Below, piece after piece: positions 1 to 35,461 of a DNA stretch of 35,461 nt (positions are counted from its first letter, which is position 1; every line of letters starts with the position of its first letter). Source of the stretch: Candidatus Kaiserbacteria bacterium CG10_big_fil_rev_8_21_14_0_10_56_12 (GTDB lineage Bacteria; Patescibacteriota; Minisyncoccia; Phycocordibacterales; Phycocordibacteraceae); contig PFBL01000005.1 in NCBI GenBank assembly GCA_002773355.1, positions 1 through 35,461 on the forward strand, given 5' to 3'. The translations under genes were made by a program, and so were the position numbers. The notes under the pieces were generated by a model. It saw nothing but the letters and a program-made list of their open reading frames with translations, did no database searches and was not told the origin of the DNA.

Positions 1-7
1 CCCAATT

Positions 8-57
8 CGTCGCGAAGCGACGGGCTCTTTCTTCCTTTCCCGCGCCTTCGGCGCGGG
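8..57. other. Two GC-rich hairpins beyond the tRNA-Glu 3' end
   Basis: Two perfect short inverted repeats lie just downstream of tRNA-Glu on its strand. One spans 8-22 (6-bp arms CGTCGC/GCGACG around GAA). The other spans 39-57 (8-bp arms CCCGCGCC/GGCGCGGG around TTC). Neither is followed by a clear U-run on the minus strand; the first has a pyrimidine-rich stretch after it on the plus strand. They may end or trim the tRNA transcript, or be repetitive palindromes. Nothing else is seen in 1-94. Confidence 0.4.
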
Positions 58-94
58 CTGGTTCTGTCCTCACTGCGGAGGAAGTTTCTGAATG

Positions 95-166
95 TGACCC
101 TACCGGGAATCGAACCCGGATTTAAAGCTTGAGAAGCTTCCGTCCTAACCGTTAGACGATAGGGCC
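95..166 (-). tRNA. tRNA-Glu (anticodon CUC)
   Basis: A complete cloverleaf can be folded. The acceptor stem GGCCCTA pairs with TAGGGTC, with one G-U pair. The anticodon stem GAAGC/GCTTT encloses the loop TTCTCAA, giving anticodon CTC, which reads GAG codons. The T-arm carries GGTTCGATTCC. The discriminator is A and the following bases are CAT, so CCA is not encoded and must be added after transcription. It has its own upstream promoter (extended -10 at 187-195) and follows the terminator of the small repeat protein gene. Confidence 0.95.
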
Positions 167-186
167 TAGCTACGCTCGGCCATTGA

Positions 187-195
187 TTTATAGCA
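187..195 (-). promoter_or_regulatory. Extended -10 promoter of tRNA-Glu
   Basis: The minus strand reads TGcTATAAA. Transcription would start near 180, about 14 nt before the mature tRNA 5' end. It abuts the U-run of the preceding terminator. Confidence 0.6.
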
Positions 196-235
196 AAAAA
201 GGGCGAGCCGCGCGAGTGTTGTTGCTCTCACGCGG
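195..235 (-). terminator. Rho-independent terminator of the 128-aa gene
   Basis: On the minus strand CCGCGTGAG (235-227) pairs with CTCGCGCGG (216-208), nine pairs with one G-U, around a 10-nt loop. CTCGCCC and six U residues follow. The stem overlaps the stop codon of the upstream gene. Confidence 0.75.
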
Positions 236-614
236 ATCGAGAATGCGGCGGGCGCTTGCTACCAGGTTGTTTCTGGTGTATCTCGCCATCCGCCGGATCT
301 ATGTAGTACGGCTCCTCGGCACGGTCTGGGACAGTGACCTCGCCCTCGTCGGTGATAGACACCGCCTCAGTTTGTTCAGGAAAAAGCGCCTCTGGGTCGG
401 CCGATGCTTCCGTCCTAAGTGATGCCCCCGACACTCGAGGTAACGGTCTTTCAAATGCACCACTTTCTTTCAGCCGGTGCATCTCGTCCTGAATGGGAGT
501 GGGAATCGGCTTATTGATCCTCTCGGGCCTCTTGAACGCACCCGCCTCCTCCAACCGGTGCATCTCGTCTTGAATGGGGGTGTCGATTGGTTTTTTGGGT
601 CGCTCTTGAGTCAT
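228..614 (-). CDS. Hypothetical 128-aa protein with a tandem 27-residue repeat
   Basis: No family is recognised. The start is the ATG at 614, because GGAGGG lies 7 nt upstream; a GTG five codons earlier overlaps that site. The N-terminal half holds two near-identical units with a 27-residue period, residues 7-30 and 34-57. Each reads KPI-x-TPIQDEMHRL, then an acidic or basic pair and GAF-x-RP. The rest is acidic and proline-rich, with no signal peptide or membrane segment. The gene follows yqeY by 28 nt and probably shares its transcript, which fits an internal Shine-Dalgarno site. The repeats look like short linear binding motifs or small helices, but any function is guesswork. Confidence 0.75.
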   Translation of the reverse strand: MTQERPKKPIDTPIQDEMHRLEEAGAFKRPERINKPIPTPIQDEMHRLKESGAFERPLPRVSGASLRTEASADPEALFPEQTEAVSITDEGEVTVPDRAEEPYYIDPADGEIHQKQPGSKRPPHSRSA

Positions 615-642
615 ACTGTATCCCTCCACGTCTTATTAAACA

Positions 643-1107
643 TTAGTTCTGCTCGCTGAATAAATTATCCACAACGGCCTTTACGTCGTTGCCATCGGCC
701 TTGCCCTTCAAGTCGCGCATAAGGGCGCCGATGAGCTTGTTTGCCTCTGCTTTTGTGCTCACGCCCAGCTCTGCCGCCTTCGTGGTGACGAGGCCACGAA
801 TCTCCTCCTGGCTCATCTGGGCAGGGAGGTAGCCGCTAATGATCGCGAGCTCGGCCTTCTCCGGCTCGGCGAGATCCATGCGCGATGCTTTTTCAAACTG
901 TTCGATAGAGTCCTTGCGCTGATTGGCGGCGCGCTTGAGCACGGCGAGCGCCTCGTCATCGGTGAGGAACTCATCGGGCTTGCGCTTCTTGGCCACAACC
1001 TCGTTGGTCATCGCGGTCGTGAGCGAGCGGAGGGTGCGTAGCTTCACCTCATCGTGGGCGCGTAGCGCATCGGGGATAGATTTCTTAATATCTTCGTGAA
1101 TGGCCAT
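643..1107 (-). CDS. yqeY: GatB/YqeY domain protein
   Basis: This 154-aa protein is the free-standing YqeY family, related to the C-terminal tRNA-binding tail domain of GatB. Family features visible are an N-terminal helical part with LRTLRSLTTAMTNEVVAKK and a middle segment AELAIISGYLPAQMSQEEI. The end matches the GatB tail (IGALMRDLKGKADGNDVKAVV). The ATG at 1107 is chosen over an upstream start because the -10 box at 1114-1119 sits six bases before it. Length is normal for the family. A role in tRNA-dependent amidotransfer is usually suggested but is not proven. It is divergent from rmuC and is followed by the 128-aa repeat protein. Confidence 0.9.
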   Translation of the reverse strand: MAIHEDIKKSIPDALRAHDEVKLRTLRSLTTAMTNEVVAKKRKPDEFLTDDEALAVLKRAANQRKDSIEQFEKASRMDLAEPEKAELAIISGYLPAQMSQEEIRGLVTTKAAELGVSTKAEANKLIGALMRDLKGKADGNDVKAVVDNLFSEQN

Positions 1108-1113
1108 GTTCAC

Positions 1114-1119
1114 AGTATA
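1114..1119 (-). promoter_or_regulatory. -10 box of yqeY, leaderless type
   Basis: The minus strand reads TATACT, six bases before the yqeY ATG. It shares four bases with the rmuC -10 on the other strand. Confidence 0.65.
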
Positions 1120-1121
1120 AT
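1116..1121 (+). promoter_or_regulatory. -10 box of rmuC, leaderless type
   Basis: A perfect TATAAT lies six bases before the rmuC ATG at 1128, so transcription should start at or next to the A of the start codon. No good -35 is seen. Confidence 0.65.
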
Positions 1122-1127
1122 ACACGG

Positions 1128-2183
1128 ATGGAAAATCTGCTTATCGTACTCGTGTTCGTGCTGGTCATTGCCCAGGCGGTGAGCCTCTATCTCGCCTGGC
1201 AGAAGAAGGCTCCCGAGCGAGACGATGGGCAGGGGATGCTCCTCCTCCAGCAGCAGCTCCAGGCACTCGAGCGCTCGCTCAACTCACAAGTCTCGGAGTC
1301 GGCCAAGAGCATGCAAGAAAACGCGCATCGTCAGTTCTCTGAATCGTCCAGGCTGATCAAGGAGATCACTCAAGAGGTCACCAGCGTCAAAGAGATCGGT
1401 CGCCAGACCCAAAGCTTCGCTGAACAGCTCCAGAGCCTGCAAGACTTGCTCAAGAATCCTAAGCAACGCGGTATTCTCGGCGAGTACTACCTCGAAACGG
1501 TGCTGAAGAACGTCATGAGCCCTGAGGACTATCGCATACAGTACCCGTTTAAAAATGGTGAGATTGTTGACGCCATGATTGTCATTAACAAGAAGCTCGT
1601 CCCCGTCGACTCCAAGTTCTCCCTCGACAACTACAACCGCTTTGTGAGCACGCAGGTGGGGAGCCCCGAGCGCGCCGCCGCCGAGAAGGCGTTCGTGAAC
1701 GACCTCAAGCTCCGCATCACCGAGACGGCGAAGTATATCCGCCCCGAGGAGAACACCATGGACTTCGCCTTCATGTTTATCCCGAGCGAGGGTATCTACT
1801 ACGACCTGCTCACCAACCAGGTTGGGGCAGGCGAGGATGAAAACTTGATACAAAGAGCGGCAAGTAAATACAAGGTGATCATCGTGTCACCGACCTCGTT
1901 CCTCGCCTATCTCCAGACCGTCATGCAAGGGCTCAAGGCGCTGCAGATTGAAGAGCGCGCAGAGATGATCCAGAAGAAGGTCGGCGAGCTCGTCAAGCAT
2001 ATCGAGACCACCAACACGCTCTATCACAAACTCGGCAACGCTATCGGCACCGTAGTCTCGCACTTCAACGCAGGACACAAAGAGCTCGCCAAAATCGACA
2101 AGGATGTGTACCGCATCACGGGAGAGAAGGCGGGCGTGGAGATCGAGCTTCTCGATAAGCCAACCGATCCGGAGCTTGACTAA
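1128..2183 (+). CDS. rmuC: DNA recombination protein RmuC
   Basis: This 351-aa protein has the RmuC layout. An N-terminal membrane segment (about residues 4-22) is followed by a long coiled coil (about 38-110) and a PD-(D/E)XK-like nuclease-fold domain. Diagnostic motifs are RGILGEYYLETVL (about 118-130), the VDAMI strand and PVDSKFSLDNY, then FMFIPSEGIYYDLL and VIIVSPTSFLAYLQTV. RmuC proteins limit inversions and rearrangements at short inverted repeats; their exact biochemical activity is poorly defined. Length is a little short of the E. coli form but normal for compact genomes. Its ATG is only 20 bp from the divergent yqeY start. Confidence 0.93.
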   Translation: MENLLIVLVFVLVIAQAVSLYLAWQKKAPERDDGQGMLLLQQQLQALERSLNSQVSESAKSMQENAHRQFSESSRLIKEITQEVTSVKEIGRQTQSFAEQLQSLQDLLKNPKQRGILGEYYLETVLKNVMSPEDYRIQYPFKNGEIVDAMIVINKKLVPVDSKFSLDNYNRFVSTQVGSPERAAAEKAFVNDLKLRITETAKYIRPEENTMDFAFMFIPSEGIYYDLLTNQVGAGEDENLIQRAASKYKVIIVSPTSFLAYLQTVMQGLKALQIEERAEMIQKKVGELVKHIETTNTLYHKLGNAIGTVVSHFNAGHKELAKIDKDVYRITGEKAGVEIELLDKPTDPELD

Positions 2184-2195
2184 TAGGCGGCGGTA

Positions 2196-2204
2196 TGCTA
2201 TAGT
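2196..2204 (+). promoter_or_regulatory. Extended -10 upstream of the 58-aa membrane protein
   Basis: TGcTATAGT predicts a start near 2211. The leader would begin with a hairpin (ATAGGG 2213-2218 pairing with CCCTAT 2225-2230). A second -10-like TATACT lies at 2228-2233. Confidence 0.45.
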
Positions 2205-2261
2205 CGCTACAGATAGGGAATTGGCCCTATACTACTGGTAGCGGATGTGGAGGTGAGTGGT

Positions 2262-2438
2262 ATGCAGAGCCAAATCCATCAGTTTTTTGTTGTGAGAACG
2301 ATTTTGTGCACGGGGGCCTCGGGAGGACTTCTGGTCCTCTCGGCGTGGTACTACTGGGGCAGGCGCGAACGCGCCCTCGCTCTGGTTACTGCAAGCGTAG
2401 CGACCTTCATCGCTACGATCGCCCTGCACGTGCACTAG
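2262..2438 (+). CDS. Small membrane protein, 58 aa, unknown function
   Basis: The ATG at 2262 is chosen because a near-perfect Shine-Dalgarno GGAGGTGA (2249-2256) lies five bases upstream; the GTG at 2247 would put that site inside the gene. The protein has two hydrophobic helices, about residues 10-32 and 38-56. They are separated by a positive turn (WGRRERA), so that turn should face the cytoplasm. No family is recognised. Initiation differs from most neighbours, which look leaderless. It could be a regulatory or stress micro-protein, but nothing in the sequence proves that. Confidence 0.6.
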   Translation: MQSQIHQFFVVRTILCTGASGGLLVLSAWYYWGRRERALALVTASVATFIATIALHVH

Positions 2439-2439
2439 C

Positions 2440-2508
2440 AGAGGGTCTGTGACGCGTTTGTGGCCGGGTAATCCGGGGAACATCGCTAGCCCAGCGCACA
2501 CAGACTCT
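2440..2508 (+). other. Structured intergenic stretch before rplU
   Basis: A long-range inverted repeat pairs GTCTGTG (2445-2451) with CACAGAC (2499-2505), extended by AGAG/TCT with a two-base bulge. Inside it a smaller CCGG/CCGG hairpin surrounds GTAAT. With the next hairpin (2513-2550) this makes about 110 nt of foldable RNA between the 58-aa gene and rplU. No known RNA family is recognised. It could be a 3' UTR or a small RNA released from it. Confidence 0.35.
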
Positions 2509-2512
2509 TAGA

Positions 2513-2565
2513 GGCCGGTTCGGGACTCCCATCTTCAGGAGAACCGGGCCGGCCTTGCCCTTTTT
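2513..2565 (+). terminator. Likely terminator before rplU
   Basis: GGCCGGTT (2513-2520) pairs with AACCGG(G)CC (2542-2550), with an inner CTCC/GGAG stem. Ten bases later comes a run of five U (2561-2565). The U-run is somewhat far from the stem, so confidence is moderate. Confidence 0.5.
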
Positions 2566-2583
2566 ATAGAAGAGTGCTATCTT
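2555..2583 (+). promoter_or_regulatory. Promoter of rplU
   Basis: The extended -10 TGcTATCTT (2575-2583) is preceded at 17 bp by TTGCCC (2555-2560) as a weak -35. It ends eight bases before the rplU ATG, leaving almost no 5' leader, so a conventional r-protein leader RNA is not expected. Confidence 0.6.
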
Positions 2584-2591
2584 AAGATGCA

Positions 2592-2921
2592 ATGGAAGTG
2601 GCCGTAATCAAGACCGGAGGTAAGCAATATGTCGTCTCGAAGGGCGACACTATTTCGATAGAGAAGCTCTCCACTCCTTCAAAAGAGGACTTGAAAAAAG
2701 GTGACACAATCGTATTCGACGAGGTCCTCCTCGTCGACAACGGCACGGACACGACCATCGGTGCACCCACTATCAAGGATGCTGAGGTCAAGGGTACGGT
2801 CGTCCTCGCCGGGAAAGCAAAGAAGATCGAAGTGGTGAAGTATAAGCCGAAGAGCCGTTACTTCAAGCGCGTTGGTCATCGTCAACCGATTCTCCAAGTG
2901 AAGATCGACTCAATTGCTTAA
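2592..2921 (+). CDS. rplU: 50S ribosomal protein L21
   Basis: This 109-aa protein matches bL21 over its length. The start VIKTGGKQYVVSKGD is diagnostic. The C-terminal KYKPKSRYFKRVGHRQ carries the basic 23S rRNA-binding loop and is followed by the terminal strand. bL21 binds 23S rRNA near domain VI and helps early large-subunit assembly. Most bacteria have rplU directly before rpmA; here rpmA is about 10 kb away on the other strand. The gene is monocistronic, with its own promoter and a weak hairpin after it. Confidence 0.97.
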   Translation: MEVAVIKTGGKQYVVSKGDTISIEKLSTPSKEDLKKGDTIVFDEVLLVDNGTDTTIGAPTIKDAEVKGTVVLAGKAKKIEVVKYKPKSRYFKRVGHRQPILQVKIDSIA

Positions 2922-2953
2922 TCTGTCTGAGTAACACTTTCTCGCTACCCTAA

Positions 2954-2979
2954 GGCTCATACGAGTCAGTGCTTTTATT
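2954..2979 (+). terminator. Weak terminator after rplU
   Basis: GGCTC (2954-2958) pairs with GAGTC (2963-2967) around ATAC, one G-U pair. AGTGC and a T-rich run (2972-2979) follow. Short stem, so tentative. Confidence 0.4.
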
Positions 2980-2984
2980 TATCT

Positions 2985-2990
2985 TATACA
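2985..2990 (+). promoter_or_regulatory. -10 box of the DEAD-box helicase gene
   Basis: TATACA lies seven bases before the ATG at 2998 in an AT-rich stretch; leaderless type. Confidence 0.5.
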
Positions 2991-2997
2991 CAACATT

Positions 2998-4323
2998 ATG
3001 CAAGTAGGGCGCTGGAATCATCAATCAACAGCAGGCGGATCAAGCCGACCATCTCGACCATCACGCGACACGCGCGGCGGGTCGAGCTATGCATCGCGAC
3101 CGCCAGCGCGCGGCGGCGCGAGCTGTGGGCGCAGTCGCCCCGGCTCTGGTGGCAGTTACAACGGTCGAGGTCGCGCACCCTCGCGCGGGAGGGGCTTCGG
3201 CGTCTTCGGTGAGGCCGAGCACGAAATAGCCAAATTTACGAACAAATCGGTCGTGACGACCGAGGAGCCGGTCTTTGTGCCTGAGCACAAGTTCGCCGAC
3301 TTTGACATCAATGCACACCTCAAGGCGAACATCCTAGCGAAGGGCTACAATCTCCCGACGCCGATTCAAGACAAGTCGATACCGCATGCACTGCTTGGCC
3401 AGGACGTCGTCGGCCTCGCGGCGACCGGGACGGGCAAGACCGCAGCATTCTTGATACCGCTCATAGACAAGGTAATGAAGCAGAATGGGGAGCGCGTGCT
3501 CATCATGGCCCCAACACGCGAACTCGCCGTGCAAATAGAGAAAGAGCTTGCGGGCTTTGCTAAGGGCCTCGGCTTTCGCGGCATGGTAGCAGTGGGTGGC
3601 GCTGCTATCGGCCCACAAATCTCACAGCTTCGTCACGACCCCGCCTTTGTCATTGGCACACCCGGGCGCCTCAAAGACCTCATGGAGCGCAAGGCTCTCG
3701 TACTGACTGAATTTGGCACCGTCGTGCTCGACGAGGCCGATCGGATGCTCGACATGGGCTTTATCGACGACATGCGCACCATCATGAGCAAGATGCGCAA
3801 AGAGCGTCACACACTATTCTTCTCAGCTACGATGTCGCACGAGATCGAGAAGCTTGTTGGCGAGTTTCTGAATAGCCCAGTGGTGATCTCGGTTAAAACT
3901 ACCGACACGCCCTCGACTATCGACCAAGACGTCGTGCGTATCGAGCGCGGACAAGACAAATTCCAGATCCTGGTGGAGCTGCTTCGTAAACCAGAGTTTA
4001 GTCGCGCACTGGTCTTTGGTCGTACCAAGCACGGGGTAGAGCGCATTGCCAAGGATCTCTCTCGACTACACATTCACTCTGAGAGCATTCATGGTAACAA
4101 GACCCACGGTGCGCGCATCCGTGCTCTCGAGGCCTTTAAGGCAGGGAAGGTGAGCGTGCTCGTTGCAACCGACGTTGCCGCTCGCGGTCTTGATATCCCT
4201 GCGGTCTCGCATGTGATCAACTACGACCTACCCTCGACCTATGAGGACTACGTGCACCGCATCGGCCGCACCGGCCGCGCAGACAAGAAGGGTAAGGCCC
4301 TCACTTTCGTCCAAGGACGTTAA
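2998..4323 (+). CDS. DEAD-box RNA helicase with N-terminal RG-rich tail
   Basis: This 441-aa ATP-dependent RNA helicase is RhlE/CsdA-like. The Q motif is PTPIQDKSIP. Motif I is ATGTGKT, Ia PTRELAVQ, Ib TPGRLKD, II LDEADRML, and III SAT. The C-terminal RecA lobe has the IHGNKTHGAR region, VLVATDVAARGLD and HRIGRTGRA (motif VI). Such enzymes unwind short rRNA or mRNA duplexes. Residues about 8-67 form a low-complexity tail of Gly, Ser, Arg and Pro with several RG repeats. In most bacterial relatives such a tail follows the core; here it precedes it. The ORF stops soon after motif VI, so there is no C-terminal extension. A strong hairpin follows the stop. Confidence 0.93.
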   Translation: MQVGRWNHQSTAGGSSRPSRPSRDTRGGSSYASRPPARGGASCGRSRPGSGGSYNGRGRAPSRGRGFGVFGEAEHEIAKFTNKSVVTTEEPVFVPEHKFADFDINAHLKANILAKGYNLPTPIQDKSIPHALLGQDVVGLAATGTGKTAAFLIPLIDKVMKQNGERVLIMAPTRELAVQIEKELAGFAKGLGFRGMVAVGGAAIGPQISQLRHDPAFVIGTPGRLKDLMERKALVLTEFGTVVLDEADRMLDMGFIDDMRTIMSKMRKERHTLFFSATMSHEIEKLVGEFLNSPVVISVKTTDTPSTIDQDVVRIERGQDKFQILVELLRKPEFSRALVFGRTKHGVERIAKDLSRLHIHSESIHGNKTHGARIRALEAFKAGKVSVLVATDVAARGLDIPAVSHVINYDLPSTYEDYVHRIGRTGRADKKGKALTFVQGR

Positions 4324-4342
4324 ACATTTTACAAAAGGGTTC

Positions 4343-4372
4343 GGGCGCGGTCGGCCAGTGCCGACCGCGCCC
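4343..4372 (+). terminator. Strong hairpin terminator after the helicase
   Basis: A perfect 12-bp stem GGGCGCGGTCGG (4343-4354) / CCGACCGCGCCC (4361-4372) has a 6-nt loop and is followed by TTCTCGTGTT. The U-run is imperfect, but stem strength and position support termination. Confidence 0.6.
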
Positions 4373-4376
4373 TTCT

Positions 4377-4511
4377 CGTGTTAGCGCCACAGACTAGAGT
4401 CGGTACCCACATTCGCGTCCTATGAGTTCACGCTCCTTCTTCGAAAGCGCCCTTTCTGGCGTCTCTCATGTTCATTTGCTCCACTGGATGGAGGATGTTC
4501 GGACCAGTGTA
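4377..4511. other. Non-coding gap between convergent genes
   Basis: No convincing gene. It holds a 6-bp inverted repeat (CCACTG/CAGTGG-type, near 4480-4507) and, on the minus strand, a 15-codon ORF after GGAGC. Neither looks conserved enough to call. Confidence 0.3.
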
Positions 4512-4569
4512 TAAAAAGAAAAGCACTTGCCCGGGCAACTCGACTACGTCGAGCGCCCAGACAAGTGCT
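4512..4569 (-). terminator. Rho-independent terminator of the 425-aa membrane protein
   Basis: AGCACTTG/CAAGTGCT arms (4562-4569 and 4522-4529) enclose GGGC/GCCC and a 6-bp CTCGAC/GTCGAG hairpin. On the minus strand it runs straight into TTTTCTTTTTAT, a classic terminator for the gene ending at 4610. Confidence 0.85.
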
Positions 4570-4609
4570 GAACGAATTCCACGGCATCCGTTCAAAGCCG
4601 GTTTACTCG

Positions 4610-5886
4610 CTAGGAACGAGCGAAGGGCTTGCAGACCCTGGCCTTCAGCTCGCTGAAGATGACCGTCGGCCGCTTCTGCAGATGGGTCAGATCGAGCGGT
4701 CGGAAGGCCGTCTGCCCGTTGTCGCAGACGAGGTCGCGGTACCTATCGTCGAAGGTCCACGCGCTGATTGAACGTTCTGCCTCGGCGGTTTCCCACCGCT
4801 GCAGAAAGCGATCTATCACGTTCCCCAGCGTGCCATCCCGCACGGCTTCCGCCGCCAAGATGACGCCGAGGATCACCGCAACACAGGAAAGGAGCTCCAG
4901 GATACCGAGCACTCCGAAGAGGAGCAGGTTCCAGAAGGTCATCTCGATCCCGAGGTTTGCGCAGTTGATCACGCCGGCGCCCAGGAGGACGATCCAGGTC
5001 ATGGGCACCAGGAAGAGCATCGGGATACTGCCGTGCCAGTAGACACCCTGGCGACGGCCATCGTCCCACGGGAAAGCCTTCCCGAAGGCGATGTTTGCCA
5101 GAAAGGCGACACCGCCGTAGTAACGGCCATGCTTGCGGGGGAACAAGAGCATCCAGAGGATGCCCACCACGCCCTTGCAGAGCGAGAGACTTGCCCCCGC
5201 GACCGGGGCCCAAACCAGTTTCGGCAGAGACTCGATCACCCTGCGTCGCAGATGGCACTGGTCGTCGAGTGGAAGCTTCGCCCCGCCATGCGGGAAGTTG
5301 AGCCACCAGACGAGCAACAGCGGCGGCGGCGACGCGAACAGTTCGTCCGTAATCGCCACCTTGCGGGTCGTTAGGCCGAGGCCGTAGAACACCGTCATCT
5401 TGTCGATGCTCAGGCCGCGCCGCGACTCGCTCCGATCGAACTCCTGTTGGGTCCTCTCGGCCTCCCAGGACAGCCGCTCGAGGCGGTTGTCGACGTTGAA
5501 CACGTCGCAGTCGTAGCCGGCGTGTCGTCTGCCGCTCTCTCGAGCGAGGTACTCGTTTCGCAGCCACTTCCTAGTCGGACCCCACACCACGCGGGCGTGG
5601 AGCGTGTGTTCTCCGGGCCGATGGAAATCGACCCTGGTCTGCACCTGGTCCAGCGGCACGAGCTGCCGCGCACCCGGGACTTCGTGGCCATCTGCGTCGG
5701 TGACGCAGATGAGCAGGTGCGGGTCCGCGATGCGGCGCTCCTCGAGCATTTGCACGAGGAGCGCCGACACGCACCACTGAACCGGCAGGTGGGGTCCTGG
5801 AGACGTTGTTCCGGGATGAGGAGCCGAATGAGGCCCTCGCCCTCGACGTCGTCGGACCCGGGTGTATGAGCGGTTGTTTCGGTCAT
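4610..5886 (-). pseudogene. Unknown multi-pass membrane protein, about 425 aa, interrupted by one frameshift
   Basis: The ORF starts at the ATG at 5886, six bases after an AAGGAGGA Shine-Dalgarno site, and reads MTETTAHTPGSDD. It continues in another frame from about 5790 to 4610. Adding one C to the CCCC run (GGGG at 5791-5794 on the plus strand) joins them smoothly as RLQDP-HLPVQWCVSALLVQ. The N-terminal 150 residues look like a soluble beta-rich domain (ICVTDADGHEVPG, FHRPGEHTLHARVVW). The C-terminal half has three or four membrane helices (about residues 225-250, 288-312 and 318-350) and a soluble tail. No family is recognised. The -35/-10 promoter, long leader and strong terminator suggest a real single-gene unit. 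The frameshift may be a sequencing error. Confidence 0.65.
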
Positions 5887-5928
5887 GGCATGTCCTCCTT
5901 GCAGTTGGGTTTCGGTCGAACTGACTCG

Positions 5929-5944
5929 GGGCATAGAAGTGCCC
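5929..5944 (-). promoter_or_regulatory. Leader hairpin of the 425-aa gene
   Basis: GGGCA/TGCCC arms with a 6-nt loop lie in the predicted 64-nt leader, between promoter and Shine-Dalgarno. Role unknown. Confidence 0.35.
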
Positions 5945-5956
5945 TGTCTGACGCTC

Positions 5957-5984
5957 AGACTACATTTATTAAGGCTGTTGTCAA
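5957..5984 (-). promoter_or_regulatory. Promoter of the 425-aa gene with consensus -35
   Basis: On the minus strand TTGACA (5984-5979) is followed after 16 bp by TAGTCT (5962-5957). Transcription would start near 5950. It is one of few promoters here with a consensus -35 and a conventional leader. Confidence 0.55.
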
Positions 5985-6010
5985 CCCCTTCGTAATGGTT
6001 CAATAGCTTG

Positions 6011-6039
6011 GAAACACCCCCTCATTAATCAAGTGTTTC
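6011..6039. repeat. Inverted repeat between divergent genes
   Basis: Perfect 7-bp arms GAAACAC (6011-6017) and GTGTTTC (6033-6039) lie upstream of both the 425-aa gene and the small gene at 6062. It could be an operator, but no cognate regulator is visible. Confidence 0.35.
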
Positions 6040-6061
6040 AGAACACATACGGCATATACCA

Positions 6062-6385
6062 ATGATCCTCGGGCTCCCAAGGTGCGCAGAGATGCGGCCG
6101 CCGTTTGCTGAGTAGGCAAGATTGACCGGAGTAGCGATTGAGGACGCTGGGAAGCTTGAAATACTCACCAGATATGTAGAAAAGTTCCCGGGTGGTGAGC
6201 TTGCAAAAAGAATTGCCGACGGATTTGAAAACGCGGTGCGTTCGACGCACATGCACCTCCCGCCCGAGCACATCGCCAGTGGACTGAAGGATTTCGTCGA
6301 CAGGACTCTTACCGAGAGTAGTTGGGAGTTAGACAACGGACAATATGAAGAGTGGTTAAAGGGTTCCGAATCGCCCTCGAGTTAA
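6062..6385 (+). pseudogene. Small unknown gene with an in-frame TAG
   Basis: One reading frame is open from 6029 to 6385 except for a TAG at 6113-6115. Before it the frame encodes MILGLPRCAEMRPPFAE from the ATG at 6062. After it the frame continues ARLTGVAIEDAGKLE and a hydrophilic helical 87-residue stretch ending in an acidic tail. Composition looks coding on both sides, so a CAG-to-TAG change in an about 107-aa gene is one explanation. The other is a shorter real gene starting at TTG 6122. The stop codon overlaps that of convergent recR. No family is recognised. Confidence 0.45.
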
Positions 6386-7014
6386 GTCTCCTTGCGATTA
6401 CTAAGCGCCGCGCGGAGGGTCTCGGCGTCTGAGTACTCGAGCTCGCTCCCGGTAGCGAGACCGCGCCCCAAGAGCGAGGTCTTAATGAGGTCGCGATACG
6501 GCGCGAGCATGAGTCGTATGTGATCAGTGGTATGCTCGCCCTCGCTCGTCGCCGAGAGCGCGAGGACCACCTCTTTGAGGCCGTTTCTGATGCGCTTCTC
6601 GAGTATCGCGATGAGCTCCTTCTCGCGAATGCCGCCCTTGCCGGTGAGCGTGAGCACGCCGCCGAGGACAAAATAGCGGCCCTTGTAGGTGCCCGCGCGC
6701 TCTATAGCCGCAAGATCTTGATCTTTCTCTACAAGCAGTAAGAGCCCGTCGTCGCGCCTACTGTCTGAGCAGTAATTGCACACTTCCGAGTCTGTGCCGC
6801 CTGCCCTGCGTAGCCTTGGCGAAGCAGGGTTGTAGAAGCGCCGGCAGTCAGGGCACTGATGCACGCGGGCACCAAGGTCTGCGATAAGCGCCGCGAGCCG
6901 ACTGCGCTCAGCAGACGGTACCGACAAGAGATGGAAGACAAAGCGCTTGGCCTGGCGCGGCCCGATCCCGGGGAGCCGGGCAAGCGCGGTGGCGAGTTCG
7001 TCGATCTTATCCAT
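6382..7014 (-). CDS. recR: Recombination protein RecR with an in-frame palindromic insert
   Basis: This 210-aa RecR acts with RecO (and RecF) to load RecA at single-strand gaps. The N-terminal helix-hairpin-helix is LARLPGIGPRQAKRF. A four-cysteine zinc finger uses Cys54, 57, 79 and 82. The Toprim domain starts near LLLLVEKDQDL, and the end has RGLATGSELEYSDAETL. The spacing between the two cysteine pairs is 21 residues, clearly longer than usual. The excess (residues 63-71, PASPRLRRA) is encoded by an imperfect 26-bp palindrome at 6804-6829. The start codon shares its A with the dnaB stop (TAATG), so translation is coupled to dnaB. Confidence 0.95.
   Translation of the reverse strand: MDKIDELATALARLPGIGPRQAKRFVFHLLSVPSAERSRLAALIADLGARVHQCPDCRRFYNPASPRLRRAGGTDSEVCNYCSDSRRDDGLLLLVEKDQDLAAIERAGTYKGRYFVLGGVLTLTGKGGIREKELIAILEKRIRNGLKEVVLALSATSEGEHTTDHIRLMLAPYRDLIKTSLLGRGLATGSELEYSDAETLRAALSNRKET
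6804..6829. repeat. REP-like palindrome inside recR
   Basis: CCCTGC and GCAGGG arms flank an inner GCC/GGC pairing. It lies in the zinc-finger loop and is translated without breaking the frame. The minus strand contains CTTCGCCAAGGCTACG, a style seen in dispersed bacterial palindromes. Confidence 0.5.
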
Positions 7015-8387
7015 TAAAATTCGCCTGCGAGGCCGCCATAGCCAGCGGTGTCGACCGACTGGAAGCTCGTACGTTTATCATCGAAGAAGAGTTCGACCGC
7101 GCCCGTCGGCCCATTGCGGTGCTTCTCGATAAGGATCTGCGCGATGCCGGTCCGATCATCCTCCTTGGTACTGTTCGCCTTATCGTCGCGGTGTATAAAC
7201 ATAACCACATCAGCGTCCTGCTCGATTGACCCGGAGTCGCGGAGGTCTGAGAGGCGCGGCTTGCCGCCGCGCTTCTCGACATCACGCGAGAGCTGAGAGA
7301 GCGCGATCACGGGCACCTCGAGCTCGCGTGCAAGGTTCTTAAGCGATCGCGAAATCTCGGTAACCTGCTGGACCATCGAGTCAGATGCCTTGGTGTTCGT
7401 CGGTGTCATGAGCTGGAGATAATCGACGATAATGAGTCCGATACCACGTTCGCGCTTCAACCGCCGCGCGACGGCGCGCATCGCGAGGATGTTGTTGCCC
7501 GGCTTGTCATCAATGTAGATCGGTGCCTTTGAAAGCGTCTCGAGCGCGTCACGAATTCGACCGAAGTCTTCTTCATCCTTGACCTGACCGGTACGAAGCT
7601 TCCACGAATTAACAAAAGACTCGGCCGAGAGCATGCGATCAATGATTTGCTCCGAGCTCATCTCAAGCGAGAAGATCCCGACCGGCACGTTGTGCCGCAC
7701 GGCCGCATTGCGGGCGATATCAAGCGCAAGTGACGTCTTACCCACCGATGGCCGCGCCGCCAGTATCACGAGATCAGAGGGATGAAAGCCGGAGAGCAGA
7801 TTGTCGAGCGTCGGGAAGCCAGACGGCACTCCGCGGATCCCGTCCTCGCGCTTGGAGAGCGCCTCGATGCGATCCCATGCGAGGTGGATGGTGTCCGCAA
7901 TAGCAATAAACTTATGTGCCGCCGAGGCATTACCAATCGCATAGACGCTCTTCTCGGCCTCATCGAGCACCTCCATGGTCTCACGGGCGTCGTCATAGGC
8001 TGACTCACTAATAGTGTAGGCGGCATCAATGAGTGCGCGCATCAAATACTTGCGGGATACGAGCTCCGCATAGTGTGAGAAATTGCCCGGGGAGGGGGCC
8101 GCACTCGCCAGCTCGGCTAGGTAGCTGCGACCGCCCGCGCGCTCCAGCAAGCCTTGGCTCTGCAACCGCTCTGAGAGCGTGAGCTGATCGATGGGTTCAC
8201 CCCGCTCAGACAACTCCCGCATCGCGGTGAAGATGATCCTATGTTTCTCGGCATAGAACGAGTCTCCGTGGATGAGGTCGGACACATCATGAATCGCATC
8301 AGGCTTCAGGAGGAGCGCGCCCAGGAGCGCGCGCTCAGACTCGAGAGACTGGGGAGGGACTCGTTCGGCGCTCTTTGGGGTAGCCAT
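7014..8387 (-). CDS. dnaB: Replicative DNA helicase DnaB
   Basis: This 457-aa protein has full DnaB architecture. The N-terminal helical domain (about 1-115) starts PPQSLESERALLGALL. A linker follows, then the RecA-like motor with Walker A ARPSVGKTSLALD (about 212-224). Later motifs are the SLEMS segment, Walker B LIIVDYLQLM, SQLSRDVEKR and LRDSGSIEQDADVV (arginine-finger region). It unwinds DNA at the fork as a hexamer. No intein is present. A -10 box that uses the upstream cysS stop codon as its TGn element lies seven bases before the ATG, so dnaB-recR likely has its own leaderless transcript. Confidence 0.97.
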   Translation of the reverse strand: MATPKSAERVPPQSLESERALLGALLLKPDAIHDVSDLIHGDSFYAEKHRIIFTAMRELSERGEPIDQLTLSERLQSQGLLERAGGRSYLAELASAAPSPGNFSHYAELVSRKYLMRALIDAAYTISESAYDDARETMEVLDEAEKSVYAIGNASAAHKFIAIADTIHLAWDRIEALSKREDGIRGVPSGFPTLDNLLSGFHPSDLVILAARPSVGKTSLALDIARNAAVRHNVPVGIFSLEMSSEQIIDRMLSAESFVNSWKLRTGQVKDEEDFGRIRDALETLSKAPIYIDDKPGNNILAMRAVARRLKRERGIGLIIVDYLQLMTPTNTKASDSMVQQVTEISRSLKNLARELEVPVIALSQLSRDVEKRGGKPRLSDLRDSGSIEQDADVVMFIHRDDKANSTKEDDRTGIAQILIEKHRNGPTGAVELFFDDKRTSFQSVDTAGYGGLAGEF

Positions 8388-8394
8388 TGCTCCC

Positions 8395-8403
8395 AGTGTA
8401 TCA
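8395..8403 (-). promoter_or_regulatory. Extended -10 of dnaB formed with the cysS stop codon
   Basis: The minus strand reads TGaTACACT, seven bases before the dnaB ATG. Its TGa is the TGA stop of cysS. Confidence 0.6.
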
Positions 8404-9861
8404 AAGAGTGCGCTTCGTCAACACTGGGCCAGCGGGCCCGTCTTCCACATGATATCCCCTCGTTTCGAGCTCGTCGCGCAGGCGATCAGCCTCAGCAAAA
8501 TCCTTTGCGTCTCGGGCCGTAGCGCGCTTCGCGAGCAGGCGTGCGATGTCCTCCGGGATATCGGCTCCTGCGACCGTGTTCGAAGCGGGCGGCTCGGTAA
8601 GTTTGAGCCCCAGATGCGCCTCCGCGTCCTCAATGAGGCCCCACTTTTCCTCGGGAGAATATTCTTCGCTTCGCAGTGTCTCCCAGAGAATAGCGAGCGC
8701 CTGAGGCGTGCCGAGATCGTCGCGCATCGCGGCGAGAAAAGCCGTTCTGCTTTGCGATGCTTCGCGTGCGCGCGCCGACTCATCTGCAACTGCTCGCGAC
8801 AAGGCCCACAGCCGCTCCAGACCCGCGGATGCCGCGGCGAGTGCCTCCCAGGTGAAGGAAATGGGAGAGCGGTAGTGTGCCTGCAAGAAGAAGTAGCGTA
8901 GTGCAAGCGGGTGATAACCGTGCTCCATGATGTCAGATAGATACACGACATTCCCGAGCGACTTCGCCGCCTTCTCGCCATCCATGGTGAGAAAGGCGTT
9001 GTGCATCCAGTAGCGCACGAAGGGCCGCCCGAGTGCCGCCTCAGACTGTGCGATCTCGTTGTTGTTATGTATGGCGATGTGATCTTCGCCTCCGGTATGG
9101 ATATCGATCTCAGGGCCAAGGAGCGCGCGAATCATTGCAGAACACTCGATATGCCAACCCGGGTTCCCGCGACCCCACGGCGAGTTCCACTGTTGGAGAT
9201 CGTGCGGCCTCGCCGATCGCCAGAGCCAGAAGTCGGCTGGATGCCTTTTCTCCTTATCGGCATCGACTCGTGCACCGGCGCGCTGTGCCGCCACATCGAC
9301 GTTCCCGAGCCTCCCGTAGCCGGGGAAACGCGCGGTGTCGAAGGCGAGCCCGTGCTTGAGCCGATAAGCGAAACCTTTTTCCTCGAGTGTCCGCGCAAGG
9401 ACAATCTGCTCATTGATGTACTCGGTTGCTCGAGGGAATCGGATATCACTGGTATCGATATTGAGCTGCTCGAGATCCTCAATAAATAACTCTGCATACT
9501 TTTTGGCAATCGCCTCCGGAGAGGTCTTTTCGCGTTCGGCGCCGACCGCCATTTTGTCCTCTCCCTCATCGCCATCGCCCACGAGGTGGCCAACATCAGT
9601 GATGTTAATCACACGGAGCACTCGATATCCGCCACACTTGAGCACGCGCGTGAGCGTATCGGAGAACACGTATGAACGCAGATTGCCAATGTGTGCCGGC
9701 CCATACACCGTGGGGCCACAGCTATAGAGGAGCGCGGTGCCTCGCGTATGCGAAATGAACACCTCTTTGTCACCAGACAGCGTGTTGGTCAGGAATATCG
9801 GCACCTTGCCCGACGGCGCAATCCCCGCACCCTTTTTAAACCATCGGGTTGGCCACAGCAT
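8401..9861 (-). CDS. cysS: Cysteinyl-tRNA synthetase
   Basis: This class I synthetase charges tRNA-Cys. The HIGH-type motif is GPAHIGNL in the context LYSCGPTVYG, whose Cys is a zinc ligand. Further ligands are in GWHIECSAM and in HTGGEDHIAIH. The second signature is EKAAKSLGN, in place of the usual KMSKS with two residues changed to Ala. The C-terminal DALR-like and final helices are present. The ATG at 9861 is chosen (486 aa) because TATAAT ends seven bases upstream; two earlier ATG/alternative starts would overlap that box. Its promoter overlaps the stop codon of corA. Confidence 0.95.
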   Translation of the reverse strand: MLWPTRWFKKGAGIAPSGKVPIFLTNTLSGDKEVFISHTRGTALLYSCGPTVYGPAHIGNLRSYVFSDTLTRVLKCGGYRVLRVINITDVGHLVGDGDEGEDKMAVGAEREKTSPEAIAKKYAELFIEDLEQLNIDTSDIRFPRATEYINEQIVLARTLEEKGFAYRLKHGLAFDTARFPGYGRLGNVDVAAQRAGARVDADKEKRHPADFWLWRSARPHDLQQWNSPWGRGNPGWHIECSAMIRALLGPEIDIHTGGEDHIAIHNNNEIAQSEAALGRPFVRYWMHNAFLTMDGEKAAKSLGNVVYLSDIMEHGYHPLALRYFFLQAHYRSPISFTWEALAAASAGLERLWALSRAVADESARAREASQSRTAFLAAMRDDLGTPQALAILWETLRSEEYSPEEKWGLIEDAEAHLGLKLTEPPASNTVAGADIPEDIARLLAKRATARDAKDFAEADRLRDELETRGYHVEDGPAGPVLTKRTL

Positions 9862-9868
9862 AGATGCC

Positions 9869-9874
9869 ATTATA
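9869..9874 (-). promoter_or_regulatory. -10 box of cysS, leaderless type
   Basis: Perfect TATAAT on the minus strand, seven bases before the cysS ATG. It overlaps the TAA stop of corA (9870-9872). Confidence 0.65.
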
Positions 9875-10787
9875 TCCAACGCTTGCGAGAGAGGAATAGG
9901 GCCACCACCGCACACATCGCCAACATGAGCGCGAGAATGATCCAGAAGGCGTTCGGATGTTGCAGGAGCGGCGTGCCTGGCGCGTGCATGCCAAAGATGA
10001 ACGCGATCAGTTCAAGCGGGAGCACGATAATCGTCATGACGGTCAACGCTTTCATAATCTCACTTTGTCTGGTCTCGACAAGCACTTTATTCGTCTCGCG
10101 CAGCTCCGTAGCCACAGCCCGATAGGTACGAATAAGATGCACTACGTGCACACGATCGGCAGCAATCCGCGCGGCACGCTCCTCAAATGAGTTGCCAAAG
10201 AAGTTTCGTTCGGACAGCGTTTTAAGAAAGCGCGAGAGTGGCTCCTCGTGGTTGACCAGCGTGGCCTCGAGATGCAGAAAATCGCGGTTGCTGTCAGAGA
10301 TCGCTCGCACGGTCTGATGCTCCTTGCCGCTGAACATCTGTTTTTCAATACGGTCGAGCTGGTCGGCGCTGTGTGTCACATGGTCGCGAATCGAGGTATA
10401 CAGATGTGCGAATAACAACTCGAGCATGACGTCCGTCGAGAGAGCAAGTGCGCTGTTGACCGCCGCCTCGGTTTCGAGAAGCTTCTTCAGATGGTGGAGT
10501 GAGGTCACCAATTCATAACGCACCGTGATGATAAAACCCTCGCCGACGATGAAGTCGATCTCCTGGCTCTTGATATCCTCCGCCTCATCATGAGGAGCGG
10601 GGAAGTGAAGCACCAGGAGTACGGCACCAGCGTCTCCCGCGACAAGCGGCACGGGCGTCGGTGACAGGATCTCAGTCACTACTCGCTCGCTGATCCCGTA
10701 CTCACCGAGAACACTGCGCACCTCGTCCTCGTTTGGTTTTTCAATATCAATCCAGACGCCGCCACTGTACTCGTACCGCGATATCAT
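9870..10787 (-). CDS. CorA-family divalent cation transporter, atypical GMN motif
   Basis: This 305-aa protein has CorA architecture. A large N-terminal cytoplasmic domain (about 1-235, mixed alpha/beta then long helices) is followed by two C-terminal membrane helices. The second ends in a basic tail (LSRKRW). The family signature at the end of TM1 is normally YGMN; here it reads FGMHAPGTP, so Asn is His. CorA pentamers import Mg2+ or, in some members, Co2+, Ni2+ or Zn2+, and this motif forms the selectivity entrance. Altered selectivity or efflux is possible but unproven. The ATG at 10787 sits six bases after an extended -10 box. Confidence 0.9.
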   Translation of the reverse strand: MISRYEYSGGVWIDIEKPNEDEVRSVLGEYGISERVVTEILSPTPVPLVAGDAGAVLLVLHFPAPHDEAEDIKSQEIDFIVGEGFIITVRYELVTSLHHLKKLLETEAAVNSALALSTDVMLELLFAHLYTSIRDHVTHSADQLDRIEKQMFSGKEHQTVRAISDSNRDFLHLEATLVNHEEPLSRFLKTLSERNFFGNSFEERAARIAADRVHVVHLIRTYRAVATELRETNKVLVETRQSEIMKALTVMTIIVLPLELIAFIFGMHAPGTPLLQHPNAFWIILALMLAMCAVVALFLSRKRWI

Positions 10788-10793
10788 AGCTAT

Positions 10794-10802
10794 AGAATAG
10801 CA
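10794..10802 (-). promoter_or_regulatory. Extended -10 of corA
   Basis: Minus strand TGcTATTCT, six bases before the corA ATG at 10787. Confidence 0.65.
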
Positions 10803-10829
10803 CGGGCACACTCGTGCTCGGGATTATCG

Positions 10830-10838
10830 TGGTACACT
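10830..10838 (+). promoter_or_regulatory. Extended -10 of the S41 protease gene
   Basis: TGgTACACT ends ten bases before the ATG at 10849, predicting a leader of about 3-4 nt. Confidence 0.6.
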
Positions 10839-10848
10839 GGCGAGAACT

Positions 10849-12090
10849 ATGCCGATGAAGGTTTATAAACGAATCGTTACCAAGAGCGTGGCCTTTGCAG
10901 TCGTGGCATCTCTCTCGTTTGGTGTCGGTATTCTCGTCGGTAACACCGGATCCGCGGCCGCAGTTATTACCCACATACCGCTGGTAGGCGATGGCCTCGA
11001 CGCGACGCCCGACCAGACCGTTGATATGACGGCGTTCTGGAAGGCCTGGAACTCGCTCCGTGCGAACTACGTGATCACCCACGCATCGAGCACGCTCCCC
11101 ACCAACAAGGAGATGGTGTATGGGGCAATAAAGGGGCTAGCAGACTCGTATGGCGATCCCTACACGGTGTTTCTGCCGCCTCAAGAGTCCAAAGCTTTTG
11201 CCGAGAGTATTTCGGGCAGTTTTGGTGGAGTGGGCATGGAAATAGATGTAAAAGACGGCATCCTGACCGTCGTGGCACCCCTCAAGGGCACCCCCGCTGA
11301 AGCCGCTGGCATTAAGGCCGGCGACGATATCGTCGCGATTGACGGCAGCTCAACCGACGGCCTCTCAACCGAAGCCGCCGTGAGCAAAATACGCGGACCG
11401 ATCGGTTCTACCGTTGATCTCTCGATCGTACGTGATGGTAAGTTGCTCGACATCAAGATTGTGCGTGCGACCATCCAGGTCCCCGAGACAGACGATGGCC
11501 TCGACGCGGCGAGCGGCGTCTACCACATCGCGCTGTACGAGTTTACCGGCAACTCCGCCCAGCTCTTTGACACGGCGCTCTCACGATTTAAGCAGAGCGG
11601 CTCTCACAAGCTCGTTATAGATCTCCGCGGCAACCCCGGCGGCTATCTCGACTCTGCCGTCGACATTGCGAGCCACTTTCTACCCAAGGGTGCCACGGTC
11701 GTGACCGAGGACTTTGGCGGCAAGCAAAAGAATCAGATACACACGAGCCGCGGATATGGCGACATCCCAGCCAGCACGAAGATCGCAGTCCTTATCGATG
11801 GGGGATCGGCCTCAGCCTCAGAGATCTTGGCTGGTGCACTTAAGGATGCTCATGCCGCAACGCTTATCGGGACACAGTCATTTGGCAAGGGTTCGGTACA
11901 ACAACTCATCGGTCTCGACGGCGGCTCACTTAAGATCACGGTGGCGCGATGGATTACTCCCGCCGGTCATTGGATCATGGGCAACGGCATTACACCCACC
12001 ATTACCTCAACAGTCACTCAGAAGGACATTGACGCTCACCAGGACCCCCAGATGGCGCGCGCGATACAGTTTTTGACGACGGGCAAGTGA
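10849..12090 (+). CDS. S41-family C-terminal processing protease (CtpA-like)
   Basis: This 413-aa serine protease has an N-terminal membrane anchor or signal (about residues 12-32), so it works outside the membrane. An N-terminal helical part carries the GLADSYGDPYTVFLPP segment typical of CTPs. A PDZ domain (about 118-205) has GVGMEIDV and AGIKAGDDIVAIDG. The catalytic core follows (LVIDLRGNPGGYLDSAVDIA). The catalytic Ser lies in GGSASASEI and the Lys in GTQSFGKGSVQ. Such proteases trim C-termini of envelope proteins, including peptidoglycan enzymes. It is followed after 19 bp by rplI in the same direction. Confidence 0.95.
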   Translation: MPMKVYKRIVTKSVAFAVVASLSFGVGILVGNTGSAAAVITHIPLVGDGLDATPDQTVDMTAFWKAWNSLRANYVITHASSTLPTNKEMVYGAIKGLADSYGDPYTVFLPPQESKAFAESISGSFGGVGMEIDVKDGILTVVAPLKGTPAEAAGIKAGDDIVAIDGSSTDGLSTEAAVSKIRGPIGSTVDLSIVRDGKLLDIKIVRATIQVPETDDGLDAASGVYHIALYEFTGNSAQLFDTALSRFKQSGSHKLVIDLRGNPGGYLDSAVDIASHFLPKGATVVTEDFGGKQKNQIHTSRGYGDIPASTKIAVLIDGGSASASEILAGALKDAHAATLIGTQSFGKGSVQQLIGLDGGSLKITVARWITPAGHWIMGNGITPTITSTVTQKDIDAHQDPQMARAIQFLTTGK

Positions 12091-12095
12091 TGGCG

Positions 12096-12101
12096 TAGAG
12101 T
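12096..12101 (+). promoter_or_regulatory. Possible -10 of rplI
   Basis: TAGAGT lies eight bases before the rplI ATG. GAGAGGA in between is too close for good Shine-Dalgarno spacing. Either reading is weak. Confidence 0.35.
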
Positions 12102-12109
12102 GAGAGGAT

Positions 12110-12553
12110 ATGAAGATTATTTTGACCAAGGATGTGAAGGGCGTTGGCCGTAAGCACGAGACCGTGGACGCCGCAGATGGCTACGCACTCAACTACCTTA
12201 TCCCGAGCAAGTCTGCCATACCAGCGACCGCGGGTGCTATGAACAACGCAGCGGCGCATCTCAAGAGGGATATGGACCGTAGAGCCATGGATACCAAGCT
12301 TCTGGCGCAGAATTTTTCGTCACTCGCCGATGCCAACATAACCATCACTGCCAAGGCCAACGATAAGGGACACCTCTATGATGCAGTCGGTGCAAAAGAA
12401 ATTGCCGCCGCGGCCAAGGAGCAAGCGAGCGTTGATCTCCCCGCGCACGCTATTACGATAGAAAAACCCTTTAAGGAGCTCGGTACGTTTGAAATCCCGC
12501 TTTCAGCAGGCGAGTTGTTCGGAAAGTTTTCGATCACTATCGCGTCTGAGTGA
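12110..12553 (+). CDS. rplI: 50S ribosomal protein L9
   Basis: This 147-aa protein is bL9. The N-terminal rRNA-binding domain reads MKIILTKDVKGVGRK and GYALNYLIPSKSAIPAT. A long connecting helix follows and then the C-terminal domain (AKANDKGHLYDAVG). bL9 bridges out from the large subunit at the L1-stalk base and influences frame maintenance. Some CPR phyla lack L9, so its presence is a useful lineage marker. It ends at a perfect 15-bp palindrome shared with convergent rpmA. Confidence 0.96.
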   Translation: MKIILTKDVKGVGRKHETVDAADGYALNYLIPSKSAIPATAGAMNNAAAHLKRDMDRRAMDTKLLAQNFSSLADANITITAKANDKGHLYDAVGAKEIAAAAKEQASVDLPAHAITIEKPFKELGTFEIPLSAGELFGKFSITIASE

Positions 12554-12562
12554 CGCTATGCA

Positions 12563-12596
12563 ACATGCCCCGCAGCCAGGTGGCTGCGGGGCATGT
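12563..12596. terminator. Bidirectional hairpin between rplI and rpmA
   Basis: A perfect 15-bp stem (12563-12577 pairing with 12582-12596, ACATGCCCCGCAGCC arm) has the loop AGGT. It touches the stop codon of rpmA. Neither side has a long U-run, but position between convergent genes fits a shared terminator. Confidence 0.65.
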
Positions 12597-12880
12597 CAGC
12601 TACCGCCTATAACTACATCGACGACTTTCTTCTGCGATACTCGGCCGGTGAATGCAGTCTTCCGCATCGTGCGGAATGCCACCTTACCAGATGTGGCCGC
12701 AAACAAGGTGTGGTCGCGACCGACGCGCACATTCTTGCCAGCCTCGATCTTGGTGCCACGCTGACGAACGATCACCATGCCGGGCCGCGCAAGGGCGCCG
12801 TCAGCGAGCTTAACCCCAAGATATTTAGGGTTTGAGGTATTGAGGTTTTTTACGGATCCGCCCGCCTTGGTATGTGCCAT
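12596..12880 (-). CDS. rpmA: 50S ribosomal protein L27
   Basis: This 94-aa protein is bL27. It starts MAHTKAGGS, so it begins directly with the mature N-terminal tail that reaches the peptidyl-transferase centre and lacks the cleavable extension of Firmicutes. The signature region is [25 protein letters not shown], with the usual [14 protein letters not shown] after it. It is separated from rplU, its usual partner, by about 10 kb and lies on the other strand. Its start is 19 bp from the divergent start at 12900, and the two promoters overlap. Confidence 0.96.
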
Positions 12881-12882
12881 AG

Positions 12883-12891
12883 TGTTATAGT
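12883..12891 (+). promoter_or_regulatory. Extended -10 of the Ada-like-tail gene
   Basis: TGtTATAGT ends eight bases before the ATG at 12900 and lies inside the 19-bp gap shared with rpmA. Confidence 0.6.
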
Positions 12892-12892
12892 T
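12887..12892 (-). promoter_or_regulatory. Likely -10 of rpmA
   Basis: Minus strand AACTAT lies six bases before the rpmA ATG; TATAAC three bases nearer is an alternative. Either overlaps the -10 of the divergent gene. Confidence 0.4.
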
Positions 12893-12899
12893 TTACCTG

Positions 12900-13244
12900 A
12901 TGAATATAGCAGATGCGCGCGAAAAGTGCAAAAGCAGTCTCACGCGCATTCCTCGCGACGTACTCGTCGTGAGCGTACTTGTTCTCGCCTCCACAGCAAG
13001 CTTTTTCCTTGGTTACTTGGCTGGCCGAGATGCGAGGCAGGGGAGCGAGCCCGCTCCGACCGGGAGCGTGACGCCCCTCGGCACACCCGCTGAGGTGGTG
13101 ACCTCCTCGAGCGGCTCACGTTATTATCCGCTCAACTGTCCTGCGGCACAAAGAATCGTCGAGCAAAACCGGCGCTACTACGCCTCTCCTGAGCTTGCTC
13201 GCGCGCAGGGTTACGAACCCGCGGATAACTGCACTGGGCAGTAA
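12900..13244 (+). CDS. Single-pass membrane protein with Ada-like cysteine tail
   Basis: This 114-aa protein has a cytoplasmic N-terminus and one membrane helix (about residues 21-42). A flexible Ser/Thr/Pro linker and a C-terminal module follow: RYYPLNCPAAQRI, then RRYYASPELARAQGYEP and ADNC. The order (aromatic pair, Cys, Asn/Arg region, SxxxAxxxGYxPAxNC) resembles the metal-binding N-terminal motif of Ada and the tails of many small CPR membrane proteins. The visible module has only two cysteines rather than Ada's four. The tail would face outward and may bind metal or stabilise the fold. Function unknown. It starts leaderless from a promoter shared with rpmA. Confidence 0.8.
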   Translation: MNIADAREKCKSSLTRIPRDVLVVSVLVLASTASFFLGYLAGRDARQGSEPAPTGSVTPLGTPAEVVTSSSGSRYYPLNCPAAQRIVEQNRRYYASPELARAQGYEPADNCTGQ

Positions 13245-13252
13245 GACGTGTC

Positions 13253-13261
13253 TGCTACAAT
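13253..13261 (+). promoter_or_regulatory. Extended -10 of the LOG-family gene
   Basis: TGcTACAAT ends nine bases before the ATG at 13271. Confidence 0.6.
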
Positions 13262-13270
13262 AGGGGCATT

Positions 13271-13990
13271 ATGGACGATTCTAAGATGGCGGAGCTTCTT
13301 GCGAAGTCAATTCACGAAGGACAACGCGCCGTGCCACAAGAGCATAAACCGCTTGTCTGCAAGCCGCGCGTGATGGAATCGTGGCGCATCTTCAGGATCA
13401 TGTCCGAGTTCGTCGAGGGCTTCGATATCCTGCGCAAGTACGGGCTTGCGGCAACCTTCTTCGGTAGCGCGCGCCTTGCACCAACGGATCCGGAATACAA
13501 AGTCGCACAAGATCTCGCCGCGAGACTCTCCGAGAAGGGGTTAGCTATCATAACCGGTGGGAGCGCTGGCGTCATGCGCGCCGCTAATCAGGGCGCATTT
13601 GAGAAGGGCGGCGCGTCGGTCGGCCTTAACATCGACCTTCCGTCTAAACAGCGCGATAATCCGTTCCTCACAGAGAGCTACAACTTCTACCATTTCTTCG
13701 TACGCAAAGTCATGCTCACGTATGCCTCAGAGGTATACGTTTATTTCCCAGGCGGCTATGGCACTATGGACGAATTCTTTGAGATCATCACCCTTGTCCA
13801 GACTGGTAAAATTCGCCGCGTACCCATCGTCCTTATAGAAAGATCCTATTGGGAGCCCCTTATCAACTTTATGAAGAAAAGCATGCTCGAAGAGCGCGGC
13901 GCGATAGACGAGGAGGATCTCGAACTCTATACCATCGTGGATACCGTCGACGAGGCATTCGACTACATCGTGGCAAACGTCACCTGCTAA
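13271..13990 (+). CDS. LOG-family Rossmann-fold protein (TIGR00730)
   Basis: This 239-aa protein is of the LOG/YvdD type, related to lysine decarboxylase-like and cytokinin riboside 5'-monophosphate phosphoribohydrolases. Signatures are ATFFGSARLAPTDPEY near residue 60 and AIITGGSAGVMRAANQGAF. The nucleotide motif is YFPGGYGTMDEFFEIITLVQTGK (PGGxGTxxE). R-K (FVRKVML) also matches the family. Family members hydrolyse the N-glycosidic bond of nucleoside 5'-monophosphates; a nucleotide-salvage role is inferred here. The N-terminus has about 50 extra residues relative to the shortest members. Confidence 0.92.
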   Translation: MDDSKMAELLAKSIHEGQRAVPQEHKPLVCKPRVMESWRIFRIMSEFVEGFDILRKYGLAATFFGSARLAPTDPEYKVAQDLAARLSEKGLAIITGGSAGVMRAANQGAFEKGGASVGLNIDLPSKQRDNPFLTESYNFYHFFVRKVMLTYASEVYVYFPGGYGTMDEFFEIITLVQTGKIRRVPIVLIERSYWEPLINFMKKSMLEERGAIDEEDLELYTIVDTVDEAFDYIVANVTC

Positions 13991-14035
13991 GACCCGCTCG
14001 CAAGGGCAGAAGACCCTCTCTCAGCTTTGCTTAAT

Positions 14036-14061
14036 GTGCGCACAATATACCTTTTGCGCAC
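14036..14061 (+). terminator. Possible hairpin after the LOG gene
   Basis: Perfect 7-bp arms GTGCGCA (14036-14042) and TGCGCAC (14055-14061) with a 12-nt loop, then TTATCTC. A weak terminator candidate. Confidence 0.35.
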
Positions 14062-14116
14062 TTATCTCTGGGCTAGCCTGGGCACTCTCGCTACGCATCA
14101 AAATTATTACTGCGTG

Positions 14117-14277
14117 TACAATGCCGCCTACATGCCCCTTAGAGCGACGGTTGCCCTTCGTCTGAGCATTCCACCGGGCCTACCCCTCCCCGGCCCGTGT
14201 GCGGGGTAGAACAAGCATAGCCACTTTCAGGCATTTTGCGGTAGGGGACTGCCGCCACTTCCCTTTTGTCTTTTTTT
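14117..14277 (+). ncRNA. Candidate small RNA or leader-peptide transcript
   Basis: TACAAT at 14117-14122 looks like a -10. Nine bases later an ATG (14132) opens a 25-codon ORF ending at 14209, rich in Pro and Leu. Downstream are two mutually exclusive hairpins. One is GCGGTAG/CTGCCGC (14238-14255). The other is AGGGGA/TTCCCT (14243-14264), which is followed by a run of seven T (14271-14277). This is attenuator-like, but no same-strand gene follows within kilobases. It could equally be a small RNA of about 150 nt with its own terminator. No known family is recognised. Confidence 0.35.
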
Positions 14278-14283
14278 AATATT

Positions 14284-14451
14284 CTAGTGCAAGAAGATTC
14301 CGAGGAGCCAGTGCCAGACCTGTAGCGCGAGATGGTACACGTAGCCAAAATTTTCTTGCCCTGCGGGAGAGCTAATAATCGCCTGGAGCGATATGCCAAA
14401 GAATGAGAGCGCGAGCAGGAGCACGAGCGCCCAGAATAGTAGCCGCAACAT
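14284..14451 (-). CDS. Small membrane protein, 55 aa
   Basis: This short gene was found by reading the minus strand. It begins MLRLLFWALVLLLALSFFG and continues ISLQAIISSPAGQENFGYV, with a second hydrophobic segment near the C-terminus (WHWLLGIFLH). There are two probable membrane helices (about 2-22 and 37-54) around a conserved-looking polar loop. A -10 box TATACT ends eight bases before the ATG, as for established genes nearby. Small proteins of this style occur in Parcubacteria, from general familiarity rather than a search. Function unknown. It overlaps no other gene and lies just downstream of the M23 peptidase gene. Confidence 0.7.
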   Translation of the reverse strand: MLRLLFWALVLLLALSFFGISLQAIISSPAGQENFGYVYHLALQVWHWLLGIFLH

Positions 14452-14459
14452 ACTCAGTA

Positions 14460-14465
14460 AGTATA
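14460..14465 (-). promoter_or_regulatory. -10 box of the 55-aa gene
   Basis: Minus strand TATACT, eight bases before the ATG at 14451. Confidence 0.5.
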
Positions 14466-14495
14466 CACTCCCCTACACCAATCGAATCAACAGCA

Positions 14496-15836
14496 TTACA
14501 AATACGAGAGTGGGTTCAGGTAGGCCGTGAGCGTTGCGACCGGCATGGTCGCGTTGGCACAGGGGGTGGTCGCGCCTCGGTACTGCTTCAGTGTCATGAT
14601 CTCGGTGCCTTCAGTCGCATACACGCCGAAATGGAGGTGCGGGCCAGTCGCATACCCGGTCATGCCAGAGAGCCCGATAATCTGGCCGGTGGTCACCTGC
14701 TGACCCCTTGATACATCAATGGTCGAGAGGTGTGCATAGAGTGTGTTCAGACCGTTATAGTGCTTAATCATCACCCATTTGCCGAACGAGTAACAGCCGC
14801 GCACCAGGTCGGTGTTGCCCGTGCCGAGGACAGCGCCGGACAAGGCCGCGTGCAGTGGTGTTCCAATAGGCGCGCCCATATCGATCGCGTTATGTCCGTG
14901 TCCGTTATAGACCTGCGCGTTCGCGGTCGAGAACGGCGTGTTGCCAAAGTACTGCGTAATACAGAAGTTATTGCCAAAGACTTTACTCCGCGTCGCACAA
15001 TTATTCATAAACGCTACAGAGAACGGCCAGGAGAGCACGCCTGACCCCACCTTTGGCAACGAGCCCGGATGCACGATGAGGTTGAGCTGGCTCTGCAGAT
15101 TCACCAGCTCTTGCTCGAACGACTTCTCTGCCGCCTTTTTCTGGGCGATCAGGTTTTGATAATTTGACTCCTTGTTCTTCGTCTGCGAGAGCAACTCTGC
15201 CTGGGTTGCCTTGGTCGCGTCTACCGACCGCTTCTGGAGTGCAAGATCATTTTCAAGCGCGACTAGCTTTGCTTTCTCGGCGTTGACTTTGTCGCGATTC
15301 GTCGAGAGCACGATGCGTGCAGATTGCAAGTCGGCGATGTTGCCCTTGAGTGCTCGATTAAACTGCGCGACCTCGTCGGCCGCCTTCCAGGCGTCGCTGA
15401 ACGAGCGTGTCGAGAAGAGTTGTTCAAGGAGCGATGCCTGCTCGCCTTGGTCGACGCTTCGCAGAGCCTTGGCAATGGCGTCCTGGTCACCCTTTATCGC
15501 TTCCTCTTTGTCGCCGATAGAGGCCGAGAGTTGCGCGATTTGCTTATTGGCCCACGCTATGTTGTTCTTGGTTACCGCAATCTTTGACGCGAGCTGCTTC
15601 TGCGAGAGCGCCAGCTCGTTGATCGTAGACTGGAGCGTACTCTTTTGTGCACCGAGCGCATCGAGCTGTTTCTGGTAGGCGGCAATGTCTGCCTCAAGAG
15701 AGGCGATCTGGCTATTATGTGCGTTGATCTGCGCCTGGATGTCTGCCGCCGCGTCTGCAGAGGCGTGCATCGGTATGAGCGCCGTTCCTGCAATGGCGAA
15801 CATGAGAGCAATGTGCGGAAGACGTCGCCAAAACAT
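14496..15836 (-). CDS. M23 (LytM-type) peptidoglycan hydrolase or EnvC-like activator
   Basis: This 446-aa exported protein has an N-terminal signal peptide (about 1-28, ending near HASADAA). A long coiled coil (about 30-265) and a C-terminal LytM domain follow. Zinc-site motifs are GHNAIDMGAPIGTPLHA (H and D) and GPHLHFGV (HxH), so it is probably catalytically competent rather than a degenerate EnvC. Two Cys pairs in the catalytic region suggest disulfides outside the cell. It likely cuts or regulates cutting of peptide cross-links during division. Its ATG shares an A with the gltX stop (TAATG), tying it to the murG-gltX transcript. Confidence 0.93.
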   Translation of the reverse strand: MFWRRLPHIALMFAIAGTALIPMHASADAAADIQAQINAHNSQIASLEADIAAYQKQLDALGAQKSTLQSTINELALSQKQLASKIAVTKNNIAWANKQIAQLSASIGDKEEAIKGDQDAIAKALRSVDQGEQASLLEQLFSTRSFSDAWKAADEVAQFNRALKGNIADLQSARIVLSTNRDKVNAEKAKLVALENDLALQKRSVDATKATQAELLSQTKNKESNYQNLIAQKKAAEKSFEQELVNLQSQLNLIVHPGSLPKVGSGVLSWPFSVAFMNNCATRSKVFGNNFCITQYFGNTPFSTANAQVYNGHGHNAIDMGAPIGTPLHAALSGAVLGTGNTDLVRGCYSFGKWVMIKHYNGLNTLYAHLSTIDVSRGQQVTTGQIIGLSGMTGYATGPHLHFGVYATEGTEIMTLKQYRGATTPCANATMPVATLTAYLNPLSYL

Positions 15837-17170
15837 TACTCCAGTATAGCAATCGCTTTCTCTATGCGAGCAGTCGACTCCGGTGCGCCCAGTATCGAGA
15901 TGAGAGTAAATGGGTCAGGCGAGCGTTCTTGCCCCGAGAGCGCGTAGCGCAGTGGCCAGAGAACGCCGCCTCGGCCCCCCTTCCCTTTCGCCTCTTCAGC
16001 ATCAGCGAGCGGCATGAGCGTGTCCTTGACCACCTCGGCAGAAACGTCTCCTGGGAGCCTGCGCAGGGGCTCTAGGAGGCCTTGTAGGGCCGATTTGGTG
16101 AGTCCTGGCCGATCTGCTGGCTCCTTGCGCACGAGCACTTCCCTCTCTATCTCTGGGGCCGCAAACAGGCATGCAAGCTCGCCAGCGAGCATCTCACGTA
16201 CCTCACTAAAGGTATGCGCGCGATCCTTCAAGAGTGGGACTGCCTCGCGCAATTTTGATTCGTCGGCGGCAACGAGCTCACCGCGCGCCACAAATGCTTC
16301 GTCGGAAAGCGCCCGCATCCAGTGCTGATTAATGGAGAAGAGTTTTGTCTCATCAAAAATGGCACCACCTTTTTGTACCCGGGAGAGATCAAACATCCTG
16401 ATAAGCTCTTCGCGCGTAAGATATTCTCGATCGTCGCCTGGATGCCAGCCAAGTGAGGCGAGGTAATCAAGCATCGCTTCTGCGAGGACGCCTTGATCTC
16501 GATATTCGGTGAGTGCCTTCGCGCCCTTGCGCTTTGATAGTTTCGATCGGTCGCTCCCCAGAATGAGGGGGAGGTGTGCATACACCGGCACCGCGTAGCC
16601 AAGCGCTTGCTGAAGCAGTATCTGCCGCGGAGTGTTAGAGATATGGTCCTCTCCTCGTATGACATGCGTCACCCCCGCATCGCCGTCGTCCACAATCACC
16701 GCAAGATGAAAGAGTGGGTCATCGACGGCTCGCGCGATGACAAAATCCTCGTGCTCGGTGGTGTCGAAGGTAATGTCACCACGTATCTCGTCGTGGAAGC
16801 TTACGGTGGTACCTGAGTTGCGAAATCTCACTACGTCAACCATCTGGTTCGAATCGTCCTTTTTCGCCTCATGCGACACATATGCGGCGCCGCTTTCAAT
16901 GAGCTTCGCGAGAATTTCTTTGTGTCGCTCAACACGGTCACTTGAGCGCGCTATCTCGGTATCAGATCGCACATCGAGCCACGCCAGGGTCTCCATGATG
17001 TTTTGTTCGTACTCGGGCTTTGAGCGGGCTCGGTCTGTGTCTTCAATGCGTACCAAGAACGTTCCTGCATGTTGCTTTGCAAACAGATAGGCGAACACTG
17101 CCGTACGATAATTGCCTGCGTGTAAAAAACCCGTTGGCGATGGTGCGAACCGTGTGACGACCTTACTCAT
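15836..17170 (-). CDS. gltX: Glutamyl-tRNA synthetase
   Basis: This class I synthetase of 444 aa starts at MSKVVTRFAPSPTG. The HIGH-type motif is GFLHAGNYRTA, and the catalytic core has RIEDTDRAR and GEDHISNTPRQ. The KMSKS-type motif is SKLSKRKGA, and a helical anticodon-binding domain follows. The start at 17170 overlaps the end of murG by 8 nt; an ATG two codons upstream is an alternative. In lineages without GlnRS this enzyme also charges tRNA-Gln for later amidation by GatCAB, which fits the amidotransferase style suggested by the AspRS here. That is inference. Position between murG and an M23 hydrolase links translation and envelope genes in one transcript. Confidence 0.95.
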   Translation of the reverse strand: MSKVVTRFAPSPTGFLHAGNYRTAVFAYLFAKQHAGTFLVRIEDTDRARSKPEYEQNIMETLAWLDVRSDTEIARSSDRVERHKEILAKLIESGAAYVSHEAKKDDSNQMVDVVRFRNSGTTVSFHDEIRGDITFDTTEHEDFVIARAVDDPLFHLAVIVDDGDAGVTHVIRGEDHISNTPRQILLQQALGYAVPVYAHLPLILGSDRSKLSKRKGAKALTEYRDQGVLAEAMLDYLASLGWHPGDDREYLTREELIRMFDLSRVQKGGAIFDETKLFSINQHWMRALSDEAFVARGELVAADESKLREAVPLLKDRAHTFSEVREMLAGELACLFAAPEIEREVLVRKEPADRPGLTKSALQGLLEPLRRLPGDVSAEVVKDTLMPLADAEEAKGKGGRGGVLWPLRYALSGQERSPDPFTLISILGAPESTARIEKAIAILE

Positions 17171-18305
17171 ATTCATGACCGAGGGCAATAGCCAAAATAC
17201 TGCTCGCGAGAATCTTCGCCGCATCCGGGTCGGTGAAGCGCGCGGCGGCGGCGCTCATACGCGCAGTCGCGGCCTTGTCCTTGATGATGCGCTCCGTCTC
17301 AGACGCGAGGAGGTGCGGCGTCAGGTTCCCCTCCTCTATCACGACCGCGGCGCCGGTCCGCGCATAGGCATAGGCGTTGCCGTGCTGGTCGTGACTCACG
17401 GCCTCGGGAATCGGGATCAATATAGACGGCTTTTTCCATACCGAGATCTCGGCAATAGTCCCCGTGCCCGCGCGAGAGATAACCAGATCAGCAATGCCCG
17501 CCGCCCTCTGGAGCGAGAGTTGCGATAAGAATCCAAACGGGTGATAGCGCGATGCGTGCGGATTCTTGTCGAGGATCACCTGTGCGATCGCTTGAGAACT
17601 CTCTAGGTGCGCTTCGCCAGTCTGATGGATCACATTCGCAAACGCCACGAGGGACGGCAGTGCCGAGATCACGGTCTCGTTAATCTTTTGCGATCCTTGC
17701 GAACCACCGGTGATGTATACCGTCGGTATACCCGACTCAAGCTTCAGATACTCTCGCGCGCCCTCTGGCTCAACGTGCAACAGGGCCTTGCGTACGGGCG
17801 TACCGGTCCGTGCAATACGCCCTTGCGCCTTCTTAGAGAAGTACGCGGCCGCGTTCTCGTACGACAGTGCAATCTTCACCGCGAACCGCGACGCGTACAG
17901 GCTTGCGCGGCCGGGCTTGGAGTCAGACTCGTGCACGACGACCGGTATGCGTAAGATTCGCGAGGCAATGAGTGTTGGCATGCTCCCGTATCCACCCTTA
18001 CTCACCACCACGTCTGGATAAAGACGAAAGAGTGTCACGAGCGCACTCACGGTGCCCGCGAGCGTCACGAACGTGTCGCTCACGTTGCGAAGCGAGAAAT
18101 ACCGACGCCACTTCCCTGCCCTGATCCGTATAAAGGTGATACCGTTCTCGAAGAGCGCCTCTTGATCATAGGGGTCGGGCGCCAGGAAATATAATTGTGG
18201 CTCGATAAGCCGCCGTTCTTGTACGAGTGTGTTCATCGCCTCGGCGATGGCGATGATGGGATAGAAGTGCCCCCCTGTTCCTCCGCCGGTAAATACGATC
18301 TTCAT
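17163..18305 (-). CDS. murG: UDP-GlcNAc:lipid I N-acetylglucosaminyltransferase MurG
   Basis: This 380-aa GT28-family enzyme adds GlcNAc to lipid I to make lipid II on the inner membrane face. The N-terminal glycine loop is FTGGGTGGHFYP. The acceptor-side motif is VVSKGGYGSMPTLIAS. The donor-domain loop is YITGGSQGSQKIN, and the UDP-binding region is ISRAGTGTIAEI and IPIPEAVSHDQHGNA. Length and motifs are normal. An extended -10 (TGaTATTCT) ends seven bases before the ATG, so murG likely leads its own leaderless operon murG-gltX-M23. Confidence 0.96.
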   Translation of the reverse strand: MKIVFTGGGTGGHFYPIIAIAEAMNTLVQERRLIEPQLYFLAPDPYDQEALFENGITFIRIRAGKWRRYFSLRNVSDTFVTLAGTVSALVTLFRLYPDVVVSKGGYGSMPTLIASRILRIPVVVHESDSKPGRASLYASRFAVKIALSYENAAAYFSKKAQGRIARTGTPVRKALLHVEPEGAREYLKLESGIPTVYITGGSQGSQKINETVISALPSLVAFANVIHQTGEAHLESSQAIAQVILDKNPHASRYHPFGFLSQLSLQRAAGIADLVISRAGTGTIAEISVWKKPSILIPIPEAVSHDQHGNAYAYARTGAAVVIEEGNLTPHLLASETERIIKDKAATARMSAAAARFTDPDAAKILASSILAIALGHEYE

Positions 18306-18312
18306 GTCCGTA

Positions 18313-18321
18313 AGAATATCA
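18313..18321 (-). promoter_or_regulatory. Extended -10 of murG
   Basis: Minus strand TGaTATTCT, seven bases before the murG ATG, the same nonamer as at trpS. Confidence 0.65.
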
Positions 18322-18332
18322 GAGAACCCACG

Positions 18333-19430
18333 CTAGGTCTTTTTATGCCGCGCCACATTGAGCACGATGCCGCACATAAGGAGTGCTGCCATGAGCGCCG
18401 TCCCCCCATGTGAGACGAAGGGTAAGGGCAACCCCGTGAGCGGGATGATACCAAGCATGGCCGATACATTGATAAAGACCTGCAACATAATGAGCGAGGA
18501 GAACCCGAGCGCCACAAGCCCGCCAAAGAGGTCGCGCGACCCGCTCGCGATCACGATCCCGCGCGCCGCGAGCGCCGTAAGTAAGAGCAAGAGGAGCGTG
18601 GCGCCAATAAATCCGGTCTCCTCTGCAAAGACGGCGAAGACGGAGTCGCCGTCCGGCTCTGGCAGATAATTAAACTTCTCGACGCTCTGCCCAAATCCGC
18701 GCCCCAAGAGGCCGCCCGACCCTATCGCGATCATCGACTGCTGGATTTGATAGCCACTGCCGAGAGAGTTCTCTGTCGGATCGATGAACGTCTTAATGCG
18801 CTCGAGCACATAAGGGCGCACCGCGGCCACGAGCGCAAGTGCCACGACGACGCCGAGAATAAGTATGCCGAAATCGCGCAACGGCGCTCCCGCGGCAAAA
18901 TACATCACCGCTCCCGTTGCCAGAATGAGGAGTGTGGTCGACGTGTTCGGCTGAGCGAGGAGGAGCGCCGCAGGTACTGCGAGAAAGGCCGAGAACGGAA
19001 GGATACCTTTCTTTATATTGCGCAACTCGCGTGCGCGCGGCGCGAGCCACCATGCGAGAACGAGCACTATCCCGATTTTAAGAAACTCAGCAGGCTGAAG
19101 CGTGGTAAAGCCGAGATTTATCCAGCGCGTCGCGCCGCCCGAGTGAAAGCCGGTGCCCGGTACAAAGACGAGCGCCGTGAGGGCGAGCGTGCCGAGATAT
19201 ACGTAGGGAGCGGCCGTCTTAAACCACGCGAGCGGTACCGCACGTGCAAGAAACAGAGCGGCAAACCCGAGGCCGAGCCCGAGGCCAGCCTGCACGAAAA
19301 TATCCCGTGACACCGAGCTGCTCTCGCGTGCGAGTAACCCGAGCGCCGCAGAAGAAAAGATGGCGAGTCCCGCAAGTGCGGTTGCCAGGACAAGAAAAAA
19401 GAAAACGCGGTCGCCTGAGGCGTTCCTCAT
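18333..19430 (-). CDS. ftsW: Lipid II glycosyltransferase FtsW
   Basis: This 365-aa SEDS-family protein has about ten membrane helices. Family signatures are FHSGGATRWINLGFTTLQPAEF (catalytic loop region), LAQPNTSTT and GYQIQQSMIAIGSGGLLGRG. Later come YLPEPDGDSVFAVFAEETGF and GLPLPFVSHGGTA. It polymerises lipid II with a partner class B PBP at the septum. FtsW is preferred over RodA because of its place between mraY and murG. The start is the ATG overlapping the mraY stop as ATGA; a longer ORF start inside mraY has no support. Confidence 0.95.
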   Translation of the reverse strand: MRNASGDRVFFFLVLATALAGLAIFSSAALGLLARESSSVSRDIFVQAGLGLGLGFAALFLARAVPLAWFKTAAPYVYLGTLALTALVFVPGTGFHSGGATRWINLGFTTLQPAEFLKIGIVLVLAWWLAPRARELRNIKKGILPFSAFLAVPAALLLAQPNTSTTLLILATGAVMYFAAGAPLRDFGILILGVVVALALVAAVRPYVLERIKTFIDPTENSLGSGYQIQQSMIAIGSGGLLGRGFGQSVEKFNYLPEPDGDSVFAVFAEETGFIGATLLLLLLTALAARGIVIASGSRDLFGGLVALGFSSLIMLQVFINVSAMLGIIPLTGLPLPFVSHGGTALMAALLMCGIVLNVARHKKT

Positions 19431-20503
19431 TTTAGAAGTGCAACGGTCATGCCGGCAATAGCAGAGACGACCGAGATAATCCAGTAGCGCATCGTGACTT
19501 TGTAGGGTGGCCACCCAATGGCTTCAAAGTGGTGGTGCAGAGGCGCGATACGTAACAGCTTCTTGCCTCGGAAACGTTTTGAGAGCACCTGGGCAATATT
19601 CGACAGGACGGTCACCACAAGCGGGAACGCGATAATTGGTAGAGCCGCCACGCCGTATCCCCCACCGAGGGTGTCTGTCATAAACGCAACGACGGCGAGC
19701 GTCATGGTGAGGCCCATCGTGCCGGTCTCGGTCATCCAAAACCGTGCTGGCGGAACATTGAACCAGAGAAAGGCCAAGATACCCCCCGCGAGTGCCGCAC
19801 AAAACGCGGCCAGGTCGACCTGATTCTGGAAGTAGGCGATACCTGCATACGCGGTGAACGCGGCACCGAACACGCCGCCCGAGAGTCCGTCGATGCCGTC
19901 GATAACACCACCGGCATATAGCCCAATCGATATGAGCATAAACAGCGGTACGATAAACATACCGAGCATGAGAGAACCGTCGGCCGGGATACCGACCGCA
20001 CTCACATCGAGCTTCGCATAAAACCACGAGCCAATGAACAACGATACCAGCGAGACGAAGAGAAGCCGCACGCGAATTGACACCCCCCGCTCGCCTGAAG
20101 GGCGTATGTCATACAGGTCATTCACAAACCCCATAAGCGCGCCTGCAAGTAGTGTGAAGAGTGGAATCCACGTCTGGCTACGACTCAAGAAATCGAGTTT
20201 CTCGAAGAGCGGAATTGGCACCAGTCGTGCGAGCACCCACAGAGCGAACGTCACAAACGCCACGCTAAACCAAATGAGGATGCCGCCCATACGCGGCGTT
20301 GAGGTCTCGGTACCGGTGTGTATGGTTGACCGCAGTTTTTCAAATTCGACAGCGCGCGTCCCGTCGAGCGCCGTCTTGCCCTCAGACTTCTTCCATACGC
20401 GAAAGGCGTACAGATAGTGTGTGAGTATCGGTGCGAACAGAATCCCAATGATGAAAGCTGAGGTTGCGGGAATGAATACCTTGCTGATACTACTAATAAT
20501 CAT
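19427..20503 (-). CDS. mraY: Phospho-MurNAc-pentapeptide transferase MraY, with an Asp-to-Asn change
   Basis: This 358-aa polytopic enzyme transfers phospho-MurNAc-pentapeptide to undecaprenyl phosphate, giving lipid I. Family marks are TSTPRMGGILI, the cytoplasmic loop IDGIDGLSGG, and PLHHHFEAIGWPPYKVTMRYW with the HHH motif. The conserved Asp-Asp pair at the end of the second cytoplasmic region reads GFVNDLYDI, so the first Asp is Asn. This pair is implicated in Mg2+ binding or catalysis. The flanking sequence is intact, so the enzyme may be a divergent active form. Both ends use ATGA overlaps with dac and ftsW. Confidence 0.92.
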   Translation of the reverse strand: MIISSISKVFIPATSAFIIGILFAPILTHYLYAFRVWKKSEGKTALDGTRAVEFEKLRSTIHTGTETSTPRMGGILIWFSVAFVTFALWVLARLVPIPLFEKLDFLSRSQTWIPLFTLLAGALMGFVNDLYDIRPSGERGVSIRVRLLFVSLVSLFIGSWFYAKLDVSAVGIPADGSLMLGMFIVPLFMLISIGLYAGGVIDGIDGLSGGVFGAAFTAYAGIAYFQNQVDLAAFCAALAGGILAFLWFNVPPARFWMTETGTMGLTMTLAVVAFMTDTLGGGYGVAALPIIAFPLVVTVLSNIAQVLSKRFRGKKLLRIAPLHHHFEAIGWPPYKVTMRYWIISVVSAIAGMTVALLK

Positions 20504-21459
20504 AGCGAGGCGACTCCAGCAAAATGCGCGAGGGTCGCCGCCACAAGTGCCATCCCATCAGTAAAACGCTCCTCGATAGACGAGCCGAGCACGACCACTG
20601 CAACTGGGTGATTAATACCCACGTCAAATACGAGTGCGAGATTGCCGCCCGCTAAGTCGGTATAGCCCGTCTTTGATAACAGCAGGTGTGGTATGGTCCC
20701 CACCATAGGATCAGTGTTGGTCACTGTGAGGGGTGTCCCTCCTCTCGATACCGCCGAGGCCGAGGCGTGCGTGGTAGCGAGTGCGATAGCGGGCGCTCGA
20801 TCCACGAGCGCTCCCGCGAGCCTCGCCATGTCACGTGCAGAACCGTACCCGCCAGAGACGGTGGTGCTCACATCAAGCCCGTTGCCGTTGACGGCGTACG
20901 TCTGGAAGAGGTGGAGGTCCGCGGCCGTCTGCGAGAGCAGCTCCGTCTCACTGCGGCTGCTCTTAGCGGCTGCAGCTTCGATGATAGCCACCGCTCCGTC
21001 ATTGAGCGATGCGGTCAGCGTGAGGCGCGCGAGATCGTTGAGTGCAACTACTTGTCCTGCTCTAAAAAGATGGGGGGCCTCGGCCTGTACCGCCGTCGCT
21101 GAGATCGTCACCGGTGTCTGTGGTGCAAGCTCAGTGAGTGCCGCGTACACCGCGAGCAGTTTGGTAAGGGATGCGAGCGGCAGTTGGGCATCGGCGTTTT
21201 TTGAATAGAGTGGCGCGCCCGTCGCAAGGTCGAACACAATCGCGGCCGTCGCCGCGATCGGCACATTGGCAAATGCGTTAGGTGCCGGCGCTGCCGCAAC
21301 GGCCGCAACCGCAGGCGGTGAGACAGACGCAGGGCGCAAGGGCAACAACAAAAATAGCGCAAGGACGGCAGACGCAGACACAAGCGCGATACCGAAATCC
21401 TTCATAACTTGTTTTTCGAGCATCGCCTGCTGTGCTTTAGAAATATCCATAGGCCTCAT
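20500..21459 (-). CDS. D-alanyl-D-alanine carboxypeptidase (S11 family)
   Basis: This 319-aa penicillin-binding protein has one N-terminal membrane helix (about 22-42) and an Ala/Pro-rich linker. The peptidase domain has the active-site serine in LASLTKLL (SxxK), SLNDGA (SxN), and LLSKTGYTD (KTG). It would trim the terminal D-Ala from pentapeptides outside the membrane. It lacks the usual C-terminal amphipathic anchor of DacA, being anchored at the N-terminus instead. Its ATG overlaps the scpB stop and its TGA overlaps the mraY start. Confidence 0.93.
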   Translation of the reverse strand: MRPMDISKAQQAMLEKQVMKDFGIALVSASAVLALFLLLPLRPASVSPPAVAAVAAAPAPNAFANVPIAATAAIVFDLATGAPLYSKNADAQLPLASLTKLLAVYAALTELAPQTPVTISATAVQAEAPHLFRAGQVVALNDLARLTLTASLNDGAVAIIEAAAAKSSRSETELLSQTAADLHLFQTYAVNGNGLDVSTTVSGGYGSARDMARLAGALVDRAPAIALATTHASASAVSRGGTPLTVTNTDPMVGTIPHLLLSKTGYTDLAGGNLALVFDVGINHPVAVVVLGSSIEERFTDGMALVAATLAHFAGVASL

Positions 21460-21995
21460 CCTGCAAGTTCCGCTCGCAGTGCCTCCTTTGCGTCGAGGGC
21501 CAGTTCGTCATACCGAGGAAGGTCTTCCGGTCGAGCGAGGCCGAGGTGAGCGAGTGCCTCGGTCGTGAGCGTATAGCGTATCCGGCGCTTGTCCGCCTCG
21601 TCCTCCCTACCCTCGATGAGGCCACGTAGGAGTAGGGTCCGCATCGATGCAGAAGAGTTTACCCCGCGCACCCAGTCGACATCACTACGCGTAGCAGATT
21701 TTCGGTACGCAATCACAGCCAATGTTTCAAGGCTGGCCTTGCCAAGGTCCCGCGCAAGCTCACTCTCGCGCAGTTTTTTTATCGTTGCGGCGGCTTCAGC
21801 TGCGGTCCTGAGCTCCACATACTCACCTGCCTGCACTAGGGTGAGGCCTCGGCCAGTGAGCGACTCGGCGAGCACGGTTAGCGCACCATCGATTTCTGCA
21901 CGCGAGACCGATAGGAGTGTGGCAAGCGCGCCCTTCTCCATGCGATCTCCAGAGGCAAAAAGGGTCGCTTCAATAAGCGCAGATAAACTAAGCAT
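21456..21995 (-). CDS. scpB: Segregation and condensation protein B
   Basis: This 179-aa ScpB forms the winged-helix kite subunit of the SMC-ScpAB condensin. Recognised segments are LSALIEATLFASGDRMEKGAL, then ETLAVIAYRKSATRSDVDWV and RGVNSSASMRTLLLRGLI. The ATG at 21995 is preferred over longer starts because TACAAT ends seven bases upstream. The GGGAGGA between box and ATG is too close to the ATG to act as a normal Shine-Dalgarno. It leads the coupled scpB-dac-mraY-ftsW series. scpA lies about 340 bp upstream in the same direction rather than adjacent. Confidence 0.94.
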   Translation of the reverse strand: MLSLSALIEATLFASGDRMEKGALATLLSVSRAEIDGALTVLAESLTGRGLTLVQAGEYVELRTAAEAAATIKKLRESELARDLGKASLETLAVIAYRKSATRSDVDWVRGVNSSASMRTLLLRGLIEGREDEADKRRIRYTLTTEALAHLGLARPEDLPRYDELALDAKEALRAELAG

Positions 21996-22002
21996 TCCTC
22001 CC

Positions 22003-22008
22003 ATTGTA
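22003..22008 (-). promoter_or_regulatory. -10 box of scpB
   Basis: Minus strand TACAAT, seven bases before the scpB ATG; drives the scpB-dac-mraY-ftsW operon. Confidence 0.6.
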
Positions 22009-22340
22009 GCGCACTGCTCAAGTCGAGCAATCATCTCTCTGGGGACGCAAAACGCCCCACTGAGGATGTGTTGCGTCAAACAACTGAAAGCGGATTTGGC
22101 TAGTGTGTCGTCATATACACGTTACCGGTTTGGAGTGTGCCAGCGCTCGGCGTAAAGACGTATTGCATCTGTGAACTACCCACGCCGTACTTAAGGGCGG
22201 TTATGCGCATACCGATATATCCCGGTTTTGCCGCAACCGCTCTACGTGAGTACGCTTCGCAACGTGTCCGAGCTCTTGAGCGGACCGCCCGCCTGTCTCA
22301 CACTGATCGCGCCGAATCTCTACCGAAACGGTAGTAACCT
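22009..22340. other. Gap between scpA and scpB with an orphan open frame
   Basis: On the minus strand one frame is open from 22297 to the TAG at 22100. It includes an ATG at 22210 that would give a 36-aa peptide beginning MRITALKYGVGSSQMQYVF. Composition looks coding, but there is no promoter box or Shine-Dalgarno. It may be a decayed gene end. Just after scpA a hairpin CTACCG-TTT-CGGTAG (22319-22333) could end the scpA transcript, although no U-run follows. Confidence 0.3.
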
Positions 22341-23078
22341 TTAATACCGCGGGACGGCGGAGGCTTCGGAGTGACTCATGTGAATTTCGCCATAAGTATC
22401 GTGCTGTTCGGCCGCGACCGCCCCTTGTTTAACAAGCTCGAGCAATGCGAGAAACGAGACGATGACGTCCACCCGCTCCCTGGCACCGCCGGCAAATTCG
22501 CTAAAGGTGAGCGTCATCGCGGTCTGGACGCGCTTGGCGAGTGTGTCCATCATTTCTTCTATCGTCACCGTCGACTTCACGCTGGCCTCCGGGAGAGCCT
22601 CGACCTCCTCACGTGCGGCTAGCACACGCGCGAGCGCCTCTGCGAGCGCCTCCTTGGAGAGATCGCGGGAGGGCGCGAACAGCACCTCGGGTGCCTTCTC
22701 GCCAGGCGGCACCATAACGTGCGCACCATAGATACGGGCGAGCTCGCGCGAGGCGGCGCGCACTTTCTCATAGGCGGCGAGGCGGCGCTTCAAATCGTCA
22801 ACATCCTCACTCTCTTCCTCGGTGAGGGTTAAGTCTGGTATGAGCGATTTTGATTTGATCAGGAGCAAGGTGGCCGCGATGTGGATGAAGTTGGCAGTCT
22901 GTTCTACGGGGAAGAGTTTCTGCGCGCGTACGTGACCGATAAAATCTTCAGTGATTTGTGCCAACGATAGTTCGTTTACCAAGAGCTTGCGGGCCTCAAT
23001 GAGATCGAGAAGCACCTCAAAGGGGCCCTCGTATGCGTCGGTCTTAATCGAGAAGCCCGTCTGAGCCACTACGCCCAT
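22341..23078 (-). CDS. scpA: Segregation and condensation protein A
   Basis: This 245-aa kleisin bridges SMC heads with ScpB. The N-terminal SMC-binding helical domain has YEGPFEVLLDLIEARKLL, NELSLAQITEDFI and NFIHIAATLLLIKSKSLIP. A charged middle follows, and the C-terminal winged helix has RVDVIVSFLALLELVKQG. The start ATG overlaps the end of pepA by 10 nt, so it is translated from the trpS-aspS-pepA transcript. Position at the end of an aminoacyl-tRNA synthetase operon is unusual, since scpA and scpB are normally neighbours. Confidence 0.94.
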   Translation of the reverse strand: MGVVAQTGFSIKTDAYEGPFEVLLDLIEARKLLVNELSLAQITEDFIGHVRAQKLFPVEQTANFIHIAATLLLIKSKSLIPDLTLTEEESEDVDDLKRRLAAYEKVRAASRELARIYGAHVMVPPGEKAPEVLFAPSRDLSKEALAEALARVLAAREEVEALPEASVKSTVTIEEMMDTLAKRVQTAMTLTFSEFAGGARERVDVIVSFLALLELVKQGAVAAEQHDTYGEIHMSHSEASAVPRY

Positions 23079-24487
23079 TGTTCAATAAAGCGTGCCATGA
23101 GGCGTACTGCGGCGCCTGCGGCGCCCTTGGCAAGCTCGTCGCCCGGAGCCGCCGTCATCCGCGGCGCTATATCGAGATGCGCCCATGGACACTCGAGCTC
23201 CTTGGCAAACTGCCATAGGAACATCCCGCCTTCGATCGCTCCTCCGTAGCGACTAGGCGAAGAATTATTAATATCCCCAAACGTGCCCTTCACCAATTCC
23301 TCGTATTCGTCCCAGAGTGGCAGGCGCCAGGCGTAGTCTCCAGACTCCTCAGCGGCACTGAGCAAGCGCTCGGCGAGCGCATCGTCACGCGTCATCACGC
23401 CGCTCGCATAGGTGCCGAGTGCAACCATAGCCGCGCCCGTGAGCGTGGCCGCATCGACGACCACTGCGGGCTTGTATCGCTTCGCATAGGTGAGAGCATC
23501 GGCGAGTATGAGGCGCCCTTCGGCGTCGGTATTTAGCACCTCGATCGTCTTCCCCGAGAGCGACGTGAGAACATCGCCCGGACGATACGCCTGGTTGCCG
23601 GGCATATTCTCGACCGATGGGACAAGGCCGATCACGTGCTGTGCGAGCCGTAGTCGCGCCGCGAGCGCGACCGCGTGGATCACTGCCGCCGCACCGGACA
23701 TATCCATGTGCATCTCGTAGATCCCACTCGAGGGCTTCAAGTTGAGCCCGCCACTATCAAAGGTTACGCCCTTGCCCACGAGCACCACGGGCGCGCCCTT
23801 ACCTCCTTTGTATTCAAGAATCGTAAATGTCGGCTTCTCGCTCGAGCCTTTAGCAACACCGAGTAGCGCACCCATGCCGAGCTTCTGCATCTCTTTTTCT
23901 CCCAGTGTTTTCACACTAACTGGCAGGCCTTTCATCGCGTCCTTCGCGGTCTTTGTGAGCGTAGTCGGCGTGATGTCGCCGCCCGGCGTGTTGGCCAGCG
24001 TGCGGCATGCATTCACCTCTCGCCCGATATCTTGGCCCCTCTGTATGGCGCGCTCGACACCCTTCTCGCCCGTATAGATAAGAACCTCATCGACCAGGTC
24101 CCACCCCTCCTTCGGCTCGGTCTTAAACTGATTGAACTCGTAGTTCGCCATTTCAAAATTCTCCGCCGCGCTCTGCGCGATGTCGGCCGGAGTCAGGGTT
24201 GTATCGGCGCCTGCAAGGCGCACGAGCGTAGTAAAATCGAGTGCAATCTTCTTCACCTTATTGGCCTTAGCGGCCGTGACGATTGTGCGACAGAAGGTGC
24301 GAAAAGCACGCAGACGAGCCGCCGGAGTCTTCGGCTCCTTTGACGGCGCGCCGACTCCGAGCTCGAGGGTCTCGATACCCGCGCGCTCCACAAATCGCTT
24401 AAAGCCCTTGGCCTTATCGGTTACTGCGACACGGACGAACGACTTCGGCGCACTTTCAACCTTGCCACGTTTTACGAGTATGCGCAT
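23069..24487 (-). CDS. pepA: Leucyl aminopeptidase, M17 family
   Basis: This 472-aa cytosolic metallo-aminopeptidase has an N-terminal alpha/beta domain (about 1-155) and a C-terminal catalytic domain. The metal and active-site motifs are GKGVTFDSGGLNLKP (Lys and Asp ligands) and the family signature NTDAEGRLILADAL. It releases N-terminal residues during peptide turnover and, in some bacteria, also binds DNA. The acidic/Lys ligands look intact. It starts 3 nt after the aspS stop and overlaps scpA, so it is mid-operon. Confidence 0.96.
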   Translation of the reverse strand: MRILVKRGKVESAPKSFVRVAVTDKAKGFKRFVERAGIETLELGVGAPSKEPKTPAARLRAFRTFCRTIVTAAKANKVKKIALDFTTLVRLAGADTTLTPADIAQSAAENFEMANYEFNQFKTEPKEGWDLVDEVLIYTGEKGVERAIQRGQDIGREVNACRTLANTPGGDITPTTLTKTAKDAMKGLPVSVKTLGEKEMQKLGMGALLGVAKGSSEKPTFTILEYKGGKGAPVVLVGKGVTFDSGGLNLKPSSGIYEMHMDMSGAAAVIHAVALAARLRLAQHVIGLVPSVENMPGNQAYRPGDVLTSLSGKTIEVLNTDAEGRLILADALTYAKRYKPAVVVDAATLTGAAMVALGTYASGVMTRDDALAERLLSAAEESGDYAWRLPLWDEYEELVKGTFGDINNSSPSRYGGAIEGGMFLWQFAKELECPWAHLDIAPRMTAAPGDELAKGAAGAAVRLMARFIEQWA

Positions 24488-24490
24488 GGC

Positions 24491-25810
24491 TTAATCGCTC
24501 CCTTCTGCGCGGGAGAGGAGCACGTCAATGCGGTTAATATCGCGCGGGAAAAGAGTCGCCTCTTTCACATTGGCGAGCCCGAGCATCTTCATGGTGAAGC
24601 GCTCGAGCCCAGTTGAACAGCCGCCATGCGGTGGCATGCCATATTTAAATGCCTGCAGATAGAAGCCGAACTTCTCTGGATCCATGCCTCGCTCTTTGAT
24701 CCGTGCGACCATCTCGTCATACTTATGAATCCGTTGCGCACCACTGTTGATCTCAAGCCCCCGGAACAGGAGATCGAAGCCTCGTGAGACCGTCTCGTCT
24801 GCCGACATGGTATAGAAGGCACGCGCCGCTGTCGGGAAACGTGTAATAAAGACGAAATCTGAGTCATGTTCGCGAAGCGCCCATTCACAGATCGCGCGCT
24901 CGTGCTCGGGTGTCATGTCGTCCTCAGGTGGGACCCCAAGTGTCTGATGCGCCTCGGCCAGGGTGAGCACCGGGAATTGCTTCCCCAGCTTGGGTACGGC
25001 GACGCCGAAACGAGAAAAAACGTCGGAATGTAGCTCCGCCACACTTGTGACCGTATCGCGGATTGCGATCTCGAGTGCGCGCATTACGTCGCTTTCGTCC
25101 GTAATAAAACCCATTTCAAAGTCCATTTGCGTGAGCTCCGAGAGGTGACGCGTCGTCGCACTCTTCTCCGCGCGGAAGATACGCGCGATCGTGTACACGC
25201 GTTCAAATGCGCCAACCATAATCTGTTTATAGAGCTGGGGGCTCGTGGCGAGATACGCGGTCTGATCATAGAAATAATCCACCTTAAACACCGCAGCGCC
25301 GCCCTCCGCATCACCGCCTACGAGCGCTGGTGCTTGGAAGTCGGTAAAGTCCTGCTGCTTAAGCGAGGCACGATAGGCATCAACAATGCTAGCCTGCACG
25401 GCAAAAATATCGCGGCCGCGCTGGCTCCGGAGTGTGAGCGGTCGGTTATCAAGGAGCGTGTCCAGATTGACCTCCTCGTCCTTCGGGAATGGGAGCGTCT
25501 CGGCCTCAGCAAGCACCTCGATCTGTGTAATCTCGAGCTCGATGTCACCATTCTGCTTATCGACCTGCACGTTCTTCTCGGGTCGTTTGTTCACGACGCC
25601 CACGACACGCAACACATACTCAACCTTCACGTCCTTGGCCGCCTCAATCGCGTCGCTCCCGGGCAGGACAACTCCCTGCACCTTGCTCGACCGGTCGCGG
25701 AAGTCGAAGAACACCATCTTGCCCTGATCGCGCCGCACATCGACCCACCCCTCGATGGTCACTGTCTCCCCTACCTTCGTATTCAAATCCCCAATAAGTG
25801 TGCGCTCCAT
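24491..25810 (-). CDS. aspS: Archaeal-type aspartyl-tRNA synthetase, probably non-discriminating
   Basis: This 439-aa class IIb synthetase has an N-terminal OB-fold anticodon domain (VTIEGWVDVRRDQGKMVFFDFRD). Motif 2 is FRAEKSATTRHLSELTQMD, and motif 3 is PPHGGCSTGLERF. It lacks the large GAD insertion domain and C-terminal extension of normal bacterial AspRS (about 590 aa). In length and motif context it matches the archaeal/eukaryal AspRS. Such enzymes in bacteria often charge both tRNA-Asp and tRNA-Asn, with Asp-tRNA-Asn then amidated by GatCAB; that is inference here. It lies 4 nt after trpS. A weak -10 (TAGCAT at 25817-25822) sits six bases before its ATG. Confidence 0.93.
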   Translation of the reverse strand: MERTLIGDLNTKVGETVTIEGWVDVRRDQGKMVFFDFRDRSSKVQGVVLPGSDAIEAAKDVKVEYVLRVVGVVNKRPEKNVQVDKQNGDIELEITQIEVLAEAETLPFPKDEEVNLDTLLDNRPLTLRSQRGRDIFAVQASIVDAYRASLKQQDFTDFQAPALVGGDAEGGAAVFKVDYFYDQTAYLATSPQLYKQIMVGAFERVYTIARIFRAEKSATTRHLSELTQMDFEMGFITDESDVMRALEIAIRDTVTSVAELHSDVFSRFGVAVPKLGKQFPVLTLAEAHQTLGVPPEDDMTPEHERAICEWALREHDSDFVFITRFPTAARAFYTMSADETVSRGFDLLFRGLEINSGAQRIHKYDEMVARIKERGMDPEKFGFYLQAFKYGMPPHGGCSTGLERFTMKMLGLANVKEATLFPRDINRIDVLLSRAEGSD

Positions 25811-25814
25811 ATAC

Positions 25815-26771
25815 CTATGCTACACCAATCGCTTGGCGGACCTGCTCCATTTTAGCGTCGGCGATGGCTCGCGCCTCGATGCGGCCTCGCGCGAGGACGT
25901 CGTCAACAATGCTCGAGTCGCTCTGCAGCTCCTCATACTTCGCACGCATTGGTGCGAGATAACGGTCGATGTCCTCGATAAGCAACTCCTTCAGTCTTTT
26001 GTAATTACCTGCATCGGTATGATATATCATACCAAGCTCCTCTTCTGATCTAACAAGTTTGTGCATGTTGTAGACGTTTTCTGGGCGCACGCCAGACGAG
26101 TCGGTGACGATACTCATCACCGCTTTTGTGAGTTCGTCAGTCGTCCCAAAGAGCGGGATCACGTTGCCGTAGCTCTTGCTCATCTTCTGCCCGTCGGTCC
26201 CGGGTACAACCGCTACGTCCGGCATAATGTATGGCTCGGGGAGGGTGAAGACATCTGTCTTGTAGGCACGGTTAAACTTCTCTACGGTGTCGCGCGCAAT
26301 CTCGATGTGCTGCTTCTGGTCCTGCCCCACAGGGACCACTGCGGCGTCGTAGAGCAGGATATCGGCCGCCATGAGAATCGGGTAGTTAAAGGTGCCTACG
26401 CTGATCTCCCTATTCTTGGCCTCGGCGTCTTTGTACGCATGCGCGCGCATGAGATACGGCATGGTGGTGAGGGTGTCAAAGATCCATGCGAGCTCGGTGT
26501 GCGCCGGCACCTCTGACTGCTTGAAGAAGACCACGTCCTTAGGGTCGAGACCGATGGCAATATACGCCATCACGATCTCGCGCGTGCGGCGACGCATCTC
26601 CTCAGCGTCTTGCATCGTGTTAAGCGCGTGATAGTCAGCAACGAAGATGAAAGGGCGATACTTCCCCTCCTTAGTGAGCTCAACAAACTGGCGCATCGCG
26701 CCAAAGTAGTTGCCGATGTGCAGATCGCCGGTAGGCTTAACCCCCGATACCAAAATAGGTTTTGCACTCAT
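25815..26771 (-). CDS. trpS: Tryptophanyl-tRNA synthetase
   Basis: This 318-aa class I synthetase charges tRNA-Trp. The HIGH-type motif is PTGDLHIGNYFGA. The indole-binding region includes GTFNYPILMAADILLYDA and VPVGQDQKQHIE. The second signature is DGQKMSKSYGN. The C-terminal helical domain is complete. The ATG at 26771 follows an extended -10 (TGaTATTCT) by six bases, and the TGa of that box is the pyrD stop codon. It leads the trpS-aspS-pepA-scpA series. Confidence 0.96.
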   Translation of the reverse strand: MSAKPILVSGVKPTGDLHIGNYFGAMRQFVELTKEGKYRPFIFVADYHALNTMQDAEEMRRRTREIVMAYIAIGLDPKDVVFFKQSEVPAHTELAWIFDTLTTMPYLMRAHAYKDAEAKNREISVGTFNYPILMAADILLYDAAVVPVGQDQKQHIEIARDTVEKFNRAYKTDVFTLPEPYIMPDVAVVPGTDGQKMSKSYGNVIPLFGTTDELTKAVMSIVTDSSGVRPENVYNMHKLVRSEEELGMIYHTDAGNYKRLKELLIEDIDRYLAPMRAKYEELQSDSSIVDDVLARGRIEARAIADAKMEQVRQAIGVA

Positions 26772-26777
26772 ATCGCA

Positions 26778-26786
26778 AGAATATCA
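26778..26786 (-). promoter_or_regulatory. Extended -10 of trpS formed with the pyrD stop codon
   Basis: Minus strand TGaTATTCT, six bases before the trpS ATG; the TGA is the stop of pyrD (26784-26786). Confidence 0.65.
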
Positions 26787-27842
26787 TGTTGCCTGAGTTT
26801 TGGCATACGTCTGGCAAATGCGATTCATGAGACTCGGGCCGGTAAAGATCATGCCCGTGATGAGCTGTATGAGGTCGGCTCCTGCAGAAAACTTCTCCAT
26901 CGCGTCCTCGGCAGTGAGGATGCCACCGACCCCCATGATGGTAAAGCGCGTGCCGTACTTTTCTCTCGTCTTTTTGATGAGCTCATTGCTGAGCTTGGCA
27001 GTTGGCAGACCCGAGAGGCCGCCACGATATTCGTGCGGCGCATCTTCTGGATACGTAAGATCGCCGTACTCTTTGTTCAAGTTTCCTATCACCACTCCTT
27101 GTATTGCATTTTTATCTGCCATGTCGAGCAGTTGTGCAAACTGCTCCCACGGCACATTGATGGGCATTTTGAGATAGACTGGCTTCTCGCACGACACTTC
27201 GCGTATGCGAGGCAAGAGCCTCCCGAGGTTTTCTGGCGTGATAAATGTCTCGCCAGTAAATGCATTCGGGCAGGAGATGTTGAGTGTGTAATAGTCGCCG
27301 ACACCCGCTTCGTTCAACTTTTTAAATGATTCGACATAGTCTCGCACGCCCGACTCGATATCACACCAGGCGTCCTCACTATTGGTGCGCGCAATTGAGA
27401 TACCTAGTACAAAGTCTTTGGTGCGCGGCGTCCTCCTCAGCTTTGCAATGAGCGCATCGACGCCGTCGTTGCGCAAGCCCTTATAGACCACGATGCACTT
27501 GTTGCGGATCAGCCGTGTGAGGTGCGGGCGCGGGTTCCCCTCGCACGGGAAGGCCGTGACGGACCCTATCTCCTCTCCACCGAAACTGAGTGCGGGTAAT
27601 ATGCGCGTGAGTCGCCCGTCGGGATCGAAGCCGGCCGAGAGCAGTATCGGGGTGCGGTACCTGATGCCGTCTACGGTCTTACTAATATCTCGCCCTCGAT
27701 AACCATAGGCACGGCCAAAAAGCCATCGCATCGGACCTGTGCGCCCTGCGGTCTCACCGATGAGAGTGAAGAGATCGTGGACTCGATCGGGGGACAACTT
27801 AAATAACAGCGGTTTGAGTAGTCGGCGGTACAAAGTATCCAT
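26784..27842 (-). CDS. pyrD: Dihydroorotate dehydrogenase, class 2-like
   Basis: This 352-aa FMN enzyme oxidises dihydroorotate to orotate in pyrimidine synthesis. Family marks are LLSAGFDPDGRL, GSVTAFPCEGNPRPHL and GLRNDGVDALI. NISCPNAFTGETF is the FMN/substrate loop, and IMGVGGILTAEDAMEKFSAGAD plus LIQLITGMIFTGP form the phosphate site. The domain order and N-terminal extension fit class 2 (membrane, quinone-linked), although the loop has Cys in NISCPN where class 2 often has Ser. It is the only pyrimidine gene in the window. A leaderless promoter sits in an inverted repeat shared with the divergent ZIP gene. Confidence 0.92.
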   Translation of the reverse strand: MDTLYRRLLKPLLFKLSPDRVHDLFTLIGETAGRTGPMRWLFGRAYGYRGRDISKTVDGIRYRTPILLSAGFDPDGRLTRILPALSFGGEEIGSVTAFPCEGNPRPHLTRLIRNKCIVVYKGLRNDGVDALIAKLRRTPRTKDFVLGISIARTNSEDAWCDIESGVRDYVESFKKLNEAGVGDYYTLNISCPNAFTGETFITPENLGRLLPRIREVSCEKPVYLKMPINVPWEQFAQLLDMADKNAIQGVVIGNLNKEYGDLTYPEDAPHEYRGGLSGLPTAKLSNELIKKTREKYGTRFTIMGVGGILTAEDAMEKFSAGADLIQLITGMIFTGPSLMNRICQTYAKTQAT

Positions 27843-27848
27843 AGCTTA

Positions 27849-27854
27849 TATAAT
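27849..27854 (+). promoter_or_regulatory. Possible -10 of the ZIP transporter gene
   Basis: TATAAT lies 23 bases before the ATG; TATTCT at 27859-27864 (13 bases) is an alternative. No Shine-Dalgarno is seen. Confidence 0.4.
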
Positions 27855-27855
27855 A
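27850..27855 (-). promoter_or_regulatory. -10 box of pyrD, leaderless type
   Basis: Minus strand TATTAT, seven bases before the pyrD ATG, inside the inverted repeat. Confidence 0.6.
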
Positions 27856-27877
27856 AGCTATTCTTAACTCCATCGGT

Positions 27878-28591
27878 ATGATTATCCTGCTGGCTCTTGC
27901 GGCGTTCCTCGCCACCCTTGTGGGCGGCCTTTTTGCTCTGTACCTCAAGGATCGATTGCACCTCATCCTCGGCTTTAGCGCGGGCGCCATCCTCGGGGTT
28001 GCATTTTTTGACCTCATGCCCGAGGCACTTGACCTCGCCGGATCAGCCTACAGCGTGTCAGGCGTCATGACAGTGGTGATGGTCGGCTTCGTCAGCTATC
28101 TTGTGCTCGACCGCATGATACTCCTCCATAGTCACTCGCCAGGTGACGGCCACAATCATCGCGGTGTCGTGGGCGCCGCGTCACTCTCGTTCCACAGCTT
28201 TCTTGATGGCGCGGCTATCGGCCTCGCCTTCCAGGTATCGCCCGCGGTGGGCACGATTGTGACCGCCGCCGTGCTCACGCACGATTTCTCCGACGGTATC
28301 AACACCGTAAGTCTCATTTTGAAAAATGGCGGCGTGCGCAGGGAGGCCTTTACCTGGCTCCTCGTCGACGCCCTCGCACCTGTGCTGGGTGTGCTCTCAA
28401 CACTCCTCTTCGTAGTGCCAGCCGAGGAGCTCGGCCTCCTGCTCGGCCTCTTCGCCGGCTTCTTCCTCTATATCGGCGCCTCGGATCTCATCCCCGAGAG
28501 TCACCACGCACATCCTGTACGCTGGACCACCGTGATGACCGTGCTCGGCATCGCGACGCTCTACGTGATTATCAAGCTCGCGAGCATATAA
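27878..28591 (+). CDS. ZIP-family metal transporter
   Basis: This 237-aa inner-membrane protein has eight predicted helices, as in ZIP transporters. TM4 carries SFHSFLDGAAIGLAF, where His, Asp and Gly match the family HS-x-x-DG-type metal motif. TM5 carries LTHDFSDGINTVS, with His and Asp in place of the common HExPHE form. A His-rich loop (LLHSHSPGDGHNHRG) lies between TM3 and TM4, as is usual. ZIP proteins bring Zn2+ or related ions into the cytoplasm. Metal preference cannot be told from sequence alone. A hairpin follows the stop. Confidence 0.92.
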   Translation: MIILLALAAFLATLVGGLFALYLKDRLHLILGFSAGAILGVAFFDLMPEALDLAGSAYSVSGVMTVVMVGFVSYLVLDRMILLHSHSPGDGHNHRGVVGAASLSFHSFLDGAAIGLAFQVSPAVGTIVTAAVLTHDFSDGINTVSLILKNGGVRREAFTWLLVDALAPVLGVLSTLLFVVPAEELGLLLGLFAGFFLYIGASDLIPESHHAHPVRWTTVMTVLGIATLYVIIKLASI

Positions 28592-28600
28592 ACATCGCCC

Positions 28601-28617
28601 CGGGTGGAAACCACCCG
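28601..28617. terminator. Hairpin between convergent ZIP and methyltransferase genes
   Basis: A 7-bp stem CGGGTGG/CCACCCG with loop AAA. No long U-run; likely a shared terminator. Confidence 0.45.
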
Positions 28618-28644
28618 AGGCTGCAATCTGATGATCCGTTGCGA

Positions 28645-29166
28645 TCACGCGGGCCAGAGGCACCACACGTTGCCGACCGAGACGAGCGACCTGAGCTCGA
28701 CTGCGCCACTCACCTCGCTGAGCGAGACGAGATCGAGTTGCGATATCCTCGTCGATACGAATCCGGCCCTCCGGAAGAGCTCCTCCACATGCGTCTCGCT
28801 TGACCACAGGTTAGCGCGGATATCGCGTCTACTCAGTCGCGAAACTGCCTCCACCATCCCCCTCATCGAGGGCTCGCGCTCGAGTAGCCCGTTCATCGCC
28901 TCCACCGACAGGGGGTCTGGGGTGAGGAACACATCGCCCGGCCGCATCGCAGCGCAGATGTTGCAGAGGGCGTTTAGCTGTTCTCGCTTCGTGAAGTAAG
29001 GCAACGTCCCGAGGCTCACGAAGGCCACGCGGTTATCCCCGAGGTACTGTCTCCTGACCGAACTTAGCTCGTGGAGCGCCAGCAGGTCGACGGGACAGAA
29101 GTGCAGATTCGGCCGCTCGTGTTCCTCGAAGATCTCGAGAACGATCATCCTGAGACAGGCGGTCAT
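28645..29166 (-). pseudogene. SAM-methyltransferase-like protein, probably N-terminally truncated
   Basis: From the ATG at 29166 the gene encodes 173 aa. Segments resemble the middle and C-terminal part of a class I methyltransferase. PNLHFCPVDLLAL is like the motif II/III strand, RVAFVSLGTLPYF like motif IV, and LCNICAAMRPGDVFLTPDP like motif V. THVEELFRRAGFVSTR is like the terminal helix before the last strands. The glycine-rich motif I expected about 50 residues earlier is missing. Upstream, the same frame runs directly into tRNA-Tyr. No promoter box or good Shine-Dalgarno is visible. This suggests a gene cut short at the tRNA 3' end, possibly cotranscribed with it. An unusual intact small protein remains possible. 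Confidence 0.5.
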
Positions 29167-29225
29167 TTCGCTTTCTCTCGCACAGGCAAAAACGAATTTC
29201 CCGAAAATGGGTTTAATCTCTACTA

Positions 29226-29310
29226 TGGTGCGCCGGGTTGGATTCGAACCAACGTAGGCAATGCCAGCAGATTTACAGTCTGCCCTCGTTGACCGCTTGA
29301 GTACCGACGC
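29226..29310 (-). tRNA. tRNA-Tyr (anticodon GUA)
   Basis: A class II tRNA of 85 nt. The acceptor stem GCGTCGG pairs with CCGGCGC. The anticodon stem GCAGA/TCTGC encloses CTGTAAA, so the anticodon is GTA. A long variable arm has a GGC/GCC stem, and the T-arm is GTTGG-TTCGAAT-CCAAC. Discriminator A is followed by an encoded CCA (29228-29226), unlike tRNA-Glu here. The 5' half is overlapped by the 3' end of the endonuclease-like gene. tyrS lies just upstream. Confidence 0.95.
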
Positions 29311-29926
29311 ATTCTTGGCAATACTCATCTATCCATTTGAGTATCTGCCTTAGTAACTTTGTATCACAATACACTATATGCACAAGCCCGTTATGCATGC
29401 GTGGACCTCGTGGAGTCGGAATTGCAGCTTTCTTCACATAGGGCTTAATAAACTGCTCTTCTGGGATAGAGAGCAACTGACTCCAGTAATGAGTAAGAGC
29501 ATTAACATCCTGTCCTTCGTAGCAATAGACATGTCCACGAATTCTGTTTTCATCAACGCGACAAATCTCAGAAAGGAAGCGCTTAAAAAGAATTGCCATG
29601 CGTGGATCAGAGTTAGCGAAATCAATTGTGTTCTTACCCGCTTTATATCCCTCAGCCCAATATAACATGACTGCTGCAAACTTAAGACGCTCCTGGCTCC
29701 TGCTAAGCTGTTTCTTAAGATCGTATGAAAGCGGTTTGGCCTCAAAACGAATATGATTCGCTTCCTGTTTCGTCCGACGCGGCACGTTAAGCTTGCGCAA
29801 CGCATAAAATACTGCATCAAGCCGCACCTTGAAATGATCTGCGATTTGCTGTGCACTTAGCCCGCTGCGATATAGGCGTGCCGCTTCTTGTTGCTTCTGC
29901 AGGGAAAGCGCAGCAATAGTGGGCAT
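29273..29926 (-). CDS. Homing-endonuclease-like protein with N-terminal HTH, overlapping tRNA-Tyr
   Basis: This 217-aa protein has an N-terminal resolvase-type helix-turn-helix (AARLYRSGLSAQQIADHFKV, residues about 15-34). The C-terminal part has the layout of small LAGLIDADG-like proteins known from CPR genomes: AVMLYWAEGYKAG, FANSDPRMAILFKRFLSEI, then HYWSQLLSIPEEQF and VHIVYCDTKLLRQI. A DNA-binding or nuclease role is likely but not proven; only one LAGLIDADG-like unit is visible. Its own promoter gives a leaderless start. The last 38 nt overlap tRNA-Tyr, and its TAA stop lies in the tRNA anticodon loop. AT content is visibly higher than in neighbours, hinting at transfer. Confidence 0.7.
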   Translation of the reverse strand: MPTIAALSLQKQQEAARLYRSGLSAQQIADHFKVRLDAVFYALRKLNVPRRTKQEANHIRFEAKPLSYDLKKQLSRSQERLKFAAVMLYWAEGYKAGKNTIDFANSDPRMAILFKRFLSEICRVDENRIRGHVYCYEGQDVNALTHYWSQLLSIPEEQFIKPYVKKAAIPTPRGPRMHNGLVHIVYCDTKLLRQILKWIDEYCQECVGTQAVNEGRL

Positions 29927-29932
29927 CCGTTG

Positions 29933-29961
29933 ATTATCTCGTCACCCCGACTACTGGTCAA
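29933..29961 (-). promoter_or_regulatory. Promoter of the endonuclease-like gene
   Basis: Minus strand TTGACC (29961-29956), 17 bp spacer, GATAAT (29938-29933), six bases before the ATG. One of the best full promoters in the window. Confidence 0.65.
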
Positions 29962-29983
29962 ATCAACTTATACACAGAACTGT

Positions 29984-31281
29984 TTACTTTAGCACAAGCA
30001 CGAGGACGCCCTGCTTGCCTTTGCGCACGAGCGTGCAGCCTTCGTGAAAGTCCCCGAGGTAGACTTCTTTCTCTGGGTTCCCTATCTTCATGTCACCGAG
30101 CATCACTCCCTTCCCTTCGATAGCTCTACGTGCGTCACTCTTCGAGGTGGCGATGCCACCTCGTACCATAATCTCTGCCAACGACGCTCCTCCTTCAACT
30201 TCGTGCTTGGCAAGCGTTACCGATGGCGCCTCTCCGAGCGCGGCTGCTCGCGCCTCTCGTGAAGCTTCGTGAAATGGCGTCGCGCCAAAGAGTGCGTCGG
30301 CCGCCGCCGCGGCCTGTGCCGTGGCCGCTGGGCCGTGCACTATCTCGGTTACCAGTCTCGCGAGCGTTTCTTGCGCCTGTCGCTCACCCGGGTTTCGCTT
30401 GTGTAGCTCCATCAGGGCATCTATTTCGTGTGCCGAGAGGGATTTGTAGATGTTGAGGTAATCTCTAACTCTAGTGTCTGGCAAATTAATCCAAAATGAT
30501 AGAACTGAAACGGCGACGTCTTCGTCCCATCTAGCCACACCGCATTGCCCTCGCTCTTGCCAAACTTTTTTCCATTTGCATCGGTCACAAGTGGAATCGT
30601 GAATGCATAAACCTGTTTGCCCTCCTTCTTGCGTATCAAATCCACACCAGAAAAAATGTTCGTCCATTGGTCCGAAGCACCTACCTGAAGGTCCGCGCCG
30701 TACTTCTTGTTAAGGATGAGATAGTCGTAACCCTGAAGTAGTGCATAAGTAAACTCTGTGTAAGAGATGCTCTCATCGGCTGTATCAAGTCGACGTCGAA
30801 TAACATCTCGCTTTACAAGATCATTGACTGTGAAGTGCTTACCGACGTCCCGCAGAAATGGAATCAGTTTCAATTTATCGAGCCAATCAGCGTTATCGAC
30901 GAGCGTAAAGCGAGTTCGACCAAGGATACTCTTGAGCTGTTTATTGATAGCACGAGTGTTCTTAGCGACTGTTTTTTCATCAAGAAGCACCCGTTCCCCT
31001 TTTTCTTTTGGATCGCCGATTGCGCCCGTCCCTCCCCCAACTAGGAATATGAGGTTGTGCCCGGTCTCCCCGAGACGTCTCATGAGGAGAATCCACGCCA
31101 AATGCCCAATATGCATCGAGTCGGCTGTCGGGTCGACACCGATATACGCAGTGCGCTTAGTACCAAGTATTATGTCGAGCTCTGCCGACGAATGGTCTAC
31201 AAGCCCGCGCGCCTTCAGATTCTCAACAAGCAAGCCAGGATCGCTTGTCTCTGCGTCGCCAAACATTCCACTAAATATCAT
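29984..31281 (-). pseudogene. tyrS: Tyrosyl-tRNA synthetase with a single frameshift
   Basis: Two overlapping frames together make a full TyrRS of about 432 aa. Frame one (31281 to about 30495) has the HIGH-type MHIGHLAWILLMRRLG, LLQGYDYLILN, GASDQWTNI and the KFGKS motif in GKKFGKSEGN. It reaches KTSPFQFYHF. Frame two continues as WINLPDTRVRDYLNIYKSLS and ends in an S4 RNA-binding domain (SDARRAIEGKGVMLGDMKI). The join is at a TTTT run (AAAA 30493-30496 on the plus strand), where one more T restores the protein. tyrS is essential, so a sequencing error is likelier than decay; a natural -1 slip is possible. A leaderless promoter precedes it. Confidence 0.85.
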
Positions 31282-31287
31282 TTAAGA

Positions 31288-31296
31288 AATGTAACA
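31288..31296 (-). promoter_or_regulatory. Extended -10 of tyrS
   Basis: Minus strand TGtTACATT, six bases before the ATG at 31281. It leaves no room for a T-box leader. Confidence 0.5.
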
Positions 31297-31312
31297 CGCG
31301 CGAGAACCAAGG

Positions 31313-33095
31313 CTACTCGTATTCAAGGAAGCCTTTTGCCTGATGATTCCACAGACTTGCATACAGGCCGCTTCGTTCGAGGAGCTCTTCGTGAGTACCG
31401 TCTTCAATTATGTGTCCCTCGTCCATGACTATAATGCGGTCCATCGCGCGCAAGGTGGATAGGCGATGAGCAACTGCAATAACTGTACGGTTCTCCATAA
31501 GCTTGAGTAGCGCTTTTTGCACGGCCATTTCGCTCTCGCTATCGAGAGCCGAGGTCGCCTCATCAAGAAGAAGTATAGGCGCATTTTTCAGCATGGCGCG
31601 GGCAATAGCGACGCGCTGTCGCTGCCCGCCAGAGAGCTTAATGCCGCGTTCGCCCACGAGCGAGTCGTAGCCATCAGACAACGCTGAGATAAACTCGTGA
31701 CAATGTGCGGCCTTGGCTGCCTCTACCACCTCTTCAGAGGTGGCGTCACGACGCCCATACATGATATTCTCGCGCAACGTGCGATGAAAGAGGATCGGCT
31801 CCTGCGGTACGAACGCAATTGCTTCATGCAGGCTGTCTTGTGTAACGTCTCGAACGTCTTGGCCATCAATCGTGATTGAACCCTCCTCGACATCGTACTG
31901 ACGCAACAAAAGTTTGGTAACGGTCGACTTGCCTGCTCCCGAGGGCCCCACAAGTGCAATTTTCTCACCGCCCTTAATGTCTAAGTTAAGTTCAGATAAT
32001 ATGTGCCTCTCGGATTCAAAAAGAAGCCGACCAGATCGAATTGTATATGCCCCTCGCTGGTTAAGAGCGCCGGCGCGTTAGGCGCGTCTTCTATGGCGTG
32101 CGGTAGCTCCATAATGTCGAGCATCTCTGACGCGTCAGCAAACGAGTCGTACAGACGGCGCAGGTTATTTTGCCTATGTTCCACACCTGATCGACGAGCC
32201 CGATAATATAGACCTGTATCAGAATAAAATCTCCAACCGTTACGACGCCTCTCCGCCACAAGACGATGCCGAGGCCAAGCAATGCAATCTCAATAATGAT
32301 AGCGAGTGCTTGCTGCATACCTTGAACGAAATTCCCCGACCGCCACAGGTTGTGCGTGGCTAATCGCCACGCTTCTACAACCGCACCAAAAAGACGCTTC
32401 TCATAAGGGGCGGCCGCAAAGAGTGACACCGCCGAGTGATTACCAATGACGTCTGAAAGTGCTCCCGTCACTCGACTGTCGGCGGCAACACTCACGACCC
32501 GCAAGGGATGATGCTTAATCGACATGATCACTTGAAAGGCAAGGAAGACAAGGACCCACACGAGCATGGCTATGCCGAGCCATGGGTTGCGTAAGTAAAG
32601 CACGACGACACTACCTATTGAGAAAATGATTGTGGGCAAAAACGTTTGGACCATGTTGTCGAAAACCTGCTCGTAGGCTCGCATGAGACGCGTGACGCGA
32701 CGCGTGAGTGTCCCCGCAAAGTTCGACAAAAAGAAATCGTGGCTATGACCAATAAGGCTCGCAAACGCCGTGTTGGTTAGATCCGACATAACTTTTACCT
32801 CGATGTCCAAAACAGAATACGCTTGTACTCGACGCGACACCCAATTGATCACGCCAAGCCCAGCATATATTGCTAGTATGGCGAAGAGTGCCTGCATAAT
32901 CTCTGGCGATGGCGCATTCGTCGACAAGATGTCGATAAGTTGCTTCAAGTAGAGCGGCGTGACGATGCTTACGAACTGCATACCAAGCATGCCAATAACG
33001 ACCGCTGAGAGGGTTCGTGGATACTGCACGGTTGCCCGCATGTAGAGCCGAAGAACAGGCCAGACACGCGTTGGTTTTTTCTTTTCTGGCGGCAT
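31313..33095 (-). pseudogene. ABC exporter (MsbA-like half-transporter) with two frameshifts
   Basis: Three frames join into one about 594-aa exporter. Frame one (33095 to about 32170) is a six-helix transmembrane domain. A middle piece has NLRRLYDSFADASEMLDIM. The last has the ATPase domain: Walker A GPSGAGKST, Q-loop FVPQEP, signature LSGGQRQR, Walker B ILLLDEATSALD and H-loop VAHRLS. Joins are at TTTT 32168-32171 and AAAAA 32018-32022 (plus strand); one added base at each restores the frame. Everything after both joins is well conserved, so recent error or artefact is more likely than old decay. The substrate is unknown; lipid or peptide export is usual for the class. The ATG at 33095 follows TGgTATAAT by eight bases. 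Confidence 0.85.
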
Positions 33096-33103
33096 AACCA
33101 ACG

Positions 33104-33112
33104 ATTATACCA
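33104..33112 (-). promoter_or_regulatory. Extended -10 of the ABC exporter gene
   Basis: Minus strand TGgTATAAT, a perfect extended -10, eight bases before the ATG at 33095. Confidence 0.7.
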
Positions 33113-33125
33113 TCAGTATTACAAA

Positions 33126-33647
33126 TTACCGAGCGAAGAAGAAGAGGCCGATAGCAGGACCGACGAACCACCAGAAGAAGTATTGGCTCGGCGCAAAAAG
33201 CGCCTGAATCGCAGAGGAGAAGTGGTGTACCGACGTCACGTCAAAACTGTGGTACCCCAGCGCTATAAGGAAGCCGGCGCCGAGAAACGAGAGCACCGCA
33301 AGACCAATAACACCGATATAGAGAAAATCTGAGACGACCACGCGCCGGAGTATGAGGTAGAAGCCAAAGGTGAGCGCCGCATAGAGACCAACGTGCGCTA
33401 ATACCGAAGCTGACGCAGGCGACGCGGGCAAAAACGACATATAGGGGAACACGGTGTATACCGCACTTGCGGCATAGAGAGCGAGTATCACTGCAACAAA
33501 TGGCCCGCGCCCTATGTACCACGCAAAGAGAAATAGAATTGCGATTATGATTATGACGACAAAAAAGTCGCTGCCCAGATTCATCACCGACGACGCTGTG
33601 TGCGTCGCGAGTGCATTAACGTCAGAGAGACTACTTGTTGCACTCAT
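33126..33647 (-). CDS. Multi-pass membrane protein, unknown function
   Basis: This 173-aa protein has four or five hydrophobic helices (about residues 27-45, 48-66, 82-102, 108-130 and 155-172). The end is aromatic (SQYFFWWFVGPAIGLFF). There are few charged residues and no catalytic motif. The ATG at 33647 is preferred over one seven codons upstream because TATACT ends seven bases before it. Proteins of this kind are common and uncharacterised in Parcubacteria, from general familiarity. It lies between dnaJ and the ABC exporter, each with its own promoter, so context says little. Confidence 0.75.
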   Translation of the reverse strand: MSATSSLSDVNALATHTASSVMNLGSDFFVVIIIIAILFLFAWYIGRGPFVAVILALYAASAVYTVFPYMSFLPASPASASVLAHVGLYAALTFGFYLILRRVVVSDFLYIGVIGLAVLSFLGAGFLIALGYHSFDVTSVHHFSSAIQALFAPSQYFFWWFVGPAIGLFFFAR

Positions 33648-33654
33648 TGCTACT

Positions 33655-33660
33655 AGTATA
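33655..33660 (-). promoter_or_regulatory. -10 box of the 173-aa membrane protein
   Basis: Minus strand TATACT, seven bases before the ATG at 33647. Confidence 0.6.
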
Positions 33661-33705
33661 TAACACAAGTAGCCGGCGCGAGCAGATAAAAAAGTTTATA
33701 TGTGA

Positions 33706-34809
33706 TTAAAGACCCTCGCCCTTCAAGTCTTCGAGAGCTTTGCGTGCCTTGTGCGAGAGCTTTTGTGGAAGCGCCGTCTCGAGACGGATGATAAGGTCGC
33801 CACGCGAAGAGCCGCCCGTGGGCACTCCCTTGCCGCGCACGCGCAGGAGCTCTTCGGCCCGCTTCATCACCGGGATCTTCACCTCGAGCGTCTTGCCGTC
33901 TATCGACTCGATGTTTACTGTCGCGCCAAGTAGCGCATCGGTGAGCTTAACCGGCAGATCCATAATCAGGTTTTGCCCCTCGCGTTTGAATACAGGGTGC
34001 GGCTTCACGTGTACCTTCACATACATATCGCCCGCTACCCCTCCCTTCACTGCCTCGCCCTGCTGTGGCATGCGGATCATCTCGCCATTGTCGATACCCG
34101 CCGGTATCTTGATTGCGAGCTCGACCTCTTTGCGCTTGGTGCCGTGCCCCTTGCACTCGCTACACTTCTCTTTGGGTACTTTGCCAGTGCCATCACACTC
34201 GGCGCAGGCGCGCACGCTCGAGAACTGACCGAGTATCGAGTTGCGCATCTCGTGTACACGCCCGCTACCCGAGCAGGTCTTGCAGGTCTCCATCTCAGTG
34301 CCAGGTTTCGCGCCGCTCCCGCTACAGACCTCACATGTGGCCACCTTAGCAATCAAGACCTTGCGCTCGGTTCCGAAGATTGCGTCTTTAAACGGCAGCT
34401 CGATATCGATAGAGATGTCGCGCCCCCTCGACTGCGCTCGGGGTGAACCACCGCGGCGCGTACCAAAGAGGTCGCCAAAGAGGTCGCCCATGTCAAACTC
34501 CACTCCCACATTACCAAAGCCTTGCTGGAAACCTGAGAAGTCGAAGCCACCAAATCCTGCCCCCTGTGGTGAGCCTGTCGAACCATGTGGGGCACCCCCG
34601 GGGAATGATTGGCCGTAGGCGTCATACTCGCGGCGCTTCTTGTCGTCGCTCAAGATCGAATACGCCTCGGTGATATCTTTGAACTTGGCCTCGTCGGTAC
34701 CGCCCTTGTCGGGGTGATACTTGTGCGCAAGTTTACGAAACGCCTTTTTGATATCGTCGGGCGATGCCTTCTTATCGACACCGAGCACGTTGTAATAATC
34801 CTTTGCCAT
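33706..34809 (-). CDS. dnaJ: Chaperone DnaJ with two in-frame palindromic inserts
   Basis: This 367-aa type I J-protein stimulates DnaK. The J domain (1-66) has the HPD motif in [15 protein letters not shown] Gly/Phe region (about 67-118) follows. The zinc domain has four CxxCxGxG repeats: [24 protein letters not shown] and CSECKGHG. The C-terminal substrate-binding domains are complete. The linker carries [12 protein letters not shown] (73-84) and SPRAQSRG (122-129), both encoded by palindromic repeats. The ATG at 34809 is chosen, since [10 protein letters not shown] is the canonical start and TATACT precedes it by nine bases; an 81-codon upstream extension is spurious. dnaK and grpE are not in the window. 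Confidence 0.96.
34423..34446. repeat. REP-like palindrome inside dnaJ (second)
   Basis: CCCC and GGGG arms flank a core with CTCGACTGCGCTC, a form common in dispersed palindromes of environmental bacteria. It is translated as SPRAQSRG at the end of the Gly/Phe region. Confidence 0.5.
34561..34592. repeat. REP-like palindrome inside dnaJ (first)
   Basis: CCCC-T-GTGGT pairs with ACCAT-G-TGGGG around a core with GAGCCTGTCGA. It is translated as [12 protein letters not shown] in the Gly/Phe region, where extra residues are tolerated. Confidence 0.5.
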
Positions 34810-34818
34810 ATTCGTAGC

Positions 34819-34824
34819 AGTATA
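34819..34824 (-). promoter_or_regulatory. -10 box of dnaJ
   Basis: Minus strand TATACT, nine bases before the dnaJ ATG. The upstream inverted repeat begins 3 bp away. Confidence 0.6.
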
Positions 34825-34827
34825 CCT

Positions 34828-34891
34828 CGTAGTGAATTTTCGCAAAAGGTCTGCCCTCAGCGCCGCTGGCGCATTGCGAAAATCTACTACG
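34828..34891. repeat. Long inverted repeat at the dnaJ promoter
   Basis: 18-bp arms (34828-34845 and 34874-34891) match at 16 positions around a 28-bp centre that contains another GCGCC-GCT-GGCGC hairpin. It covers the -35 region of dnaJ. It does not match CIRCE (TTAGCACTC arms). It could be an operator or a silencing hairpin. Confidence 0.5.
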
Positions 34892-34917
34892 GGGATGCGT
34901 TTTAGGTTTTTGTATGC

Positions 34918-34959
34918 AAAAAAGGCGGCGGTGCGGGTCTTGTGCCCCGCCCGCCGCCC
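34918..34959 (-). terminator. Rho-independent terminator of the 127-aa gene
   Basis: On the minus strand GGCGGCGG-GCGGG pairs with CCCGC-A-CCGCCGCC around an 8-nt loop. A run of six U (TTTTTT) follows immediately. A textbook terminator just after the stop at 34979. Confidence 0.88.
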
Positions 34960-34978
34960 TAATCCTCGCGTTCGCCGA

Positions 34979-35362
34979 CTACTGCGCCACATACTGGCGT
35001 GCGTACTCCACGGCGATTTTGTCCCACGTCGGACGGTCGGACGGTAAGACAATTCGCTCGACCCCTTCGAGCCACTTGCTCTTGGAGGCAGCCTGGCCAG
35101 CCATGTTGCGGAAATCGATCTCGAAACCGCAGCATAACGTTGAGAAGTTTGCCATGCGATAAATCACATGGGGCTTCTTCGTCTCGACGAACTCGCCGTA
35201 GCAGTTCCTTCCGTCGGCGGCACACCGTGCTACGGTTTGCACCAGTGGCTGGATGAGGTCCGGCTGTGCCGACGGCGTCGGGCGCAAACCCCAAATCGCC
35301 AGGCCTGCGATAACTGTAATCAAACCCATGATAAGTATTCTCGCTTTCGTTTCAACAGACAT
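34979..35362 (-). CDS. Small anchored protein, 127 aa, unknown function
   Basis: The ATG at 35362 has GAGGT seven bases upstream, a normal Shine-Dalgarno. Residues about 8-27 form a membrane helix or uncleaved signal ([18 protein letters not shown]). The rest is a soluble, likely external domain with four Cys: one each in VARCAADG and NCYG and an adjacent pair in STLCCGFEI. Disulfides are plausible. No family is recognised. It is a single-gene unit with a strong terminator. It shares the Shine-Dalgarno class with the other unrecognised genes of this window. Confidence 0.65.
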
Positions 35363-35429
35363 TCGTTTACCTCAGTTGGTTTGCCGACAAGAACGAAACA
35401 AACGTGCATTCCGTACTGAATTAGGACAC

Positions 35430-35461
35430 TCGTTAAGATACGAGTATGAACCACAAAGGAG
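35430..35461 (+). promoter_or_regulatory. Promoter and ribosome binding site of a gene beyond the right edge
   Basis: TAAGAT (35434-35439) could be a -10. It lies in an inverted repeat ACTCGT/ACGAGT around 35429-35445. An ATG at 35446 would be leaderless and starts MNHKG. The final AAAGGAG (35455-35461) is a good Shine-Dalgarno for a start just outside the window. The second reading is preferred, but either gene is cut off. Confidence 0.35.

Follow-up and report, generated by a model that had tools for sequence, protein, structure and literature searches.

An Apparently Undescribed Family of Homing-Endonuclease-like Genes Docked on tRNA Genes in Patescibacteria

Introduction

SegB of phages T4/T6 is reported to be a free-standing GIY-YIG homing endonuclease encoded in a tRNA cluster (PMC13096335, PMC2988022), and the cleavage motif reported for it is RAWTSGAAC (PMC13096335). 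The gene family analyzed here resembles SegB in being an intron-less endonuclease-like gene adjoining tRNA genes; SegB cuts inside tRNA genes. Unlike SegB, which has a GIY-YIG domain and belongs to phages, the family is assigned by its predicted fold to the LAGLIDADG type and resides in bacterial chromosomes. In addition, isoacceptor-specific clades and an overlap with the tRNA, both found in the family, are not reported for SegB in the text consulted. By analogy, SegB may be considered the nearest functional counterpart of the family, with a different fold.

I-ShaI and the LAGLIDADG enzymes of CPR rRNA introns are single-motif proteins from the same phylum, as are members of the family; biochemical activity has been shown for I-ShaI, and related proteins occur at the same insertion position (PMC11270868). 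In contrast to the family, these enzymes are intron-encoded in rRNA genes and belong to Pfam LAGLIDADG_1-3, and a word search of the paper finds no mention of tRNA (PMC11270868). They are the nearest same-fold relatives in the phylum. WhiA combines LAGLIDADG and helix-turn-helix (HTH) parts, as the family does, and matches it in fold (Z 6.2); however, the HTH is C-terminal in WhiA and N-terminal in the family, which also keeps the presumed catalytic glutamate and is tied to tRNA genes. I-DmoI and the TliVMA/PhoVMA intein endonucleases, which are intron- or intein-encoded two-motif proteins, share the LAGLIDADG fold and the LYxAEGxK motif with the family, but no HTH is present in the matches.

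The locus described below is located in Candidatus Kaiserbacteria bacterium CG10_big_fil_rev_8_21_14_0_10_56_12 (assembly GCA_002773355.1); the window is the whole analyzed stretch of 35,461 nt of contig PFBL01000005.1. Its gene of interest belongs to an apparently undescribed family that is spread across the phylum Patescibacteria, each branch being docked on one kind of tRNA. A description of tRNA-docked LAGLIDADG genes in CPR bacteria was not found in the literature searched, from which subscription papers were mostly absent, and an earlier description is possible.

Organization of the tRNA-Tyr Locus

In the window, the tRNA-Tyr (GTA) gene occupies positions 29226–29310 of the reverse strand (ARAGORN; Rfam RF00005, 54.2 bits). 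A homing-endonuclease-like gene encoding a 217-aa protein with predicted HTH and LAGLIDADG parts, identified from ORF, alignment, fold and motif evidence, is located on the same strand at 29273–29926. The two share 38 nt (29273–29310, reverse strand), in which tRNA nucleotides 1–38 coincide with the ORF end, namely its last 12 codons, bar one base, plus the TAA stop. The stop thus corresponds to tRNA nucleotides 36–38 in the anticodon loop (G35-U36-A37-A38). The preliminary description had reported this 38-nt overlap and the TAA in the anticodon loop, and the coordinates together with the ARAGORN and Rfam predictions agree with it. The genome (632 kb, 26 contigs) contains one copy of the 217-aa gene and one tRNA-Tyr match.

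The upstream neighbor is a tyrosyl-tRNA synthetase (TyrRS) gene (29984–31281, reverse strand), which is read in two frames: a 286-aa ORF at 30421–31281 and an ORF at 29984–30667, with the split near 30485–30500. The TyrRS of relatives is intact (at least 421 aa), and the split in the window may be either an assembly error or a real frameshift. The next ORF downstream (28645–29328, reverse strand) begins by reading through tRNA-Tyr and probably has its true start after it; it shows a weak match to a SAM-dependent methyltransferase family.

Fold and Conserved Residues of the Encoded Protein

Analysis of the 217-aa protein against Pfam and NCBIfam revealed a weak HTH only. Pfam LAGLIDADG models gave no match for the window protein, and weak matches to LAGLIDADG_3 were obtained for 3 of 54 relatives (best E 0.029). 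A GIY-YIG domain is absent among the Pfam/NCBIfam families listed for the protein and its relatives, and the WhiA model is absent among the Pfam matches listed. The AlphaFold2 model (pLDDT 92.6) consists of an HTH and an alpha/beta domain. The N-terminal HTH covers residues about 5–55 (29762–29914, reverse strand), as indicated by the weak Pfam match, AlphaFold2 and VIA-align. The domain that follows, at residues about 66–208 (29303–29731, reverse strand), was compared using VIA-align; the nearest structures were the TliVMA/PhoVMA intein LAGLIDADG domains (Z 8.2, 6.8 and 6.7) and WhiA (Z 6.2), values of a level that, taken alone, can reflect a common arrangement. Further neighbors of this domain had a Z of 5.0 or lower, and HTH proteins were also matched. 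Foldseek with the predicted structure returned no match at E ≤ 1e-3, and its top matches (YfiB/OmpA-like, low TM) were discarded as spurious.

The profile of the domain, when compared with the PDB, gave I-DmoI as the best match, a weak one (E 0.035), in which LYVAEGDK is aligned with LYWAEGYK. Residues E92, G93, W148 and G180 are invariant in the alignment of 82 relatives. E92 (codon at 29651–29653, reverse strand), the presumed catalytic acid, falls on the glutamate of the AEG triplet in I-DmoI's second LAGLIDADG motif, a catalytic residue of that enzyme; this is in keeping with the catalytic acid that closes the motif helix of LAGLIDADG homing endonucleases. The LAGLIDADG fold is therefore likely, as judged from the model and the motif, and the 217-aa protein may be an active endonuclease. 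The term "endonuclease-like" in the preliminary description, a guess from the sequence, gains backing from this fold and motif evidence, predicted as it is. As a separate observation, residues about 108–160 weakly resemble part of alanyl-tRNA synthetase in both sequence and fold; this similarity was judged uninformative as a functional clue and is probably due to chance.

Distribution of the Family and Its Linkage to tRNA Genes

Homologues were detected in 61 of 105 genomes of the same taxonomic family (protein search) and, with a profile search, in 100 of 287 genomes chosen from across the phylum; the named relatives come from Parcubacteria, Kaiser-, Nomura-, Moran- and Campbellbacteria. The preliminary description had proposed asking whether homologues also abut tRNAs. 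Linkage was counted for 172 near-full-length members (at least 120 bits), the loci of which were scanned with ARAGORN, and a member was considered linked if a same-strand tRNA 5′ end lay within −120 to +110 nt of the stop. This was the case for 158 of the 172 (median +4), whereas only 11 of 280 other ORFs of at least 150 aa abut a tRNA 5′ end in the same loci, a sample that is biased towards tRNAs. In nine further members, the gene points away from a tRNA whose 5′ end it adjoins.

Inspection by eye placed the remaining five beside a tRNA or at a contig edge. In L015, the contig edge cuts the locus upstream, and in L112 the contig ends inside an apparent 5′ half of tRNA-Gln. In L081, a tRNA 5′ half with an intron comes after the gene, and L170 stands beside an apparent intron-split initiator tRNA-Met. 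L117 is the sole member at the 3′ side of a tRNA: it faces, in convergent orientation, the 3′ end of an opposite-strand tRNA-Ile(tat), its protein belongs to the Ile(tat) clade, and the profile match has one internal TAA. The group linked to tRNA-Val(tac) is inverted, with gene and tRNA placed 5′ end to 5′ end (L012, L013, L014, L016, L054 and L068).

A phylogenetic tree of the 172 proteins contained 30 changes of the neighboring-tRNA label for 25 anticodons, whereas 200 shuffles of the labels gave 124 on average and never fewer than 116. All 22 Tyr-linked proteins formed one clade; Ile(tat), Trp, Lys(ctt) and Val(gac) each made up essentially one clade, and Gly(gcc) one large and one small clade. 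The tree came from a quick search and has many open forks, and the sorting by isoacceptor is independent of them. The protein lineage thus tracks the tRNA isoacceptor, each clade standing in front of one isoacceptor gene.

The Stop Codon within the tRNA

In the Tyr-linked clade, 14 of 22 members, including relatives that are about 40% identical, end at −32 to −39 with respect to the tRNA 5′ end, mostly exactly at −38. Since the overlap recurs at the same place in this clade, and since 158 of the 172 family members are linked to a tRNA, the overlap of the ORF with tRNA-Tyr is more than a coincidence. Across the family, 63 of 158 stops lie within the tRNA and 95 before it. The in-tRNA stops recur at −10 (28 cases, tRNA nucleotides 8–10), −38 (12 cases, all but one Tyr-linked) and −15 (9 cases), the pattern expected where reading frames run up against a conserved RNA and terminate at its first stop.

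In the AlphaFold2 model, the last ordered helix (residues 189–207), and with it the folded domain (to about residues 205–207), extends up to the tRNA boundary, codon 206 being the one in which the tRNA begins. The tRNA-encoded tail has a pLDDT of about 54. Among 11 close relatives, the domain has a clear coding pattern, with identities of 0.65/0.77/0.38 at codon positions 1/2/3, and the corresponding values in the tail are flat (0.70/0.73/0.74), which indicates that the tail is conserved as tRNA and not as protein. This conservation of the tail as tRNA alone would suit a chance or annotation artefact, in which the ORF of an ordinary gene extends into a tRNA by accident; however, the linkage counts (158/172 versus 11/280), the isoacceptor concordance and the coding constraint in the domain leave that explanation hardly credible.

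The tRNA-derived stop is incidental, a side effect of the tight packing of the gene against the tRNA. The preliminary description had viewed the gene as a homing-type element using the tRNA both as its target and as its stop: the view of a homing-type element tied to a tRNA is supported, and a functional role of the tRNA as the stop is not, as 95 of the 158 members terminate earlier. It had also set against its reading homologues with no tRNA association and a conserved C-terminus ending before the tRNA; such a C-terminus was found, and such homologues were not.

Empty Sites and Possible Turnover of the Locus

The order TyrRS, gene, tRNA-Tyr holds in each of the 11 occupied genomes examined in the genus. 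In the gene-free genomes G031, G071, G042 and G090, TyrRS is followed by a spacer of 28–30 nt with TATACT or TATAGT and then by tRNA-Tyr. Relatives with tRNA-Tyr and no gene upstream, which the preliminary description had suggested looking for, therefore exist, and these four are clean empty sites. The insert is a single gene of about 640–670 nt, which stands alone in the intergenic region between TyrRS and an intron-free tRNA-Tyr.

Such single-gene inserts at tRNA genes, which are classic attachment sites, may recall a tRNA-targeted integrative element (att-site recombination) of which this gene is the sole remnant. However, no upstream direct repeat of the tRNA 5′ half was detected (122 loci, mean longest match 5.7 versus 5.6 in shuffled sequences; none in the window), no integrase is present, and the insert comprises just one gene, so this origin is very improbable. 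A phage origin was likewise set aside: no close relative was found in phage records or viral contigs, a result that concerns close relatives, while distant ones may exist.

In the TyrRS tree, occupied and empty genomes are interleaved with modest support (occupied G043 with empty G042, occupied G034 with empty G090). The identities of the gene and of TyrRS are uncorrelated (r −0.22, 55 pairs), and genomes with TyrRS 81–86% identical carry genes 51–64% identical. The conflict between the gene tree and the TyrRS tree is suggestive and falls short of significance (p-AU 0.134). In addition, broken copies with in-frame stops were found in several genomes, which fits the gain-decay-loss cycle of homing genes.

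Over the aligned part, gene-free G042 and occupied G030 have the same tRNA-Tyr sequence. Diagnostic tRNA changes that protect occupied loci are ruled out for Tyr by this identity, and any protected site must consequently span the tRNA 5′ boundary. The flank upstream of tRNA-Tyr is poorly conserved between species, which counts against a simple homing scheme.

Introns in Adjacent tRNAs

Long, group-I-like introns were predicted in 20 of 226 gene-adjacent tRNAs and in none of 101 other tRNAs in the loci examined (p 0.0007). Gene-adjacent tRNAs with introns of about 150–300 nt include those at L028, L061, L092, L096, L100, L109, L135, L146, L150, L154, L161 and L166. Matches to Rfam group I introns (RF00028) lie beside L100 and L109, one above and one below the gathering score; the ARAGORN intron calls are permissive, and only these two have a group I match. 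The intron cases are concentrated in a few clades.

The excess of introns, their clustering in clades and the two RF00028 matches would suit a partner of group I introns, which either cuts the insertion site in the anticodon loop or acts as a maturase, the intron-free cases being relics or precursors (collaborative homing). Against this stand the roughly 90% of members located at intron-free tRNAs, all 22 Tyr cases among them, as well as the permissive calling and the single group I match that reaches the gathering score; we regard such a partnership as quite improbable for the family.

Upstream Regions and Candidate Regulatory Motifs

Upstream of the gene in the window, a −35-like TTGACC (29956–29961, reverse strand) is separated by a 17-bp spacer from a −10-like GATAAT (29933–29938, reverse strand), which ends 6 nt before the ATG. 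The upstream regions of the family show a −10 box peak exactly 6 nt before the ATG and no Shine-Dalgarno excess, which implies leaderless messages. Gene-free tRNA-Tyr genes mostly have a −10 box about 9–10 nt upstream (a match of 5/6 in 39 of 46), and no comparable −10 peak was found upstream of occupied tRNAs. To judge from these motifs, the occupied tRNA-Tyr appears to have no clear promoter of its own. Since the gene sits between the promoter-like sequence and the tRNA, a joint gene-tRNA transcript would be the simplest reading. Loss of the mRNA 3′ end through RNase P cleavage is a plausible consequence of such a transcript; the preliminary description had proposed that tRNA processing would destroy this end.

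A DnaA-box-like motif, TGTGTATAA (reverse complement TTATACACA), lies at 29968–29976 (reverse strand) and is recurrent upstream of family genes. The DnaA-box-like sequence TATCCACA/TTATNCACA occurs within 120 nt upstream of about 20 homologues, mostly 43–78 nt before start codons; 20 of the 35 occurrences of TATCCACA in 588 kb of loci lie upstream of family genes, where its density is 16-fold higher. At L179, a 14-nt stretch from the start of the neighboring tRNA-Met (GGCTACGTAGCTCA) recurs upstream of the gene, the sole duplication of that length observed. Perfect inverted repeats upstream are in modest excess (87 versus 62 at 6 bp), and an operator of this kind was dropped from consideration for that reason.

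In the 60 nt before the start codon, GAACC is found at 3.0 versus 0.9 per kb (3.3-fold) and GGTTC at 2.2 versus 1.0 per kb (about 2.3-fold); both resemble half of a T-arm. The reverse complement of the SegB motif RAWTSGAAC can be read as a tRNA T-loop, and the recurrence of the similar GAACC before family genes is only a lead. It invites a comparison with I-TevI, for which PMC2988022 describes autorepression through a promoter-proximal operator similar to the homing site, whereas the family offers motif enrichment alone.

The enrichment of GAACC/GGTTC also bears on a host-serving role, in which the protein would be a WhiA-like (HTH + LAGLIDADG) DNA-binding non-nuclease that is co-transcribed with one tRNA and controls its supply, perhaps via operators that resemble the T-arm and lie in its own promoter. 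In favor of this, the WhiA fold is one of the closest matches, and each clade keeps to one isoacceptor. On the other hand, the presence of the gene is patchy and interleaved with empty sites, broken copies exist, gene divergence outpaces that of TyrRS, and the putative catalytic glutamate, which WhiA is not known to retain, is invariant in 82 sequences. Taken together, such a regulator seems unlikely.

Discussion

The family is best read as a set of free-standing homing endonuclease genes, each specific for one isoacceptor and comparable to SegB of phages, and we consider this reading probable. In its favor are the tRNA linkage and isoacceptor specificity, the predicted fold with its invariant glutamate, the patchy presence with empty sites and broken copies, the promoter geometry, the coding constraint in the domain, and the restriction of long tRNA introns to gene-adjacent tRNAs in the loci covered. 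The protein would be a DNA endonuclease, probably a homodimer, that recognizes and cuts its cognate tRNA locus in gene-free DNA. Repair from an occupied copy would then install the gene between the promoter of the tRNA and the tRNA 5′ end, and the occupied locus would escape cutting, as the insert parts the 5′ end of the tRNA from the sequence that used to lie upstream. A single transcript would carry both gene and tRNA. In releasing the tRNA, RNase P would sever the message where the protein domain ends or shortly beyond, and the stop within the tRNA would simply be the earliest in-frame stop available to a domain placed directly against a tRNA. An essential single-copy tRNA would rely on the promoter of the element, so that losing the element imprecisely would come at a cost.

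The long, mostly vertical-looking isoacceptor clades speak against homing in that they could also fit a protein useful to the host. In a more speculative version, which we hold to be rather unlikely, the family would consist of isoacceptor-addressed proteins that regulate, process or survey one tRNA each, at the level of its gene or of the RNA, and that are expressed from the tRNA leader and self-limited by RNase P, which removes the 3′ end of the message; the approximately 25 anticodon-specific versions would form a tRNA-by-tRNA control layer in Patescibacteria.

One third of the sampled Patescibacteria genomes carry this family, which standard profiles leave unnamed and which is essentially always docked on a tRNA. 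Should its members be homing endonucleases, nature would have provided about 25 related enzymes, every one with its own tRNA locus as address, and this series would be of use in the study of specificity switching among LAGLIDADG proteins. Should they be regulators, they would constitute a new layer of tRNA control. On either reading, it seems that the expression of essential tRNAs in very small genomes passes through an inserted gene.
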